Below are positions 1-64,000 of a stretch of DNA of 64,000 nt, piece after piece. How positions within the stretch are numbered: position 1 is the first letter of the stretch; every line of letters starts with the position of its first letter. The DNA comes from Bifidobacteriaceae bacterium. GTDB lineage: Bacteria > Actinomycetota > Actinomycetes > Actinomycetales > WQXJ01. Location: NCBI GenBank assembly GCA_031272885.1, contig JAISSX010000060.1, positions 1-64,000 of the forward strand, in the 5' to 3' direction. The notes beneath the pieces were generated by a model, which had not been told where the DNA came from, made no database searches, and was given only the letters and a program-made list of their open reading frames with translations. The position numbers were made by a program, and so were the translations under genes.

Positions 1-611
1 AGGTCGGCGTGACCGAACCGGCAGACCGCGCAGCGGCACGTGTAGGCGTCGAGGACGGCCGCCCGGAACGGCGCCTGGTGGAGGCGCTGTTTGGTCTCGC
101 GCATGGTGTAAGCGACCTCAATGTCGGCGCTCGGATAGACCACGTCGAGGAAACCAAGTTGGTCGATCACGCCGACGGCGACGACGAACTGATGGCTACT
201 CGGCTCTTCCTTGACTAGGTAGACGGGATAGACCGCGGCGTAGCGCCCGGGCGCGAAGCCGAGGAACCAGATCAATGGCAGGTGATGGTCCATGGCCGCG
301 CGCAGGGCGCGGTTGTCGGCGTGGTCCGGGTCCAGGCCGCGCCACTTGTAGCGGCCCAAGCCGTCGAGGCCTATGTCGGCGTCCTCGTAGGGCCGGGTGC
401 TCGACTCCGGCGTGTAGACGGTCGAGATGGACAGGGCGCCCCGCCATCCGGCCGGTTTCCAGATCCCGGTTTGCGGGTTCATGAACCTGATGTCACGCCC
501 AAGGTAGGAGAAGAAGTCACGCCGTGAGAAGGCGGTCGTCCCGTTGGCTTCCCTGTCCCTCAACCACGCCATGGCGGCGTCACGCATCTGCCGCTCGGCC
601 GCGAGGTCCAT
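1..611 (-). CDS. HNH endonuclease family protein, N-terminal part (runs off the window)
   Basis: The reading frame opens with ATG at 611-609 and stays open for 203 codons to the window edge, so only the N-terminal part is visible. The visible end reads AYTCRCAVCRFGHADL, the CxxC segment where the HNH zinc/nuclease core begins in this family. The catalytic histidines and asparagine would lie beyond the edge. The upstream part (WRGALSISTVYTPESS, then LPLIWFLGFAPGRYAAVYPVYLV) matches, as I recall, a common actinobacterial HNH family of about 300 residues that acts like a restriction or modified-DNA endonuclease. That role is inferred, not shown. The start is supported by TAAGGT at 623-618, six bases before the ATG, which suggests a leaderless transcript. 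Confidence 0.8.
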   Translation of the reverse strand, partial: MDLAAERQMRDAAMAWLRDREANGTTAFSRRDFFSYLGRDIRFMNPQTGIWKPAGWRGALSISTVYTPESSTRPYEDADIGLDGLGRYKWRGLDPDHADNRALRAAMDHHLPLIWFLGFAPGRYAAVYPVYLVKEEPSSHQFVVAVGVIDQLGFLDVVYPSADIEVAYTMRETKQRLHQAPFRAAVLDAYTCRCAVCRFGHAD

Positions 612-623
612 GGCCTCACCTTA
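612..623 (-). promoter_or_regulatory. -10 hexamer of a probable leaderless promoter (HNH gene)
   Basis: TAAGGT (623-618) is followed by six bases and then the ATG of the HNH gene. This TANNNT-N6-start arrangement recurs through the window. Confidence 0.45.
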
Positions 624-884
624 GCGGTTGTCTCCCATCGTGGAACGCCGTCTTGACCCGTGTGACCGGACGGCTGCCAGGTTGCGCGGGGCGAGGGGCC
701 ATGGCCCGGCGGCCGTAGCGACGGCTGGTTCGATGGGGGCGGCGTGGCCGAAGGCCCCGTAGCCGCGGCAGACAGCGGCGGCAGTACGGGCGGCGCGCTC
801 CATGGCGGCCTGCGGGTCCTCGCCGCGGAGCAGCCCGACGAGCATCGTCGCGATGAACGAGTCGCCCGAGCCTGTCGAGATAGA
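621..884 (-). pseudogene. C-terminal remnant of a PfkB-family carbohydrate kinase
   Basis: The minus-strand frame from about 884 encodes STGSGDSFIATMLVGLLRGE and then AARTAAAVCRGYGAFG. This is the anion-hole/catalytic GAGDSF-type motif and the last helices of the ribokinase (PfkB) fold. About 50 residues are recognisable. The substrate-binding N-terminal two thirds is missing, and the sequence upstream of the fragment belongs to the antitoxin gene starting at 893 on the other strand. The break therefore falls at about 885-892. After the kinase part the frame runs on without recognisable homology to a stop at 621. A functional kinase is impossible from this fragment; it is a deletion or insertion scar. 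Confidence 0.7.
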
Positions 885-892
885 CTGACCGC
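881..892 (+). promoter_or_regulatory. -10 hexamer of a probable leaderless promoter (VbhA-like gene)
   Basis: TAGACT (881-886) is followed by exactly six bases and ATG at 893. No Shine-Dalgarno sequence precedes the ATG, which fits leaderless initiation and suggests the antitoxin gene is transcribed by itself. Confidence 0.45.
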
Positions 893-1099
893 ATGGTGAC
901 GAACTCAGCAATGCTGAAGCGGCTGGCGGCCGCTGCAGCGGGTTCGGTGCGCGCGGAGGGCCGTGCCCCCTCACCGGAGGCGCGGAAGGCCGTGGATGAG
1001 ATGCTGAGCGGGACGAGGACGATTGGTGGAGTCCGGCAAGCGCTTCGCCAGCGCTACCGACGAGAGCCTGCTGGTGGCAATGCTCGACAGGCTGCTTGA
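893..1099 (+). CDS. VbhA-type Fic antitoxin, apparently orphan
   Basis: A 68-residue protein with the short helical pattern of VbhA antitoxins. A first helix carries SVRAEG (residues 18-23), which fits the Fic-inhibitory motif (S/T)xxxE(G/N). It is followed by a PSPEARKAVDEMLSGTRTI stretch and a basic end (LRQRYRREPAGG). In known VbhA/VbhT pairs this helix places its Glu in the Fic active site and blocks AMPylation. Here no Fic-domain gene follows: after the stop come 69 bases and then the end of a convergent membrane-protein gene. The gene may be a relic of a lost toxin-antitoxin pair, a protective anti-toxin, or a regulator of a Fic protein encoded elsewhere. It abuts a kinase remnant, which marks a rearrangement point. 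Confidence 0.6.
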   Translation: MVTNSAMLKRLAAAAAGSVRAEGRAPSPEARKAVDEMLSGTRTIGGVRQALRQRYRREPAGGNARQAA

Positions 1100-1168
1100 G
1101 CCAATCGAGTAGGTCATCAGATTGTCATCAGAATCGGCCGGCGAACCCGGTTCTAGCCCAGTTGCTGT

Positions 1169-1996
1169 CTACTGGTCTGTCGCTTCGATGCCCATGAGGG
1201 CGTCATCGGCCGCCGTACGGACGATGGTGTGGCCGGTCTTCGGAAAGAACCACAACGGCAGCTCCTTGACGTTGCCCTCCGCCACCACGGCCAGGGCCTC
1301 CTTGTAGCGGTGCTTGAACTGCGTCGACTCCTTGATCGACAGCTTGGCCAACACGGCACTTCGTCCGCCGTCGCGCTCCACCTCCTTGAGGAAGTCCTTG
1401 GCGTCTTCCAGGCCGCCGTAACCCGGGTGGCCGCCCATCAGGAAGACAGAGACAGTCTTGACTTCCTGCTGACCTTCCCAGTCGAACCGCACCTTGGCCG
1501 GCACGACGGCGGGCCCCAGGGCCTTCCTTATACTGACGTCCTCAAAGCCGATCACTCGGCCGACCAAAGGCACCGCACCCCGCAGGGCCTTGTGCCGCCG
1601 CGGTTTGGCTGAAGCCCACATGGCCATCGCCAACGCCGCCACAATCAACGCCAGCCAGCACATCACCCAAAGAAATTCGACCCAGTCTGTATAGGTAGAA
1701 ACGTCGTAGACGCTCTTGTAGTTTGATGGGCCGTTTTTCATGGCCTCTTCCCACGTGGGGATGTTCAGCCTGAAGGGCGCACTGGCCAACGCCTTGTCCG
1801 CATCGTTCTGAGTGATGAAGGCGGCCACGGCGCAACCACCCGCTACCTGCAACGCTGCCAGTGCGACCATTGACCAATGCCGGCCCAGCCAGCGTGACCC
1901 CGGGCTCAGTTGGCGCCGGTGCCAGATGACCGCCCACATCGCTGGCAAAACCGCCAAGAGAAAACAGATGATTACCGGCGTGTAGTGGTGCCTCAC
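1169..1996 (-). CDS. three-segment membrane protein of unknown function (paralogue 2)
   Basis: 275 residues. Hydrophobic segments lie near residues 5-25, 40-62 and 105-130. A cytosolic-looking domain of about 140 residues follows, with a VRFDWEGQQEVKTVSVFLMG core, and the protein ends VRTAADDALMGIEATDQ. I do not recognise a Pfam family. It is clearly a paralogue of the gene just upstream: both share a RHW motif before the second segment, an FDWEG/VDWEGE motif in the domain and the VRTAA-D-LMG ending. The ATG overlaps the upstream stop by four bases (1993-1996), so the two are probably translationally coupled and could form a hetero-oligomer. Function unknown. Confidence 0.75.
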   Translation of the reverse strand: MRHHYTPVIICFLLAVLPAMWAVIWHRRQLSPGSRWLGRHWSMVALAALQVAGGCAVAAFITQNDADKALASAPFRLNIPTWEEAMKNGPSNYKSVYDVSTYTDWVEFLWVMCWLALIVAALAMAMWASAKPRRHKALRGAVPLVGRVIGFEDVSIRKALGPAVVPAKVRFDWEGQQEVKTVSVFLMGGHPGYGGLEDAKDFLKEVERDGGRSAVLAKLSIKESTQFKHRYKEALAVVAEGNVKELPLWFFPKTGHTIVRTAADDALMGIEATDQ

Positions 1997-2913
1997 GGCT
2001 CGGCTACCTCATTGAGGTCGTGGCCGATGTCGTCCGTGGCCTCAGGGTAGTCGGCAGCCAGATCGCCTTCGGCCAGTTCGTCCAGTTCGCCCGCTGCACG
2101 CAGCTCGGCGATTTCGGCCTCTAGCTTCGCCAGGCCGCTGCGCTCGGTGGGCTCCAGCCCCATCAGGCGGTCCTGGGCCGCCGTCCGTACCGTCAGTTCC
2201 TTAGTGGCCGGATCCAGCCACAGGGTGACGGGCTCGCCTTCCGTCAGGTAGTCATTGATGTCTGTATCCATGCCATACAGCTTCACCCGCTGGCGCAGTT
2301 CTTCGCCCTCCCAGTCCACCGTCACCTGGGCCGACGTGACCGGCCGGCCGCTGGGCCCAATACCCCTGAACCCAGAGATGCCTAGGTTGAGGCGGACAAT
2401 AGTGCCTTCCACCGGCACCAGGCCCTTGAGACGGCGGCGGTTCCAAGCCGGGCAGACGCACCAAATGGCCAGGCAGACCAAACCGAGGGCGGCGCAAACG
2501 TAGACCCAGGGCAGGGTCTTGGCCGCCGTTTCGGTGTCCAGGAAGGCGCTCCAGGATGTGTCCGCCTTGGCCAGGGCGAGCCGCCTGGCAGCCGCCTTGC
2601 CGACACCCCCTTCGAGGCTGTCCCGCCACTCGAATTGCAGTACACCGACCCCAATGCCCAGGCCCGCGGCGGCACCGGCCAACCAATGCCGGCTGAGGTA
2701 CTCATTGGCCGGGCGGCGGCGGTGAACAAACCACATCACGGCCAGGTAGAGAGGCAACACCATCAAGACACCGATGGCGGCGAACGCCCAGATACTAAGA
2801 CCGCTTGAGGCCGAGCCAGGGGTGAGCAGTATGGCCAGTGACACCAGCAGCGGGATCAGCACCACGGCCACCCAACGGGCAGAACGGACCTTGAGAGAGG
2901 CTCGGCTCGACAT
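1993..2913 (-). CDS. three-segment membrane protein of unknown function (paralogue 1)
   Basis: 306 residues. It has an N-terminal transmembrane segment (about 13-33), a second (about 42-65) and a third (about 135-158), then a soluble domain with TSAQVTVDWEGEELRQRVKL and LTVRTAAQDRLMGLEPTE. The C-terminus adds an acidic helical tail of about 50 residues (AKLEAEIAELRAAGEL and on) that the downstream paralogue lacks. It is first in a two-gene operon with that paralogue. Two inverted repeats lie 20-53 bp upstream of the ATG (2933-2948 and 2951-2966) and may control it. No family name can be given from the sequence. Confidence 0.75.
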   Translation of the reverse strand: MSSRASLKVRSARWVAVVLIPLLVSLAILLTPGSASSGLSIWAFAAIGVLMVLPLYLAVMWFVHRRRPANEYLSRHWLAGAAAGLGIGVGVLQFEWRDSLEGGVGKAAARRLALAKADTSWSAFLDTETAAKTLPWVYVCAALGLVCLAIWCVCPAWNRRRLKGLVPVEGTIVRLNLGISGFRGIGPSGRPVTSAQVTVDWEGEELRQRVKLYGMDTDINDYLTEGEPVTLWLDPATKELTVRTAAQDRLMGLEPTERSGLAKLEAEIAELRAAGELDELAEGDLAADYPEATDDIGHDLNEVAEP

Positions 2914-2932
2914 GTTTCACCACGCTAGCGGC

Positions 2933-2966
2933 TCGCCCACGCGGGCGAAATGGGGACAAGTCCCCA
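2933..2966 (-). promoter_or_regulatory. two adjacent inverted repeats upstream of the paralogue pair
   Basis: TCGCCC/GGGCGA (2933-2948, 4-nt spacer) and TGGGGAC/GTCCCCA (2951-2966, 2-nt spacer) sit directly upstream of the ATG at 2913. Either could be an operator or a 5' leader hairpin. No regulator gene is adjacent. The rest of the 2914-3074 gap shows only the hlyIII control region. Confidence 0.35.
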
Positions 2967-3052
2967 ACGGTCGGGGCGGCCCGAGGGCACCCCAAGACCC
3001 ACCGGCCGAAAGCTGCACAGGATCAACACACTTTTTCGGGCCGCGGGCAGGG

Positions 3053-3072
3053 AACCTACGGTAGCGTAGGTT
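3053..3072 (+). promoter_or_regulatory. 20-bp perfect operator palindrome over the hlyIII promoter
   Basis: AACCTACGGTAGCGTAGGTT is a perfect 8-bp inverted repeat with a 4-nt centre, ending 2 bp before the GTG start at 3075. The hexamer TAGCGT (3062-3067) inside it lies 7 bases before the GTG and is the likely -10 of a leaderless promoter. A protein bound here, of TetR type by symmetry, would cover the promoter and block initiation. Confidence 0.55.
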
Positions 3073-3074
3073 AT

Positions 3075-3746
3075 GTGACGGTCCTGCTCGCCCCAACCGA
3101 GGCGCCTCCCTCTGCCGAGCCTCCCAAGCCGCGCCTGCGCGGCTGGTTCCACGCCGGCATGTCACCCCTGGTCATTGCGGCCGGCGCCACCCTGATCGCA
3201 CTGGCCAACGGAAGCGCCGCCAAGGCGGCCTGTTCCGTCTATGTGGCCACCGCCATCATGCTGTTCTGCACCAGCGCCATCTACCACCTGGGCCACTGGG
3301 GCCAGGTAGCGGCTGGCGTGCTGCGCCGCCTGGACCATTCCAATATCGCCCTGATCATTGCCGGGACCTACACGCCTCTGGCGTTGCTGCTGGACCACAG
3401 CACCACCGTCAAGCTGCTCTGGATCATCTGGGTTGGAGCCCTGGCCGCCATCCTGATCCGGGTGCTGTGGCTGAACGCCCCGCGTTGGACCTACGTGCCG
3501 ATCTACATCGTGCTCGGCTGGACCGCTATCTGGTTCATGCCCCAGTTCTGGCGCGCCGGTGGTCCCGGCATTGTCTGGCTGCTGATTGCCGGCGGCCTGG
3601 CCTACACCGGCGGGGCGGTGGTCTATGCCCTCAAACGCCCCAATCCGTCGCCGCGCTGGTTCGGCTTCCACGAGATCTTCCATCTGGGCACCGTGGTCGG
3701 CTTCACCTGCCATTTCATCGCTGTGACCATCGCCTCCGTCAACTGA
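3075..3746 (+). CDS. hemolysin III / PAQR-type membrane protein
   Basis: 223 residues with seven predicted membrane segments and the family hallmarks: PRLRGWFHAG before the first segment, SAIYHLGHWG after the second, LRRLDHSNIALIIAGTYTP, and HEIFHLGTVVGFTCHF near the end. The conserved Ser-His, Asp and His-x3-His residues form the zinc site of the PAQR/HlyIII fold and point to hydrolase-like chemistry on membrane lipid. The name hemolysin is historical and does not imply toxicity. The GTG at 3075 is chosen because the conserved PRLRGW motif needs an upstream start and no in-frame ATG precedes it. The gene is single and its promoter is covered by a perfect palindrome. Confidence 0.85.
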   Translation: MTVLLAPTEAPPSAEPPKPRLRGWFHAGMSPLVIAAGATLIALANGSAAKAACSVYVATAIMLFCTSAIYHLGHWGQVAAGVLRRLDHSNIALIIAGTYTPLALLLDHSTTVKLLWIIWVGALAAILIRVLWLNAPRWTYVPIYIVLGWTAIWFMPQFWRAGGPGIVWLLIAGGLAYTGGAVVYALKRPNPSPRWFGFHEIFHLGTVVGFTCHFIAVTIASVN

Positions 3747-3849
3747 GCCGACCAGGCATGCGAATCATGGCCTGATTAGACCCGCAGCGCCTGTCGACGA
3801 GGAGCGCGCAGCGCGACATAGGAGACGGGCCAAACAAACAGAGCCTCTC

Positions 3850-3883
3850 AGTTCGCTGCGGGGCGTCAGACCCGCAGCGAACT
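3850..3883. terminator. 13-bp perfect hairpin at the 3' end of lacI
   Basis: AGTTCGCTGCGGG (3850-3862) pairs with CCCGCAGCGAACT (3871-3883) across an 8-nt loop. It overlaps the last codons and stop of lacI and lies 103 bp after hlyIII, so it can serve as a shared terminator. On the minus strand a T-richer CTCTGTTTGTTTG follows. The remaining bases 3747-3849 show nothing else. Confidence 0.5.
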
Positions 3884-4876
3884 CTCCCTAACCACAAGCT
3901 CAGGCGGCAGCACCTTCAAACTGGCGGGGGCGTCATCGCCCGCCATGCGAGCCAACAACTGCGACGCCGCCACCTTGCCCAGGTCCGCCACCGGCTGGCG
4001 CACCACGGTCACCGCGGGTCGCACCAGTTCCGTCCACAGGTCGTCATCCTGCCCGGCCAGGGCCACCGGCGGGCTGCCGACAGGGCGCTCGGCCAGAGCC
4101 TGGAAAGACCCCAAGGTGAGCGACACGGCATCGGCGTACACCGCCTCCGGCGGGTTGGGGCCGGCCAGCAGCGACCGCATGGCCTGGCGCCCCGCGGCCG
4201 GTTCCAGGTCAGCGTGCACAATGTGCGCCGGGTCAAGCGGCCGCCCGGCCGTCGCCAACGCGTCGGCAAAGCCCTGCAGGCGTTCTTCGGTGGCCGAGAC
4301 GGCAGCCGGCCCGGTAATACAAGCCATGTTGCGAAAACCCTGTCCCAGCAGGTGTTCCGCCACGAGCCGGCCGGCCAGGTGGTTGTCCAACAGCACCGTG
4401 TCACCCTTGAAGCTATCCACCCGCCGGTCCAGCAGCACCACGGGGGCACCGCCCTCCAACAGCGGGCTGACGTCGGATTCGTGTTCCGACACCACGGCGA
4501 CGATGGCGCCCGCGGCCCGGTGGGCGGAGGCGGCGGCGATGTAGCGGCGCTCGTATTCCAGGCTGGCACGGGTGTTGGACACCAGCACCGCAATGCCTTG
4601 TTCCATGGCCACGCCTTCAACAGTGTCGATGACGGCGGTGAAGAAGGCGTGGAAATCCGGCACAATCACATTCCACATGTCCGCCACCTGGCGGCGCAGC
4701 GCCCGGCCGGCCGGATCGGGCACATAGCCCAGGGACTGGGCCGCCTTCTGGACCCGCTTGGCCAGGCCTGGGCCCACACCGGGGTGGCCGTTCAAGACCC
4801 GGGAGACCGTTGCCACAGAGACGCCCGCCGCAGAGGCCACGTCCCTGATGGTGACCCGTGCTGCCACGCTCGTCAT
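3866..4876 (-). CDS. LacI-family transcriptional regulator
   Basis: 336 residues. The N-terminal LacI helix-turn-helix is clear (VTIRDVASAAGVSVATVSRV, then LNGHPGV), followed by the hinge (YVPDPAGRALR) and a periplasmic-binding-protein-like effector domain to about residue 333. Family members bind palindromic operators with a central CG and release on binding a sugar or related ligand. The ligand cannot be told from sequence. A candidate autoregulatory operator, GAAAACGTTATC, lies 57 bp upstream (4933-4944). A similar 12-mer lies before the SDR gene at 35466, which may make that locus a target. The gene stands alone; no sugar ABC transporter is near. Confidence 0.9.
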   Translation of the reverse strand: MTSVAARVTIRDVASAAGVSVATVSRVLNGHPGVGPGLAKRVQKAAQSLGYVPDPAGRALRRQVADMWNVIVPDFHAFFTAVIDTVEGVAMEQGIAVLVSNTRASLEYERRYIAAASAHRAAGAIVAVVSEHESDVSPLLEGGAPVVLLDRRVDSFKGDTVLLDNHLAGRLVAEHLLGQGFRNMACITGPAAVSATEERLQGFADALATAGRPLDPAHIVHADLEPAAGRQAMRSLLAGPNPPEAVYADAVSLTLGSFQALAERPVGSPPVALAGQDDDLWTELVRPAVTVVRQPVADLGKVAASQLLARMAGDDAPASLKVLPPELVVRESSLRV

Positions 4877-4932
4877 CCTGAACCCCCTTCTTCGCTGGGT
4901 CGCCGGTGACCCTCTGGGGCCAAGCCTACTGT

Positions 4933-4944
4933 GAAAACGTTATC
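4933..4944. promoter_or_regulatory. candidate LacI-family operator upstream of lacI
   Basis: GAAAACGTTATC is a near-palindrome (10 of 12 symmetric) with the central CG typical of LacI-family sites. It overlaps the mca stop codon (4940-4942) and lies upstream of lacI. Confidence 0.45.
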
Positions 4945-5815
4945 TGAAACCGCCGAACAAATCGGTTTCCTCAGCTTCGGGCCGCGGCAAGGCCGAGAAG
5001 GCCAGTTCGAACTCCTCCCACGGCCACACCTCGCGTTCGATGTCGCGTGGTACCGCGAAGAACCAGCCGTCCGGATCGACTTGGGTGGCGTAGGCCAGCA
5101 GGGCGGCATCGCGCGCCGCGAAGTAGTCCGCCGCCTCAATGCGGGCGGTGATCCGCACCGACCGCCGGGCCTGCGCCTTGCGTTCCTCCAACCACTCCGC
5201 GAAGGGCGATTCCAGGCCGCGGGCCAACATGGCGGCGTGGATGGCCTCCAGGCGCTGCGTCGACAAACCCTGGTTGTAGTAGACCTTCGGCACCTGGAAG
5301 GCCGGGCCCAAGTCAGGCCGGAACGCGGCATCGGCCGCCAGCCGCAACGCCGCCATGGTGCACGTGTGGGTGTGGATGTGGTCCGGGTGCGGGTAGCCGC
5401 CGGTCTGGTCATAGGTGGTGACCACCTGCGGTTTGATCTCGCGGATCATGGCCACCAGCGGCACCGCTGCCACCTCCGGTTCGATGGTGGCAAACGAACC
5501 TGCGGGCGGCGGCGGCGGATTCTCGCCTTCCGGGAAGCCCGAGTCGACAAAGCCCAGGAAGTGCTGTTCCACCCCCAGGGCGCGGGCGGCGGCCGCGGCC
5601 TCCTCGCGCCGCACAGCGGCAATGTTCTGGGCGATGTCGGTGCGGCCAATCAGGGCCGGGTTCAAGATGTCGCCCCGCTCGCCTCCCGTAAATGTGGCTA
5701 CCACCACACGCACGCCTTGGGCGGCGTATTTCGCCATGGTGGCGCCGCCTTTGGAGGCCTCGTCATCAGGGTGGGCGTGGGCCGCAATCATGGCCAGACC
5801 GGTCGCTTCAGTCAC
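4940..5815 (-). CDS. mca: mycothiol S-conjugate amidase
   Basis: About 291 residues, close to the length I recall for mycobacterial Mca (288). This cytosolic zinc amidase cleaves mycothiol S-conjugates to release a mercapturic acid for export and GlcN-Ins for mycothiol recycling. The N-terminal AHAHPDDEASKGGATMA holds the zinc ligands His and Asp of the PIG-L/LmbE fold, and GGYPHPDHIHTH supplies the third His. The Lys-rich linker and the WFFAVPRDIEREVWPWEEF segment near the end favour Mca over MshB. The frame is open back to an ATG at 5938, but the extra residues do not resemble the family, so GTG at 5815 is preferred. It has only a weak ribosome site, and the start remains uncertain. Confidence 0.85.
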   Translation of the reverse strand: MTEATGLAMIAAHAHPDDEASKGGATMAKYAAQGVRVVVATFTGGERGDILNPALIGRTDIAQNIAAVRREEAAAAARALGVEQHFLGFVDSGFPEGENPPPPPAGSFATIEPEVAAVPLVAMIREIKPQVVTTYDQTGGYPHPDHIHTHTCTMAALRLAADAAFRPDLGPAFQVPKVYYNQGLSTQRLEAIHAAMLARGLESPFAEWLEERKAQARRSVRITARIEAADYFAARDAALLAYATQVDPDGWFFAVPRDIEREVWPWEEFELAFSALPRPEAEETDLFGGFR

Positions 5816-5962
5816 CGTCCAAGCATGCCTTGTGACGCCGGACGCGTCCAAGCAGACACGGCGCGGTGTTCCCTTCAGCCTGCTCAGCCCGGTAGTATGC
5901 AAGTCACGTGCCAGAGCGTAGACCCCAAGTCTGCGCATCTTTTTTTGTGAATGGAGAAAACC

Positions 5963-6118
5963 GTGTCGGATACGTACACCGGTGAGTTCTACTGCGTGAA
6001 GTGCAAGGCCAAGCGCGAAGCGACCGGCCAGGTAGTAGTGGCCAACGATCGTCGCATGGCCAAGGGCGTTTGCCCAGTCTGCGGCACCAAGCTCAACCGC
6101 ATCCTCGGCAAGGCCTGA
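5963..6118 (+). CDS. DUF5679 zinc-ribbon protein (51 aa)
   Basis: A small protein with two CxxC knuckles (FYCVKCKAKRE at residues 9-19 and GVCPVCGTKLNR at 36-47) that would bind one zinc. This is the DUF5679 pattern, widespread in actinobacteria and of unknown function; a nucleic-acid or ribosome-associated role is possible but unproven. GTG at 5963 follows a GGAG at 5953-5956. An in-frame ATG at 5951 would add MEKT and destroy that ribosome site, so the GTG is preferred. It is divergent from mca and followed by a strong terminator, making it a monocistronic gene. Confidence 0.8.
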   Translation: MSDTYTGEFYCVKCKAKREATGQVVVANDRRMAKGVCPVCGTKLNRILGKA

Positions 6119-6138
6119 TTCAGCCTTTTTCGCCGTTG

Positions 6139-6181
6139 GCGAGGCGCGTTACCCCCAGGGGTGCGCGCCTCGTCTTTTTCT
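6139..6181 (+). terminator. rho-independent terminator after the DUF5679 gene
   Basis: GAGGCGCG (6141-6148) pairs perfectly with CGCGCCTC (6164-6171), extended outward by C-G and G-T pairs, and is followed by TCTTTTTCTT. This is one of the few hairpins in the window with a real T-tract. Confidence 0.85.
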
Positions 6182-6308
6182 TGTCCTGGGGCCAGGGACC
6201 TTCTCTCGGGGCCTAATGCCCAGGCAAGGTTCGCCCGGCCCCACACCGCGCTGCCACAGCCATTCCTGGCGCCGCCGCCCATCGTGTCAAATCGGTAGGG
6301 GCCTGACC

Positions 6309-6345
6309 TGTGGACAAGACCCTGCCGCCGGCCGGGTTATCCACA
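6309..6345. promoter_or_regulatory. pair of inverted DnaA-box-like 9-mers
   Basis: TGTGGACAA (6309-6317, the complement of TTGTCCACA) and TTATCCACA (6337-6345) face each other across 19 bp. Both match DnaA-box consensus forms. With the adjacent C and G they also form an inverted repeat of 10 bp with one mismatch, so a simple hairpin is the alternative reading. The rest of the 6182-6446 gap shows no gene. Confidence 0.4.
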
Positions 6346-6446
6346 GGCCGACACGCCCAACACGGCCCCAACGCGCCGCGTTTGTCACGCTTGAAGGGCG
6401 GCTGCTCCGGCCGCAATCGTCGAGGTGGGAAGGGCAATAGGCATCC

Positions 6447-7589
6447 ATGAGGCTCAAGAAAGGGCTGCGGGCGCTGTGGCGAAGCCAATATGAGGCCCAA
6501 ATTGGCGATGATCCGCGCATCGCCGTCCGGATAGCACTGGAACAACCGGCCGAATACGAGGTCCTGAGAGCCCTGGAGGAAGACCAAACCCTAGCTCGCC
6601 TGCGCCGCATCCTGGCCACCGCCGGCGGCGCCCGCGAACGGGTCGATGAACTGGTCCGGGAACTGCACCGGGCCGGCCTGCTGAGCCCGGGCACCAGGGA
6701 CAGTTCGGCCAAGTTCGACATCGAACCGAATGACCGCGAACGCCTGGTGGCCGAGGCCGAAACCAGGTCGTTGTTGGGCGGCGACGGCTGGGACGAGCCG
6801 GCCATGAGGGCCCGCCAACGGGTCAGCCTGTATGGCCTGGGCCGCACCGGCGCCGCCCTTGCCCTGGCCCTGGCCGCCGCCGGCGTGGGCACCCTGCAAT
6901 TGAGCGACAAGTCGATTGTGCGTACCCGTGACCTGGGCGTGACGTATCTGCCCACCATGTTGGGCCACCCGCGGGAACTGGCCGTGGCCCAGTTGATTGC
7001 CGCCCACGGCTACAACTGCGCCGTGCGCATCCAGGGGCGCTGGAACCGGCCGGACGTGGCCGTGGGGGTGGACTACGAGGTGGTCGACCCAACCCGGGTG
7101 GCCCTGCTGGCCAGCCACGGCATCAGCCACCTGTCGATCGTGGTGGGTGAGATCAGCGCCACCTGCGGCCCCTGGGCCAATGCCAACGGGCAAGGGCCCT
7201 GCCTGCGCTGCCTGACCCTGCAGCGGCGTGATGCCGATGCCGGCTGGACCGGCATCGCCGCCCAACAGCACGCCCGCTCGGTGGTGTCCGGGCGCGGCGA
7301 GGACCCGAACTTGGCGGCCATCACTGCCGCCTTCGCCTTGACCCAAGTACTGTCCGTCCTGGCCGGACGGGAGGTGGCCACCAGCGGCCGGATGGTCACC
7401 TTCAGCCTGCCCAACTACTCCCAGGACTGGTCCGAAGTGGCGCTGCACCCCGAATGCGACCAGCACCAGCGACGCGGCCTGGGCGGCATCGGCGCGCCCG
7501 CCGGGGCTACCGTCACGCGGCTGCCGATGGCGCGTCCCCAGCCGGACATCGAAGAGGACGATGAGGTGTACTGCCGCCGGGTGGCCTGA
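6447..7589 (+). CDS. ThiF / E1-like adenylyltransferase-fold protein
   Basis: 380 residues. The N-terminal third (to about 125) is helical and acidic. A Rossmann start follows (VSLYGLGRTGAALALALAAA), then LQLSDKSIVRTRDLGVTYL and the zinc-type cysteine segment GPCLRCLTLQRRD, and near the end HPECDQHQRR. This is the layout of actinobacterial ThiF-like or TOMM-cyclodehydratase-like proteins often found beside uvrD2. The catalytic Arg/Asp set of true E1 enzymes is only partly recognisable, and no precursor peptide or azoline-forming partner is nearby, so RiPP biosynthesis is not supported. ATG at 6447 lies 13 bases after GGGAAGG. It converges on uvrD2 with 19 bp between the ends. Confidence 0.75.
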   Translation: MRLKKGLRALWRSQYEAQIGDDPRIAVRIALEQPAEYEVLRALEEDQTLARLRRILATAGGARERVDELVRELHRAGLLSPGTRDSSAKFDIEPNDRERLVAEAETRSLLGGDGWDEPAMRARQRVSLYGLGRTGAALALALAAAGVGTLQLSDKSIVRTRDLGVTYLPTMLGHPRELAVAQLIAAHGYNCAVRIQGRWNRPDVAVGVDYEVVDPTRVALLASHGISHLSIVVGEISATCGPWANANGQGPCLRCLTLQRRDADAGWTGIAAQQHARSVVSGRGEDPNLAAITAAFALTQVLSVLAGREVATSGRMVTFSLPNYSQDWSEVALHPECDQHQRRGLGGIGAPAGATVTRLPMARPQPDIEEDDEVYCRRVA

Positions 7590-7608
7590 ACCCCGGGGCG
7601 CTGGGCCC

Positions 7609-9645
7609 TCACCGACCGGCCCGCAGCACCTCCAACACGGCCGCGCCGTACCGGTCCAGCTTGGTGGGCCCGACGCCGGGCACCGTCGCCAGTTGCGCCA
7701 CCGTGGCCGGCACCCTGGTGGCCAACGCCCGCAGGGTCACATCAGTGAAGACGGTATAGGCCGGCAAGCCGGCCCGTCGCGCCACCTCCAACCGCCAGGC
7801 CTTGAGCGCTTCGAAGCGCACCAACTCCGGCCCCGTCAGGTCGATCGCGGCCGGCACGTCCAGGCCGCGGGCCTTCTTGATCGTCTGCGCTGAGGCCGGC
7901 CACAACTGGGTCAAGAAGCGCGACACCTTGCGGTTGCGCGCCCCGCCCGCCGTGCGGGCCAGCGCGTACGACAGTTGCAGGTGTTCCTTGGCCCGGGTAA
8001 TGCCGACATACAACAGCCGGCGCTCTTCTTCCACCTCAAGCGGCCCTTCCGCCAGCGAAATCGGCAACAGGCCGTCCGATAGGCCGGCCAGGAACACCGC
8101 GTCCCATTCCAAGCCCTTGGCCGAATGCAACGAGGCCAAGGTGACCCCCTGGGCGGCCGGCGCGTGGCCGGCCGCCGCCCGCTGTTCGATCAACGCCACC
8201 ACTTCGGCCAACGTCTGGGCCTGGGTGTCCAGCAGCTCGCGGCACAGCGCCTCGAGCGCGTCCAACGACTCCCATCGGTCCCGCACCGCGCCACGCTCGG
8301 TGGGCGCCTGGGCCGACCAGCCGCGCGCGGCCAGCGCCTGGTGCACCAGCTCCAGCGGCGTGGCCTCCGTCACCGCCTTGGCCTCCGCCCGCAGCAGCAC
8401 TATCGCCTCACGCACCTCGCGGCGGGCGAAGAACCGTTCGCCGCCGCGCACGTGGTAGGCGATACCGGCCTCCGCGAAGGCCGTTTCCAACGGCTCCGAC
8501 TGGCCGTTGGTGCGATACAGCACCGCCATCCGTTCCGGCGCCAGGCCGCCGTTGATGAGTTCCGCCGCCCGGGCCACGATGCCGCGGGCCTCCTCCCCGT
8601 CATCGGGAAACACCCGGAACTGGGCGGCCGGCCCGCTGGGACGCTGGGCCACCAACTCAACCCCGGCGGCCCGCCCCTTGGCTTTTCGCAGCACCGAGTT
8701 GGCCAGCGACACCACCTGCGGCGTGGAGCGATAGTCCCGCACCAGCCGCACCGTGGCCGCCTCCGGGTAGCGCCGGCCGAAACCCGTCAAATAGTCCGAG
8801 GTGGCGCCTGCGAACGAATAGATGGTTTGGCTGGGATCACCCACCACGCACAGTTCCCGCCTGTCCCCCAGCCACAGGTCCAGCAGGCGCTGCTGCAGTG
8901 GCGACACGTCTTGGTATTCATCCACCACGAAGTGGCGGTACTGAGCCCGCACCTGGTCCGCCACCCGCGGCTGGTCGATCATCAGACCGGCCATCACCAG
9001 CAGGACATCCTCAAAGTCCATCGACTGGCTTTCCGCCAGGGCCTGTTCATAGACGCCGATCAGCCTTGAGATGGCGATAGGGTCGCAGCCCGCCACCACG
9101 CCCCGGCCGGCCGCCGCCGCCCGGTTCTTGTAGTCATCGGCCGTCCACAGGTGCACCTTGGACCACTCGATCTCCGCCGCTAGGTCACGCACCGCCGCCC
9201 GGTCCACTTCGATGCCCAACCGGGCTGCCGCCTGCGCCACCAGCGGCGCCTTGTGCTCCACCAGCTTCGGCACCGCCCGGCCCATTACCTGCGGCAGAAA
9301 GTAACTCAACTGGCGTAGGGCGGCGGCATGGAAGGTGCGGGCCTGGACGCCCGGGGCACCCAGCGCGCGCAGCCGTTCCCGCATCTCGCCCGCCGCCCGG
9401 GACGTGAACGTAACGGCCAGCACCGCCGATGGCGTGTAGGTGCCGGTGCGCACGCCGTAGGCGATGCGGTGGGTGATGGCGCGGGTTTTGCCGGTGCCCG
9501 CGCCGGCGATGACGCACAGCGGCCCCAACAGGTTGGTGGCCACCTCACGCTGTTCCGGGTCCAGGTCCGCTAGTAACGCTTCCGGGTCTGCGCCGGGGTT
9601 GGGATGTTCTGACACGCTGACCATCTTCTCAGGCACCACTGACAT
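7609..9645 (-). CDS. uvrD2: ATP-dependent DNA helicase UvrD2 (SF1A with HRDC domain)
   Basis: About 678 residues. Superfamily 1 motifs are in order: Q-motif LDPEQREVA, Walker A GAGTGKT (48-54), motif II DEYQD, motif III GDPSQTIYSFAGA, motif V LHSAKGLEWDAVF and motif VI LLYVGITRAKEHL. A C-terminal HRDC domain follows (FTDVTLRALATRVPATVAQL, then VPGVGPTKLDRYG). The enzyme unwinds 3'-tailed DNA in repair. The four-cysteine linker I recall between motor and HRDC in mycobacterial UvrD2 is absent: that stretch contains no cysteine. ATG 9645 is chosen; ATG 9624, preceded by GAGAAG, is the main alternative. The longer open frame would run into the divergent APH gene. Confidence 0.92.
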   Translation of the reverse strand: MSVVPEKMVSVSEHPNPGADPEALLADLDPEQREVATNLLGPLCVIAGAGTGKTRAITHRIAYGVRTGTYTPSAVLAVTFTSRAAGEMRERLRALGAPGVQARTFHAAALRQLSYFLPQVMGRAVPKLVEHKAPLVAQAAARLGIEVDRAAVRDLAAEIEWSKVHLWTADDYKNRAAAAGRGVVAGCDPIAISRLIGVYEQALAESQSMDFEDVLLVMAGLMIDQPRVADQVRAQYRHFVVDEYQDVSPLQQRLLDLWLGDRRELCVVGDPSQTIYSFAGATSDYLTGFGRRYPEAATVRLVRDYRSTPQVVSLANSVLRKAKGRAAGVELVAQRPSGPAAQFRVFPDDGEEARGIVARAAELINGGLAPERMAVLYRTNGQSEPLETAFAEAGIAYHVRGGERFFARREVREAIVLLRAEAKAVTEATPLELVHQALAARGWSAQAPTERGAVRDRWESLDALEALCRELLDTQAQTLAEVVALIEQRAAAGHAPAAQGVTLASLHSAKGLEWDAVFLAGLSDGLLPISLAEGPLEVEEERRLLYVGITRAKEHLQLSYALARTAGGARNRKVSRFLTQLWPASAQTIKKARGLDVPAAIDLTGPELVRFEALKAWRLEVARRAGLPAYTVFTDVTLRALATRVPATVAQLATVPGVGPTKLDRYGAAVLEVLRAGR

Positions 9646-9649
9646 TCCT

Positions 9650-9665
9650 ACCGTACGGTGTAATC
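9650..9665. promoter_or_regulatory. symmetric divergent promoter: one palindrome, two -10 hexamers
   Basis: ACCGTACGGT (9650-9659) is a perfect palindrome. Read on +, TACGGT (9654-9659) is six bases before the GTG of the APH gene. Read on -, the same hexamer (9655-9650) is four bases before the ATG of uvrD2. The two promoters overlap, so the genes should compete for polymerase or share a repressor. Confidence 0.5.
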
Positions 9666-11414
9666 GTGGCAAGTTCTCGGACCAACCCGTTTGCGCTGGC
9701 AGCCCTGGCCACTGCAGCGATCCCGGGGTTGGATATCGTTGGCGTCCGTCTGGAACACGAGGGGGCCGACTATGCGTTCGCACACGCCAAGGACGCCACC
9801 GGACGTACCTGGGTGATCCGCATTCCCCGGCACCCGGCCGCCGGCGCCGGCCAAGAGGCCGAGGTTTCGCTGCTCAAAGCCCTGATCAACGCCTCCGCCG
9901 GGGGCGGCCTACCGTTCGAGGTGCCGCGGCCGCGTGGCTTCGCCGCGATGGACGGCGGCGGCCGGGCCATGGTCTATTCCCAACTGCCGGGCGTACCGCT
10001 GGTGATGGAACTGTTGGAGCCCGGGCCGGGTTTGGCGGCCTCGCTGGGCCGCGCCATCGCCTCCCTGCACCTGTTGCCAACCGCCCTAGTGGCCGAAGCC
10101 GGGTTGCCGGTCTACACCCCCACCCAGTACCGCGCCCGCCTGACCGGCGAGGTGGAGGAGGCCGCCCGCACCGGCTACGTGCCGCAGCGGCTGTTGGACC
10201 GCTGGAAGATACGGCTGGATGACGATTCGCTGTGGGTGTTCGAGCCGGTCTTGATCCACGGCGACATGGCGCCGGAACACCTGCTTGAACATTCAGGCCG
10301 GATCAGCGCCGTGATGGACTTCGCCGGCGTCCAAGTGTCGGACCCAGCGGAGGACTTGGCGCCGCTGCTGGCGGCAGCCTCCGAAGAGGCCGCCGAATCA
10401 ATCATGGACGCCTACTACCGGCGCCGCGAGACGCTGGATGATCCCCACCTGGAGGACCGGGCCGGCTTCCTGGCCGAGGTGGCGATTGTTCGCTGGCTGC
10501 TGCACGGCGTGCGGCACGAAGACCAGGCCATCATCGATGACGCCCGGCAGATGTTGGCCGATCTTGAGGAGACGGTCGAAACCGAGGAGCGCGAGCTGGC
10601 CCGCCTGGCGGCCCTCGAAGCGGCGGCCGAGGCCGAGGCCCGCGAGCGGATCGAGGCGGCCCAGCGGGCTTCCGAGGCGGCCGCCCGGGAGCATCAGCGC
10701 ACCACCGGTTCCTTGCCCGCGGTGTCCGATGGCGACCCTTCGGTGGAGGGGGAAGCGACGCCTTCCCGCGGCCAGGGTGTCGCGGCTGACGCAGCCACCC
10801 AGGTGATCAGTCTGGACGGCCCAGAACGGCGCTCGGTCGCGGCCGAGGGCATCGACCTGTGGGGCAGCGGTGCCGGTCGCGGCCGTCCCACCTGGGACGA
10901 TGCCGTCAGGGCCTTGGCGGCCGAAGCCGGCGAGGAACCCGATGGCGAAACCACCGCCCAGCATCCGGTGTGGACTGCGGCCGAGCCGGCCGAGCCGGCG
11001 GAGCCCGCAGAGCCAGCAGAGGCGGCCGAGCCAGCAGAGGCGGCCGAGGCGGCCGAGGCGGCCGGGGAACCAGCGCTGACCGAACCGCCGTCGGCCGCCG
11101 AGCTTTCGGCCGCCGCCATGCCACCGCCAGGCCTCGATGCCGCCGCCCCGTCACTTGACTTCGGGGCCCCGGTGACGCCGGCCGAGCCCGATTGGCCGGT
11201 GGCGGAGCCGGAGCCGGCCGAGGCCGTGACAGAGGTGACTTCGTTCGAAGCGCTGGTGGCGCTGGAAGAACCAGACGTGGTGCCGCCTGACACGGCCACC
11301 CCGCCTGAGGGCGAGGCGGCCGTGCCGGATGCCGGTCCGTTGACGGAAGACCTGCCGGACTTCCTGCGGGACGAGGCCGAGGCGCCCGACTTGGAACAGC
11401 CCAAGCGTCCTTGA
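9666..11414 (+). CDS. APH/macrolide-phosphotransferase-like kinase with long Ala/Glu/Pro tail
   Basis: 582 residues. Residues 1-310 have the aminoglycoside/macrolide phosphotransferase fold: VIRIPRH nucleotide-lobe strand, catalytic loop LIHGDMAPEHLL (HGD at 198-200) and metal-binding VMDFAG (Asp218). From about 310 the protein is a coiled Ala/Glu segment and then low-complexity acidic sequence with AEP/AEA repeats (bases 10981-11070) and no known domain. A kinase of this kind beside uvrD2 and adnB is, from memory, common in actinobacteria, and the annotation macrolide 2'-phosphotransferase is usually by homology only; resistance is not implied. GTG 9666 is leaderless by the TACGGT-N6 rule. 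Confidence 0.8.
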   Translation: MASSRTNPFALAALATAAIPGLDIVGVRLEHEGADYAFAHAKDATGRTWVIRIPRHPAAGAGQEAEVSLLKALINASAGGGLPFEVPRPRGFAAMDGGGRAMVYSQLPGVPLVMELLEPGPGLAASLGRAIASLHLLPTALVAEAGLPVYTPTQYRARLTGEVEEAARTGYVPQRLLDRWKIRLDDDSLWVFEPVLIHGDMAPEHLLEHSGRISAVMDFAGVQVSDPAEDLAPLLAAASEEAAESIMDAYYRRRETLDDPHLEDRAGFLAEVAIVRWLLHGVRHEDQAIIDDARQMLADLEETVETEERELARLAALEAAAEAEARERIEAAQRASEAAAREHQRTTGSLPAVSDGDPSVEGEATPSRGQGVAADAATQVISLDGPERRSVAAEGIDLWGSGAGRGRPTWDDAVRALAAEAGEEPDGETTAQHPVWTAAEPAEPAEPAEPAEAAEPAEAAEAAEAAGEPALTEPPSAAELSAAAMPPPGLDAAAPSLDFGAPVTPAEPDWPVAEPEPAEAVTEVTSFEALVALEEPDVVPPDTATPPEGEAAVPDAGPLTEDLPDFLRDEAEAPDLEQPKRP

Positions 11415-11424
11415 CCAGAGCAGT

Positions 11425-14400
11425 TCAGCCGGCTTGGCCGGTCAGTTCTTCTAGCCTGGCGGCCAACTCCGCCAAATAGCCCTGGCCTCCTGCCCGCGCA
11501 GCAGTCACCTCGACCGACAGGTTCTGCGGCACGTAGTGGACGTAGCCCAAGACCTGGCCCGGTTCCAACCCCAGCCGCTGGGCCAAGGCCACCTGGTACA
11601 ACCGCACCTGGGCGGCATGCTGGGGCCGGGCCGAGCCATCGGCCGCGGCCTGACCGGTCTTCCAGTCCACCACCATGTACTGGCCGGCGGCGCGATCGTA
11701 GAACACGGCATCGGCCCTGGCCACCGCCGTGACGCCACCCACCTGGAAGACCATGGCGGCCTCGGCATCAACCAAATCCAACCCGGTACCGACCCAGCGC
11801 GAGGCAATGAAGGCCGCCATCAGGCGGTCCACCTGCGCCACCACTTCGGCCTCGTCCTGCGGTGGCAGGCCCCAGTCATCGGCGCCCTCCAGCGTGGGCT
11901 GCTCGCCCACCGAACCGTGAACGGCCCGCAGGTGGGCCTCGGCCCGCTGGTGGAACAGCAGGCCTACCTGGGTGGCCACCGTGGGGGCGGCCGGCACCGG
12001 CCGGCGCCAACCCAGCGCCGCCGCATTTGGGTCCGCCAGGAGGGCGGCCAGGCCGGTGGCACCCAGGCTGGGCGGCAGCCGCACGGTGGCGGTCTGGGCG
12101 GCCTCTTGGCGTTCCCGCAGCAGATCAGCCGCCTGGGCGGCCAGGGGATCGCCTAGGCCATCCAGGTAGGCGATGGCCTGGCTGACGCCACGCAAGGGTG
12201 GCAACTGGCCCAGTTGGTGCTTCACCTGGTCCGCCGCCGCCAGCACCGCCTGCGCCCGGTCACCCAATGGATGGTCTAGGGGCCAGGCGGCCGAATCACC
12301 TGCCGTGGTTAGCGCCCCCTCTTCGCCGTCTTCCCGGGCGTCGGCCCAATCTCCCCTTGGTTGGTCTTCGATCACCTCTGGCTGAGGCGCCCAGGTGGCA
12401 TCAGACACCAGGCCCGCCCGCAACAGCTCTTCCAGGAAGATGGAAGGCTGTTGTACCGTCTTACGCCCCTCCACCCGCCACGAACCGCTGAGGTAGAGGC
12501 GCGAGCGGGCGCGGGTCAGGGCCACATAGGCTACCCGCCTTTCCTCGGCCAGGGCATGCCGGCCGGCTTCCTGCAGGTAGTCCTGGTAGGCCTCGTCGAG
12601 TTGGACGACATCGGCTGCCGCGGCGTGGGCGAACCGCGGTAGGTCGCGGACGTCGCGCCGCAACTCCCACGGCAGGCCGCCGGTGCCACCGGAACGCGGC
12701 GAATCGCTGAGCCAGCCTCTGGCGTAGAACCGGCCCTCCTTGTCGGTGTGGGTGGAAGGGAATTTCTCGGCCACCAGGCCCGGCACCACCACCACATCCC
12801 ACTCCAAGCCCTTGGCGGCGTGCACAGTCATCACCTGTATGGCCTCTTCGGACACTGCAACCAGGCCGGGCTCCAGGCCGCGGCCACGGTCCTGTTCGTG
12901 CTGCAGCCAGTCCAGGAAGCCGGCCAGGCCGCCGGCGCCCGTCATCTGACGCTGGAAACCGTGGGCCTCGAGCACAAGCTGGTGCAGGTGGGTGCGCCCG
13001 GCCGGGCCGTAGCGGGCCATCAGGTCGATGTCTAGGCCCAGGGCCCGTTCCGCCGCCTGTACCAGTTCGGGCGGCGCCAGGCGGGCGGACAGGTCTCTGA
13101 CCTGTGCGATCGCCCTGGCCAAGCGCTGCAGGCGCTGGGTGCCGGCCTCGCTCAGACCGGTCACCTTGGCCTGGCCGGACGCCACTGCGGCCAAGGCTTC
13201 CAGGACGCCGGGCGTCATGACGGCCTCGGGCACGGTGATGCCCTTGGTGTCCTTGGTGTCCTTAGTGTCCTTGATGTCCGGGGCCAGGCGCTTGGCCAGG
13301 CGCCCCAAGGCGTCCAAGTCCCGTGCCCCCAGGTTGTAACGCGGCGCGGTGGCCAGCCGCATGAAGGCGTCGCCCCTGGAGGGGTCTTGGGCACAGCGCA
13401 GCAATGCCACCACGTCTTGGACCTCTGGAATGGACAGCAGCCCGCCCATGCCCACCAGTTGGTGCGGCAGGCCGGCCTGCAACAGGGCCTGGGCAATCAG
13501 CCCGAACTGCCCCTGCGTGCGGCACAGTACGGCCGCCGTGCGGTGGCGTGACCCCACCGGCGGGGCGTCGTGCCACTCACGTTGCAGGTATTCGGCCACG
13601 GCCGTGGCCTCGGCTTGATCCGTGGCGTGGAAACCGGCCTCCACCAGGCCAGGCCCGGCCCCCGGCCGGGCCTGCAACAGGGGCAGGTCGATGGCGCTGA
13701 CCGCCCGCAGCGGCTGGGCTACCCGGTTGGCCACATCCAGAATTGACTGGTCATTGCGCCAGGCTGTGGACAGGGTCAAGGGTTGGCCGGCCGCCCCGAA
13801 TGCCTCACCGAAGCGGGCCAGTGTGGCGGCCTGCGCCCCGCGCCAGCCATAGATCGACTGGTGTGGGTCACCCACCGCCATCACCGGATGGCCGCCAAAC
13901 AGGGTGGACAGCAGTTCCACCTGGCTGCCCGAGGTGTCTTGGTATTCGTCCAGCAGCACCACCCGGTACCGTTCGCGTTCCACCTGCCCGATGACGGGGA
14001 ACTCCCCTACCAGCCGGGCCGCCAACGCCACCTGGTCGGCAAAGTCCATCTGACCGCGCTGCCGCTTCAGGTCGGCATAACGCCGCACCAGGTCCATCAC
14101 CGCCTGGCGCTTGGTCAGCGACTCGATAGCCTTCTTGATGTCCGGCGGTACGGCCCTCTTTTCTTTGCCTGTGGCCGGGTTGGTGCCAGGCCCCTTGTTG
14201 CTCAAGTCTTCGATGATGGCGGCCAGCGACAGATCAGCTACCGCCGGGTCGATGCCGTTGTCGACGCACTGGTCCGACAGGGTCAGCACCAGCCCCGCTA
14301 GCGTGGCCGGCGCCACGCCTGGCAATGGTTGGGCCTCCCAGCCCTCTACCACCTCCATGGCCAACTGCCAGCGGGTACCCTCGCTCAAGACCTCGGCCTC

Positions 14401-14769
14401 AGGGTCATAGCCCAGCCGCAGGGCGTGGTCACGCACTATCCCCACGGCGTACGAGTTGTAGGTGGCCACGGCTGGCTGGCCCGTGTCCGGCAGGTCGAGG
14501 CGGCCCAACATGGAACGAATCCTGGCCGCCAGTTCGCCCGCCGCCTTGCGGGTGAAGGTGAGGCCCAGCACTGTGCCGCCCTCCACCAGGCCATTGGCCA
14601 CCAGGTAGGCCACCCGGAAGGCCATGGTTTGGGTCTTGCCGGAGCCGGCTCCAGCCGCTACCAGGGTGGGGGCCAGAGGCGCGTCGATAACGGCGGCCTG
14701 TTCTGCCGTCGGTTGGTGCTCACCCAGGTGTTTGGCCAAGTCTTGCGGTGTCCATTGGGGTTTGCTCAT
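11425..14769 (-). CDS. adnB: AdnB-type subunit of the AdnAB helicase-nuclease
   Basis: 1,114 residues. UvrD-type motor: Walker A AGAGSGKTQTMAF, DEYQDTSGSQVELL, GDPHQSIYGWRGAQ, VHAAKGLEWDVVVVPGL and RRVAYVALTRARSRLY. The C-terminal RecB-like PD-(D/E)XK nuclease shows AVARADAVFYDRAAGQYMVV and then the DWKTG motif. In mycobacteria AdnA-AdnB resects double-strand ends, with AdnB the main motor. ATG 14769 overlaps the adnA stop by four bases (ATGA), so the pair is coupled; the longer open frame inside adnA is discarded. Oddity: four in-frame 9-bp repeats (13244-13279) encode KDTKDTKDTK in a linker. Confidence 0.92.
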   Translation of the reverse strand: MSKPQWTPQDLAKHLGEHQPTAEQAAVIDAPLAPTLVAAGAGSGKTQTMAFRVAYLVANGLVEGGTVLGLTFTRKAAGELAARIRSMLGRLDLPDTGQPAVATYNSYAVGIVRDHALRLGYDPEAEVLSEGTRWQLAMEVVEGWEAQPLPGVAPATLAGLVLTLSDQCVDNGIDPAVADLSLAAIIEDLSNKGPGTNPATGKEKRAVPPDIKKAIESLTKRQAVMDLVRRYADLKRQRGQMDFADQVALAARLVGEFPVIGQVERERYRVVLLDEYQDTSGSQVELLSTLFGGHPVMAVGDPHQSIYGWRGAQAATLARFGEAFGAAGQPLTLSTAWRNDQSILDVANRVAQPLRAVSAIDLPLLQARPGAGPGLVEAGFHATDQAEATAVAEYLQREWHDAPPVGSRHRTAAVLCRTQGQFGLIAQALLQAGLPHQLVGMGGLLSIPEVQDVVALLRCAQDPSRGDAFMRLATAPRYNLGARDLDALGRLAKRLAPDIKDTKDTKDTKGITVPEAVMTPGVLEALAAVASGQAKVTGLSEAGTQRLQRLARAIAQVRDLSARLAPPELVQAAERALGLDIDLMARYGPAGRTHLHQLVLEAHGFQRQMTGAGGLAGFLDWLQHEQDRGRGLEPGLVAVSEEAIQVMTVHAAKGLEWDVVVVPGLVAEKFPSTHTDKEGRFYARGWLSDSPRSGGTGGLPWELRRDVRDLPRFAHAAAADVVQLDEAYQDYLQEAGRHALAEERRVAYVALTRARSRLYLSGSWRVEGRKTVQQPSIFLEELLRAGLVSDATWAPQPEVIEDQPRGDWADAREDGEEGALTTAGDSAAWPLDHPLGDRAQAVLAAADQVKHQLGQLPPLRGVSQAIAYLDGLGDPLAAQAADLLRERQEAAQTATVRLPPSLGATGLAALLADPNAAALGWRRPVPAAPTVATQVGLLFHQRAEAHLRAVHGSVGEQPTLEGADDWGLPPQDEAEVVAQVDRLMAAFIASRWVGTGLDLVDAEAAMVFQVGGVTAVARADAVFYDRAAGQYMVVDWKTGQAAADGSARPQHAAQVRLYQVALAQRLGLEPGQVLGYVHYVPQNLSVEVTAARAGGQGYLAELAARLEELTGQAG
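13244..13279 (-). repeat. 9-bp in-frame microsatellite inside adnB
   Basis: Four consecutive units near TTGGTGTCC (the last two with one change each) encode Asp-Thr/Ile-Lys repeats. Changes in copy number would keep the frame. Confidence 0.8.
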
Positions 14770-17700
14770 GCCGTCACCGCCTCTCCCCCGGGCTGGGCTG
14801 GGCAGGCCGGTACCAGCTGGCAGGTGCGGCACCATGTGCCCGGACAGGCCTGAAACCGAGCCGCCGCGGCCCGGTCCCGGCATTGGGCCAGCATCTCGTC
14901 AACCCAGGCCGGGTCTTCGGCCTGGTCCAGGGGTGGCTGATGGCGCTCAGTGGCTTTGCCAGAATCATTGGCCAAGTAGACCAGCGTGGCACCCGCCGCC
15001 TTGGACACGCCCGGCACCGCCCCGGCCTCGATGGCCGCCTGGTAGATGCCCAACTGGGGATTGACCCGGGCCTGGGCCATGGTGTTGATGGCGGAGCCGG
15101 TCTTGAAATCGACCACCCGGGCGGCCGGTTGGCCGTCCACCTGGCCGGCCTCTTCCAGCCGGTCGATGACCCCCCTCACCACCACGCCATCGGCCTCATA
15201 TTCGAAGCGCAACTCGGTGGCTAACGCCGCCGGATCGGCCTGCAGGTAGAGGCCCAGGCGACGTGCCATGTCCATTGCCCCCTGATACAACAGGCGATTG
15301 GAGTAGGTGTCAGGCAAGCCCAGCTCGGCCCAGCGTTCGGCTAGGTGGGCCTGCATTTCCTCCGGGCCGGCCTGCGGAAACTGCTCGGCCAAAGCATGGA
15401 CCAGGCTACCCAGGTTGGCCTTCACGCCAGCCTCGCCGCGGCCGCCCGCCCTCTCCAACAACCAGCGCAGGGGGCATTGGACCAGGGCTTCCACCCTGGA
15501 TGGGCTGAGGCGCAATTCTTCTTCTTCACCGGCCAGCGGCCGGTCAGTTGAGGGCGGCAGTGTGCCCGCCCAGTCCTCTGGGTGGGCCCCAGGCACGCCC
15601 ACGGCGGCCAGGACGGCCAACACCTGGGCGGCACCGTCACCCGCCGCCTGCTCCACCAGGCCACGGCGCGTCTGCGCCACCAGGCCACGCAGGTCGTGTG
15701 GCAACTCCTGGCCCGGACGCGGCCACGCGCCATCGGGCACAACGCATCCTGGGTCGATCAGTTCCACCAACTGGGACGGCCGGGTATCGGCATTCTCAAC
15801 CGCCGTCACCAGCAGTTGCCGTTTGGCCCGGGAGACGGCCAACGCGGCCAGCCGCAACTCGTCATCGAGCACCGCGCGGCGGCGCTCCGCATAGTCCCCG
15901 GCCCCCGGCTTGCCGTCCACCAGGTCCGCCAACTCGCCCGCGCCCATCAGCGTGTCCCGCAGCCGCAGGTTGGGCCACACGTCTTCCTGTAGGCCGGCCA
16001 GGGCCACCAGGTCCCACTCGCGCCCAGCCGCCGCCGTCACGGTGCTGACCACCACCCGGCCGTCCTGTGGCGCGTGCTTGGCCACGGTGTCCGCCGGCAC
16101 CTGTTGGGCCGCCAGGTAGTCCGCGAAACCGCGGGCCCCGGCCCCGGCCCGGCGGGCGTCAAACCGCTCTGCCGCCGCGAACAGGGCCAACACCGCGTCC
16201 AAGTCAGCATCAGCCGCTTCGCCCGCCGGGCCGCCCGCCAAGGCCGCCTCGCGCCACGGCCCGGCCAGCCCAGCGCCGTCCCACAAGGCCCACAAGACCT
16301 GACCGGCTGTGGCCCCGGCCGGGCGGGCCGCGGCCTCGCGCCCGGCCGCCAACACCGCCGCCAGCCGCCGCGCCTTGGCGCCTACCTCGCCCGGCACCAT
16401 CCCCAGTTCCACCTCGCCTCGCAGGGCCGCTGCCACCAGTTCATCCGATGGCCGGTTGCCACCGGCTTCCACTTCGGCCGCTTTGAGGTGACGCCGCAGC
16501 GCCCTGACCTGCACCGCGTCCAGGCCACCCAGAGGCGAGGCCGCCAGCGCCAGCGCCGCCGCGCCGTCCAGCTTCTCTGGCTCCACGCACGCACCCAGCG
16601 CCGCCAGCAGGGCGGCCACCACCGGCTGGTCGGTGCTCAACACCTCCGAGCCCGGCACGTAGACAGGCACGCCTGCCCCCGCCAGGGCCGCCCGCAGCAC
16701 CACCACCTGGCCGGCCGTACGCGTCAACACCGCCATCTCATCCCACGGCACACCGTCCCGCAGGTGCGCCACCCGCAGGTGCCGGGCCAAAGCCGTGGCG
16801 GCCTCGGCTTCCGAGCCGGCTACCAGGGAACGCAGGGGCGGCACCGACTCTGGGGCCTTCTGAGCTGCAGCCGCCGGCCGCGCCCCGCGCGCCTTCGAAC
16901 CCAACAGACCGGGCCGGATGGCGCCACACACCCGGGCGGTGGCCTCAAACAGGGCGGGCGCCTGGCGCCAGGCGGTGCCCAATACGGCCAGTTGAGCCCC
17001 CATGCCCTGCGGCGGCGGCGCCATGGCCTCACCCAACAGACGCGGCAGGGCGCCCCGGAAGCCCTGCACAGCAATGTCCGGACAACCCAGCACCACCACC
17101 TGGCTGCCGGCCGCCTCAAGTTCGCCCAACAAGGCCCAAAGGGCCAGCGAGGCCTCTTGGAAATCATCCACCAGCACCAGGTCGAAGCGCGGCCGTTCTG
17201 CCAGTTCAAGGACCACTTCACGGTCACCCAACCAGACCGGTTCATCCCAGGCCGCCAACTGGTTGGCCGCCTGCGCCACCATGGCTGACTCGTCCAACGC
17301 CAGGCCCACATCACCGCCGCCGCGCAGCGCCCAACCCTCCAGGTAGGCGTCGTAGAACTGGGCCGCCGCCACCCACTCGGGCCGTCCCTGGCGCCGGCCA
17401 AGCTCCGCCAGGTCAGGCGGCGTCAGGCCGCGCTGAGCCGCCCGCACCAACAGGTCACGCAGTTCGTTGCGGAAGGCCTTGATGCGGCGGGCCGCGGGCG
17501 GCACCGAATCCGGCCAGGCGATGGCGCGGCCCTCCCCTTCCGCCTGTGCGGCCAGCATCGAAGCAATGGCGGCGTCTTGTTCGGCCCCGCTGATCATCTG
17601 GGGCTGGTAGCGGGCCGCCGCGGCCTCTTCACCCGGCCCGGCCGCCGCCGCCAACCGATCGGCCCGCTGCTTCAACAGGGCCATGGCGAAGGCGCTGGGC

Positions 17701-17996
17701 GTCATGGCCGCCCGGCCCTGCACCGTCAGCCCGGCCTGGCGCACAATGCGGGCATTCAGGGCCGTGGCGGTGGCCCGCGTGGGTGACAACACAATGGCTC
17801 GCCGCCCGGACCGCAGGGCGGCCACCGCGGCCGTCAGCGCCACCAGGGTCTTGCCCGTGCCGGGGGCCCCAGCCACCGCTACTGGACCACCCTGGGCGAT
17901 CAGTTCTACGGCGGCCGCCTGGGCGGCATCGGGCACCGGCAGGGGAGGCTCCACCCGGGGTGGCGCCAACACGACTTGGGGCAGCGAAAGTGTCAC
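14766..17996 (-). CDS. adnA: AdnA-type subunit of the AdnAB helicase-nuclease
   Basis: 1,076 residues. Walker A reads AGAPGTGKTLVALTAA, motif II LVDDFQEASLALWAL (Asp-Asp-Phe-Gln instead of Asp-Glu-x-Gln), and a late motif VSTVTAAAGREWDLVALAGL. The C-terminal nuclease has VVRGVIDRLEEAG, then VVDFKTG. Four cysteines (VQCPLRWLLERA, and the trio in CPGTWCRTCQLVPAC) match the iron-sulfur cluster pattern of RecB-family nucleases. Weakened ATPase motifs agree with AdnA being the secondary motor. GTG 17996 sits 5 bp after GGGATGG; the frame is open to 18143, but those residues are not conserved. First gene of the adnA-adnB operon, divergent from DUF3107. Confidence 0.9.
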   Translation of the reverse strand: MTLSLPQVVLAPPRVEPPLPVPDAAQAAAVELIAQGGPVAVAGAPGTGKTLVALTAAVAALRSGRRAIVLSPTRATATALNARIVRQAGLTVQGRAAMTPSAFAMALLKQRADRLAAAAGPGEEAAAARYQPQMISGAEQDAAIASMLAAQAEGEGRAIAWPDSVPPAARRIKAFRNELRDLLVRAAQRGLTPPDLAELGRRQGRPEWVAAAQFYDAYLEGWALRGGGDVGLALDESAMVAQAANQLAAWDEPVWLGDREVVLELAERPRFDLVLVDDFQEASLALWALLGELEAAGSQVVVLGCPDIAVQGFRGALPRLLGEAMAPPPQGMGAQLAVLGTAWRQAPALFEATARVCGAIRPGLLGSKARGARPAAAAQKAPESVPPLRSLVAGSEAEAATALARHLRVAHLRDGVPWDEMAVLTRTAGQVVVLRAALAGAGVPVYVPGSEVLSTDQPVVAALLAALGACVEPEKLDGAAALALAASPLGGLDAVQVRALRRHLKAAEVEAGGNRPSDELVAAALRGEVELGMVPGEVGAKARRLAAVLAAGREAAARPAGATAGQVLWALWDGAGLAGPWREAALAGGPAGEAADADLDAVLALFAAAERFDARRAGAGARGFADYLAAQQVPADTVAKHAPQDGRVVVSTVTAAAGREWDLVALAGLQEDVWPNLRLRDTLMGAGELADLVDGKPGAGDYAERRRAVLDDELRLAALAVSRAKRQLLVTAVENADTRPSQLVELIDPGCVVPDGAWPRPGQELPHDLRGLVAQTRRGLVEQAAGDGAAQVLAVLAAVGVPGAHPEDWAGTLPPSTDRPLAGEEEELRLSPSRVEALVQCPLRWLLERAGGRGEAGVKANLGSLVHALAEQFPQAGPEEMQAHLAERWAELGLPDTYSNRLLYQGAMDMARRLGLYLQADPAALATELRFEYEADGVVVRGVIDRLEEAGQVDGQPAARVVDFKTGSAINTMAQARVNPQLGIYQAAIEAGAVPGVSKAAGATLVYLANDSGKATERHQPPLDQAEDPAWVDEMLAQCRDRAAAARFQACPGTWCRTCQLVPACPAQPGGEAVTA

Positions 17997-18134
17997 AAGA
18001 CCATCCCAGCACAGACCACCGACATTCTTACGACCCCGGCCGTCGCTACCTGTGTCGCACATGGTGCTACGTTGCTCGGTGGCAGGTTGTCCAGGTCTAA
18101 CGGCCGGCTGGCCGACCGGGCGGCGGTGGCCCAC

Positions 18135-18148
18135 TAGGATCACTGTCC
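18135..18148 (+). promoter_or_regulatory. -10 hexamer of a probable leaderless promoter (DUF3107 gene)
   Basis: TAGGAT (18135-18140) is eight bases before the ATG at 18149, with no ribosome binding site between. Confidence 0.4.
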
Positions 18149-18373
18149 ATGGAAATCACCATCGGCGTGCGGCAGGCGCCCCGCGAGATCACGTTCAGTT
18201 CCGACCAGGACACCGAAGCGATCAAGAAGGCCGTGGCCAAGGCCTTCGACGGCAAAGAGACCGTGCTGGAACTGGCCGACCGGCTGGGCCGCACGTTCCT
18301 GGTGCCCACGGCCGGCATCGCCTACGTCGAGATCGGCAGCCCCGACAAGCCCAAGGTGGGCTTCCAGGCCTAG
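18149..18373 (+). CDS. DUF3107 protein
   Basis: 74 residues of a well-conserved actinobacterial family (TB9.4 in M. tuberculosis, from memory). The sequence is one beta-alpha-beta-type domain: MEITIGVRQAPREITFSS, then LELADRLGRTFLVPT and the aromatic IAYVEIG, ending at KVGFQA. No catalytic or metal residues stand out and the function is unknown. It lies between adnA (divergent) and a DEAD-box helicase (same strand, 215 bp downstream), the neighbourhood I recall from mycobacteria. That gap contains tandem repeats, so cotranscription with the helicase is uncertain. Confidence 0.9.
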   Translation: MEITIGVRQAPREITFSSDQDTEAIKKAVAKAFDGKETVLELADRLGRTFLVPTAGIAYVEIGSPDKPKVGFQA

Positions 18374-18402
18374 TCGGAGCCCCACCAGCCAGGCTCTCTA
18401 AC

Positions 18403-18471
18403 TGACCGGTTCAGATTCCCACAAATGACCGGTTGAAATCTCCACAAATGGCCGGTTCGAGGAACAGTGAA
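18403..18471. repeat. three tandem 23-bp repeats, possible IS21-type end remnant
   Basis: Units at 18403-18425, 18426-18448 and 18449-18471 share TGACCGGTT or TGGCCGGTT; the first two also share the (C/T)CCACAAA end, while the third diverges after CCGGTT. Multiple direct repeats of about 20 bp are typical of IS21-family termini, and CCACAAATGACCGGTT reads like one from memory, but no istA/istB is present. A cluster of regulator sites ahead of the helicase gene is the alternative. The remainder of 18374-18588 contains only the helicase upstream region. Confidence 0.5.
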
Positions 18472-18588
18472 CCTGTGGAGACTGCCTACCGGCCCAGGGT
18501 CTTCACGCGTTCCACACACTGGTGGGTTACACTGCCAGAGAAGTAACCACGGCTGACCGTGCGCAAGAAGACTCTTTGACGTGACATT

Positions 18589-20196
18589 GTGCGTTCGGCT
18601 GCCGGCGCTCCGGCCCCTACCGGCAGCGCTTCCGTCAAAGAAGAGAAAAGCGAGAACTTCTTGCCTGCCCTGAACCATGACGGCGAACCGACGTTCGCCG
18701 ATTTCGGCGTGGACCCACGCATCGTGGAGGCCCTGACCTCCGTTGGCATTACCCACCCGTTCCCCATCCAGGCGCTCACCCTGCCGGTGGCACTGCAGGG
18801 GCACGACATCATCGGCCAAGCCAAGACCGGCACCGGTAAAACCCTTGGCTTCGGCATCCCCCTGCTGCAGAAGGTCATCTCCCCCGGCGAGCCCGGCTAC
18901 GAGGACCTTGAGGCGCCCGGCAAGCCGCAGGCGGTCGTCATTCTGCCCACCCGCGAACTGGCCGTCCAGGTGGCCACCGATCTGGGGGTGGCGGCCAAGA
19001 ACCGGACCGTCCGGATTCTGCAGGTCTACGGCGGCCGCGCCTACGAACCGCAGGTCGACGCCCTCAAGCAGGGCGTGGACGTGGTGGTGGGCACCCCCGG
19101 CCGCATGGTTGACCTGTTGAACCAGCGCCACCTGACACTGGCCCACGCCCGCACTGTAGTGCTGGACGAGGCCGACGAAATGCTTGACCTAGGCTTCCTG
19201 CCTGACGTAGAGAAACTGCTGGCGGCCACACCGGCCGGGCGCCACACCATGCTGTTCTCGGCCACCATGCCGGGCGCCGTCGTGGCGATGGCCCGCCGCT
19301 ACATGACCCAGGCCACCCACATCCGGGCCCAGGACCCGGAAGACCAGGGCGCCACCGTGGCCAACATCAAACAGGTGGTGTACCGGGTCCATTCGCTCAA
19401 CAAGATCGAGGTGTTGGCCCGCATCCTGCAGGCCAAGGACCGCGGCCGCACCATCATTTTCGCCCGCACCAAGCGGACCGCCGCCAAGGTGGCGGATGAG
19501 CTGACCGACCGTGGTTTCGCCGCCGCCGCCATCCACGGCGACCTGGGCCAGGGCGCCCGCGAACAGGCCATGCGGGCCTTCCGTAAGGGCAAGGTGGACG
19601 TCCTGGTGGCGACGGACGTGGCGGCCCGCGGCATCGACGTCGATGACGTCACGCACGTCATCAACTACCAGTGCCCAGAGGACGAGAAGATCTACCTACA
19701 CCGCACCGGCCGCACCGGCCGGGCCGGCCACAAGGGCACCGCCGTCACCTTCGTGGACTGGGACGATGTGCCGCGTTGGGGCCTGATCGACAAGGCCCTG
19801 GACATCGGCTACCCCGAACCGGTCGAGACCTACCACACCTCCCCCCACCTGTTCACCGACCTGGACATCCCAGAGGGCGTGACGGGCGTGCTGCCGCGGG
19901 CCAAGCGCACCTTGGCCGGCCTGGACGCCGAAGAGGTGGAAGACCTGGGCGAGACCGGCAAGCGCACCCGCGGTGGCAGCGGGCAGCGCGGCGGCGGGCA
20001 TGGTGGTGGCCGCGGCGGCCGGGTTGGTTCACGTTCGGGCGGTACCCGTCTGGACGGCCGGTCGAAGGCACAGGCCCGGGCGGAAGGCGCGGTGCCCGAT
20101 GGCGCCCCCTCGGCTAAGTCCGACGGCGCCCCCCAGCGTAGGAAGCGCCGTCGCACCCATCGCTCGCACCAGGCACCCGCCGAGGTCGCAGCTTAA
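18589..20196 (+). CDS. DEAD-box RNA helicase (RhlE-like)
   Basis: 535 residues. All core motifs are present: Q-motif FADFGVDPRIVEAL with HPFPIQ, motif I AKTGTGKT, PTRELA, TPGRM, motif II DEAD, SAT in the linker motif, IIFARTKRTA, ATDVAARGIDV and HRTGRTGR. The core ends near residue 440 and is followed by a Gly/Arg-rich and basic tail (RGGGHGGGRGGR, RKRRRTHRSH) that should bind RNA non-specifically. The likely role is RNA remodelling in ribosome assembly or decay. GTG 18589 is the first in-frame start after the upstream repeats; the first 30 residues are not conserved, so a start slightly downstream is possible. It converges on hutH. Confidence 0.9.
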   Translation: MRSAAGAPAPTGSASVKEEKSENFLPALNHDGEPTFADFGVDPRIVEALTSVGITHPFPIQALTLPVALQGHDIIGQAKTGTGKTLGFGIPLLQKVISPGEPGYEDLEAPGKPQAVVILPTRELAVQVATDLGVAAKNRTVRILQVYGGRAYEPQVDALKQGVDVVVGTPGRMVDLLNQRHLTLAHARTVVLDEADEMLDLGFLPDVEKLLAATPAGRHTMLFSATMPGAVVAMARRYMTQATHIRAQDPEDQGATVANIKQVVYRVHSLNKIEVLARILQAKDRGRTIIFARTKRTAAKVADELTDRGFAAAAIHGDLGQGAREQAMRAFRKGKVDVLVATDVAARGIDVDDVTHVINYQCPEDEKIYLHRTGRTGRAGHKGTAVTFVDWDDVPRWGLIDKALDIGYPEPVETYHTSPHLFTDLDIPEGVTGVLPRAKRTLAGLDAEEVEDLGETGKRTRGGSGQRGGGHGGGRGGRVGSRSGGTRLDGRSKAQARAEGAVPDGAPSAKSDGAPQRRKRRRTHRSHQAPAEVAA

Positions 20197-20204
20197 GAAG
20201 TGGC

Positions 20205-21788
20205 TCAGGCCAGCGGCCCGGTGACCGCCTGGGCGGCGGCCAGAATCCGGCCGCCGGCCACGGCCGCAGCAGCGGCCTCGAGTTGGGGCGACAGCCACTG
20301 ATCCGGGCCCGGCCCGGGCGCGAAGGCCCGCACGGCATCGTGCACCGCGGCCGTGGCGGGAGCAGGGGCAAGCGGCGAACGCAGGTCTTGGGCCCGGGCG
20401 CCGGCCAGCACCTCGATGCCCAGTACCCGGCCCAGCGCGTCCACTGCCCGGCGCAGTTTACGCGCCCCGGCCCAGCCCATCGAGACGTGGTCTTCCTGCA
20501 TGGCGGAGGACGGGATCGAATCGACCGAGGCCGGCACCGCCAGGCGCTTCATCTCGGAGACCGCCCCGGCGGCGGTGTATTGGGCAATCATCAGACCAGA
20601 GTCAACCCCTGGCTGGTCGGCCAAGAACGGATGCAGGCCACCGTTGCGGGCCGGGTCCATGAACCGGTCCAGCCGGCGTTCCGAGATCGAGGCCAGGTCC
20701 GCCACCACGATGGCCAGGAAGTCCAACACATAGGCCACGGGGGCGCCGTGGAAGTTACCGTTCGATTCGACCCGGCCATCCGGCGTGATGACCGGGTTGT
20801 CGATCACCGAGGCCAACTCGCGCTGCGCCACCGCCTTGACGTGGGCCACCGTGTCCCGGGCGGCGCCGTGCACCTGCGGTGTGCAGCGCAGCGAATAGGC
20901 GTCCTGGACCCTGGTGCAGGCGTGGGGGTCGCGGTGGGAGGCCATGATGCCGCTGCCGGCCAGCAGTTTGACCAGGTTGGCGGCCGAAGCAGCCTGGCCG
21001 GGATGGGGCCGCATGGCCTGCAGATCGGCCGCGAAGGCGGCGTCGGTACCAAGGAGGCTCTCGACGGACAGGGCGGCCGCGACATCGGCGGTAGGCAGTA
21101 GAACAGCCAAGTCCGCCAGCGCCAGGCAGAGCTGCCCCAACATGCCGTCCGTGCCGTTGATCAGGGCCAAGCCCTCTTTTTCGACCAGTTCCACCGGGGT
21201 CAGGCCGGCCAGTTTGAGGGCCTCGCCGGCGGGCAGGAGGCACCCGGCTGCGTCCCGCACCTGGCCCTCGCCCATCAGGGCCAATGCGCAGTGGGCCAGC
21301 GGCGCCAGGTCGCCCGAGCAGCCCAGCGAACCGTATTCCTGCACCACCGGTGTCAGGCCGGCGTTGAGCAGGGCGGCGTAGGCCTGGGCGGTGCCGGGGC
21401 GGACGCCGGTTTGGCCGCTGGCCAGGTTGCGCAGGCGCAGGGTCATCAGGGCGCGCACCACTTCGCGTTCCACTTCGGGGCCACTGCCGGCGGCGTGTGA
21501 GCGCACCAGCGAGCGCTGCAGTTGGGCCCGCCATTCGGATGGAATGTGCTTGGTGGCCAGGGCGCCGAAGCCGGTCGAGATGCCGTAGTGGGGCTCCGGG
21601 TCGCCCGCCAGGCCGGCGATGGTGGCGGCCCCCTGGGCGATGGCGGCCAGGGCGTCATCGGCCAGCCGGACCGGCGCGTTGTGGCGGGCCACGGCCACCA
21701 CCTGGTCGATGGTGAGCGGCTCCAGGCCGATGGTCACCTCGCCGCCAGGTGGAACCGGTTGCGCGCTAGATGAAAAAGTCTGGGTCAC
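20205..21788 (-). CDS. hutH: histidine ammonia-lyase
   Basis: 527 residues, the usual size. It converts L-histidine to trans-urocanate and ammonia, the first step of histidine use. The electrophilic MIO cofactor forms from a tripeptide in GSLGCSGDLAPLAH: here Cys157-Ser158-Gly159 instead of the commoner Ala-Ser-Gly, a substitution the PROSITE PAL/HAL pattern allows. Other landmarks are HYGISTGFGALA (catalytic Tyr loop), NGTDGMLG, QDAYSLRCTPQVHGA and the ESNGNFHGAPVAY region. No hutU, hutI or transport gene is near, so it may act alone or supply urocanate elsewhere. GTG 21788 is the start, with AAGGTGG about 12 bases upstream. Confidence 0.92.
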   Translation of the reverse strand: MTQTFSSSAQPVPPGGEVTIGLEPLTIDQVVAVARHNAPVRLADDALAAIAQGAATIAGLAGDPEPHYGISTGFGALATKHIPSEWRAQLQRSLVRSHAAGSGPEVEREVVRALMTLRLRNLASGQTGVRPGTAQAYAALLNAGLTPVVQEYGSLGCSGDLAPLAHCALALMGEGQVRDAAGCLLPAGEALKLAGLTPVELVEKEGLALINGTDGMLGQLCLALADLAVLLPTADVAAALSVESLLGTDAAFAADLQAMRPHPGQAASAANLVKLLAGSGIMASHRDPHACTRVQDAYSLRCTPQVHGAARDTVAHVKAVAQRELASVIDNPVITPDGRVESNGNFHGAPVAYVLDFLAIVVADLASISERRLDRFMDPARNGGLHPFLADQPGVDSGLMIAQYTAAGAVSEMKRLAVPASVDSIPSSAMQEDHVSMGWAGARKLRRAVDALGRVLGIEVLAGARAQDLRSPLAPAPATAAVHDAVRAFAPGPGPDQWLSPQLEAAAAAVAGGRILAAAQAVTGPLA

Positions 21789-21811
21789 CGGACCATTGCA
21801 CCACCTTCACG

Positions 21812-22072
21812 TTAACAGCCGTTTTCGCGTGCGGCCGGTGCTGGCCCGAAGGCCGTTCCGGTGACAAAGGCGCGCGCCGGCACGGCCCAAATGTCGTCAT
21901 CGACCTGGAACACCTGGCCGCCACGATAGACCACAAAGCCGCGGTGCAGGCCGCGCGCCCGCCGCAGCGCCCGCAACGCCACTAGGTCATCTCGGCCAAC
22001 GCTGGTGGTCACCTTGACCTCCACCCCCACCAGGCGGTCACGCCCGTCCTTCAGCACCAAGTCGACTTCCAC
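21812..22072 (-). pseudogene. C-terminal fragment of a DUF4143 AAA-type ATPase
   Basis: 86 residues. The segment MEVDLVLKDGRDRLVGVEVK, the DDLVALRALRRARG helix and VVYRGGQVFQVDDDIWAVPA correspond to the nuclease-like DUF4143 end of the ATP-binding proteins that usually have about 400 residues. The P-loop ATPase part is missing and no continuation is seen upstream, where an operator region for the next gene begins. It is probably a decayed remnant rather than a working protein. Confidence 0.65.
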
Positions 22073-22148
22073 CGGGCGGCATCGGGCACTTGTGGTTGGG
22101 CGATCCCGGCCGTTGACCGCTGGGTGACGGGACTTGCGGAAGTGGTCA

Positions 22149-22191
22149 AGTCGATGTAGTGTTCTGATGTATCGAGTCGATACATCGACTC
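22149..22191. promoter_or_regulatory. overlapping palindromic operator upstream of a small membrane protein gene
   Basis: GATGTATCGA / TCGATACATC (22166-22186, one-base centre) is a perfect inverted repeat. GAGTCGAT / ATCGACTC (22174-22191) overlaps it. AGTCGATGTA (22149-22158) is a further half-site inverted to TACATCGACT (22181-22190). The array ends 25 bp before the start codon at 22217, and a -10-like TAGTGT lies inside it. PadR- or TetR-type repression is plausible. No regulator gene is adjacent. Confidence 0.6.
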
Positions 22192-22216
22192 CTAACAGTC
22201 CCGGAGGAGAGTCCCC

Positions 22217-22627
22217 ATGACCCCCGAGCCTTACCTGCAGTCCTCGCCTGGCGCCGAGGCCGGCGCTACCGTCGACGCCGCCCAGACCCAGGCCGAAGCA
22301 GAGTTCATCCCCACCCCTGAGCGCCGGCGCAACATCTTTGTGTGGTTGGCCACTGTCACTGCCTTCCTGGGCTTAGTCGGCGGCCTCACGACCTGGCCGG
22401 CCTACTGGATCGCCATGTGGCCGCCGGCCGAGCCCCTCGCTGGCTTCGCCATCTTCCTTGGCGTGCTCGGCACCTGCATCCAGGCTGGAACCACCGTGAC
22501 GTTCAAAGCCAGCAAGCAGCCGCAGATCAAAGTCAGTTCCTATCTGGCCGTATACGGCCTAGGCGTGGCCATTTGGCTGACGGCGTTCATGATCGTGGTC
22601 ATCAAGTCGGGGCTAATGACGTTGTGA
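22217..22627 (+). CDS. small membrane protein of unknown function
   Basis: 136 residues. A hydrophilic N-terminal 45 residues is followed by three membrane segments (about 47-70, 78-100 and 110-134). I recognise no family. ATG 22217 has an excellent ribosome site (GGAGGAGAG at 22202-22210). It is a single gene, with overlapping palindromes upstream and two strong hairpins downstream, so it looks like a tightly regulated monocistronic unit. Neighbours on both sides are decaying fragments. It could be a target of a distant repressor that responds to membrane stress or drugs, but that is only inference from the operator. Confidence 0.7.
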   Translation: MTPEPYLQSSPGAEAGATVDAAQTQAEAEFIPTPERRRNIFVWLATVTAFLGLVGGLTTWPAYWIAMWPPAEPLAGFAIFLGVLGTCIQAGTTVTFKASKQPQIKVSSYLAVYGLGVAIWLTAFMIVVIKSGLMTL

Positions 22628-22672
22628 GCCGGGATCTACCACTCCGCCCCGGCCCAGTCACCCGAGGCTGCC

Positions 22673-22719
22673 GATGCCGCGTGGTCACCGTCCCCTCCAA
22701 GAACTGACCACGCGGCATC
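22673..22719. terminator. 15-bp perfect hairpin between convergent genes
   Basis: GATGCCGCGTGGTCA (22673-22687) pairs with TGACCACGCGGCATC (22705-22719) across 17 nt. It follows the membrane protein gene by 45 bp. No T-tract follows. Confidence 0.55.
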
Positions 22720-22729
22720 AGCTGCCGTG

Positions 22730-22762
22730 GTGCGCCGGCGCTCCCCACTAACGCCGGCGCAC
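22730..22762. terminator. second, 11-bp perfect hairpin
   Basis: GTGCGCCGGCG (22730-22740) pairs with CGCCGGCGCAC (22752-22762), followed on + by GCTTTCCTC. It ends 7 bp before the MMPL fragment stop and could end transcripts from either side. Confidence 0.55.
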
Positions 22763-22769
22763 GCTTTCC

Positions 22770-23624
22770 TCACCGAGCGGCGCCAACCGGCTCCGGGCTG
22801 GGCAGATCCAGGTCCGCCCACTCCTGGTCCCCTGCCGCCACCTGGGCTGCCAGGATTGGATGAGTTCGTTCCAGCTTGGCTCCCTCAACGTCGACCGACG
22901 GCAACAGCCGGTCGAGCCAGCGCGGCAACCACCAGGCCGCCGGACCCAGCAGGTGCATCACCGCCGGGATCAGCAGCAACCGCACCACAAAGGCATCGGC
23001 CAGCACGCCGAAGGCGAGGGCGAACCCAATCGGTGTGACCATGGACATGTCAGAGAAGATGAAGCCCCCGAAGACCGACGCCATGATCAGCGCGGCCGCC
23101 GCCACCACCGGCCGGTCGGCATGCAGGCCGCGCTGTACAGCGAGGCGCGCATCAATGCCATGGACATACGCCTCCCGCATGCCCGAGGCGATGAACAACT
23201 GGTAATCCATCGCCAGGCCAAACAAGATGCCCACCATGATTGTGGGTAAGAGGCACAACACAGGGCCTGGATCATGCACGTTGAACAGGTCACCTAGCCA
23301 CCCCCACTGGAAGATGGCGGTCACACCACCAAATGCCGCCAGCAGGGACAGTAAGAAGCCAACCGTCGCAGTGACCGGCACCAGGAGTGAGCGGAACACG
23401 ATGATCAGGATGATCAATGACAGCCCAACCACCACGGTGAGATAGCGGGGCAAGGCGTCTGCCAGGGCCTCAGAGATGTCGATGTTGGCGCTGGCTAGGC
23501 CCGCCACACCAAGCCTGACGCCTGGCAGGCCAGTGCCGTCCGCCAGTTCGGCCGCGCCGGCCTCGGCGTGGCCGTTTGGCTGCTGGCCTGCATCATCGTG
23601 GTAATCGAGTGTTTCTAGCCGCAA
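22770..23624 (-). pseudogene. C-terminal part of an MMPL/RND-type transporter
   Basis: 284 residues, of which about 240 match the last six membrane segments of MMPL-family exporters: ANIDISEALADALPRYLTVV, a string of hydrophobic segments, LFGLAMDYQLFIASGMREAY and PIGFALAFGVLADAFVVRLL. Intact MMPL proteins have twelve segments and about 700-1,000 residues. Here the N-terminal half is absent and the first codons overlap the end of the matrixin gene. The C-terminal cytosolic tail is intact. A half transporter could in principle dimerise, but loss of the upstream half with no own promoter suggests a pseudogene. Confidence 0.7.
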
Positions 23625-24439
23625 ACCGGCGCAATCGCCCGGAAGGCCTCAACATCGCCCTCCGTCAACCGCGACGCAGCCGAGCTTTCCGCATACATCA
23701 CCGAATGCGAATCGGTGGCGTGGCCCAGTCCCAGGGCATGCCCCAGCTCGTGCACCATCACCAGCACCGCCTCATCGTGCCGGTTCCGCAGGGCGCCACC
23801 GAACCACTTCTCGTCGAGATAGATGTCCGCCCGCACAATGCCCTTGGGTAGCCGCTCGGTCGAAGCCACCCCAATCGTGTCCCCAGAAACACCCTCCGCC
23901 CGCTCCATCACCACCTCGGCCGGCACAAACTGCACCGTCATCGCGGCACCCGTGTCAAGCCCAGCAGCCTCGGCCTCGGCCAGCGGCACAATCCGTACCC
24001 CCGACAGTTGTTCCACCAGGTCAACCGCCTGCACCCAGGCCTCGAGGGCGCCATCGGGCAGGTTGTCTGCGTCGCCCACCAGCTCCCAGGTGGGCGTGCC
24101 GCACACCAGCCGGGAAGGGTACAACGAGGTGTCCCCACCCAGCAGCGTGTAGCCGTCCGGTAGTTCGCCTGTGGCCGGGGCAGCCCCGCTCAACACCGGC
24201 ACCGCCAGCGGGTCAAAGTCGAACACGCCCCGCAGCGCCTGCACACCCACAACCGCCATGGCCGTCGCCACCACGATGGCGACCAGTTTCACCACGGTTC
24301 GCCGCACCCGCCGGGATGGCGGCTCCGGTTCGGTGCCCGATGGCGCCCCACCACCTGGGTAGAACACCAGGTGGTCGTAGGTGGTCACCACCGGCGGCTC
24401 ACCCTGGCCAGACGGGATCTGTGGCGGCAGCACGCTCAC
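23615..24439 (-). CDS. membrane-anchored matrixin-family zinc metalloprotease
   Basis: About 274 residues. A proline-rich cytosolic N-terminus of 40 residues and a basic SRRVRR precede one membrane segment (49-68). The extracellular part ends in HELGHALGLGHATDSHSVMY (from residue 230), the full metzincin site HExxHxxGxxH with a Met-turn. It is therefore a type II surface protease; the substrate is unknown. No propeptide cysteine switch is visible. GTG 24439 overlaps the AEC transporter stop by four bases, giving translational coupling, and its real length is shorter than the open frame. It is in an operon with the AEC gene, an unusual pairing. Confidence 0.8.
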   Translation of the reverse strand: MSVLPPQIPSGQGEPPVVTTYDHLVFYPGGGAPSGTEPEPPSRRVRRTVVKLVAIVVATAMAVVGVQALRGVFDFDPLAVPVLSGAAPATGELPDGYTLLGGDTSLYPSRLVCGTPTWELVGDADNLPDGALEAWVQAVDLVEQLSGVRIVPLAEAEAAGLDTGAAMTVQFVPAEVVMERAEGVSGDTIGVASTERLPKGIVRADIYLDEKWFGGALRNRHDEAVLVMVHELGHALGLGHATDSHSVMYAESSAASRLTEGDVEAFRAIAPVCG

Positions 24440-25353
24440 GCCGGCCACACCTGGATCAGCCAGAACACCACCGGCAGGGTGGCGAACATCAAGGCGTTGG
24501 ACTGCACCACGGTTTGGGCACTGAACTGGTAGGCCCGCCGGTGCTGGGCCGCCAGCAACACCGTCATGGTGCCGCACGGCAGGCCGAACAGCACGGCCGC
24601 CACGTCCGAAGCCAACGGGTCAAGGCCGCACAACCGGGCCACCGCCAAGATCGCCACCGGCCACACCAGCAGGCGCAGGAAGTTGGCAATGTAGCCGGCC
24701 GGGTTCTTGATCAGGTCCGCCAGTCCCGAATCGGCCAAGCCGAAACCGACCACCATCATGGCCAGGGGCGCCATCGCCGCCCCCATCATGCCCAAGGCTC
24801 CGGTCAGCGCCACCGGCAGGTCCACCCGGGAGAAGAACCAGGCCACCGCCAGCACGCAGGCGATGATATTGGGCGACTTGACCAGCGACAGCGGCGAGAT
24901 CCGCCCGGACCCCAGGTTCCGTTCCCCGAAGGTGAAGAAGACCAGGTTCCACACCAATGTGATAACCACCACGCACAGCACGCCGGGGGCGCCGTACAGT
25001 TCGGTGATGATGGGCAGACCCACAAAGATGCAGTTGGGGAACACCACCAGGTTGACGAAGGCGTGGCGCGTGTCGCGGTCAACCGGCAAGGCACGGGCCA
25101 CCAGCCAGGAAGTCAGAATAGCCAGCGGGAAGTAGGCCACGGCGATCAGCACTGCTGTGCCCAGCGACCGCGCCATGGCTGGGGTATACGGGTGGGCCGC
25201 CGCCATCAGGATGGCGAACGGCGCAATCACGTCCACCAGCAGTTTGCCCAGGTCTTCGGCGAACTGGGCGGAGATGACGCCGCGGCGGCGCAGCACAAAA
25301 CCCAGGGCGCCGGCCAGCACCACTTTGGCGCCGATGGCGATCAGGGCCTCCAC
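24436..25353 (-). CDS. AEC (auxin efflux carrier) family transporter
   Basis: 305 residues with ten hydrophobic segments in two halves and the family's mid-protein NLVVFPNCIFVGLPIITELY and VWNLVFFTFGERNL, and in the second half VGFGLADSGLADL and PCGTMTVLLAAQH. Bacterial members export or import small organic acids such as malate; the substrate here is unknown. GTG 25353 is preceded by GGAGGTGAGGCG, a very strong ribosome site. Downstream it is coupled to the matrixin gene. The 30 bp to the PHP gene upstream contains only this ribosome site. Confidence 0.85.
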   Translation of the reverse strand: MEALIAIGAKVVLAGALGFVLRRRGVISAQFAEDLGKLLVDVIAPFAILMAAAHPYTPAMARSLGTAVLIAVAYFPLAILTSWLVARALPVDRDTRHAFVNLVVFPNCIFVGLPIITELYGAPGVLCVVVITLVWNLVFFTFGERNLGSGRISPLSLVKSPNIIACVLAVAWFFSRVDLPVALTGALGMMGAAMAPLAMMVVGFGLADSGLADLIKNPAGYIANFLRLLVWPVAILAVARLCGLDPLASDVAAVLFGLPCGTMTVLLAAQHRRAYQFSAQTVVQSNALMFATLPVVFWLIQVWPA

Positions 25354-25383
25354 CGCCTCACCTCCTCCCAGCCACGGGGCACC

Positions 25384-26253
25384 CTAGACAGGGTGCAGTT
25401 CGCCTTGGGCTACCAGGGCTTGGTACACCGCCGGGTTGGTCAGATTCTCCCCCAACCGGTTCGGTTTGCCGGCCCCGTGGTAGTCGGATGAACCGGTCAC
25501 CAGCAGGTCGAACCGCTTGGCCAGGCGCAGCAGCCGGACGCGTTGCGCCGGCGGATTGTCGCGGTGGTACACCTCCAAGGCAGCCAGGCCGGCTTCGGCC
25601 ATCTTGCCGATGGCGTCGTCATCGATGATCCGCTGGCGCCCCACCGCCGCCGGGTGGGCCAGGACGGGCACGCCGCCGGCCTCCCGCACCAGGGCCACCA
25701 TGTTGGCGGCCTCGGGGGCGTAGTGGCGCACATAGTAGGGGCTGCGGGGGTGCAGTAGTTTCGCGAAGGCGGCCGAACGGTCCGGCACCACGCCCAGGGC
25801 CACCAGGGTGTCGGCGATGTGGGGCCGGCCCACCGTGGCCTCCTCACCGGTGTGCTCTACCACCGCTTCCCAGGTGATCGGGAAATCGGCCGCCAGCCGG
25901 GCCACCATGGCTCGCGCCCGTTCCTCGCGGGCTTCACGCACCCGGCGCTGTTCGGCCACCAGCGGGCCGTAGGTCGGTTCATGCAGGTAGCTGAGCAGGT
26001 GAACTGTGATGCCGCGGGTGCGGCAGGACAGTTCGGTGCCACGGATCAGGGTGATGCCGTGGCGGCGGGCGGCGTCCGCCGCCTCGGACCAACCGGCGGC
26101 CGAATCATGGTCCGTCAGGCCCACCACGGTCAGGCCCGTGACGGCCGCCTTGGCCACCACCTGGGCCGGGGTGTCGGTGCCGTCCGACACCACCGAATGG
26201 GTGTGCAGGTCGATCAGCGGGCCGTGGGGCCGGCCAGTTCGCCCTAGACCCAT
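25384..26253 (-). CDS. PHP-domain phosphoesterase (RNase AM / TrpH-like)
   Basis: 289 residues with the four PHP metal-binding motifs: IDLHTHSVVSDGTDTP, TDHDSAAGW, PVLAHPAA and TGSSDYHGAGKPNRLG. Family members with this layout remove 5' nucleotides from RNA or hydrolyse nucleoside 3',5'-bisphosphate using three metals. ATG 26253 touches the corA stop, with no spacing between the genes. The first residues (GLGRTGRPHGP) are unconserved, so translation may begin later. Likely cotranscribed with corA. The PHP, CorA and Mrp neighbourhood is partly conserved in actinobacteria from memory, without a known functional link. Confidence 0.88.
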   Translation of the reverse strand: MGLGRTGRPHGPLIDLHTHSVVSDGTDTPAQVVAKAAVTGLTVVGLTDHDSAAGWSEAADAARRHGITLIRGTELSCRTRGITVHLLSYLHEPTYGPLVAEQRRVREAREERARAMVARLAADFPITWEAVVEHTGEEATVGRPHIADTLVALGVVPDRSAAFAKLLHPRSPYYVRHYAPEAANMVALVREAGGVPVLAHPAAVGRQRIIDDDAIGKMAEAGLAALEVYHRDNPPAQRVRLLRLAKRFDLLVTGSSDYHGAGKPNRLGENLTNPAVYQALVAQGELHPV

Positions 26254-27300
26254 TTAGATCCAGTCCTTGTGCTTGAAGAACAGGTAGATCGCCACGGCGC
26301 CCGCCACCATCAAGGCGCCGGCGAACGGATAGCCCAACAGCCAGTGGAGTTCGGGCATGCGGTCGAAGTTCATGCCGTAGATGCCGGTGATGACGGTGGG
26401 CACGAAGAAGACGGCCGCCCAGCCGGAGATCTTCTTCATCTGTTCGTTTTCACGCTGGGCCACCAGGGTGGAGTTCAGGTTGACGATGTCGCGCAGCGCG
26501 GAGTGGAGGATCTCGGCCCGCTCCAGCACTCGGGTCAGGTGGTCCGAGACGTCCCGCAGGTAGCGGCGCAGTTCGCGGTCGACATCGTGCTCCTCGAAGC
26601 CGCGCTGGAGGGCGTCCATGATGTTGTCGGTAGACCGCACGGCCCGGGCGTATTCGGTGACTTCCCTGGTCAACCGGTAGATGCGCCGGGTCGCGTCCGG
26701 GTCGCCATCGAACACCGCCGCCTCTAGTTCGTCGATGTCCTCCTGCAGGCCGTGCACCACGGACGGGTAGAGGTCAACCACCGTGTCCAGGTAGCCGTAC
26801 AGCACGGCCTCGGACCCAAGGGCCAGGAGTTTCGGCTCGGCCTCGAGGCGGGCCCGCACCTCGCCTGGGGCGGGGTGTTCGCAGTGGCGGATGGTGACCA
26901 CGAAGTTGGGCCCGGCCACCACGTAGATCTCACCGAAGGCCACGTCCGAACTGGCATCCTGATAGACCGCCGGGTGCAGCACCACAAACTGGGTGTCGCC
27001 GTAGCGTTCCAGTTTGGAGCGCTGGTGGGCCCGCAGCACGTCCTCCACGATCAGTTCATGGAAGCCGAACACGATGGCGGCGGCGATGACCTCTTCGGCC
27101 GTGGGCCGGTACAACCCCACCCAGGCCAGCGCCTCCGGATCGGCCTCGATGGCGGCCCGGGCCTCATCCAAGGTGGCCACCTCGCGCACAAACTGCCCGG
27201 CCTTGTAGATGGTGGCCTTGGTCAGGGATTCGGGCGGCACGGCCGAGGCTGGGGGTTCCGGCCCGGCCAAAGGCGGCAGAGGCGGCTGGCTTGACGTCAT
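26254..27300 (-). CDS. corA: CorA-type magnesium/cobalt transporter
   Basis: 348 residues. It has the long N-terminal cytosolic funnel domain (residues 25-285, with helices YLRDVSDHLTRVLERAEI and LNSTLVAQRENEQMKKISG), then two C-terminal membrane segments. The signature YGMNFDRMPEL (GMN at 309-311) ends the first, and the basic KHKDWI the protein end. CorA pentamers import Mg2+. ATG 27300 follows GGAGG by four bases; the open frame extends a further 36 codons that are not conserved. Divergent from pepP, sharing an upstream region of about 90 bp. Confidence 0.93.
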   Translation of the reverse strand: MTSSQPPLPPLAGPEPPASAVPPESLTKATIYKAGQFVREVATLDEARAAIEADPEALAWVGLYRPTAEEVIAAAIVFGFHELIVEDVLRAHQRSKLERYGDTQFVVLHPAVYQDASSDVAFGEIYVVAGPNFVVTIRHCEHPAPGEVRARLEAEPKLLALGSEAVLYGYLDTVVDLYPSVVHGLQEDIDELEAAVFDGDPDATRRIYRLTREVTEYARAVRSTDNIMDALQRGFEEHDVDRELRRYLRDVSDHLTRVLERAEILHSALRDIVNLNSTLVAQRENEQMKKISGWAAVFFVPTVITGIYGMNFDRMPELHWLLGYPFAGALMVAGAVAIYLFFKHKDWI

Positions 27301-27373
27301 GACTGCCTCCAGGGTTCGGCTGCGGGCGGGGCAAAGGGCACCCCAAGGATATATCGTGCCCGCGGCCTCACCC

Positions 27374-27383
27374 GGGAGGTGAG
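27374..27383 (+). promoter_or_regulatory. strong Shine-Dalgarno pointing to a TTG start
   Basis: GGGAGGTGAG ends four bases before TTG at 27388. The upstream GTG at 27379 lies inside this site and the GTG at 27397 is too far away, so TTG is favoured for the aminopeptidase gene. Confidence 0.6.
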
Positions 27384-27387
27384 ACCA

Positions 27388-28929
27388 TTGGGGACTGTGA
27401 ACGATCAACCCCTAGGCGAGCGCGGCGCCAACCGGTCGCGGCGCCCCAATTCAAAGGCCTTCCGTGATTTCATCGCCTCCCAGTGGGGCCCGGTCGAGGT
27501 GGAAGAGGCCGAACGCACCCGGCACCCGGCGGCCGATCACACCGAAACGCGGCGGGACGCCATCGGGCAACTGTTCCCAGGTGAACGGCTGGTGTTCCCG
27601 GCCGGCCGGCCCAAGGTGCGCTCCAACGACACCGACTACCGCTTCCGGCCCCACAGCGCCTTCGCCCACCTGACGGGCCTGGGGGCGGATCACGAACCCG
27701 AGGCGGTGCTGGTGCTGCACCCGCTTGACGAAGCCGCCGTCACGCCGGGTGGCCCCACGCACGAGGCGGTGCTGTACCTGCGCCCGGCCGCCACCCGTGA
27801 CACGCCGGAGTTCTACGCCGATTCGGCGGCGGGCGAGTTCTGGGTGGGCCGCCGCCCCACACTTGAGGACATGGCGGTGCACACCGGCATCCGGACGGAG
27901 GATCTGGCCTCGCTGCGCGATGCCCTGGCCAAGGACGTTGGTGCCGGTCAGGTGCAGTTGCGGGTCATCGCGGAGGCCGATGCCGCCGTCACGGCCATGG
28001 TGCAACAGGTCCGCCAGGAGGCCGGCCTGGCGGTGGTTGGTGGCGAGGACCCAACCCAGGCGCCGGACGCCAAACTGGCCGAGGCCGCCTCCGAACTACG
28101 CCTGATCAAGGACGCCTTCGAGGTCGATCAGATGCGCCAGGCGATTGCCGCCACCATCAAGGGCTTCGAACGGGTGGTCCAGGCCCTGCCGCAGGCCGCC
28201 ACGGTGAGACGCGGCGAGCGCGTGGTGGAGGCCACCTTCGAGACCGGTGCCCGGGTGGATGGCAACGGCGTGGGCTATGAGACCATCGCCGCGGCCGGCA
28301 ACCACGCCACCACGCTGCACTGGATCCGTAACACGGGGGCCGTCCGGCCAGGCGAACTGCTGCTGCTAGACGCGGGCATCGAGGTCGATTCGCTCTACAC
28401 GGCGGACATCACCCGCACCATTCCGATCAGCGGCCGGTACAGCGAGGTGCAGCGCCGGGTGTGGGAAGCGGTGGTCGATGCCGCCGATGCCGCCTTCGCC
28501 GCCGCCCGCCCCGGCAACAAGTTCCGGGACGTGCACGATGCCGCCATGGTGGTGATTGCGCAGCGGCTGGAGGAGTGGGGGCTGCTGCCCGTCACGGCCG
28601 AGGAGTCGCTCAAGCCTGATGGCCAGCAGCACCGGCGCTGGATGGTGCACGGCACGTCGCACCACCTGGGGCTGGATGTACATGACTGCGCCCAGGCCCG
28701 CAAGGAGCTGTACATGGATGCCGAACTGCGGCCAGGCATGGTTTTCACGATCGAGCCGGGGCTGTATTTCAAGGCCGAAGACCTGGCGGTACCACCGGAA
28801 TACAGGGGTATTGGTTGCCGCTGCGAAGACGACGTTCTAATCACGGCCGATGGCAACATCAACCTGTCCGCCGCCCTGCCCAGGCGGGCGGATCAGATCG
28901 AGGCTTGGATGGCCGGCTTGCGGGCGTGA
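27388..28929 (+). CDS. pepP: Xaa-Pro aminopeptidase (aminopeptidase P, M24B)
   Basis: 513 residues from the TTG start. The AMP_N domain (FPAGRPKVRSNDTDYRFRPH) spans roughly 60-200 and the pita-bread M24 catalytic domain 240-505. Metal ligands are visible in order: LLLDAGIEVDSLYTADITRT (two Asp), VHGTSHHLGLDVHD (His), FTIEPGLYF (Glu) and GIGCRCEDDVLIT (Glu). It removes an N-terminal residue before proline using two Mn ions in the cytosol. The start choice rests on a near-perfect ribosome site. Upstream it shares a divergent region with corA, and downstream the MgtE-N/CBS gene has its own promoter. Confidence 0.92.
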   Translation: MGTVNDQPLGERGANRSRRPNSKAFRDFIASQWGPVEVEEAERTRHPAADHTETRRDAIGQLFPGERLVFPAGRPKVRSNDTDYRFRPHSAFAHLTGLGADHEPEAVLVLHPLDEAAVTPGGPTHEAVLYLRPAATRDTPEFYADSAAGEFWVGRRPTLEDMAVHTGIRTEDLASLRDALAKDVGAGQVQLRVIAEADAAVTAMVQQVRQEAGLAVVGGEDPTQAPDAKLAEAASELRLIKDAFEVDQMRQAIAATIKGFERVVQALPQAATVRRGERVVEATFETGARVDGNGVGYETIAAAGNHATTLHWIRNTGAVRPGELLLLDAGIEVDSLYTADITRTIPISGRYSEVQRRVWEAVVDAADAAFAAARPGNKFRDVHDAAMVVIAQRLEEWGLLPVTAEESLKPDGQQHRRWMVHGTSHHLGLDVHDCAQARKELYMDAELRPGMVFTIEPGLYFKAEDLAVPPEYRGIGCRCEDDVLITADGNINLSAALPRRADQIEAWMAGLRA

Positions 28930-28959
28930 TCAGGGACACTTTCCAGGGCATTCGCTGGG

Positions 28960-28971
28960 TACCCTTGGAGA
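28960..28971 (+). promoter_or_regulatory. -10 hexamer of a probable leaderless promoter (MgtE-N/CBS gene)
   Basis: TACCCT (28960-28965) is six bases before GTG 28972. The GGAG next to the GTG is too close to act as a ribosome site. Confidence 0.45.
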
Positions 28972-30333
28972 GTGAATCCATCGCGCCGGGTGTTCGTGGC
29001 GCGTCTGGCCGGCACGGCGGTGTTTGATCCGCTGGGTGATCGCGTGGGCTGGGCGCGCGATGTCGTCATCACCTACGTCATCAAGAACCTGCCGCGCGCC
29101 ATCGGCATGGTGGTGGAGGTACCCGGCAAGCGGCGGGTGTTCGTGCCGCTGACCCGCATCACTTCGATTGATGCCGGGCAGATCGTCTCCACCGGCCTGG
29201 TCAACATGCGCCGCTTCGAACAACGCCCGGCGGAGACGTTGGTGGTGGGCGAGATGCTGGACCGCCGCATCCAGTTGAAGGACGGCAGCCACGCGCTGAT
29301 CGAGGACGTGGCCATGGAACCGCACGGCCAGCGCCGCGGCGAATGGGAAGTGACGCAACTGTTTGTGCGCGTGGACGTGCCCGGCAAGGGCCGCAGCCTG
29401 TCGCGCCGGCGGGGCGAGACGGCCCTGATCGACGTGCGCGATGTGCCGGATCTGGCCGGACAGGCCGGGGTGCAGGGCGTGGGCCAGTTGATGGCCACGC
29501 TGGGCGACATCAAGCCGGCCGACCTGGCCGATCTGATGCATGACATGCCGGCCTCGCGCCGCCTGGAGGTGGCCCGGGCGCTGGATGACGAGAAGCTGGC
29601 GGACGTGCTGCAGGAGCTGGCTGATGACGACCAGTTGGAGATCATCAACGCCCTTGGCCGGGACCGGGCGGCGGACATCTTGGAAGCCATGGATCCCGAT
29701 GACGCGGCCGACCTAGTCCATTCGCTGCCCGAGGCCGAGGCCACGGCCGTGCTGGCCCTGATGGAACCCGAAGACGCCCAAGACGTGCGCCGGTTGCTGG
29801 CCTACGGTGAACACAGCGCCGGCGGCCTGATGACGCCGGAGCCGATCATCTTCCCGCCCGAGACGCCGATTGCCCAGGCGCTGGCGGCGGTGCGGCGCCA
29901 AGAATTGCCGCCGGCCCTGGCCTCGATGGTGTTTGTCACCCGGCCGCCCACCGAGACGCCCACCGGCCGTTTTCTGGGGGTGTGCCACATTCAGCGGCTG
30001 CTGCGGGAGCCGCCGCATCAACCCATCGGCTCGGTGCTGGACACCGACATCGAAACCCTGGTGCCGAACGACCCCCTGGGCAAAGTGACCAGAATTATGG
30101 CCACCTACAACTTGGTGGCCCTGCCGGTGGTCGATGACGACCGCCGCCTGCTGGGGGCAGTCAGCGCCGATGACGTGCTGGACCACCTGCTGCCGGAAGA
30201 CTGGCGCGCGGCGGACGACGACGTGACAGACCTGGCGCTGGGCCCGGCGGGCGATCCCAGTGATGATCCGGCCGGCGATCTGGCCAGCGATCCGGCCGAC
30301 GCCGCCGCAGGGAAGGAGGCCGGCCATGGCTGA
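28972..30333 (+). CDS. PRC-barrel / MgtE-N / CBS-pair protein lacking the transporter domain
   Basis: 453 residues. N-terminal PRC-barrel-like strands come first (VVEVPGKRRVFVPLTRITSI; VEVGEMLD-type repeats to about 160). An MgtE intracellular N domain of helical repeats follows at 180-285 (LADVLQELADDDQLEIINAL, MDPDDAADLVHSLP), then a CBS pair at 290-415 (GLMTPEPIIFPPETPIAQAL; LPVVDDDRRLLGAVSADDVL) and an acidic tail. The five membrane helices of true MgtE channels are absent, so it is a soluble Mg- or nucleotide-sensing module. It may regulate CorA or DUF1003, which is speculation from context. It overlaps the DUF1003 start by 8 bp. Confidence 0.85.
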   Translation: MNPSRRVFVARLAGTAVFDPLGDRVGWARDVVITYVIKNLPRAIGMVVEVPGKRRVFVPLTRITSIDAGQIVSTGLVNMRRFEQRPAETLVVGEMLDRRIQLKDGSHALIEDVAMEPHGQRRGEWEVTQLFVRVDVPGKGRSLSRRRGETALIDVRDVPDLAGQAGVQGVGQLMATLGDIKPADLADLMHDMPASRRLEVARALDDEKLADVLQELADDDQLEIINALGRDRAADILEAMDPDDAADLVHSLPEAEATAVLALMEPEDAQDVRRLLAYGEHSAGGLMTPEPIIFPPETPIAQALAAVRRQELPPALASMVFVTRPPTETPTGRFLGVCHIQRLLREPPHQPIGSVLDTDIETLVPNDPLGKVTRIMATYNLVALPVVDDDRRLLGAVSADDVLDHLLPEDWRAADDDVTDLALGPAGDPSDDPAGDLASDPADAAAGKEAGHG

Positions 30334-30886
30334 CCGGCTGGACACCCCACGCGACACCAGCCGATCCTGGTGGCAGCGGCGCAAAGCCAACCGCTCCAAC
30401 TCCGACAGTTTCGGCGTGGTGGCCGAGGGCATCGCCCGCTTCCTGGGCACCCCGCGGTTCTTGATCTACATGACGTTGTTCTGCATCGTCTGGCTGCTGT
30501 GGAACTCCTGCGCCCCCTCGGGTTGGCGCTTCGATTCGGCCGCCAACGGCTTCACCGCCTTGACGTTGATGCTGTCCCTCCAGGCCTCCTATGCCGCTCC
30601 CCTGATCCTGTTGGCCCAGAACCGGCAGGAGGACCGGGACCGCGTCACGGCCGAAACCGACCGCACCCAGGCGGCCCGCAACCTGGCCGATACCGAATAC
30701 CTGGCCCGCGAGGTGGCCGCCCTGCGCATCGCCCTCAGTGAGGTGGCGACCAGGGACTTCGTGCGCGGCGAACTGCGGGACGCCATGGATGAACTGGTGG
30801 ACCGGTTGGAGGCGGCCGGCCTGCTGGCGCCGCCCGCGGCCCAGGCCCCGGCCCAGGCGCAGACGGAAGACGGTCAGCCCAAGTAG
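30326..30886 (+). CDS. DUF1003 membrane protein
   Basis: 186 residues. The family core FGVVAEGIARFLGTPRFLIY, a first membrane segment with VWLLWNS, NGFTALTLMLSLQASYAAPL in the second, and QNRQEDRDRVTAETD after it are all clear. A long amphipathic helix and an Ala/Pro/Gln tail end the protein. Function unknown; the family is often placed with metal transport genes. ATG 30326 follows GGAAGGAGG and overlaps the end of the MgtE-N/CBS gene, so the two are coupled. The TAG stop doubles as the start of the mrp -10 hexamer. Confidence 0.88.
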   Translation: MADRLDTPRDTSRSWWQRRKANRSNSDSFGVVAEGIARFLGTPRFLIYMTLFCIVWLLWNSCAPSGWRFDSAANGFTALTLMLSLQASYAAPLILLAQNRQEDRDRVTAETDRTQAARNLADTEYLAREVAALRIALSEVATRDFVRGELRDAMDELVDRLEAAGLLAPPAAQAPAQAQTEDGQPK

Positions 30887-30897
30887 ACTGACTGCCC
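30884..30897 (+). promoter_or_regulatory. -10 hexamer overlapping the DUF1003 stop codon (mrp promoter)
   Basis: TAGACT (30884-30889) begins with the TAG stop of DUF1003 and lies eight bases before GTG 30898 of mrp; no ribosome site is seen. Confidence 0.4.
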
Positions 30898-31989
30898 GTG
30901 CCAACACCAAGCGAACAAGACATCCGCCAAGCCCTGGCCACCGTCATCGACCCCGAGATCCGGCGGCCAATCACCGATCTGGACATGGTCGAGTCGATCG
31001 AGGTGGGCGAGGCCGGCGCCGTCACCGTCTCCATCCTGCTGACCGTGCCCGGCTGCCCCCTGAAAGACCAACTGGAACGCGACGTCAAGATGGCCCTGGC
31101 CAGCCTCGGCGGCGTGGGCCTGGTGACCGTCAAGATGGGCACCATGTCGGAGGAGCAGCGCCACGCCCTGCAGGTCAAACTGCGCGGGCCGGAGGTGGCC
31201 ATCCAGTTCAACGACCCGGCCTCCAAGACCAGGGTGATCGCCATCGCCAGCGGCAAGGGCGGCGTGGGCAAGAGTTCTGTCACCGCCAACCTGGCGGTGG
31301 CCCTGGCCGCCCAGGGCCTCGCCGTGGGCGTGCTTGACGCCGACATCTACGGCTTCTCGATGCCACGCATGCTGGGCGTGATCGATGAGCCCACCCAGAT
31401 GGAAGAGATGATCCTGCCGCCCGTCTCGCACGGGGTCAAGGTGTTCTCCATCGGCATGCTGGTGCCACCCGGCCAGCCGGTGGTGTGGCGCGGGCCGGTG
31501 TTGCACCGCGCCATCCAGCAGTTCTTGACCGACGTCTATTGGGGCGACCTGGACGTGCTGCTGGCGGATCTGCCGCCCGGCACGGGCGATGTCGCCCTGT
31601 CGATAGCCAAACTGCTGCCCAGCAGCGAGCTGATCTTGGTCACCACCCCCCAGCCGGCAGCGGCCGAGGTGGCCCAGCGGGCCGGTGCCCTGGCCCTGCA
31701 AACCCACCAGCCGATTGTGGGCGTGGTGGAAAACATGAGTGGCCTGCCCCAGCCGGACGGCAGCGTCCTGCCCCTGTTCGGCGAGGGCGGCGGGCAGCAG
31801 GTGGCAGACAACTTGGCGGGCGCCATCGGCGGGCCGGTACCACTGCTGGGCCGTATCCCACTGGACATTGCCCTGCGCGAAGGCGGGGACACGGGCGAAC
31901 CGGTGGTGGTGTCGCGGCCAGATACCCCGGCGGCGGCGGCCTTCCGGGCCATCGCGGCGGCGGTGACGGGCCGGGGCCTGCCGGCGTAG
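30898..31989 (+). CDS. mrp: Mrp/NBP35-type P-loop ATPase (iron-sulfur carrier)
   Basis: 363 residues. An N-terminal MIP18/DUF59 domain (1-85, TVPGCPLKDQLERDV) is followed by the deviant Walker A SGKGGVGKSSV (118-128), DADIYGFSMPRM and the switch segment DLPPGTGDVALS. It is expected to assemble or transfer Fe-S clusters. The CxxC that holds the bridging cluster in many Mrp proteins is missing: the equivalent stretch is ENMSGLPQPDGSVLPLFGEG. From memory this loss is usual in actinobacteria. GTG 30898 is leaderless by position. It converges on the cyclase gene with only 6 bp between. Confidence 0.9.
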   Translation: MPTPSEQDIRQALATVIDPEIRRPITDLDMVESIEVGEAGAVTVSILLTVPGCPLKDQLERDVKMALASLGGVGLVTVKMGTMSEEQRHALQVKLRGPEVAIQFNDPASKTRVIAIASGKGGVGKSSVTANLAVALAAQGLAVGVLDADIYGFSMPRMLGVIDEPTQMEEMILPPVSHGVKVFSIGMLVPPGQPVVWRGPVLHRAIQQFLTDVYWGDLDVLLADLPPGTGDVALSIAKLLPSSELILVTTPQPAAAEVAQRAGALALQTHQPIVGVVENMSGLPQPDGSVLPLFGEGGGQQVADNLAGAIGGPVPLLGRIPLDIALREGGDTGEPVVVSRPDTPAAAAFRAIAAAVTGRGLPA

Positions 31990-31995
31990 GGGCCG

Positions 31996-33060
31996 CTACA
32001 AGTCCACCGGGGTGGCCGGTTTCGGCCCCCGGCGTTCCAGGCGGAAAGACCGCACCGAACCCAACCCCGCCAGGTCCGCCTTGGGCCGGCGCACCAGCCT
32101 CAGCTCGGGTTCTTCCTCCAGCAGCTCCCCGGTCGCGGCGTCCACCAGCACCTCCCGGGCACCGGCCAGCGTGGTCAGCCGTGACGCCAGGTTGACGCAG
32201 GGGCCGAACACGTCGCCGTAGCGGCCCAACACCCGGCCCCAGGTCAGCCCCACCCGGGCCGGCGGCCGGCCCGAATCCTTACCCACCGTCTCAACCAGAT
32301 CCAACGCGATCAAGGCGGCCCGGATGGGCTCGTCCGTGACGTACATGACGCCATCGCCCATTTCCTTGACCACCCGCCCACCGCCGGCCGTCACCAGGTC
32401 GCGGCTCTTCTCGCTGAACTCTTGCACCAGGCCGTCCAGTTCGCGGGCATCCAGGTTGGCGGAGAAGGCCGTGAAGCCAACCAGGTCGACAAATGCCACC
32501 GCGCGCATCAGGGGGAAGTGCTCCGAGGCGTCCGGTTCTCCCACCTCGGGGCCGACGTCGGCAATCTTGTGACCGATCTGCCGGATCAGCCGGGCCAGGT
32601 GCTTGCGCCAGGCATACATGATCTGATCAGCGAAAATGTCGGCCAAGTCGGCAATCTGGTCCAACACCACCATGCGGGCCGATTGGGTGTCAAGGTCGAA
32701 CCGGTTGGCGGCGTCATCGACCAACGACTCGAACTGCCACCAGACCAGGCGCTCCGCGGTGTGGGAGACGGCGCGCAGCAGCGAGGTCTCCGTCGCCCGG
32801 CCCAGCACCCCGTACAGCACTACCTCATGGGCGGCGGTAATGGCGTCGACGTCGGCGTCGCTGAAGGCGACCTCGCCCTTGGCTGGCAGCGGAAAGCCCA
32901 GGGCACGCCATAGGCCGATTACGTCCGCCTTGGCAATGGCGGTCTGCGCCACCACGTCATCAAGGGTGTAGAGCGCGGGCGCGCCGGCAATCCTGTCGGC
33001 CCGTTCGTCGGCAGTGGAGTAGGGGTCTTCGCGCTGAAGGGGCCCTCCGTCAGCAACCAC
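31996..33060 (-). CDS. class III adenylyl cyclase, Rv1264-like
   Basis: 354 residues. The N-terminal half (to about 170) resembles the autoinhibitory, pH-responsive domain described for Rv1264 (YTLDDVVAQTAIAKADVIGL, GFPLPAKGEVAFSDADV). The catalytic domain has both metal aspartates (AFVDLVGFTAFS, Asp192; GDGVMYV, Asp236), an adenine-selecting lysine (VVKEMGD, Lys232), and DVFGPCVNLASRL with the transition-state Asn. It should therefore be active as a homodimer and make cAMP from ATP. GTG 33060 is preceded at six bases by TAGAGT (leaderless). A short C-rich repeat and a palindromic element lie upstream. Confidence 0.88.
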   Translation of the reverse strand: MVADGGPLQREDPYSTADERADRIAGAPALYTLDDVVAQTAIAKADVIGLWRALGFPLPAKGEVAFSDADVDAITAAHEVVLYGVLGRATETSLLRAVSHTAERLVWWQFESLVDDAANRFDLDTQSARMVVLDQIADLADIFADQIMYAWRKHLARLIRQIGHKIADVGPEVGEPDASEHFPLMRAVAFVDLVGFTAFSANLDARELDGLVQEFSEKSRDLVTAGGGRVVKEMGDGVMYVTDEPIRAALIALDLVETVGKDSGRPPARVGLTWGRVLGRYGDVFGPCVNLASRLTTLAGAREVLVDAATGELLEEEPELRLVRRPKADLAGLGSVRSFRLERRGPKPATPVDL

Positions 33061-33072
33061 CCTTTCACTCTA
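33061..33072 (-). promoter_or_regulatory. -10 hexamer of a probable leaderless promoter (cyclase gene)
   Basis: TAGAGT (33072-33067) is six bases before GTG 33060. The intervening GAAAGG touches the start and is too close to be a normal ribosome site. Confidence 0.45.
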
Positions 33073-33127
33073 GGTGATCGGCGGCCCAAAGCGAACCACG
33101 CGGCCTCGTCAACGCGTAGAACCCGTC

Positions 33128-33188
33128 CCGCCCCCCTCCCCTCATCTGCCCCGCCCCCTCCCCTCATCTGCCCCGCCCCCCTCCCCTC
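33128..33188. repeat. 22-bp C-rich tandem repeat (2.5 copies)
   Basis: CCCCTCCCCTCATCTGCC-type units repeat with a 22-bp period (CATCTG at 33143 and 33165), and a third, partial unit runs into the palindromic element. They occupy the cyclase upstream region; no coding potential is seen. Confidence 0.65.
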
Positions 33189-33302
33189 GCGAAAGGTCAC
33201 TTTTCCTGCGCGAAAGGTCAGTTTGGGGCCATGTGAGCGGTCACATCGGGCCAGGATTCCACGGAATTGACCTTTCGTGAGGGAAAAGTGACCTTTCGCG
33301 AG
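33186..33302. repeat. 117-bp cruciform-forming palindromic element at the birA 3' end
   Basis: Perfect 21-bp arms at 33186-33206 and 33282-33302 begin CTCGCGAAAGG. Inside, CGAAAGGTCA (33211-33220) is inverted to TGACCTTTCG (about 33268-33277), and the tip is the 6-bp hairpin ATGTGA/TCACAT (33231-33246). The right arm and centre are translated as the last residues of birA. The termini (TCGCGA) resemble those of the elements at 37641 and 42321, although the core differs. Confidence 0.75.
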
Positions 33303-34104
33303 AAGGGCGGAGGTGGTGGATGTCCCCGGCCCGGACCACCTGACGGGCGCCGTCCGGCAGCGTCAGCTCGAGGGCGCCATCGGGCAACAGGGCGGTGGCC
33401 CGGCCCGTCACAGTCGCCCCACCGGGCAGGGTGACCGTGACACGCTGGCCCAGCGTGGTGGTGCGGGCGGCGATGGCGGCCAGCAGCCTGGACGGATCGG
33501 CCAGCCACGTCTGGTAGGCCTGGACATAGGCTCGCAGCAGGTCAAGCGCCAGGGTGGTACGGTCCCGCTGATCAGGCGGGACACCCAGACTGGCCAGGGA
33601 AACCGCCTCTTGGGTGGGCAGCTCGGCGCGGCTTTGGTGCACGTTGAGCCCGATGCCGCTCACCACCTCACCCGTGGGGGCCACCTGGGTCAGGATGCCG
33701 GCCAGTTTGCCGCCCGCCACCACCACGTCGTTGGGCCACTTCAGGCCGGCCTGCCAGTGCCCGATGCCGTCCACGGCCCGCACCGTAGCCAGGCCCGCCA
33801 CCAGCGGCAACAGTGTGAGGGGGGCGTCTGCGGGCGGGCGCACCAACAGGCTGACCAGCAGGGAACTGCGGGGCGGTGCCACCCAGGCGCGGGGGGCGCC
33901 ATCGGGCACCGTGGCATCTTGGCGGCCCCGACCGGCGGTCTGGTGCTCAGCGATCAGGGCCGTCAGGTGTGGCAGGGTGGCGGCTTCGGCCAGGAGCTGG
34001 GCGTTGGTCGAATCGACCTGCTCTGCAACCGTGACCTGGGCCAACAGCCCAGTGGCGACCAGTTCTTCCTGGAGACGGGCGGCGGCGATGACGGGCTGGC
34101 TCAC
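33241..34104 (-). CDS. birA: biotin-[acetyl-CoA-carboxylase] ligase, no HTH
   Basis: 287 residues, lacking the N-terminal DNA-binding domain, so a ligase only. It makes biotinyl-AMP and attaches biotin to carboxylase carrier domains. The biotin loop GRGR is at 58-61, followed by WVAPPRSSLLVSLLVRP and the catalytic LKWPNDVV. Between GRGR and the Trp lie 12 residues (QDATVPDGAPRA) where E. coli BirA has four, an apparent 24-nt insertion carrying a dispersed repeat. The native protein seems to end near HHLRP; the final 20 residues are read from the palindromic element. GTG 34104 overlaps the MFS stop (GTGA), so the genes are coupled. Confidence 0.88.
   Translation of the reverse strand: MSQPVIAAARLQEELVATGLLAQVTVAEQVDSTNAQLLAEAATLPHLTALIAEHQTAGRGRQDATVPDGAPRAWVAPPRSSLLVSLLVRPPADAPLTLLPLVAGLATVRAVDGIGHWQAGLKWPNDVVVAGGKLAGILTQVAPTGEVVSGIGLNVHQSRAELPTQEAVSLASLGVPPDQRDRTTLALDLLRAYVQAYQTWLADPSRLLAAIAARTTTLGQRVTVTLPGGATVTGRATALLPDGALELTLPDGARQVVRAGDIHHLRPSRERSLFPHERSIPWNPGPM
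33893..33910 (-). repeat. copy of a dispersed motif near GGTGCCCGATGGCGCC
   Basis: This is the copy inside birA. Further close copies are at 20091-20109, 24333-24350, 44203-44220, 47734-47751 (-), 22074-22090 (-), 17921-17937 (-), 15727-15740 (-), 33372-33387 (-) and 24046-24060 (-). They fall in protein linkers and in intergenic DNA. Confidence 0.5.
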
Positions 34105-35351
34105 TCGGCGAGCCTAGCCGTTGCGCCGTCGCCCGCCAGGTCCCGCCGGATCAAACCGGTCAAGACCAGGGCCAGGCCAAGCAGGCCGGCCACCCACAAG
34201 AAAACCACCCGCAGTTCGGTGTAGGCGCTGATCCAGCCCATTAGGGGCGGCGCGCCCTGACCCGCCAGGGCGGAGACCGAACTGACCACCGCCACCCGGC
34301 CGGGCCGGCGCAGTGGATCGCCGCCCACCGCGGCCACCCCTTCGGGGAAGGCCAGGGCCACGCCCAAACCCCACAGCACGGCCCCGATCTCCACCTCCGC
34401 CATCGACGAAGCCAGGCTGAAAACCACAATCCCGGCCAGTCCCACCAAGGCGGATATGGCGAGGGCAGCCGGCCGGCCGAACCGATCCGTCAGGTGGCCG
34501 CCGAAAAAGCGCATTAAGGAATAGGCCACCTGGAAAACGGCGTAGGTCAGGGCGCCAACGGCCTCGGTGGTGGCCATGCCGTCTACCACACCAAGGGTCA
34601 TCCAGTTGTTGGCGGCGGCCTCGGCCACGGTGAACAGGAAGACGAGGAAGGCGATGGTCCAGGTGCGGCGCTCCAGCCAGGCCCGCATGGCACCACGGGC
34701 GGTCTCCACCGCTGTTGGGCGGTCGCCGGCCTGGGTCCCCTGCGGCGAGCGGCCCGCCGGCCCGGCCGCCTTCGGTGGGATGGCACTGTGGCGGACCACC
34801 ACCAGGCGCACCACCCACACCACTACGGCCACCACGGCGTAGTTCCACACAGGGCCAACCCCCAGGCGCGAAACCATGGCGGCGATACCGGCCCCGGCCA
34901 GGCAGCCGAAACCGTAAATGCCGTGGAAACGCGGCAGCATGGAGTGTCCGGCGCGTAGCTCGATGGCGGCCGCCGTGGTGTTGATCGGCATGCCCACCAT
35001 GGAGGTGGCGGCGGCGTTGACGCCGGCACCGAAGGCCACCAGCGGCATCGACCGGATCAACAGGCCGCCAATGATCAGGCCGAACGCCACTGTGGTCAGG
35101 TGGGTGCCGGCCACGTGGAGGGGCCGTTCGCCAAAACGGACCACCAGTGCGCCGCCGAAAACGACAATGCCCAAGGCGCCCACCGCCACCAGCAGCAGGA
35201 TCCAGGACATGGCGGCGGACGAGATGCCCAGGGTGTCGCGCACCGACGGGAAGCGGGCCATCCAGGTGGAGGTGGCCAGGCCGGAACAGGCCATCAGGAT
35301 GCCCAAGGTGACGTTGGCCTGGCGTAGCGACACCGCAGCGTCAGTGGACAC
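34101..35351 (-). CDS. MFS transporter (paralogue of the gene at 36295)
   Basis: 416 residues with about twelve membrane segments in two groups joined by a hydrophilic loop near 200-235. Start-of-family features are STWMARFPSVRDTLGISSAA (first loop) and RFGERP (MFS motif A position), and HSMLPRFHGIYGFGCLAGA in the middle. It matches the FucP/inner-membrane YbjJ type of MFS, usually sugar or multidrug carriers; the substrate is unknown. GTG 35351 follows AGGAGG at seven bases. Its partner at 36295 shares FPS(V/I)RDTLGISSAA and HGxYGFGCLAGAG, so the two arose by duplication around the SDR gene. Confidence 0.88.
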   Translation of the reverse strand: MSTDAAVSLRQANVTLGILMACSGLATSTWMARFPSVRDTLGISSAAMSWILLLVAVGALGIVVFGGALVVRFGERPLHVAGTHLTTVAFGLIIGGLLIRSMPLVAFGAGVNAAATSMVGMPINTTAAAIELRAGHSMLPRFHGIYGFGCLAGAGIAAMVSRLGVGPVWNYAVVAVVVWVVRLVVVRHSAIPPKAAGPAGRSPQGTQAGDRPTAVETARGAMRAWLERRTWTIAFLVFLFTVAEAAANNWMTLGVVDGMATTEAVGALTYAVFQVAYSLMRFFGGHLTDRFGRPAALAISALVGLAGIVVFSLASSMAEVEIGAVLWGLGVALAFPEGVAAVGGDPLRRPGRVAVVSSVSALAGQGAPPLMGWISAYTELRVVFLWVAGLLGLALVLTGLIRRDLAGDGATARLAE

Positions 35352-35432
35352 GGCCGGCCTCCTTGCTGGGCCTGGGGAAAAGGCGGCGCGGGCGGGCGCC
35401 GGCTACCAGTATGAACCTCCAATCTGGCCCTT

Positions 35433-35444
35433 GTAAACGATTTC
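35433..35444. promoter_or_regulatory. candidate LacI-family operator upstream of the SDR gene
   Basis: GTAAACGATTTC resembles the candidate lacI operator GAAAACGTTATC (nine identical positions, same central CG) and lies 21 bp before the SDR ATG, in the divergent region with the MFS gene. Confidence 0.3.
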
Positions 35445-35465
35445 GAAGCGGTGCAGAATAGCAGC

Positions 35466-36227
35466 ATGACATCCCCGTTCTCCCTGGAAGGCCGCACCGC
35501 CCTGGTTACCGGCGGCAGCCGCGGCATCGGTAAAGCTCTTGCCTACGGCCTGGCCCAAGCCGGCGCCAAAGTCGCCATCGTGGCCCGTGACAGCGCCCGT
35601 CTTGAGGCCACCGCCGCCGAAGCCCGCCAGCAAGGCTACGACTTCGCCACCATCACGGCCGATCTAACCGACCGCAGCCAGATCGACGGCGTGGTAGCGG
35701 CCGCCATCGAGCAGCTGGGGCGGATCGACATCCTGGTCAACAACGCTGGCATCTGCTACCACCGGCCCTCGTTCGACGTGCCGGATGAGGAATGGGATGC
35801 CGTCATCGACACCAACCTGACGGCCGTCTTCAAGCTGTCGGTGGCGGTGGCCCGGCACCAGGCCGAAATCGGCGGCGGCTCCCAGGTCAACGTGGGCTCC
35901 ATGTCCGCCTACATCGTCAACCGGCCCCAGTGGCAGCCGGCCTACAACGCCTCAAAGGCCGCCCTGCACCACCTGACCAAGTCGCTGGCCGTGGAATGGG
36001 CGCCCCTGAACATCCGGGTCAACGCCGTGGCCCCCGGCTACGTCCGCACCGACATGACGCCCATCGACCGGCCTGAATTCAAACAACGCTGGGTCGATGA
36101 CGTGCCGCAACAGCGCCCGGCGCTGCCGGAAGAAATCGCACCGTCAGTGGTCTTCCTGGCCTCGGACGCCGCCAGCTTCATCACCGGTTCCATACTTGTG
36201 ATCGATGGCGGCTACACTGCCGTCTGA
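35466..36227 (+). CDS. short-chain dehydrogenase/reductase
   Basis: 253 residues of a classical SDR. Cofactor motif TGGSRGIGKALA starts near residue 14, NNAG is near 88, the catalytic Ser lies in NVGSMSAYI, and YNASK follows. PGYVRTDMT and DGGY end the fold. Classical SDRs of this type (gluconate 5-dehydrogenase or sorbose-reductase-like) use NAD(P)H on sugar or polyol carbonyls; the substrate is not decidable. ATG 35466 is used because a longer GTG start (35451) adds unconserved residues; a CAGAAT hexamer six bases upstream suggests leaderless initiation. It is flanked by two MFS paralogues, suggesting import and oxidation or reduction of one substrate class. Confidence 0.9.
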   Translation: MTSPFSLEGRTALVTGGSRGIGKALAYGLAQAGAKVAIVARDSARLEATAAEARQQGYDFATITADLTDRSQIDGVVAAAIEQLGRIDILVNNAGICYHRPSFDVPDEEWDAVIDTNLTAVFKLSVAVARHQAEIGGGSQVNVGSMSAYIVNRPQWQPAYNASKAALHHLTKSLAVEWAPLNIRVNAVAPGYVRTDMTPIDRPEFKQRWVDDVPQQRPALPEEIAPSVVFLASDAASFITGSILVIDGGYTAV

Positions 36228-36282
36228 CCACCCGATAGTCCGTCCGCATTCGTCTCCCACCTCAAGCCCCTAGCAACCGAAT

Positions 36283-36288
36283 AGGAGG
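36283..36288 (+). promoter_or_regulatory. Shine-Dalgarno that sets a TTG start
   Basis: AGGAGG lies six bases before TTG 36295, and no ATG or GTG is available in frame nearby. The TTG is therefore the likely start of the second MFS gene. Confidence 0.55.
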
Positions 36289-36294
36289 CGGGCC

Positions 36295-37587
36295 TTGCGC
36301 GCGCGCAAGCCGTCACGCACTGAGCAAGGGAGCTCAAACCCACGCCGAGGCGTTATCGCGCTATACGTGCTGTTCGGCATCTCCGGCATAGCCAACACCA
36401 CCTACGGGGCCCGTTTCCCGTCGATCCGCGACACCTTGGGCATCTCGTCCGCCGCCGTGGCCTGGATCATGGTGGTTTCGGCCGTGGGTGGTCTGACCAC
36501 CATTACCGCCGCCGGGCCGGCCGTGGCCCGCTACGGCGAAAGGATCTGCCACCGCATCGGCACCTACCTCCAGTTGGCGGCCTTCGCCATCATCGTGGCA
36601 GGGCTTCAAGTGCACTCGTTTGGCCTGGTCATGGCCGGAGCGGCGATCAACGGCATGGCCGTTTCGATGGTCTCCATCCCGCAGAACACGGACGCCGCCG
36701 GCGTGGAGCGCCGGGCCGGACACGCCATGTTGCCCAAGTTCCACGGCATGTATGGCTTCGGCTGCCTGGCCGGGGCCGGGTCTTCGGCCGTGGTGTCAAG
36801 CCTAGGGATAGATGCCCGCTGGCACCTGGGCATCGTGGCGGCCCTGACCTGCGCCACCCGGCTGGTGGCCATCAGGTTCTCGCCCATCTCGCAGAGCGTG
36901 GCCGGCTTGGCCAAGAGCCAAGCGGCCGCCAGTTCAACCCTGCCGCCCGGGGCTGCCCCCGTGCGCACCGGCACCATGCGGGCCTGGCTGGAGAAGCGCA
37001 CCCTGGCCATCGCCTTCCTGGTGATGTGTTTCCAGGCGGCCGAATCGGCCGGCAACAACTGGCTGACCCTGGGTGTGGTGGACGGCATCGGTGCCAGCGA
37101 GGCCGTCGCCGCCGCCGTCTTCGCCGCCTTCCAGTTGGCCTACGCCCTGGGCCGCTGGTTTGGCGCCCACATCATCGACAAATTCGGCCGCACCAAGGCC
37201 CTGGCGGGCTCGGCCGTGGTGGCACTGGTGGGGATGGGCTCCTTCTGCCTGGCTCCCGGGGTGGTAGTGATCGCCATCGGCGCCCTGCTGTGGGGGGCCG
37301 GTGTGGCGCTGTCCTACCCGGCCGCCATCGGCGCCGTTTCGGGTGACCCGCTGCGCGCCCCGGGTCGCGTGTCGGTTGTTTCCGCCATCGGTGGTGTGGC
37401 CGGCTGGGGCACCCCGCCCACCATCGGCTGGGCCAGTTCGTTCCTGGGCCTGCGGCCCGCTATCTCGACCCTGACGGTGCTGCTGGTGGTGGCCTTCGGC
37501 CTGACGCGCGCGGCGGCTCACCCACAGTTGCCCATGCGCGTCTACCACCAAAGCGCCGCGTTGTATCACCGCACCATCCACCGCTGA
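36295..37587 (+). CDS. MFS transporter (paralogue of the gene at 34101)
   Basis: 430 residues and about twelve membrane segments. Shared signatures with the gene at 34101 are ARFPSIRDTLGISSAA, KFHGMYGFGCLAGAG and a NNWLTLGVVDG stretch before the seventh segment. The basic N-terminus (RARKPSRTEQ) and a slightly longer C-terminus distinguish it. TTG start with AGGAGG six bases upstream. It follows the SDR gene by 67 bp on the same strand and is likely in one operon with it. The function is inferred as transport of a sugar-like compound related to that of its paralogue. Confidence 0.88.
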   Translation: MRARKPSRTEQGSSNPRRGVIALYVLFGISGIANTTYGARFPSIRDTLGISSAAVAWIMVVSAVGGLTTITAAGPAVARYGERICHRIGTYLQLAAFAIIVAGLQVHSFGLVMAGAAINGMAVSMVSIPQNTDAAGVERRAGHAMLPKFHGMYGFGCLAGAGSSAVVSSLGIDARWHLGIVAALTCATRLVAIRFSPISQSVAGLAKSQAAASSTLPPGAAPVRTGTMRAWLEKRTLAIAFLVMCFQAAESAGNNWLTLGVVDGIGASEAVAAAVFAAFQLAYALGRWFGAHIIDKFGRTKALAGSAVVALVGMGSFCLAPGVVVIAIGALLWGAGVALSYPAAIGAVSGDPLRAPGRVSVVSAIGGVAGWGTPPTIGWASSFLGLRPAISTLTVLLVVAFGLTRAAAHPQLPMRVYHQSAALYHRTIHR

Positions 37588-37640
37588 CCCCAGGCCACCC
37601 GCCCCCGTCCATCTCCCGCCACGCCCGCCCCACCCTCCTC

Positions 37641-37748
37641 CTCGCGAGAGTACGGTTGTGTAGGTCTGACCAAATCAGACAACGCCGTGACCTGCGAAAA
37701 CGCATTTTGCTCTGAGTGAAACGCCTACATAACCGTACTTTCGCGAGG
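37641..37748 (+). repeat. 108-bp palindromic element, copy 1
   Basis: 24-bp arms (37641-37664 and 37724-37747) start CTCGCGAGAGTACGG and close with CCTACATAACCGTAC. Two positions are not Watson-Crick, and both would be G-U in a + strand RNA. Inside is a 6-bp hairpin GTCTGA/TCAGAC and a second (GCGAAA/TTTTGC). The element lies between the ends of convergent genes (MFS and the ABC permease). The same element occurs at 42321. No protein is evident. Confidence 0.8.
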
Positions 37749-37753
37749 GAGGG

Positions 37754-40120
37754 CTATTCAGTGGCCAGGGCGTAGGCGCTGACCCGGCGGATGCGACGGG
37801 CCACCAACATGGCCACCGCGAAGGCGAACGGCACCAGTACCAGAGCCAGGACCGCCGAACCGGCCGCCCACGGCTGCATGTGGACACTGACAATGCCCAG
37901 CCAGCGGAAGATCCCGCCCATCATGGAACCGAAGGCCAGGTAGCCGGCCAGGGCCCCCGCCAGCACCGCCGCCGCGATCACCGGCATATAGGTGAAGGCG
38001 ATTTGCCGCATCAGTTGGCCGGAGGTGTAGCCCAGGGCCTTCTGGATGCCGAACGAGCGCCGGCGGCGCAGAATCGTGGCGCCCAGCACCAAGTACAGCA
38101 CCAACACCACCACCACGATGGCGATCACCAAGATGGCCGTGGCCACCACGCCAAACAGGTCGCCGTAGGCCCTCAACTGGGCCTGGGCCATGGTCCACAT
38201 TGGCAGGGTGGCCACCACCGCTTCACCGAGGTCCGCCGCCACGGCATCCAGGAAGGGCTCTGCCTGGTCGATGTCATCGAGGTAGACAAAGACCTCGTCG
38301 AACTGGTAGCTGGGCAGCACCCGCTTGATGCCGTCCGTGTTCAGGCCCACCAACATGCCGTATTCGTTCATCGACTGGATCAGGCCGGTCACCAAGTAGT
38401 CGGCCCCTTCACCGCCCAACGACAGCGTCACCGTGTCGCCAATCGTCTTGTCTAGTGTGCTGGCCAGCACCGGGGTCATGACCAGTTCGTTCTCGTGCCG
38501 GGCGTAGCGGCCCTCATAGAGCAGCCGGCCTTCCAGTTGCTCTTGGTCTTCGGTGGCGAATGCCCAGACCGGGTTGCCGTCAATCAGCATGGCCATGGAG
38601 CGGCTGTAGCCGAAGGCCTTGCGCACGCCGGGGCGGGTCTGGACATCGGCCAAGACGGCCTCGCCTTGGGCCGGCTTGACCTGCACCAACGCATCCGGCA
38701 TCTCGCCGGCGATGGTACGGACGAACTCCTCGTTGTTGACCGCTGTGTCGTAGTAGCAGGACAACGCGAACGACGGCATGAAGCTGACCACGGCCACAAT
38801 CAAGGCCACCATGATCATTTGGCCCTTGGCCTGCAGCGCCGTCTTGGCGCCCAGCAACCAGGTGGGTGAGCCGTGAGACCGGTCCAACGGCAGGTTGTTG
38901 CGCCGGAACGAGTGCACCGCGAGACCGGCCCGCAGCGCCGTCAGCGGCGTCAGGCGGCGCAGGCGGGCGGCGGCGGCCAAAGTCACCAACAGCACCGTGC
39001 CCACCACCGCGGCCAGGGTCACGGCGGAGGTGGTGATGTCGAAGCCGGCGGTCCAGATCATGCTGCTCTGGCCCTCCAGCGCCTTGCTGACCGCCGGCAG
39101 CGCGGCGTAGGTCAGGCCGATGCCGGCCCCCACCCCCACCAACGTCAGGCCGGCAAACTGGGCCACAATGCCCCAGGCGATCTGGCCGGAGGTGTAGCCC
39201 ACAGCCTTGAGCGCACCCAGGTTGGCCATCTGTTCTTCGATCGAGTTGCGGACCCGGAAGCGGATCACAATCAGCGCCACCACCAGGATCAGACCGGCGA
39301 ACACCACCATGATGGCGCTCAGGATGTCGACCATGAAGGTGCGGCCATAGCGGGCCGTGCTGTAGCGGTAGGTGCTGATGAAAGACGGCTCGCCGGCGGC
39401 CTGGGCTTCCGCCACGGCCGGGTTGTCGTAGACGAACAGCTTGCTGAAGTCCTGGGTGAATTGGTCACCCAGGTCGCGGTCGGTCAAACTGGCCAGGGCC
39501 AGCGTCACCTGGGTGGCGGGCAGCGCGGCTTCCAGTGCCGTAAAGGTGGCCTGGTTCAAGTAGGCCAGTTGGATGTTGTCCGCCGGGGAACTGAAATAGG
39601 CCTCGTTGGTGAAACCGGCTATCCGGTAGGTCAGCTTCTGGGTGCCAAACGTCATCGTGAAAGCGTCGCCGATGGCGAGGCCGCCACCCACCTTGTCCAT
39701 GTACGGCAGGTAGATGTCGCCATCGCCCAGTGGTTGGGCGCCATCCATGGGGATCAGGCGGTCCAGCGAGTGCGGCGTGTCTACGCTCATGATGATGAGC
39801 GTGGCCGGCACCTCGGCGCCGTTGTAAGGAATGGTCGCTTCAGAGGTCAAGGCCTCCAGGATCTCGACCTGGGTGACGTCCGGGTGGTCCGCCAGCCAGG
39901 TGGCCTGTTCTTCGGTCCACAGGTGGCGCGACTCGCTGACCGCGAAGTGGGGGGCGTTGGCCCGGTCGGCCTGGCGGTCGAAGGCCTTGCCGTAGTCCAG
40001 CAGCATCATCAGGCCCAGGTTCAGCACCAGGGCGGCCAGGGCGGCCACGCCCAGCAGGCCGGCGGCGGCACCCTTGGCGCCACGGATATTGGCCCAGGCC
40101 AGCATCAGTGTGCGGCGCAT
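37754..40120 (-). CDS. FtsX/MacB-type ABC transporter permease
   Basis: About 788 residues: an N-terminal membrane segment (10-35), a large extracytoplasmic domain, three segments with the first FtsX domain (about 265-395), a second anchor near 420-440, another extracytoplasmic domain, and a second FtsX domain at the end (about 660-780). Motifs include NLGALKAVGYTSGQIAWGI and IQKALGYTSGQLMRQIAF, the coupling helices, duplicated. It probably works with the adjacent ATPase to move a peptide or lipoprotein, or to transmit mechanical force. ATG 40120 follows the ATPase stop by two bases; GTGs at 40126 and 40129 are alternatives. Confidence 0.88.
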   Translation of the reverse strand: MRRTLMLAWANIRGAKGAAAGLLGVAALAALVLNLGLMMLLDYGKAFDRQADRANAPHFAVSESRHLWTEEQATWLADHPDVTQVEILEALTSEATIPYNGAEVPATLIIMSVDTPHSLDRLIPMDGAQPLGDGDIYLPYMDKVGGGLAIGDAFTMTFGTQKLTYRIAGFTNEAYFSSPADNIQLAYLNQATFTALEAALPATQVTLALASLTDRDLGDQFTQDFSKLFVYDNPAVAEAQAAGEPSFISTYRYSTARYGRTFMVDILSAIMVVFAGLILVVALIVIRFRVRNSIEEQMANLGALKAVGYTSGQIAWGIVAQFAGLTLVGVGAGIGLTYAALPAVSKALEGQSSMIWTAGFDITTSAVTLAAVVGTVLLVTLAAAARLRRLTPLTALRAGLAVHSFRRNNLPLDRSHGSPTWLLGAKTALQAKGQMIMVALIVAVVSFMPSFALSCYYDTAVNNEEFVRTIAGEMPDALVQVKPAQGEAVLADVQTRPGVRKAFGYSRSMAMLIDGNPVWAFATEDQEQLEGRLLYEGRYARHENELVMTPVLASTLDKTIGDTVTLSLGGEGADYLVTGLIQSMNEYGMLVGLNTDGIKRVLPSYQFDEVFVYLDDIDQAEPFLDAVAADLGEAVVATLPMWTMAQAQLRAYGDLFGVVATAILVIAIVVVVLVLYLVLGATILRRRRSFGIQKALGYTSGQLMRQIAFTYMPVIAAAVLAGALAGYLAFGSMMGGIFRWLGIVSVHMQPWAAGSAVLALVLVPFAFAVAMLVARRIRRVSAYALATE

Positions 40121-40122
40121 CG

Positions 40123-40920
40123 TCACCACCCCATCTCGACCAGGAAGGACCGCAGCTGGGCGTCGCGGGCGGCATCGTCGCCCTGGTATTCACCCAAGTC
40201 CAGGTCGCCCACAATCTGGCCGTCCCGCAAGTAGGCGATCCGGTTGCCGCGCTTGGCGGACTTCAGATCGTGCGTCACCATGACCACCGTCTGACCCTGC
40301 CGGCTGACGCCGGTCAGCACGTCCAGGACGGCGGTGCCACTGGTCTGATCCAGGGCGCCGGTCGGTTCGTCCGCGAACAGGACCTGCGGCTGGTTGATCA
40401 GGCCGCGCACGGTGGCGGCCCGCTGAGCTTCGCCACCGGATACCTGGGCCGGGAACTTGGCCCGGGTGGCGGCGTCGATGCCCACCTGGTCAAACAGGTT
40501 CGCCGCCCGGGCGGCGATGGCGGCCCTGGCCTTGCGACCCTGGCCCAGCAGCAGCCCGGCCGCCATGGCGTTATCCATCAGCGACATGTTGTCCAACAGG
40601 TAAATCTGTTGGAAAACGAAACCGCAGTGGCGCCGGCGGAAGCGGGCCAGTTCGGATTCGCTGAGGCCCACAATGTCGCGCCCGGCAAAGGTGACCTGGC
40701 CCAGGGTGGGCCGGTCCATGCCGCTCAGCGCGTACAGCAAAGTGGACTTGCCGGCGCCCGAGGCCCCCATGATGACGGTGAAGTCCCCGCTCCTGATCTG
40801 CAGGTCCAGGTTCCTCAAGACGTGTTGCTGGACGCCCTCGGTGGAGAACGTCTTGGACAGCTTCTGCGTGGTGATGACCGGCTGACCCGGTTCGATCGGT
40901 TGGATTCGCGGCTGGCTCAT
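40123..40920 (-). CDS. ABC transporter ATP-binding protein (LolD/MacB type)
   Basis: 265 residues. Walker A GASGAGKSTLL, Q-loop FVFQQIYLLDN, signature VSGGEAQRAA, Walker B VLFADEPTGALD and the His switch VMVTHD are all intact. The usual LSGGQ reads VSGGEAQ, as in many LolD-like proteins. With the permease it forms an exporter of the MacB/Lol/BceA class. ATG 40920 has AGGAGG seven bases upstream; the longer frame is unconserved. First in an operon with the permease; a two-component system lies about 1.6 kb away on the same strand, as for antimicrobial-peptide response modules. Confidence 0.92.
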   Translation of the reverse strand: MSQPRIQPIEPGQPVITTQKLSKTFSTEGVQQHVLRNLDLQIRSGDFTVIMGASGAGKSTLLYALSGMDRPTLGQVTFAGRDIVGLSESELARFRRRHCGFVFQQIYLLDNMSLMDNAMAAGLLLGQGRKARAAIAARAANLFDQVGIDAATRAKFPAQVSGGEAQRAATVRGLINQPQVLFADEPTGALDQTSGTAVLDVLTGVSRQGQTVVMVTHDLKSAKRGNRIAYLRDGQIVGDLDLGEYQGDDAARDAQLRSFLVEMGW

Positions 40921-41015
40921 GGTGGTTGCCTCCTTCTTGACCACCATCCTGGGCCAGGGGTTCTGAACCATCCCTTGCGGGATTCTGAACAATCCTTAAC
41001 GAACCCTTAATTCCG

Positions 41016-42299
41016 TTAGCGAGCCGCGTAGGCGGCGATCACCCAGTCGTAGTTCTCCAGTTCAAGCGGGGTGCCGCAGTGTTGGCAGACGCCGTACTGC
41101 TCCAGGCCGACCGCGCCGCCGCAACTGGCACACTGATAGGCCACCGGGTCGGTGAACCAGGCGGCTGAGACCTTCTTCTGCAGGGTCAGGCGAACCCGTT
41201 CCGTCTGGCGCCGCATACGACGGCGCCGCAAACGGGTCAGCCGCAGCTTCACCTTCATGGTGGCCAGGTACCACTCGCCTTCACGGGTGAAACGGCCGAA
41301 CCGCACGTTGCGGATCTGGCATTCGGCCACATCCGCATAGGCCGGCAGCAGGGGCGACAGGTCGCAGTTGACAAACGTCTCGATCTGCTGGGGCGAACTG
41401 GCGTAGTGCACCGCGGCCAGCTTGTTGTCCAGCGACTGGTGCATCGCCTCCAGCGAGAACGCCGGGTCGATGGCGCGGGCACGTTTGGCGAACCGGCGGC
41501 GGGCAAAGGCGCGCGAGCCGCTGTAGCTCAGGCCGATAAAGCAGTAGAGGCAGGCGAAGGTCAAGCACGGGCCCCCCACCACCATGATCGGCAAGGGCGA
41601 GAACAGTTGGTCGATGGTACCCGTGGCCCAGGCGCGGATCAGCTTGTAGGTGGCCGGGAACGAGAAGCAGGCGATGATGGTGTAGCACACCAACAGGAAG
41701 ACGCCCATGTACTGCATGAACTGGTTCTCGCCGAACCAGCGGGCCTGGGTGGCCTTGCCGAAGGCCGCCATCCGTTCCGCAAAGTCGCTGAGCTGAAAAT
41801 TGGTACCGCAGTGGGCGCAGCCCGCGATCAGGGTTTCGGTGGTGTTGATGGCGCCGCAGTTGGGGCAGGGGTATTCGGCGTCGCCGTTGGTGGTACCGGC
41901 CAGGGCGAAGAAGTGCGTGCCGCGGTTGTTGTAGCGGCGCAGTTTGCGTTTACCCCGGTACCAGGTTTGGCGCACCAACAACCGGGTGGCGAACAGGAAA
42001 TCGTACTTGTAGGGGCCGTCTTGCGAACTGCCACCGCCATCGATGTGCCAGACGCCCCGTTTGTCGGGCGGTATCGGGCGGTCGATGAACTCGACCTTCT
42101 GGGTCACACCCAACTGGTCCGCCCGGCCCTTTTCCAGGACCAGTTTGAGGCGGAAGAACGGGGTCAGGCGCTGCGGCGGCGGCCCGCCTTGGCCGCAGTA
42201 GGCGGAGTATTCCTGGGCGAACACATGCAACTGGTCTGTTGGCGCCGAAGCCTCGCGCCAACCCGCTGGGTCCAGGCCACCGGGCGGAGCAACAGTCAC
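41016..42299 (-). CDS. zinc-ribbon Tim44-like membrane protein
   Basis: 427 residues. A soluble N-terminal part (to about 140) comes first. A zinc ribbon CPNCGAINTTETLIAGCAHC (near 148-167) is followed by two membrane segments (about 198-222 and 235-258), then a Tim44/mba1-like domain (FSLEAMHQSLDNKLAAVHYA, FVNCDLSPLLPAYADV) and a C-terminal second ribbon CASCGGAVGLEQYGVCQHC. The fold suggests an inner-membrane scaffold or peptide-binding role; the partner is unknown. Two ribbons flanking a Tim44 domain look unusual to me. GTG 42299 is used. Upstream lies palindromic element copy 2, and the gene separates the ABC exporter from its likely sensor pair. Confidence 0.78.
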   Translation of the reverse strand: MTVAPPGGLDPAGWREASAPTDQLHVFAQEYSAYCGQGGPPPQRLTPFFRLKLVLEKGRADQLGVTQKVEFIDRPIPPDKRGVWHIDGGGSSQDGPYKYDFLFATRLLVRQTWYRGKRKLRRYNNRGTHFFALAGTTNGDAEYPCPNCGAINTTETLIAGCAHCGTNFQLSDFAERMAAFGKATQARWFGENQFMQYMGVFLLVCYTIIACFSFPATYKLIRAWATGTIDQLFSPLPIMVVGGPCLTFACLYCFIGLSYSGSRAFARRRFAKRARAIDPAFSLEAMHQSLDNKLAAVHYASSPQQIETFVNCDLSPLLPAYADVAECQIRNVRFGRFTREGEWYLATMKVKLRLTRLRRRRMRRQTERVRLTLQKKVSAAWFTDPVAYQCASCGGAVGLEQYGVCQHCGTPLELENYDWVIAAYAAR

Positions 42300-42320
42300 C
42301 CCACCAGTCTATTGGCCCCC

Positions 42321-42428
42321 TTCGCGAGAGTACGGTTGTGTAGGCCAAGTGAAATCGGTCAACGCCGTGACCTGCGAAAACGCGTTTCGCCCTGAGCGAA
42401 GCACCTACATAACCGTACTCTCGCGAGG
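42321..42428 (+). repeat. 108-bp palindromic element, copy 2
   Basis: Same length as copy 1 and roughly 80-85% identical. Arms are 42321-42344 and 42404-42427; the two non-Watson-Crick positions are U-G and G-U on +. The inner GCGAAA/TTTCGC hairpin is fully paired here, where copy 1 has one G-U. It lies 22 bp upstream of the Tim44-like gene and about 50 bp after the kinase gene. Confidence 0.8.
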
Positions 42429-42486
42429 GGCTAGGCGAGGGGCTAGGCGAGGGGCTAGGCGAGGGGCTAGGCGACGGGCTAGGCGA
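42427..42486 (-). repeat. five 12-bp tandem repeats that duplicate a stop codon
   Basis: Units near GGGGCTAGGCGA (42427, 42439, 42451, 42463, 42475) each read, on -, as Pro-Leu-Ala-stop in the frame of the histidine kinase. The kinase ends at the stop in the unit starting 42475, and the four further stops follow. The repeat grew out of the gene's own 3' end. Confidence 0.85.
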
Positions 42487-43822
42487 GGGGGAAGCGGAGG
42501 GTGGCCACGAGGCCGGATGGCGGCTCAGCCCCGCCCAATGGCCCGCCCAACGGCACGCCGGATGGCGGGCCGGCGGCATTGGCCAAGGTCAGGGAACCGC
42601 CCATGGCGGCCATGAAGTGGCTGGCCAAGTGCAGGCCCAGGCCCGCCCCCGGCTGCCCGGCCGCTACCGCACCGCGGTAGAACTTCTGCGTCAACAACGG
42701 CAACTCGTCTTCAGCCACGCCCGGCCCCTGGTCCGCCAGCCGCACCACCAGTTCACCACCCTCGATGTCGCCGGCCACCACCATCGGCGTGCCGGCGTAC
42801 TTGTAGGCGTTACTCACCAAGTTGTCGATCACCTGCGCCACCCGCAACGGATCGGCCAGCACCAGGCATTCCGGCAGCGTAAACGGCCCCACCAGGCCGC
42901 GCACGTCCGCCTCACGGATCAGTTGCCCGATGTCGCCCGCCGCCACCGGCACCGGCTCCACCTTCAGTTGGGTCAGGTCCTCCAGGGTGGCGTTGAACAG
43001 GTTGGACACCAGGGTGTCGATCTGGTCCGCCTTGGCCTGGACCGTTTCCAGGCGGCCCCGCACCGCCGGATCGGTCGCCTGAGCCGCCATCAGCTCCGCC
43101 ATCGCCCGGATCGAAGCCACCGGAGTCTTGATGTCGTGGCTGAGCGAGGCCACCAGCTCCTTCTTCGACACCTCAGCCTGGCGCTCGCGGTCGCGGGCGG
43201 CCGCCAGTTCGGTCCGCATCAGGTCGAACGATTCGGTGAAGGCACCGAAACTGCCACCCTTATCCATCAGCAGCGGCGCGTCCAGGTCACCCATGGCCAC
43301 CCGCTGGGCGAAGCCCTGCATGTCATGGAACGGCTTGACCAGGCGCCGGTGCAGGCGCCACAGGAACAGGCCGCAGACCGCACCGGTCAACGCCAACCCA
43401 CCCAGTGCCACTGCCCGCACCCGCGTCACGTAGGCGGCCCGCGCGACATCGGCGGTGTTGACGAAGGCCACTCGCGCCAGCAGCTTGCCGAAAGCCGGAT
43501 CGACCAGGTCAACCACCGTGTCGCCCCTGTTCAGGGCCTCGGACAGGGTGTCGGCCGGGCCGTTCTGACCCACCGGCGAGGTTGAAGCCAAGACCGCGCC
43601 ATCGGGTGCCAAGACCGAGTATTCACCTACCCCAGCCGGCCGCGGCAGGCTGTAGCCCGCCGCACCCAACCGGTCGGCATCGGCTAACAGGGTTTGTGTC
43701 ACGTCGTTGATGGCCGGCAGGTCCACCTTGGCGCCCGGCAGCCGCGGGATCAAGGCCGCCACCACCACGGCCACGGCGGCCAACACCACCACCAGGGCGA
43801 CAGCGTAGCGGCGGGTTTTCAT
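42479..43822 (-). CDS. sensor histidine kinase
   Basis: 447 residues. Membrane segments at 7-25 and 137-155 flank an extracytoplasmic sensor of about 110 residues. A HAMP-like linker (156-210), the phospho-acceptor SLSHDIKTPVAS (His229) and the ATP-binding boxes (IDNLVSNAYKYA, DQGPGV, GAGLGLHLA) follow. It autophosphorylates and passes phosphate to the response regulator. ATG 43822 overlaps the regulator stop by four bases; the longer open frame inside the regulator gene is rejected. Near the end are low-complexity GGPLGGAEPPSG residues. The signal is unknown; position near an FtsX-type exporter suggests envelope stress or peptides. Confidence 0.92.
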   Translation of the reverse strand: MKTRRYAVALVVVLAAVAVVVAALIPRLPGAKVDLPAINDVTQTLLADADRLGAAGYSLPRPAGVGEYSVLAPDGAVLASTSPVGQNGPADTLSEALNRGDTVVDLVDPAFGKLLARVAFVNTADVARAAYVTRVRAVALGGLALTGAVCGLFLWRLHRRLVKPFHDMQGFAQRVAMGDLDAPLLMDKGGSFGAFTESFDLMRTELAAARDRERQAEVSKKELVASLSHDIKTPVASIRAMAELMAAQATDPAVRGRLETVQAKADQIDTLVSNLFNATLEDLTQLKVEPVPVAAGDIGQLIREADVRGLVGPFTLPECLVLADPLRVAQVIDNLVSNAYKYAGTPMVVAGDIEGGELVVRLADQGPGVAEDELPLLTQKFYRGAVAAGQPGAGLGLHLASHFMAAMGGSLTLANAAGPPSGVPLGGPLGGAEPPSGLVATLRFPLA

Positions 43823-44616
43823 CGGCCGGCGTCCGTGCCCGGTGCCGCCGGCGCGGCCTCGAACAGGTAGCCCGTGCCCCAGGCCGTCTTGATCCACTGT
43901 GGGCCGCCCGGGCCGCCGTCGCCCAGTTTCTCCCGCAACCGCCGGATGTGCACATTCAGGGTGCCGTCCCCGGTGAAGGCCGTGCCCCACACCTTGGTGA
44001 ACAGTTCACGCTTGGGCACCACGCGGCCGTCGTTGCGGGCCAGGTAGGCCAACAGGCGGTACTCCATGCCGGTCAGCGCCACCTCGCCATCGGGCCCGTA
44101 AAGGCGTTCCTGGTCGAACCGCAGGGTGTAGGGACCGAATGCAAGCTGATCGGCCGCCGAGGGCGGTACCGCCGCCTCGAGGGCCGGCGCAGCTACCGTC
44201 ACAGTGCCCGATGCCGCCCCTCCCCGGTAGCGCTTCAAGACTGCCTGCACCTTGGCCAACAAGACCGACAGCGAGTACGGCTTGGTGACATAGTCATCCC
44301 CGCCCACGCCCAGGGCCAGCAGCACGTCATCGTCCGAACCGCGAGCAGAAATGAACAGGATCGGCACGTCCGTGGTCTGCCGCAACTGCTTGCACACCTG
44401 GAAACCGGAATCGCCGCCGGGCCCGCCCAGGTTGATATCCAGCAGGATCACCCCAACCGGGTGGGCGGCCAGAAACTCGAAACACTCGGCCGCGGTGGCG
44501 GCCCAGGCGGTGCGCAGGCCGAACATGGTGAAGTATTCGCGGGTGGATTCGGACAGGGCCGCCTCGTCATCGACAATCAGGCAGTCATAGCTGTCCGAAG
44601 CGGCCTGGGGCACCAT
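43819..44616 (-). CDS. OmpR/PhoB-family response regulator
   Basis: 265 residues. The receiver domain has the acidic pair VDDE (16-18), phospho-acceptor LLDINLGG (Asp60), Ser in ISARG and Lys112 in TKPYS. The winged-helix domain is at the C-terminus (LTGMEYRLLAYLARNDGRVV, VWGTAF, NVHIRRLREKLG, WGTGYLF). Between them an Ala/Pro/Val linker (about 125-155) carries a 27-nt sequence also present 3.5 kb away. It is first in the operon with the kinase. ATG 44616 is leaderless (TAGGCT at six bases). Targets are probably the exporter genes downstream, by context only. Confidence 0.93.
   Translation of the reverse strand: MVPQAASDSYDCLIVDDEAALSESTREYFTMFGLRTAWAATAAECFEFLAAHPVGVILLDINLGGPGGDSGFQVCKQLRQTTDVPILFISARGSDDDVLLALGVGGDDYVTKPYSLSVLLAKVQAVLKRYRGGAASGTVTVAAPALEAAVPPSAADQLAFGPYTLRFDQERLYGPDGEVALTGMEYRLLAYLARNDGRVVPKRELFTKVWGTAFTGDGTLNVHIRRLREKLGDGGPGGPQWIKTAWGTGYLFEAAPAAPGTDAGR
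44200..44226 (+). repeat. 27-nt sequence shared with intergenic DNA at 47728-47754
   Basis: The 27 bases are identical to the reverse complement of 47728-47754 and contain the dispersed motif GTGCCCGATGCCGCC. Here they encode linker residues of the response regulator. Confidence 0.8.
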
Positions 44617-44628
44617 GTCTGAAGCCTA
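44617..44628 (-). promoter_or_regulatory. -10 hexamer of a probable leaderless promoter (response regulator)
   Basis: TAGGCT (44628-44623) is six bases before ATG 44616. No ribosome site is present. Confidence 0.45.
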
Positions 44629-44662
44629 CCGGCCAGAGCTAAACCCGGGCAGCGTGCGCCGC

Positions 44663-46159
44663 CTACTTGGAGCGGAACCCGGCCGCGGCCGCCTTCGCCT
44701 GTTCGAACTCGTCGAGCACGGCCGGCGGCGGCGCCTGGGTGGCTAGCGACACCACCACTGCCACCAGCAGGTTCAACGCGAAGCCGGGCACAATCTCATA
44801 CAGGTTGGAGGACAAGACGTTGATGTTGCCCCACACGAACACCGTCACCGCGCCAGTCACCAGGCCGGCCAGGGCACCCCAACGGGTGAGCCGCCGCCAG
44901 TAGAGCGACAGGATGATAATGGGGCCAAACGAGGCGCCAAAGCCGGCCCAGGCAAACGCCACCATCTTCAAGATCGTCTTCGACGCCGCCAACGACAAGA
45001 CAGCCGCGATGGCGGCCACGCCCAACACTGCCAGCCGGCCGGCCACCACTTCTTGCTTCTTGGTCAATTGCCGTCCGGTCAACTCGAACAGATCCACCAC
45101 CAGGGCGGACGAGCTGACCACCAACTGGGACGACATCGTCGACATGATGGCGGCCAGCACCGCGGCTAGGACAAAACCGGCCACCAACGGATGGAACAGG
45201 TCTTGGGCCAGGGCCAGGAAGACGGTTTCCGGATTGGCCAAGGTGTCCGGCGCGAAGTAGGCCACACCGAAGATGCCGGCCGCCACCGCGCCGCCGGCCG
45301 AAAGGACCATCCAGCCGATGCCGATGCGCCGGCCGGCCTTCGCCTCGGCCGGGGAGCGCAGGGCCATGAAACGCACAATGATGTGTGGTTGGCCAAAGTA
45401 GCCTAGGCCCCACGCCACGGCCGAGATCACGGCCAGCAGGCTGGCGCCGCCGAACAACGACAAATGGTGGGCCTGGTTGGCGGCATCGTACGTTGACAGG
45501 GCGTCCGCCACCCCGCTGAAGCCGCCCTGCTTAATGATCACGATGATCGGCACGGCCACCAACGCCGTCATCATCAGCAGGCCCTGGGCGACATCCGTCC
45601 AGGTGGCCGCCAAGAAGCCGCCAAACAGGGTGTACAGCAGCGTGATGCCGCCAACAATCACCACACCCCACACCGGGTCAATGCCAAACGTCGAGTCGAA
45701 GAACGTGCCGCCGGCCGTCATGCCGGAGGAGACATAGAAGGTGAAGTAGACCAGCACAATCAGGCCCGAGGCGATGCGCAGCGCGTTTGACCCGTCCCGC
45801 ACCCGGTTGCCCAGGAACGACGGAATGGTGATGGCGTTACCGGCCACCTCGGTGTAGGAACGCAGCCGCGGGGCGGTGAAACGCCAGTTCAGCCAGGCGC
45901 CCACGGTTAGACCGATGGCGATCCAAGCCTCCACCAGGCCGGTGGCATAGAGGGCGCCGGGCAGGCCCATCAGCAGCCAGCCGGACATGTCCGCGGCGCC
46001 GGCCGACAGGGCCGCCACCGCCGGCGGCAGGCGGCGCCCGCCCAACATGTAGTCACCCAGGTCGCCGGTGCTGCGGTAGGCCCGGTAGCCGATGAACAGC
46101 ATCAGGGCGAAGTAGATGACGATGGCGGTGGCGGTCCAGGCGGCATGGTTCGAAAGCAC
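44663..46159 (-). CDS. putP: sodium/proline symporter (SSS family)
   Basis: 498 residues with about thirteen membrane segments. Signature stretches are DYMLGGRRLPPAVAALSAGA, ADMSGWLLMGLPGALYATGL, AWGLGYFGQPHIIVRFMALR and SSQLVVSSSALVVDLF, all typical of PutP. Na-coupled proline uptake feeds catabolism or osmotic balance. No proline dehydrogenase is near. GTG 46159 follows AAGGATG. The 46-bp gap to the response regulator shows only that gene's promoter, so putP is probably a separate unit. Confidence 0.9.
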   Translation of the reverse strand: MLSNHAAWTATAIVIYFALMLFIGYRAYRSTGDLGDYMLGGRRLPPAVAALSAGAADMSGWLLMGLPGALYATGLVEAWIAIGLTVGAWLNWRFTAPRLRSYTEVAGNAITIPSFLGNRVRDGSNALRIASGLIVLVYFTFYVSSGMTAGGTFFDSTFGIDPVWGVVIVGGITLLYTLFGGFLAATWTDVAQGLLMMTALVAVPIIVIIKQGGFSGVADALSTYDAANQAHHLSLFGGASLLAVISAVAWGLGYFGQPHIIVRFMALRSPAEAKAGRRIGIGWMVLSAGGAVAAGIFGVAYFAPDTLANPETVFLALAQDLFHPLVAGFVLAAVLAAIMSTMSSQLVVSSSALVVDLFELTGRQLTKKQEVVAGRLAVLGVAAIAAVLSLAASKTILKMVAFAWAGFGASFGPIIILSLYWRRLTRWGALAGLVTGAVTVFVWGNINVLSSNLYEIVPGFALNLLVAVVVSLATQAPPPAVLDEFEQAKAAAAGFRSK

Positions 46160-46270
46160 AGGGCATCCTTGGCTGTTAATGGCTTAGCGGCGCGGGCCGG
46201 CGGCTGTGGCCCCATGACACCCTACCGGCTCCCTTCAAACGGCCCGGCCGAATGCGCCGACAGCGAAACC

Positions 46271-46303
46271 GGGGGGCCGGTTGGCTGGTGCAGCCGGCCC
46301 TCT
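46271..46303 (-). terminator. hairpin after the uridylyltransferase gene, twin of 47764-47796
   Basis: GGGGGGCCGG...CCGGCCC hairpin with about 11 bases between the arms, 24 bp beyond the stop at 46327. It is the inverted near-copy (about 30 of 33 bases) of the hairpin behind the giant gene. No T-tract follows. Confidence 0.6.
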
Positions 46304-46326
46304 GGCCCTGTGCTTGGCCGCGAGCC

Positions 46327-47691
46327 CTAGCCGGCCAGGCGGCTACCGGGGGCGATGACACCGCCCTCGGTGCCCAGGCGCACGTCACCCGCAACCGTGA
46401 CCCCGGCCCCGAAAGACCAGTCGCCCTCCACCGTCAGGCTGCGGGCCTGGCGCAGGCCAAGGCCGTGGCTGAGGCGCGCCTCATAGTCGGTGATGTGGGT
46501 GTAGACCGGACCCAGGGTGACCACGGGTGCCGGGCGCACCACCGGCCGGGGAATCCAGTCCTGGCCCCAGTCGTAGATGTCCGAACGCAGCAGGGTCAGT
46601 TCGTTGGTGGTCTTGACCGGCAGGAAACGATCGCGTGGCACGGCCACCACGGTGGCGCCCTCGAACACCTCGATGCCGGCCCCCATGGCCGATTCAATCT
46701 GGAACACCTTGGGGGTGGCCTTGTCGGTTGGGTCAACCGTCTTGGCGTTGCGGATCAGAGGTAGGCCAAGCACGCCGCCGGTCGCCACCAACTTGTCCTT
46801 GACGGCCTGAAGGTCAAACCACAGGTTGTTGGTATGGGTGTAAGGGTGTTTGGCCGCGTCAGTAAAGAAGTGCATCTCCTCCGGCAGGGTCTGGGCCGTT
46901 TCCCGCAGGATCAGCCGACCGTCCGCCTTGCGGCGCACCACGTGGCCACCCTTCAGGTCCATGGTGGTGCGCAGCGTGATCTCGGCCGCGTAGGGGGCAC
47001 CGGAGCGGGCGAACCACCCGGCCAACCGGGGTGAGGGCACGCAGCCCAGGTTGTCGGAGTTGGAGACCGAGGCATAGCGGTAACCGGCGGCCAGGAGCGC
47101 ATCCAGCGTGCCGGAGTCCAGCAGCGTGGGGTACAGGTCGCCGTGGCCGGGTGGGCACCACTCCAGCTTTGGGTTGGCCGGCCATTCCACCGGCGTGAGG
47201 TCAGCCTGCAGCAGCTTGGGCTCCTGGCTTTGCACCATGTCCAACGGCAGGCCGGGGACGGGCAGTTCGGGGTAGGCCTTGAGGGCCGCGAGGCTGTCCG
47301 CCCTGGTGGAGAAGGAGTGGAGCAGCACCAGCGGCAGTGGCACGCCGTAGGTGGCCCGGGCGGCCAGCACCTGGCGCACCAGGATGTCGAGGAAAGTCAG
47401 GCCGTCCCGCACCGGCAGGAGCGTCTTGGCTTGGTGCAGCCCCATCGAGGTGCCCAGGCCACCGTTGAGCCGGATGATGGCGGTTTGGCCGAACGCCGCC
47501 AGATCGGCCGGGCCGGGCGGGCCGTCCTCGAACTGGTCGGGCGCGGTGACGGGCTCCACCGACGCCTCGGCCACCATGCCGGTGGCGCCGGCCGCCAACA
47601 GGTCGTAGTAGTGGGCGAAGATCGCCTGGGGTGTCGCGCTGACGCCGGCCGCCTGCATCTTAGCCAGCGCCAGGTCTTTTCCAGTTGGCAC
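46327..47691 (-). CDS. UTP-glucose-1-phosphate uridylyltransferase (UDPGP type)
   Basis: 454 residues of the eukaryote-like UDPGP family rather than bacterial GalU. It has the nucleotide-binding RLNGGLGTSMGLHQAKTLLP, the HSFSTRADS and WCPPGHGDLYPTLL segments, and NLGCVPSPRLAGWF with FFTDAAKHPYTHTNNLWFDL downstream. The C-terminus is a left-handed beta-helix (DWSFGAGVTVAGDVRL). The product UDP-glucose serves glycogen, trehalose and wall polymers. From memory bifidobacteria use the same type. GTG 47691 is seven bases after TATACT, a leaderless start; the longer frame runs into the giant gene's end and is rejected. Confidence 0.88.
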   Translation of the reverse strand: MPTGKDLALAKMQAAGVSATPQAIFAHYYDLLAAGATGMVAEASVEPVTAPDQFEDGPPGPADLAAFGQTAIIRLNGGLGTSMGLHQAKTLLPVRDGLTFLDILVRQVLAARATYGVPLPLVLLHSFSTRADSLAALKAYPELPVPGLPLDMVQSQEPKLLQADLTPVEWPANPKLEWCPPGHGDLYPTLLDSGTLDALLAAGYRYASVSNSDNLGCVPSPRLAGWFARSGAPYAAEITLRTTMDLKGGHVVRRKADGRLILRETAQTLPEEMHFFTDAAKHPYTHTNNLWFDLQAVKDKLVATGGVLGLPLIRNAKTVDPTDKATPKVFQIESAMGAGIEVFEGATVVAVPRDRFLPVKTTNELTLLRSDIYDWGQDWIPRPVVRPAPVVTLGPVYTHITDYEARLSHGLGLRQARSLTVEGDWSFGAGVTVAGDVRLGTEGGVIAPGSRLAG

Positions 47692-47704
47692 GCCTGTGAG
47701 TATA
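47692..47704 (-). promoter_or_regulatory. -10 hexamer of a probable leaderless promoter (uridylyltransferase)
   Basis: TATACT (47704-47699) is seven bases before GTG 47691. Confidence 0.5.
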
Positions 47705-47763
47705 GGGGGCCGAACGCTTAAGCCTGGCGGGGAGGGGCGGCATCGGGCACTGTGGAGGCGCCT

Positions 47764-47796
47764 GGGGGGCCGGCGGCACCAGCCAACCGGCCCCCC
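47764..47796 (-). terminator. GC-rich terminator hairpin after the giant gene
   Basis: GGGGGGCCGG (47764-47773) pairs perfectly with CCGGCCCCCC (47787-47796) over a 13-nt loop, 23 bp after the stop codon at 47819. It separates the giant gene from the uridylyltransferase promoter. Confidence 0.65.
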
Positions 47797-47818
47797 ATGA
47801 CCACCTACCAACCAGCTC

Positions 47819-50800
47819 CTAGTGCCGGCGGGCGTAGCGCAGCCGGCGGCGCCGCGTGCCAATCAGCAGCCCACCGAACACCAGCATCATCCCGGCCAGC
47901 AGCACAATCGTGTTGATGTGCTGCGCTCCGCTGACCGGCAGTGGCTTGACCGAACCGGCCGGCGGCACCGTGCCGCTGGGACCGCCGCTCGGCGGCACCG
48001 AACCGCTGGGCGCAGCCGACGAAGGCGGCGCCACCGTGGGCGACCCACTGGGCTGGACCTGCTCCTCGGTGACCCGCACCAGGCCGAGGTCGTTGTGCAC
48101 CGACCAGCGGTTCTCGAACGGGTTCTGCTCCCAGGTGGTTGAGCCCCTAGTGGTGGTGTATTGCCCGATCACCACGCCACCGCCGTCTTTGAACAGCACG
48201 GTGTACTTGCCCGGCGGCAGGTCCACGAACCGATAGGTCCAGCCGTTGGGATCGGTCGCGTCGTACTTCGACGGATCCACTACCACGGCCGTCACCACGT
48301 TGCCGTTGGTGTCCACCACCGGCAGGCCGGTCACGGCATCGACCAACTCGACCACCACGCCGGTAGCCAGTTCTTCGCCCAGCTCCGGTTCGAAGATGCC
48401 GTTCTTGTTGTCGTCGTACCACACCAGGCCGGACAGCGTGAAGCGTTCCACCAGCCCCAGGTCGTTGTGCGGCGACTTGTGGTCGGCGCCGAACGGCGCC
48501 ACCTGGTCGATGGTCCCCTCGGTCAGCCCGCCCGTCTTGCCGTCGGACCGGCGGGCGTCGGAATCGACCGCCGCATTGGTGCCCTGGTCCTGCTTGGTGA
48601 TGCCGTATTCACCCAGCACGTTGCCGCTGGGATCGGTGAACACCACCGTGTAGGTGCCACTGGGCAGGTCGGTGAAGCGGTAGGTGCCGTCCGCCGCGGT
48701 CAACTGCGACGGCACCGTCTGGCCGAAGATGTCCTTGGCCGGCACCCCGCCCGGCGTGTACAACGTCACGGTGACGCCCGGCACCGGCTTCTCGCCGGCG
48801 TCTTGGATGCCGTCGTAGTCGGTGTCGATCCACACCTTGCCGGACACTTCGTAGGCGGTCAGGCCCAGGTCATTGTGTTCGGACTTGGCCGCGTTGTTCG
48901 GGAACGTGATGCCCTCGATTTCCGCTTCGTCCAGGTCGCTGCCCGATGGCGTCACGCGGCCGGCGTCCGAATCGACCGTGTCGTCGCCACCCTGGTTCTG
49001 GCCGGTGACGTTGAACCAGCCCAGCACGCTGCCGTCGGACGAACCGTCGGTGAACACCACCTTGTAGGTGCCGTCCGGCAGGTCGGTGAAGTCGTAGCCG
49101 CCAGGCGGCAGGCCACCGGTGCCGGTCAACTGCGGCGGCACCGTCTGGCCGTAGACGTCTTCGGCCGCCACCCACTCGCCGTCGTCGATCACGCCGTCGC
49201 CGTCCGCGTCATCCCACACGTACAGCGTCACGGTGACGTTATCCCAGGTCGGCTCGCCGGCATCCTGCACGCCGTCCTCGTCCTGGTCAATCCACACCAG
49301 GCCGCTGATCTCGTGCTTCTTGAGCAGGCCAAGGTCGTGGTGCTGCTCCCATTCGGCCGAGGCCAGGATGATGTCGCCCTCGTCCGCCTGGGTCAGTTCC
49401 GTGGTGCTGGCAGAACTGTCAACCGCGTCCGAATCGACCGAGTCGTCGCCGCCCTGGTCCGCCACCACGGTGACGTAACCACCCAGGTCGGTGGCGTCCG
49501 GGTTGGCCGGGTCGCCATCGGTGAACACCACCTTGTACTTGCCCGGCCACAGGTGGTCGAACAGGTACATGTGGTAGTCCGGATCGGTGGGCAGCAGGTA
49601 GCCCGGGTCGCCGGGGCTCAGCCCGGCGTTCGGATCGACCGTCTGCTGGCTGGCTACCGGCTTGCCGTCGGCGTACGTGGCCGGCACGTAGCCGCCCAGG
49701 CCACCGTTGGCGGCATCGGACCAGACGTACAGCGTCACTGTCACGCCTTCAACCAGGGATTCGTCGGCAGCGTCGTAGACGTTGTTGAACGGATGGCTGG
49801 AGGTCTTCAGGTCCTCCCACACCAGGCCGCTGATCTGGCCCAAGGCCACCAGGCCCAGGTCGTTGTGCGGCGACACATCGTCGTCGTCCCAGTCCGCCAG
49901 GTCACCGTGTTCGATGGTGGCCGTGTCCAGGATGCCGTCCGGCTCGTCGCCGTTGGTACCGCCGCCGGTCCGGTCGCCCGTGGCGTCCGAATCAACCGCG
50001 TCCGCGCCCGTACCGCTGCCTTGATCCTTCGGGCTGACGGCGTAGCCGCCCAGTTCGACGGCGCCCGCGCCGGTGCCGTCGGTGAAGACCACCTGGTAGT
50101 CGCCGTACGGCAACAGGCCGAAGTCGTATTCACCGTTGGCGTCGGTCTGCACCTGCATCGGGTTGCCGTCGATGTCGGTCGCGGGCACCCAGGTGTCATC
50201 TGAAGTGTCGCTGGGGGTACCGCCATCGTCCTTGATGTACAGGGTGACGGTGACGCCCTCGGCCGGGTTCTCGCCGGCGTCCTGGATGCCGTCCGCGTCG
50301 TCATCGAACCAAACCAGGCCGCTGACCTCGTACAGCGACAGACCAAGGTCGTTGTGGGGCGAGACGTTGTCCGCGTTCCACATCGCCACCTGCGGGATCT
50401 TGGCCTCGTCCAGAGGCTGGCCGGACGCGGTCACCCGTTCGGCGTCCGAATCCGTATTGGGCCCACCTTGATCCTGTTTGGTGACGTTGAACTGGCTCAG
50501 CACGTTGCCGCTGGGGTCGGTGAACACCACCTGGTAGGTGCCGGACCGCAGGTTGACGAAGTCATACGACCCATCCGCCAGCGACAGGGTGTCGTCCCCG
50601 GTCACCTGCGGCGCCACCGGCTGGCCGTAGACGTCCAGCGGCTGGTCCCACGTCCAGTCGTCCGGATCGGTCGAGCCGTGCTGGTTCAGCACCTTCAACG
50701 TCACCGTGACGCCGTCGATCTTCTCTTCGCCGCTGTCTTGGATGCCGTCGTGGTTGCGGTCCAGCCACACCAGGCCGCTGACCTCGAACCGTTCCACCAG

Positions 50801-53800
50801 GCCGAAGTCGTTGTGCGGTGAAACGTTGCCGCTGTCCCAATCCACCACCGGCTGGATCACGCCGCCTGTCAGCACACCACTCGAATTGTGGGTACCAGTG
50901 GCGTCCGAATCGGTGGTGTCGTTGGCCGGCGTCTGGTTGACGGTGGTGGCGTCGTACTTCTTCAATACCGTGCCGGCCGGGTCGGTGAAGGTCACCCGGT
51001 AGGTGCCGTCACGCAGGTCGGTGAAGTCGTAGCCGCCGCTGGCGTCCGTGGTCTGGGCCGTCACCGTGGTGCCGTAGGCGTTCACCGGGGTGTCCCAGGT
51101 CCAATCGGCCTCGTCTGTGCTGCCGTGCTTGTTCAGCACGGTCAACGTGACGGTGACGCCCGGCACCAGGGTTTCGCCCGTGTCGTAGAACCCGTCATAG
51201 TCGCCATCCACCCACACGTGGCCCGAAACCTCGTACAGCTTGACCAGGCCCAGGTCGTTGTGTTCGGACTTCTTGGCGTTGTCCGGGAACGTGATGCCGG
51301 GGATCTCGGCCTCGTCCAGGTCGTCTGTCGACGGGGTCACCCGGTCGGCATCCGAATCCTTGGTGTCGTTGCCGCCCTGGTCCTTCTGCGTCACGCCGTA
51401 TTCGCCCAGCACCGTGCCGCCGGCCGTCTCGTCCGTGAACACCACCTTGTAGGTGCCATCGGGCAGGTTGGTGAAGTCGTAGCCGCCGTCCGGCAGGTCA
51501 CCGGCGCCGGTCACCTGCGGCGGCACCGTGGTGCCGAACACGTCTTCGGCCCGCACCCACTCGCCATCGTCGATAACGCCGTCACCGTCCGTGTCGTCCC
51601 ACACGTACAGGGTCGCGGTGACGCCATCCAGCGTCACCTCGTCGTCATCCCGCACGCCGTCATAGTCGGCATCGATCCAGACCAGGCCGGTGATCTCGTG
51701 CTTCTTCTGCAGACCCAGGTCGTGATGCTTCTCCCATTCGGCGCTACCCAGCACGATGTCGGCCTCTTCCGCCTCGCTCAGCGCCGTGGTAGCGGATTCG
51801 TTGCCGGTGGCATCCGAATCGCGCCCGTCGTTGGCGTTGGAGCCGGCGTTGACCGCCACCGTGACGAAGCCGCTCAGGTCGGTGTCGCCATCGCCCGCCT
51901 CGTCGCTGAACACCACCTTGTAGGTGCCCGGATAGAGGTTGTCGAACAGGTACATGTAGTAGTCGTCCGAAGACGGCAGCACGTAGCCCGGGTCGCCGGG
52001 GTTCAACCCGGCGTTCGGATCAACCGTCTGCTGGCTGGGCACCGGCGTACCGTCGAAGTACGTCGCCGCCACCCACTCGTTGTCGTCGATCACGCCATCG
52101 GCGTCGGCGTCAACCCAGACGTACAGCGAGACCGTGACACCCTCCACCAGCTCTTCATCGGTCGAGTCATACAGGTCGTTGAACGGGTGGCTAGCGGTCT
52201 TCAAGTCCTCCCACACCAGGCCGCTGATCCGGCCCAGTTCCACCAGACCCAGGTCGTTGTGCGGCGAGACGTGATCGGTGTTGAAGCCGGCCAGGTCGTC
52301 ATGGGTGATGGTGGCCTTGTCCAGTTCGCCGTCGCCATCGGCATCGGCCGTGGCGTCCGAATCCAGCGTGTCCGCCGTGGCCCCGGTGCCCTGGTTCTTC
52401 GGGCTGACCCCGTATTCACCCAGGTCAACCGTGCCACTGGTGAACTCGACCTGGTATTGGCCGTAGGGCAGTTCGTCGAACTTGTAGCTGCCATCGGAAC
52501 CAGTGACCGCGGTCTGTGGGTTGCCGTCGATGTCGGTCGCGGTCACCCACTGGTCGTCATCCGGATCATCCGGGTCGCCTTCGTCCAACACCTTCAGGGT
52601 CACCGTGATGCCCGGGGCCGGGTTCTCGGAGGCGTCCTGGATGCCGTCCGCATCCGTGTCATACCAGACCTTGCCTTCAACCGTGAATAGGGCCAGGCCC
52701 AGGTCGTTGTTGGGCGAGACATTGGAGGAGTTGAACGGTGCCGCCGTGTCGATGGTGGCCTCGGTCAGGGCCGGCGTGGTGTCGGTGCGGTGCGCATCAG
52801 AGTCAACGGCCGGGTCGGTGCCTTGATCCTGCTTGGTCACCGTGTAGGCGTTCAGGACGTTGCCGGCCGGGTCGGTGAAGACCACCTCGTAGCGGCCATA
52901 CTTCAGGTCGCCGAACTCGTAGTAGCCGTCCGCCCAGGCGCCGGCGCCGGTCTTGACCGGGTTGTCCACCAGGTTCTTGCCGGTGGCGTCCACCGCCGGC
53001 ACGTAGCCGCCGGTGCCACCGTTGGCGGCCGCGTCCCACATGTACAGCGAGACGGTGACGCCGTCGATCAGCCGCTCACCGGCGTCGTACAAGCCGTCAT
53101 AGTCCTTGTCGTACCAAACCTGGCCGCTGAGCGAGAAGTAGGTCAGACCCAGGTCGTTGTGTTCGGACTTGACGGCGTTGTCTGGGAACGTGATGCCCGG
53201 GATCTCGGCCTCGTCCAGCTTGTCACCCGCCGGCGTCACCCGGTCGGCGTCGGAGTCCACCGCATCGGCCCCGGTGCCGGAACCCTGGTCCTTGTCCGTC
53301 ACCGAGTATTCGCCCAACACCGTGCCGCCAGTGGTCTCATCGGTGAAGACCACCTTGTAGGTGCCATCGGGCAGGTTGGTGAAGTCGTAGCCGCCGGCCG
53401 GCAGGTCGCCGTCACCGGTCACCTGCGGCGGCACCGTCTGGCCGTAGACGTCTTCGGCCGGCACCCACTCGTTATCGTCGATGACGCCGTCGCCGTCCGC
53501 GTCGTCCCACACGTACAGCGTCACCGTGACACCGTCCACCACCGGCTCGCCGGTGTCCTGGATGCCGTCCGCGTCCTTGTCCACCCAGACCAGGCCGCTG
53601 ATCTCGTGCTTCTTCTGCAGGCCCAGGTCATGGTGCTTGGACCATTCGGCCGAACCGAGCGTGACCTCGGATTCGGTCGCCTCGGTCAGATCGGCCGGGT
53701 CATCCGAGGTATCCGAAGCGTCCGAATCGGTGCTGTCAGAACCGTTGGAGCCTACGTTCGGCTCCACCGTGACGAACCCGCTCAAGTCTTGCGTGCCGTC

Positions 53801-56800
53801 GCTGAACACCACCTGGTACTTGCCCGGCACCAAGTAGTCGAACAGGTACATGTAGTAGTCGTCGTCGGTGGGCAGCACGCCGCTGGCCGGCAGAACCGTC
53901 TGCTGGCTGGGGATGGCCTTGCCGTCGTAGCGGGTGGCGGGCACCCACTCGTCATCGTCCACCACACCGTCGCTGTCCGTATCCACCCACATCAGCAACG
54001 TCACCGTGACGCCCGGCACCAACTCTTCGTCGGCCGCGTCGTAGACGTCGTTGAACGGATGGCTGGCGGTCTTCAGGTCCTCCCACACCAGGCCGCTGAT
54101 CCGGCCCAGTTGCACCAGGCCAAGGTCGTTGTGCGGCGAAACGTGGTCCGAACCGAAGTTGGCCAGGTCGCCGTCGGTGATGGTGGCCTGCTCCAGGATG
54201 CCGTCACCATCGGCCTCGGCCGTGCCGTCCGAATCGGTCGCGTCGGTGCCGCCGCCGCTGGTCACATTCTTCGGGCTGACCGTGTAACCGCCCAGGTCAA
54301 CCGTGCCGCTCGTGAACTCGACCTGGTAGTGGCCGTAGGGCAGCTCGGGGAACGAATACTCGCCGTTGGTGTCCGTGGTCTGGTCTGCCACCACCGTGCC
54401 GTCGATGCCCCTTGCGGCCTGCCATTCGCCACTGTCGATAACGCCGTCACCGTTGGTGTCAATCCACACCTTCAGGCTGACGGTGACACCCGGCGCCGGG
54501 TTTTCGGTGGCGTCTTGGATGCCGTCGAAGTCGTCATCGAACCAGACCCGGCCCTCCACCGTGAACAGGGTCAGGCCAAGGTCGTTGTGCGGTGAGACGT
54601 TGCCGGTCTCCCAATCCACCACCTGCGTGATGGTGGCCTCGGTCAGTTCGCCGTCGCTGCCGGTGCCGGTCTGGCTGGCATCCGAATCGGTGGTGGCCGA
54701 TGTCGCCGTGTTGCCGCCCGTATCCTTCGGCGCGATGGCGTAGGCCCCCAGAACGGCCGCGTCATCGTTCGGGTCGGAGAAGACCACCCGGTAGCGGTAG
54801 TCCGCGTTGGCGGCGTCGCCGCGCAGGCCGGTGAAGTCATAGGTGCCATCGCTGCCGGTGGTTTGGGCCGTCACGGTGTGGCCGAAGGCGTCCACCGCCG
54901 CCACCCAGGTAGAGGTGGTGGCGTCCCACATCAGCAGTGTCACCTTGACACCCGCGATCGGCACCTCGCCGGCGGCGCTGCCATCCTGCACGCCGTCGTT
55001 GTCCTTGTCGTACCAGACCAGGCCCTTGACCTCGTACAACTCGACCAGGCCCAGGTCGTTGTAGGCCGAAACGCCGTCCTCGTCCCACGGGGTCACGGTG
55101 TCGATGGTGGCCTCCAACGGGTCGCCGTCGTCGTTGGTTTGCGTGGCGTCGGAGTCGCGCACGTCGTCGCCCAGGTCAGGATCGTCGTTGGCGGCGTTGT
55201 CATCCGTCTGGTCGACCAGCGTCACCGCGTAGCCGCCCACCACGGAGCCGTTGTCGATGAACACCACCGAGTAGGCGCCATCGGGCAGGTTCGGGAAGTC
55301 ATACGTGCCGTCGCTGGCGGTGGTGACGGTACCGAACGAGTTGCCGTAGGCGTCCGTGGTCACCAGGTTGCCATCGCCGTCATACAACTCGACGGTCAGG
55401 CCGGCCACCGGCTGCTCGCCGACGTCCTGGATGCCGTCGTAGTCGGTGTCATACCAGACCTTGCCCTTGACCTCGTGCAACTGGAACAGGCCCAGGTCGT
55501 GGTGCTTCGAGTGGGTGCCACCCGTGCTGATGACAATGCCGCCGGTACCGTCATCAGCACCTTCGGCCGCGGTTTCCAGCTTGCCGGTACTGGTGTTGTA
55601 GGCCGGCGTGGCGTCCGAATCCTTGGTGTTGTCGTTGGCCGATGTCGCCGGGTCGTTGGCGTCCACCGCCACCGCCTGGTACAGGCCCAGGTCGGTGCCG
55701 CCGGCCCCCGCGCCGTCGCTGAAGACCACCCGGTAGGTGCCGGGCAGCAGGCCGTCGAACAGGTAGTCGTAACGGTTGGTGGCGTCGTTCGGGTCGGTGG
55801 TCAACACCCCGTCGGTTTCGACCGCCGGGATGGTGGTGCCGGTGAAGTCGGTGGCCTGCACCCAGGCGTTGGTGGTGGCGTCCCACTGGTACAGCGTGAC
55901 GGTCACCTTCGGCACCAGGTGCGAGGCGGTCTCATCCGCGTCCCGCACGTCGTTCAGGCCGTGCTGCCCGGCCGGCGGGCCGTCCGTCTTGAGCGAGTCC
56001 TCCCACACCAGGCCGCTGATCTGGCTCAGCTTGACCAGGCCAAGGTCATTGTGTTCGGACTTGTCGTTGGTACCGAACGGCGCCACCTGGTCGATCGTGG
56101 CCTCGCTCAGCTTGCCGTCCGATGTCGTGTCCGTCAGGTGGGCGTCCGAATCGACCGAGGCGTCGGACCCCTGGTCCTGCTGGGTGACCGCGTAGCCACC
56201 CAGTTTGTCGCCAGTGGCGGCGTCCGTGAACACCACCCGGTAGTCGCCGCTGGGCAGCCGGTCGAAGACATAGTTGCCGTTCGCGTCGGTGACGGTCTGC
56301 TGCGTCACGCCGTCCGCATCGGTGGCCACGATCCAGCCCTCGCCCGAGTCGTGGACGCCATCGCCGTCCTGGTCGTCCCAGACGTACAGGGTCACAATGA
56401 CGCCGGGCACCAGGGTTTCGCCCGTGTCCCGGATGCCGTCGAAGTCGGCGTCGATCCAGACGGTGCCGCTGATCTCCTTCAGCTTGTAGATGCCGAAGTC
56501 ATGGTTCGGTTCCCATTCGCCCGGATCCAGCACGATGCCGCTCTCGGTGCCCTTATCCAGCTTGCCGGCGCCGTTGTTGGACGGCGTGGCGTCCGAATCC
56601 TTGGTGTTGTCGCTGCCTTGGTCGGTTGCCACGGCCGCGTAGTTGCTCAGCGAGGTCGAACCGTCCGAGAAGACCACCTGGTAGGTGCCGGGCGGCAGGT
56701 TGGAGAACAGGTAGTCGTAGCCGTCGGTCGGGTCCAGCACGCCATCGGTGCTGACGGCGGGCACATTGGTGCCGTCGGCATACTTGGCCGGCCCGTAGTT

Positions 56801-59800
56801 GCCGCTCACCGGGTCCTTGACGTACAGCGTCACCGTGACGCCGCTGACAATGTTCGAACTCAGCTCGTCGGCGTCCTGCACGTCGTTCAGGGCGTGGCCG
56901 CCGCTGCCGGAGACGAACGTGTCCTCCCACACCAGGCCGCTCAACTTGGCCGTCTGCACCAGGCCGAAGTCGTTGTTGGGCGAATGCCGGCCGGAATCGA
57001 ACGGCGTCAGCACGTCGTCGACGCCGCCGTTCAGCTTGTGGTCGGAGCCGTAGGTGCCGGTGGTGTCCGAATCCTTCGCGTTGTCCGCGCCCTGGTCCTG
57101 CTTCGCGGCCACGTAGTCACCCAGCACGGTGCCGGCCGGGTCGGTGAAGACCACCTTGTAGCGGCCGGCTGGCAGGCGGTCGAAGCTGTAGGTGCCGTCC
57201 GCCGCCGTGGTGGTGGTCTGGCTGACGCCGTCGATGTCGTCCGCCACGGTGGTAAACCAGTCCCCGGCCACGTCGTCCCAGGCGTACAGGGTGACGGTGA
57301 CGCCGCCCTTGCGCCCGGTCTCGGAGGCATCCCTGATGCCGTCGTTGTTGTCGTCGATCCACACCACGCCGCTGATGTCGTACAACTCGACCAGGCCAAG
57401 GTCGTTGTGCGGCGAGACGTTGTTGTTGGTGCCCTGCCAGGCCGCCACCGTGTTGATGGTGGCCTCGCTCAGGTTGGTGGTGGAATCGGTCCGGTTGGCG
57501 TCCGAGTCGGTCGAATCGGTGGTGCCGAAGGCGTCCTTGTCGGTCACGTCGTAGCCGCCCAGCAGGTCCTGGCCGGCCGGGTTGGCGAACACCACCCTGT
57601 AGGTCCCATTGGGCAGGTCCAGGAAGTCGTAGGCGCCGTCCTCGTCCGTCAACTGGGTGGGCACGGTATTGCCGAAGGCATCCACCGCCAGCACCCAGTC
57701 ACCGGCGCCGCCGCCGGCCGTGGCATCCCACACCAGCAGCGTCACCTTGATGCCCTCAACCAGGTCTTCATCCAGGTCGCGGTAGCCGTCAACGTCCTTG
57801 TCGATCCAGACCAGGCCGCTGACCTCGTACAACTTGACCAGGCCAAGGTCGTTGTGTTCCGAATGATGATCGGCCGTGCCGTCGTCGTCCCAGCCGATCA
57901 CCTGGTCGATGGTGGCCTCCTCCACGGAGGAGCCGGGCTCATCGGCGTTGTCGTCCGTCCGGTCCGCGTCCGAATCCAGGTTGACGTGGGCGGCGTCGTT
58001 CCCGCCCTCGTCCTTGTGGGTCACGCCGTAGCCGGTGAACAGAACCGCACCGCTGGTCGGGTCGGTGAACACCACCCGGTAGGTGCCGTTGGGCAGGTAG
58101 GTGAAGTCGTAGCTGCCGGACGCCAGCGTGCCGCTGCCGGTCTGTTGGGCCGGCACGGTGGTGCCGTAGACGTCCTTGGCGTCCACCCACTCGTCATCGT
58201 CCACCACGCCGTCGTCGTTGCGGTCCTTCCACATCATCAAGTTGACCTGCACACCGTCGACCAGCGTCTCCAACGCGCCCTTCAGGCCGTCGTAGTCGGT
58301 GTCGTACCAGACCAGACCGCTGACCTCGTAGATGTCACCCTGATGGTGGTTGTAGAGGCCCAGGTCGTTGTGCGGCGAATGGTGGCCCGCATCAAACGCC
58401 ACCACCTGGCTGATGGTGGCCTCCTTCAGGTCGCCCGCGGTGTGGCCGGTATCGGCCGCGGTCCACTGGGCCGTCATGGCGGCGTCCGAGTCGATACTGG
58501 GGTCTGAACCGGCGTCCTGCACCGTCACCATGTAGGGGTCCAGCGCCTGCGTGCCGCTGGAGAACACCACCTGGTAGACGCCGTAGGGCAGTTGCGGGAA
58601 CAGGTAGGTGCCGGCCGAGTCGGTTTCGACCGGGCTGACCAGGTTGCCGTAGACGTCACGCGCCTGCACCCATTCGCCCGGGTCGATCACGCCATTCAAA
58701 TCGGCATCGTCCCACACCTTCAACGTCACCAGCACGCCCGGCACCGTGTATTCGTCCGTGCCCATGCCGTCCTGCAGGCCGTTGTGGCTGGTGGCCGCCG
58801 CGCCGCCGCTGGCGTCGTAGTCCTGCCACACCAGGCCGGAAACGTCGTAGACGTCGATCAGGCCCAGGTCGTTGTTGGGCGAACTGTGCGAACCGGTGGG
58901 GAACACAATGTCGATGCCGGCCTTGGCCAGGTTGCCGTTGCCGTCCGTGCCGGTCTGCGTGGCGTCCGAATCCAACGTGTCGTCCGAACCCTGGTTGCGG
59001 GGGGCCACGCCGTATTCGCTCAACGTCACCGCATCGCCGCTGGTGAACTCGACCCGGTAATCGCCCTTGGGCAGGCGGTCGAAGGCGTATTCGCCGCTGG
59101 CGTCGGTCTGCATCTGCTGCAGGTTGCCGTCAATATCCCTGGCCCTGACCCATTCGTCGGCGTCCTTGACACCGTCGCTGTCGGCATCCACCCACACGTA
59201 CAGGGTGACGGTGGTGCCGGGCTTGATCACTTCGGTGCCGCCGTCCTGCACACCGTCGTGATCGGCGTCGTACCAGACCAGGCCGGACACGTCATACAGG
59301 TCCACCAGGCCCAGGTCGTTGTGCGGCGAGACGTTCTGGGTGTTCCAGCCGTCCACCTTGGTGATGACGGCCTCCTCCAGATCGTCCGGGATCGGATTGC
59401 CCGCCGCCCGGGCCGCGTCGGAGTCGGTGGCCGATGTCGCAGCCGCCGCATCCTTCTTGGTCACCTCGTATTGGCCCAGGTCGGCGGCGCCCGGCCCGGT
59501 GCCGTCGGTGAAGCGCACCTGGTACTCGCCATCGGGCAACAGGCCGAAGGTGTAGGTGCCGTCGGTACCCGTGGTCAGCGTGCCGCCAGTACCGAAGGTG
59601 GTGCCGTTGGCATCCGTGGTCACCTGCACCCAGCCCTCGGAGGCGTCATGCACGCCGTCGTGGTTGGCGTCATCCCAGATCCACAGGGTGACCGAGACGC
59701 CTGGTACCGGCGCTTCGCCCGTGTCCTGCACGCCGTCATAGTCGTCATCCAGCCACACCAGGCCGCTGACCTCGTACAGCCGCAGCAGGCCCAGGTCGTG

Positions 59801-62800
59801 GTGCTTCTCCCATTCGCCCGGCGTCAGGTCGATACCGGGGGCCGGATCGGAGGCGTCCGGGTCATCCGAGGCGTCGGTGGCATAGTCCAGCCGGCCGGCC
59901 GCGTTGTTGGTGCCCACGGCCTCCGAGTCCTTGGTGTCGTCAGAACCCTGGTCCACCGCCACGGCCACGAACTGGCTCAACTGGGTGGTGCCGTCATCGA
60001 ACACCACCTTGTAGGCGCCGTCCACCAGGTGCTGGAACAGGTAGGTGTACTGGTTGGTGGCGTCATTCGGGTCTTGCGTGGCCGTCGAGGTGGTGGTGAC
60101 GGCGGGGATGGTGGTGCCGTCGTAGTACTTGGCCGCCACCCAGTCGCCCGTGCCGCCGGCCGCCGTCGGATCCCACTGGTACAGCGTCACGGTGACACCG
60201 CCCACCAGCGGTTCGTCGGCATCGCGCACGCCGTTCAAGCCGTGGCCGCCGGTGCCCGTGGTCAGCTTGTCCTCCCACACCAGGCCGCTGATCTGGCCCA
60301 GCTTGACCACGCCGGCATCGTTGTTGACCGAATCCGGGTTGGTCAACGTCAGCTTGATCGGATCGTTGGTGGTGTCGGTGTTGAAGCCGCCCGTCACCTG
60401 GTCCACGTCCGAATCGACCGACTGAGAGGTGGCGGAATTGCCGCCCGTGTTCTTGGGGCTGATGGCATAGTCGCCCAGGGCGCCGTCCGGGTCGCTGAAG
60501 CGCACCTGGTATTCGCCCTCAGGCAGGTCGGTGAACTTGTAGTCGTAGCCGTCGCCGGTGTAGCTGCCGCTGGAGATGGCGCCGGTCAGGGTTTGGGTGG
60601 TCACGGCGTTGCCGTAGATGTCCTTGGCCGGTACCCAGCTTTCGCCTGGATCGTGGACGCCGTCATGGTTCTGGTCGTCCCACACCCACAGGTCCACCTT
60701 GACGCCGGAGGCCATGGTCTCGCCCGTGTCCTGGGTGCCGTCCCTGTCGGTGTCGAACCAGACCAGGCCGGCCACCGTGCCCTTGAACGGCTCGTCGTTC
60801 ACCACCGCGAAGGCGTCCGCCGTGGTGGCGATGGGCGGATAGATGGTGTTGGTGCCATCGTCGACGTTGTCCGGCGTGGAGTGGTCCACCGCCGCCTGAG
60901 CGGTGGCGTCCTGCACGTCAGGCGTGATGACAATCTTGTAATAGCCCGGATCCACCAGGTAGTGCTTGTAGCAGTCCGTGGCGGCGCCGCCCGTGCCGCA
61001 GGTGGTGACGGTGGGGGCCGCCACCTCCTTCAGGTAGTAGGTGCCGGGGGCGATGTTGGGCAGGTCGATGACGCCGCGTGAATCGGTGGTCAACGTGTTG
61101 CTGAAAACCTTGGTGCCATCCGGGTAGTACAGCTCGAAGGTGGTGCCGGCCAGCGGTTCATTCGAATCGGCGCCGTACTTCGACACCACCACGCGGTGGT
61201 TGATGACCTTGTTCTCAAGCGCAATCCACTTGCCGCCGTTGGCCCGCAGCAAGGTGGCCTCGAAGCCGGGCTGGTAGACGTACGGCTGGGTCGACTTCTG
61301 GTAGCCGGTGGGGGCCACCGTCTCGGTGAAGACATAGGTGTTCCCCGCCTGGAAAACCAGGGCCGGGCTGAGGCCGTCCAGGTTGAAGGAACCGTCCGCG
61401 GCCGAGGTCACATGCCAGGTGTTGACGGGCGTGCCGGCCGTGGAACTGCCCACGTATTCCGCGATGTCAAACTCGGCCCCGCCCAGGCCGGCCACCAGGT
61501 CGATCCGCCCGTTGGCGGTCACCATCTGGTGGGGGTTGCGGCCCACCGAATCGAGGTAGTCGGTGGCGGCGTCGAGGGCTGCCACGTCCGCCGGGTTGTT
61601 CGGGTTGAAGTTGCCCACCAGGTCGCCCTTCACCACCACGGGCTTGAGCGGCGTGTTGGTGTAGCCGTAATAGAACTGCTTGGTGGTGTCGTCATAGGCC
61701 ACCGTGAAGGTGTAGGTGGTGGCGTTGGGCAGGTAGCCGGTCGGGGTGATTTCACTCAGCCGGTAGCTGCCCACGTCCAGGTCGGTCAGCACGGCGCTGC
61801 CACCCACGGTGGCGAACTGGCCGTTGGCCTGGTCCACCCAGGTGCCGGTGGTCAGGTCGGTCGAATCGGTGGTGGCGTAGAGCTGCCAGCTACCGTTGAC
61901 GTCCCGCTCCAACTGGAACGTGGCGGTCGATGCCGTAGTGGACTTGAGGTCGCCGTCCTCCAGCGTGCCATCGGCACTGGGGACCGTCTCGGTCTTGGTC
62001 ACCGTCACCGTGCCGGGCACGAAGGTGGGCACGTTCTTGGCCATCACCTTGCCGGCAGCGTAGGCCGTGTCATCGGCCGGGTCCGTCAGGTCGGTGCCGG
62101 CGTGCCACACCACGCCGTCCCGGTCCACCCGGAACGGGATCGGATCGGTGATCGGATCCCAGTGGGTGGGCGAGGCAGTCTCTACCAGCACATAGACGTG
62201 ATCCGGCATCAGGTCGGTGTAGCGGATCAGGCCGCTGGTGCCCGTGGTGATGCCGGACACCAGCACGGTGGTGCCGTCGGTGTCGCGCAGTTCGAAGGTG
62301 GCGCCGGCCAGCGGTTCACCCTGGTTGGTGGCCAGGCTGGTGGGCACCGTCAACAGGGCCTGCGTGGTGGAGACGCCGATCTTCATGACTTCGGCGCTGA
62401 CCAGTGGCAGGTTCTTAACCACGGCCTGGCCGGCGGCATACTGCACCCAACTGCCGTCCACCTTCTGGTAGACGGTGCCGTACTGGTCCACCTTGACGGT
62501 GATGGGGGCGGATTGTGCCTTGTACCAATGCGCCGGCACCGTGGTTTCGGTCAGGGTGTATTCGGTCTCGGCCACCAGGTCGTCGAACGTCACCCGGCCG
62601 TTACTGCCGGTGGTGGCGGTGCCAACCACCGTGCCGCCATCGGCCAGTTCGAAGGTGGCGCCGGACAGGGCCTCGCCGTCCGCGGCCGTCAGGACAGTGG
62701 CGGCCGTATCCATGGCAGTGGTGTTGGTCAGGCCCAGTTTCAGCACGGTGATAGCCGGCTTGCGTACGTTGGTGACGGTCAGCAGGCCGGAGCTGTACGT

Positions 62801-64000
62801 CACGTCATCGGACGTCAGGCAGACGCCATCGGCACCGGGGTCCAGCACGGTGGCGTCGGCCGCGACACAGAAGTCGATGCTGCCGCTGCCTGCCATCACA
62901 TAGTGGTTGGGGGCGGCGTCTTCCTCGAGGTGGTAGACCCGGCCCACCGCCAACTGGTCGAAGGTCAACCGGCCGTTGGCGCCGGTTTGGAACAGGCCGC
63001 AGCCGTTGGGCGGCACGGGCGGCACAAAGCCGCTGGCCGAATAGCACGAACCGTCGGTGGAATCCTCCAGCGAGAAGGCGACATTGGGCAGATTGGTGCC
63101 CTGCGTAGCGCCCAGCGCGGTGGCCGGGGTGTCGATCAGGCTGCCGCTCACACCAACCTTGCGCAGGGTGACAGAGACCAGGCGGTTGACCACCGTGGCG
63201 GTGGTGCCGCTGATGGTGACGTCCCCCACGGCCGCGGCCGGCTGGACGGCGGTCAGGCTGCTCAGACCGCTGGCACCCACCGTGACGGTGAAGCTGACCT
63301 TAGCCAACTGGGCCGGCGCGCCGCCGGTCTCCTCCACCGTGTAGGCACCCACCAACAGATGGCTCAGCACGGCCTCGCCGCTGGCGTCCGTGGTCAGGGT
63401 GTAGATGCTGTTAGGGGCGTCCACCTGCGTCACTTTGAACGTGACACCAGCCATGGGGGCACCATCGGCGTCCTGTTTGTGGACCTTCAGGTCGCCGTAG
63501 ACGCTGTCGGGGATGTTGGTGAAGTTGTAGGTGAAGGTACGCGCGGCGGCCTCGGCCGAAATGGTGACAGTGGCCAGGGTGGTGCCCACGATGGTGTGCT
63601 CGGTGTAGCCCTCTGGGGCCGCCAGTTCCTTAATGGTGTAGACGCCCGAATAGACGTTCTCGAACTTGGCTTGGCCCAACACGGTGCCGTTGGTGCCGTC
63701 ACCGGTGGTGGCCTGGCTCACCAGGTTGCCGGCGGCATCATACAAACCGAACACGGCCCCGGCCAGGTACAGCGAGCTGTTGGTGGAACTGGCCTTGTGG
63801 ATCTCGATGGTGGCCGGGAATTCGGCCACCTCGTTGTAGACCGGCGGGGTTTCCAGCAGCCGGTACATGCCATCCATCTGGTAGGCGAAGGTGTTGTTGG
63901 TGCGGGCGCCCACCGCCGGCACGCACTCAGTGCCCAGGGCCGGCTGGGCAGGATCGATGAAACCGCAGGTGGGATGGGGGGCTTCCATCACCAGGTGGAT
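47819..64000 (-). CDS. giant sortase-anchored adhesin-like protein with 27 SdrD-B-like repeats (5' end off window)
   Basis: At least 5,393 codons; the frame is still open at the window edge, so the signal peptide and start are outside. The visible N-terminal 1,080 or so residues form about 8 SpaA/Cna-B-like prealbumin modules (for example IEIHKASSTNSSLYLAGAVF, ELAAPEGYTEH), the type that forms Lys-Asn isopeptide bonds. Then come 27 SdrD-B-like modules of about 140-180 residues, each opening near (V/I)SGLVWxDxDxDGxxD and closing near SPHNDLGL. Acidic loops such as DADGDGVIDDNEW fit EF-hand-like calcium sites. A Ser/Pro/Gly wall-spanning stretch, LPVSG (47941-47927), a membrane segment and TRRRRLRYARRH end the protein. 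It should be a long calcium-stiffened, wall-linked stalk. No sortase gene is in view. Confidence 0.9.
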   Translation of the reverse strand: MHLVMEAPHPTCGFIDPAQPALGTECVPAVGARTNNTFAYQMDGMYRLLETPPVYNEVAEFPATIEIHKASSTNSSLYLAGAVFGLYDAAGNLVSQATTGDGTNGTVLGQAKFENVYSGVYTIKELAAPEGYTEHTIVGTTLATVTISAEAAARTFTYNFTNIPDSVYGDLKVHKQDADGAPMAGVTFKVTQVDAPNSIYTLTTDASGEAVLSHLLVGAYTVEETGGAPAQLAKVSFTVTVGASGLSSLTAVQPAAAVGDVTISGTTATVVNRLVSVTLRKVGVSGSLIDTPATALGATQGTNLPNVAFSLEDSTDGSCYSASGFVPPVPPNGCGLFQTGANGRLTFDQLAVGRVYHLEEDAAPNHYVMAGSGSIDFCVAADATVLDPGADGVCLTSDDVTYSSGLLTVTNVRKPAITVLKLGLTNTTAMDTAATVLTAADGEALSGATFELADGGTVVGTATTGSNGRVTFDDLVAETEYTLTETTVPAHWYKAQSAPITVKVDQYGTVYQKVDGSWVQYAAGQAVVKNLPLVSAEVMKIGVSTTQALLTVPTSLATNQGEPLAGATFELRDTDGTTVLVSGITTGTSGLIRYTDLMPDHVYVLVETASPTHWDPITDPIPFRVDRDGVVWHAGTDLTDPADDTAYAAGKVMAKNVPTFVPGTVTVTKTETVPSADGTLEDGDLKSTTASTATFQLERDVNGSWQLYATTDSTDLTTGTWVDQANGQFATVGGSAVLTDLDVGSYRLSEITPTGYLPNATTYTFTVAYDDTTKQFYYGYTNTPLKPVVVKGDLVGNFNPNNPADVAALDAATDYLDSVGRNPHQMVTANGRIDLVAGLGGAEFDIAEYVGSSTAGTPVNTWHVTSAADGSFNLDGLSPALVFQAGNTYVFTETVAPTGYQKSTQPYVYQPGFEATLLRANGGKWIALENKVINHRVVVSKYGADSNEPLAGTTFELYYPDGTKVFSNTLTTDSRGVIDLPNIAPGTYYLKEVAAPTVTTCGTGGAATDCYKHYLVDPGYYKIVITPDVQDATAQAAVDHSTPDNVDDGTNTIYPPIATTADAFAVVNDEPFKGTVAGLVWFDTDRDGTQDTGETMASGVKVDLWVWDDQNHDGVHDPGESWVPAKDIYGNAVTTQTLTGAISSGSYTGDGYDYKFTDLPEGEYQVRFSDPDGALGDYAISPKNTGGNSATSQSVDSDVDQVTGGFNTDTTNDPIKLTLTNPDSVNNDAGVVKLGQISGLVWEDKLTTGTGGHGLNGVRDADEPLVGGVTVTLYQWDPTAAGGTGDWVAAKYYDGTTIPAVTTTSTATQDPNDATNQYTYLFQHLVDGAYKVVFDDGTTQLSQFVAVAVDQGSDDTKDSEAVGTNNAAGRLDYATDASDDPDASDPAPGIDLTPGEWEKHHDLGLLRLYEVSGLVWLDDDYDGVQDTGEAPVPGVSVTLWIWDDANHDGVHDASEGWVQVTTDANGTTFGTGGTLTTGTDGTYTFGLLPDGEYQVRFTDGTGPGAADLGQYEVTKKDAAAATSATDSDAARAAGNPIPDDLEEAVITKVDGWNTQNVSPHNDLGLVDLYDVSGLVWYDADHDGVQDGGTEVIKPGTTVTLYVWVDADSDGVKDADEWVRARDIDGNLQQMQTDASGEYAFDRLPKGDYRVEFTSGDAVTLSEYGVAPRNQGSDDTLDSDATQTGTDGNGNLAKAGIDIVFPTGSHSSPNNDLGLIDVYDVSGLVWQDYDASGGAAATSHNGLQDGMGTDEYTVPGVLVTLKVWDDADLNGVIDPGEWVQARDVYGNLVSPVETDSAGTYLFPQLPYGVYQVVFSSGTQALDPYMVTVQDAGSDPSIDSDAAMTAQWTAADTGHTAGDLKEATISQVVAFDAGHHSPHNDLGLYNHHQGDIYEVSGLVWYDTDYDGLKGALETLVDGVQVNLMMWKDRNDDGVVDDDEWVDAKDVYGTTVPAQQTGSGTLASGSYDFTYLPNGTYRVVFTDPTSGAVLFTGYGVTHKDEGGNDAAHVNLDSDADRTDDNADEPGSSVEEATIDQVIGWDDDGTADHHSEHNDLGLVKLYEVSGLVWIDKDVDGYRDLDEDLVEGIKVTLLVWDATAGGGAGDWVLAVDAFGNTVPTQLTDEDGAYDFLDLPNGTYRVVFANPAGQDLLGGYDVTDKDAFGTTDSTDSDANRTDSTTNLSEATINTVAAWQGTNNNVSPHNDLGLVELYDISGVVWIDDNNDGIRDASETGRKGGVTVTLYAWDDVAGDWFTTVADDIDGVSQTTTTAADGTYSFDRLPAGRYKVVFTDPAGTVLGDYVAAKQDQGADNAKDSDTTGTYGSDHKLNGGVDDVLTPFDSGRHSPNNDFGLVQTAKLSGLVWEDTFVSGSGGHALNDVQDADELSSNIVSGVTVTLYVKDPVSGNYGPAKYADGTNVPAVSTDGVLDPTDGYDYLFSNLPPGTYQVVFSDGSTSLSNYAAVATDQGSDNTKDSDATPSNNGAGKLDKGTESGIVLDPGEWEPNHDFGIYKLKEISGTVWIDADFDGIRDTGETLVPGVIVTLYVWDDQDGDGVHDSGEGWIVATDADGVTQQTVTDANGNYVFDRLPSGDYRVVFTDAATGDKLGGYAVTQQDQGSDASVDSDAHLTDTTSDGKLSEATIDQVAPFGTNDKSEHNDLGLVKLSQISGLVWEDSLKTDGPPAGQHGLNDVRDADETASHLVPKVTVTLYQWDATTNAWVQATDFTGTTIPAVETDGVLTTDPNDATNRYDYLFDGLLPGTYRVVFSDGAGAGGTDLGLYQAVAVDANDPATSANDNTKDSDATPAYNTSTGKLETAAEGADDGTGGIVISTGGTHSKHHDLGLFQLHEVKGKVWYDTDYDGIQDVGEQPVAGLTVELYDGDGNLVTTDAYGNSFGTVTTASDGTYDFPNLPDGAYSVVFIDNGSVVGGYAVTLVDQTDDNAANDDPDLGDDVRDSDATQTNDDGDPLEATIDTVTPWDEDGVSAYNDLGLVELYEVKGLVWYDKDNDGVQDGSAAGEVPIAGVKVTLLMWDATTSTWVAAVDAFGHTVTAQTTGSDGTYDFTGLRGDAANADYRYRVVFSDPNDDAAVLGAYAIAPKDTGGNTATSATTDSDASQTGTGSDGELTEATITQVVDWETGNVSPHNDLGLTLFTVEGRVWFDDDFDGIQDATENPAPGVTVSLKVWIDTNGDGVIDSGEWQAARGIDGTVVADQTTDTNGEYSFPELPYGHYQVEFTSGTVDLGGYTVSPKNVTSGGGTDATDSDGTAEADGDGILEQATITDGDLANFGSDHVSPHNDLGLVQLGRISGLVWEDLKTASHPFNDVYDAADEELVPGVTVTLLMWVDTDSDGVVDDDEWVPATRYDGKAIPSQQTVLPASGVLPTDDDYYMYLFDYLVPGKYQVVFSDGTQDLSGFVTVEPNVGSNGSDSTDSDASDTSDDPADLTEATESEVTLGSAEWSKHHDLGLQKKHEISGLVWVDKDADGIQDTGEPVVDGVTVTLYVWDDADGDGVIDDNEWVPAEDVYGQTVPPQVTGDGDLPAGGYDFTNLPDGTYKVVFTDETTGGTVLGEYSVTDKDQGSGTGADAVDSDADRVTPAGDKLDEAEIPGITFPDNAVKSEHNDLGLTYFSLSGQVWYDKDYDGLYDAGERLIDGVTVSLYMWDAAANGGTGGYVPAVDATGKNLVDNPVKTGAGAWADGYYEFGDLKYGRYEVVFTDPAGNVLNAYTVTKQDQGTDPAVDSDAHRTDTTPALTEATIDTAAPFNSSNVSPNNDLGLALFTVEGKVWYDTDADGIQDASENPAPGITVTLKVLDEGDPDDPDDDQWVTATDIDGNPQTAVTGSDGSYKFDELPYGQYQVEFTSGTVDLGEYGVSPKNQGTGATADTLDSDATADADGDGELDKATITHDDLAGFNTDHVSPHNDLGLVELGRISGLVWEDLKTASHPFNDLYDSTDEELVEGVTVSLYVWVDADADGVIDDNEWVAATYFDGTPVPSQQTVDPNAGLNPGDPGYVLPSSDDYYMYLFDNLYPGTYKVVFSDEAGDGDTDLSGFVTVAVNAGSNANDGRDSDATGNESATTALSEAEEADIVLGSAEWEKHHDLGLQKKHEITGLVWIDADYDGVRDDDEVTLDGVTATLYVWDDTDGDGVIDDGEWVRAEDVFGTTVPPQVTGAGDLPDGGYDFTNLPDGTYKVVFTDETAGGTVLGEYGVTQKDQGGNDTKDSDADRVTPSTDDLDEAEIPGITFPDNAKKSEHNDLGLVKLYEVSGHVWVDGDYDGFYDTGETLVPGVTVTLTVLNKHGSTDEADWTWDTPVNAYGTTVTAQTTDASGGYDFTDLRDGTYRVTFTDPAGTVLKKYDATTVNQTPANDTTDSDATGTHNSSGVLTGGVIQPVVDWDSGNVSPHNDFGLVERFEVSGLVWLDRNHDGIQDSGEEKIDGVTVTLKVLNQHGSTDPDDWTWDQPLDVYGQPVAPQVTGDDTLSLADGSYDFVNLRSGTYQVVFTDPSGNVLSQFNVTKQDQGGPNTDSDAERVTASGQPLDEAKIPQVAMWNADNVSPHNDLGLSLYEVSGLVWFDDDADGIQDAGENPAEGVTVTLYIKDDGGTPSDTSDDTWVPATDIDGNPMQVQTDANGEYDFGLLPYGDYQVVFTDGTGAGAVELGGYAVSPKDQGSGTGADAVDSDATGDRTGGGTNGDEPDGILDTATIEHGDLADWDDDDVSPHNDLGLVALGQISGLVWEDLKTSSHPFNNVYDAADESLVEGVTVTLYVWSDAANGGLGGYVPATYADGKPVASQQTVDPNAGLSPGDPGYLLPTDPDYHMYLFDHLWPGKYKVVFTDGDPANPDATDLGGYVTVVADQGGDDSVDSDAVDSSASTTELTQADEGDIILASAEWEQHHDLGLLKKHEISGLVWIDQDEDGVQDAGEPTWDNVTVTLYVWDDADGDGVIDDGEWVAAEDVYGQTVPPQLTGTGGLPPGGYDFTDLPDGTYKVVFTDGSSDGSVLGWFNVTGQNQGGDDTVDSDAGRVTPSGSDLDEAEIEGITFPNNAAKSEHNDLGLTAYEVSGKVWIDTDYDGIQDAGEKPVPGVTVTLYTPGGVPAKDIFGQTVPSQLTAADGTYRFTDLPSGTYTVVFTDPSGNVLGEYGITKQDQGTNAAVDSDARRSDGKTGGLTEGTIDQVAPFGADHKSPHNDLGLVERFTLSGLVWYDDNKNGIFEPELGEELATGVVVELVDAVTGLPVVDTNGNVVTAVVVDPSKYDATDPNGWTYRFVDLPPGKYTVLFKDGGGVVIGQYTTTRGSTTWEQNPFENRWSVHNDLGLVRVTEEQVQPSGSPTVAPPSSAAPSGSVPPSGGPSGTVPPAGSVKPLPVSGAQHINTIVLLAGMMLVFGGLLIGTRRRRLRYARRH
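48430..60790 (-). repeat. 27 tandem SdrD-B-like modules with a three-fold higher-order repeat
   Basis: Module starts counted from the N-terminal side lie near 60755, 60280, 59760, 59280, 58830, 58310, 57808, 57365, 56935, 56460, 56005, 55460, 55015, 54555, 54090, 53590, 53125, 52675, 52213, 51678, 51208, 50770, 50318, 49820, 49283, 48850 and 48430. Modules 14-17, 18-21 and 23-26 repeat an A-B-C-D pattern; B always opens ISGLVWEDLKT(A/S)SHPFN. Several stretches of 30-40 bp are nearly identical between copies. Confidence 0.75.

Follow-up and report, generated by a model that had tools for sequence, protein, structure and literature searches.

A dispersed DNA repeat of inverted arms around a core common to actinobacteria, a probable site of nucleoprotein assembly

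The window, as the whole 64,000-nucleotide stretch of Bifidobacteriaceae DNA that was analysed is called here, contains two 108-bp copies of a repeat that is probably a composite DNA site dispersed through the genome, a counterpart in actinobacteria of the BIME-1/RIB elements, on which a nucleoprotein complex would form. Its arms and its core are conserved as modules, the distances between them fall into classes separated by helical turns, and two arm families share the same phase, a combination that argues for a nucleoprotein assembly site. According to this model, at least two inverted arms would be recognised by a sequence-specific protein that differs from one arm family to the next, while a second protein would occupy the central core, a site shared across actinobacteria; with arms and core facing the same side of the helix, the arm protein and the core protein could interact and all the bound proteins would join in a single nucleoprotein complex. 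Recombination or an enzyme acting in trans may have spread the copies, whose role may lie in chromosome organisation or in the insulation of neighbouring transcription units.

The Element in the Window and in Its Genome

The features of the window that are referred to below are the following.

37641-37748, + strand: family A copy 1 (108 bp), between the convergent genes 36295-37587 (+) and 37754-40129 (-)
37641-37664, + strand: left arm of copy 1
37680-37703, + strand: core of copy 1, CAACGCCGTGACCTGCGAAAACGC, matching the actinobacteria-wide motif
37705-37721, + strand: inner hairpin-like stretch of copy 1, a trait of a subfamily
37725-37748, - strand: right arm of copy 1
42321-42428, + strand: family A copy 2 (108 bp), between the tandem minus-strand genes 41016-42299 and 42479-43822
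42321-42344, + strand: left arm of copy 2
42360-42383, + strand: core of copy 2
42405-42428, - strand: right arm of copy 2
33188-33302, no strand assigned: cluster of family B arms (two left, two right, the members of each pair 21 bp apart) with no recognisable core

Both family A copies, with their 24-bp inverted arms, were re-found where the sequence-only reading had placed them, and they are 86% identical to each other. The arm core GTACGGTTRTGTAG occurs at four sites in the window, all of them in these arms (0.21 expected from shuffles). The family B cluster, whose inner arms are 67 bp apart, adjoins a biotin-ligase-like gene at its 3' end. At 42429-42480 a unit of about 12 bp (GGGGCTAGGCGA) is repeated in tandem; these repeats link copy 2 with the end of the gene beside it and duplicate the last codons of that gene.

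At least 48 family A copies with both arms, 107-110 bp long, are present in the genome: 40 full or partial copies were counted by BLAST of the genome, 39 with an exact two-arm pattern and 48 when loci were inspected one by one with mismatches admitted. The arms (CTCGCGARAGTACGGTTRTGTAG ... CTACAYAACCGTACTYTCGCGAG) are near-invariant over the copies, while the interior is strongly diverged, up to about half, with the exception of the central core CAACGCYSTGACCTGCGNAAACGC. Copies occur on many contigs, next to host genes, almost exclusively in intergenic positions and mostly adjoining gene 3' ends. With genes called by a simple codon-usage gene finder, 42 copies could be classified, as lying between convergent (16), tandem (22) or divergent (4) gene pairs, the remaining ones being close to a contig end or to a gap in the gene calls; the tandem-gene copies are oriented along transcription in 10 cases and opposed to it in 12, hence with no strand bias. 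The earlier view of a REP/MITE-like, intergenic, multi-copy selected repeat is borne out. Eight genes read into an arm and use its TAG as their stop codon, the common tail being ESTV[V/M].

The same core is found in the same genome with at least five further arm families (B-F), the arms of which are listed here.

Family B arm: CTCACGAAAGGTCAATTCCGT (133 arm matches with at most one mismatch)
Family C arm: TTTTTGGACAC
Family D arm: CACGGATTTACGG
Family E arm: GCCATTTGTCCCAATTGGAC
Family F arm: GAGATGCCCCT

Families B, D and F have in common an extra interior (about GGGCGCCATCGGGCACA) directly before the core and differ in their arms, so that one and the same interior is found within different arms. 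Some arm pairs, 39 or 67-68 bp apart, exist without a core, which is therefore not obligatory. As for the relatives, the match in G016 is limited to the centre of the element, the arms there being CGGTTTGGGCAGTTTG ... CAAACTGCCCAAACCG, and a search with the core pattern, which gave 0 control matches, retrieved, in G005, G006, G014 and others, elements whose arms are different again, together with some core matches in which a clear inverted repeat is missing. In G005 the arm (GCAAAAGTCACAAAT...) forms a tandem array with a 21-bp period on one side of the element and is inverted on the other.

Spacing of Arms and Core

A spacing quantised at about 10.5 bp is a property of B-DNA. In 26 copies of family B the left inner arm lies 44, 54-55 or 64-65 bp from the core and the right inner arm 46, 56-57 or 66-67 bp; these distances are best fitted by a period of about 10.5 bp, with R = 0.97 on the left and 0.98 on the right, and family A, with 44 and 56 bp, has the same phase. 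If the length classes alone are taken as independent, the chance of such an alignment is about 0.008 on the left and about 0.003 on the right; since copies of one family have a common ancestor, only a handful of the length changes count as independent, and the phasing depends on these. Tandem arms are spaced at 21 bp both in family B of the window's genome and in G005. Of the evidence for a joint action of arms and core as double-stranded DNA, the phasing weighs most; with its arms placed at whole helical turns from the core, the element resembles a docking platform for proteins more than an RNA.

Arm Pairing and the Possibility of an RNA

The sequence-only reading had proposed a structured + strand RNA or, alternatively, a 3'-end processing signal. 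Functions of this kind, including that of a bidirectional terminator, would fit the long inverted arms and the placement at gene 3' ends, in more than a third of the classifiable family A copies between convergent genes, and they were suggested by the window copies themselves, in which the two non-Watson-Crick arm positions of each copy (8 and 18 in copy 1, 1 and 18 in copy 2) are indeed all G-U on the + strand and the inner pair, upon re-checking, is G-U in copy 1 and G-C in copy 2. The rule that every mismatch is a G-U on the + strand fails, however, over the family as a whole, in which the arm mismatches of 47 copies comprise 32 G-U, 22 A-C and 14 others (binomial p = 0.22 for G-U versus A-C); with A-C about as frequent as G-U, the idea of a + strand structured RNA essentially fails the test that had been proposed with it.

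The earlier proposal had also looked to further copies for compensatory changes. Such copies are abundant and compensation is nil: at arm positions 8 (GC 22, GT 13, AC 11, AA 1) and 18 (AT 24, GT 14, AC 9), the 47 copies show 0 double-sided changes against 47 one-sided transitions, with no AT at position 8 and no GC at position 18, and the avoidance of double-sided change has a Fisher p of 0.015 and 0.028, respectively. Had the stem been selected as RNA, changes on both sides would be expected in some copies, and that none are seen argues against it. The two positions are 10 bp apart, and a transition is found in a single arm of an element, never in both. The inner hairpin, moreover, is confined to about 20 of the 47 copies, and the same stretch in most of the others folds no better than shuffles; the copies lack an orientation bias, and both the helical-turn spacing and the direct tandem arms would be meaningless for a stem-loop. 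A + strand RNA or a terminator was thus rejected as an explanation on the grounds of the mismatch balance, the missing compensation, the restricted inner hairpin and the lack of strand bias, and we regard it as highly unlikely. From the original description of a "mobile or selected structured element", the multi-copy selected repeat stands and the RNA is not supported.

Other readings of the inner sequence fared no better. A mini-hairpin in the core (GCR-NNAA-YGC) shows no R-Y covariation (GC 70, AC 35, GT 16, AT 9), which likewise weighs against an RNA. A peptide encoded by the core (NALTCENA) was discarded because its ACC is invariant in 48 copies and so not codon-like, and the complementarity of the flanks, pyrimidine-rich on the left and purine-rich on the right, is not clearly above that of shuffled partners. 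Rfam gave no match overlapping either window copy, even at E <=5, and the core string appeared in no relevant context in a literature search, in agreement with the earlier statement that no named family fits.

Insertion Sites and Mobility

In G001, which belongs to the same genus, the alignment (94%) reaches the site of copy 2 and is followed by about 160 bp of unrelated sequence, the element being absent; G001 likewise has no element after asnC. In G006, G010, G011 and G012, trpD and asnC are close convergent neighbours with no element between them, while in the window's genome the two genes are apart and each has an element at its 3' end. By these alignments, the element is absent from the relatives at both loci compared and is located at end points of rearrangements.

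The copies could have been spread by a trans-acting transposase, which is the main rival to the nucleoprotein model and could also belong to the same story. The element would then be a non-autonomous transposon (MITE), with the arms as terminal inverted repeats for a transposase supplied in trans, the tandem arms as extra transposase sites and the core as an internal host-factor or enhancer site; the two readings may overlap, the difference lying in the purpose of the complex. As in MITEs, the elements are short, non-coding, dispersed and recent, here at both loci examined, with inverted arms at both ends plus sub-terminal repeats, and a transposon would also explain the eight cases in which an arm overwrites a gene end and the interiors common to elements with different arms. 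By contrast with MITEs, a target-site duplication of at least 4 bp next to the arms was found in 0 of 47 copies, the loci read have no transposase beside the arms, and no arm-bounded autonomous transposon or parent element with the same ends was seen in 20 further loci read. In dead copies arms and interior should decay together, whereas here the arms are better kept than the interior around a conserved, phased core, and this core is also found without the arms. A MITE is, on balance, an unlikely explanation.

Two rearranged loci bear on a further possibility. The family A copy at C61:17273 (L128 1490-1861) is broken within the core and joined to a fragment of a DUF4143 gene, and on C9 (L039 2001-3667) two near-identical (97%-like) family A copies in direct orientation flank an AAA_14/DUF4143 gene. 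Together with the copies at both ends of the broken trpD/asnC junction and the cores near integrase genes in viral contigs, these loci would suit site-specific recombination, with the core as the point of exchange in a site resembling an integron attC or a phage att. This interpretation appears most improbable, as the broken copy is a single one, the core has AACGC repeats in direct orientation and no inverted half-sites, and cores are found near both tyrosine and serine recombinase genes as well as upstream of carD, mraZ and dnaN. Integron attC sites are likewise palindromic, of similar size and with conserved ends and a variable middle; unlike in them, the centre is conserved here, the attC end boxes are not seen and no cassette array was seen at the loci examined. 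An element is close to only 3 of the 11 DUF4143 genes, and these ATPase-nuclease genes are not convincing as mobilisers.

The Core Across Actinobacteria

Judged by its matches, the core is an actinobacteria-wide motif. Its consensus, (AA)CGCYSTGACCTGCGNAAACGC, is the conserved centre between the outer arms and has 105 matches in the window's genome versus 3 for the reversed control; the pattern SYGACCTGCGNAAACG in 246 genomes of the phylum is far above its reversed control (2 control matches). One relative genus at the level of the class has several core copies per genome, and among the matches listed in a scan of named genomes mainly actinobacteria are found. In many Streptomyces and Kitasatospora records (e.g. 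L130, L131, L216) the core lies 60-61 nt upstream of the carD start codon, in a position directly upstream of the likely -35 region; it is also found upstream of mraZ (about 119 nt) and of a dnaN (179 nt), and in viral contigs close to integrase and resolvase genes. Beyond this bacterial family the core prefers regions upstream of genes, unlike the element with its 3'-end placement. Inverted repeats flanking the core at cellular sites outside the family reach a score of >=8 in 20% of cases, versus 6% with swapped flanks, a moderate enrichment.

No named binding protein was found for the motif, and BLAST against phages and plasmids returned short, chance-level matches only. It is conceivable, as a tentative extension of the nucleoprotein model, that a phylum-wide actinobacterial DNA-binding protein reads (AA)CGCYSTGACCTGCGNAAACGC and that in these Bifidobacteriaceae its site is the fixed centre of modular chromosomal platforms, with arms that are read by family-specific partner proteins and have to be on the same face; the elements would then be a class of nucleoprotein repeats with exchangeable arms, of which no description in actinobacteria was found. 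A short motif common to the upstream regions of Streptomyces carD, mraZ and dnaN and to intergenic regions of actinophages is in any case exposed by these comparisons. In four viral contigs (L261, L262, L287, L312) and in L146, several short direct and inverted repeats surround the core and are specific to the locus, for example GTTTCACC, GTGACCGAT, GCACAACAC and GCCGCTACA.

Relation to Known Repeats

The nearest known kind is that of the BIME-1/RIB elements of enterobacteria, which are likewise about 100 bp long, have many intergenic copies near 3' ends and are built from species-specific repeat units. In BIME-1, inverted REPs flank an IHF-binding segment (PMC2817692), and the layout of two inverted units around a segment is the same here, with the conserved, phased core, a putative protein site, in the place of the IHF site. 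The units of BIME-1/RIB, however, are short stem-loops tagged with GTAG/CGTC at the foot, whereas the arms described here are linear sites of 21-24 bp; family A ends in GTAG like the BIME-1/RIB tag and families B-F do not. Because the arms are not tagged stem-loops, the element is not classed as a BIME-1/RIB, from which it also differs in having several arm families around one core and a core conserved across the phylum. Actinobacteria would thus gain a BIME/RIB-like element with a readable design of arms, core and helical register.

Several family B elements (L439, L393, L415) carry an internal palindrome, GTCATCCCGGACTTGATCCGGGATC, which is absent from family A and resembles repeats of the CGTC type, known mainly from alphaproteobacteria. 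Unlike the CGTC-type REPs as such (PMC3733652), the palindrome is an occasional passenger of family B.
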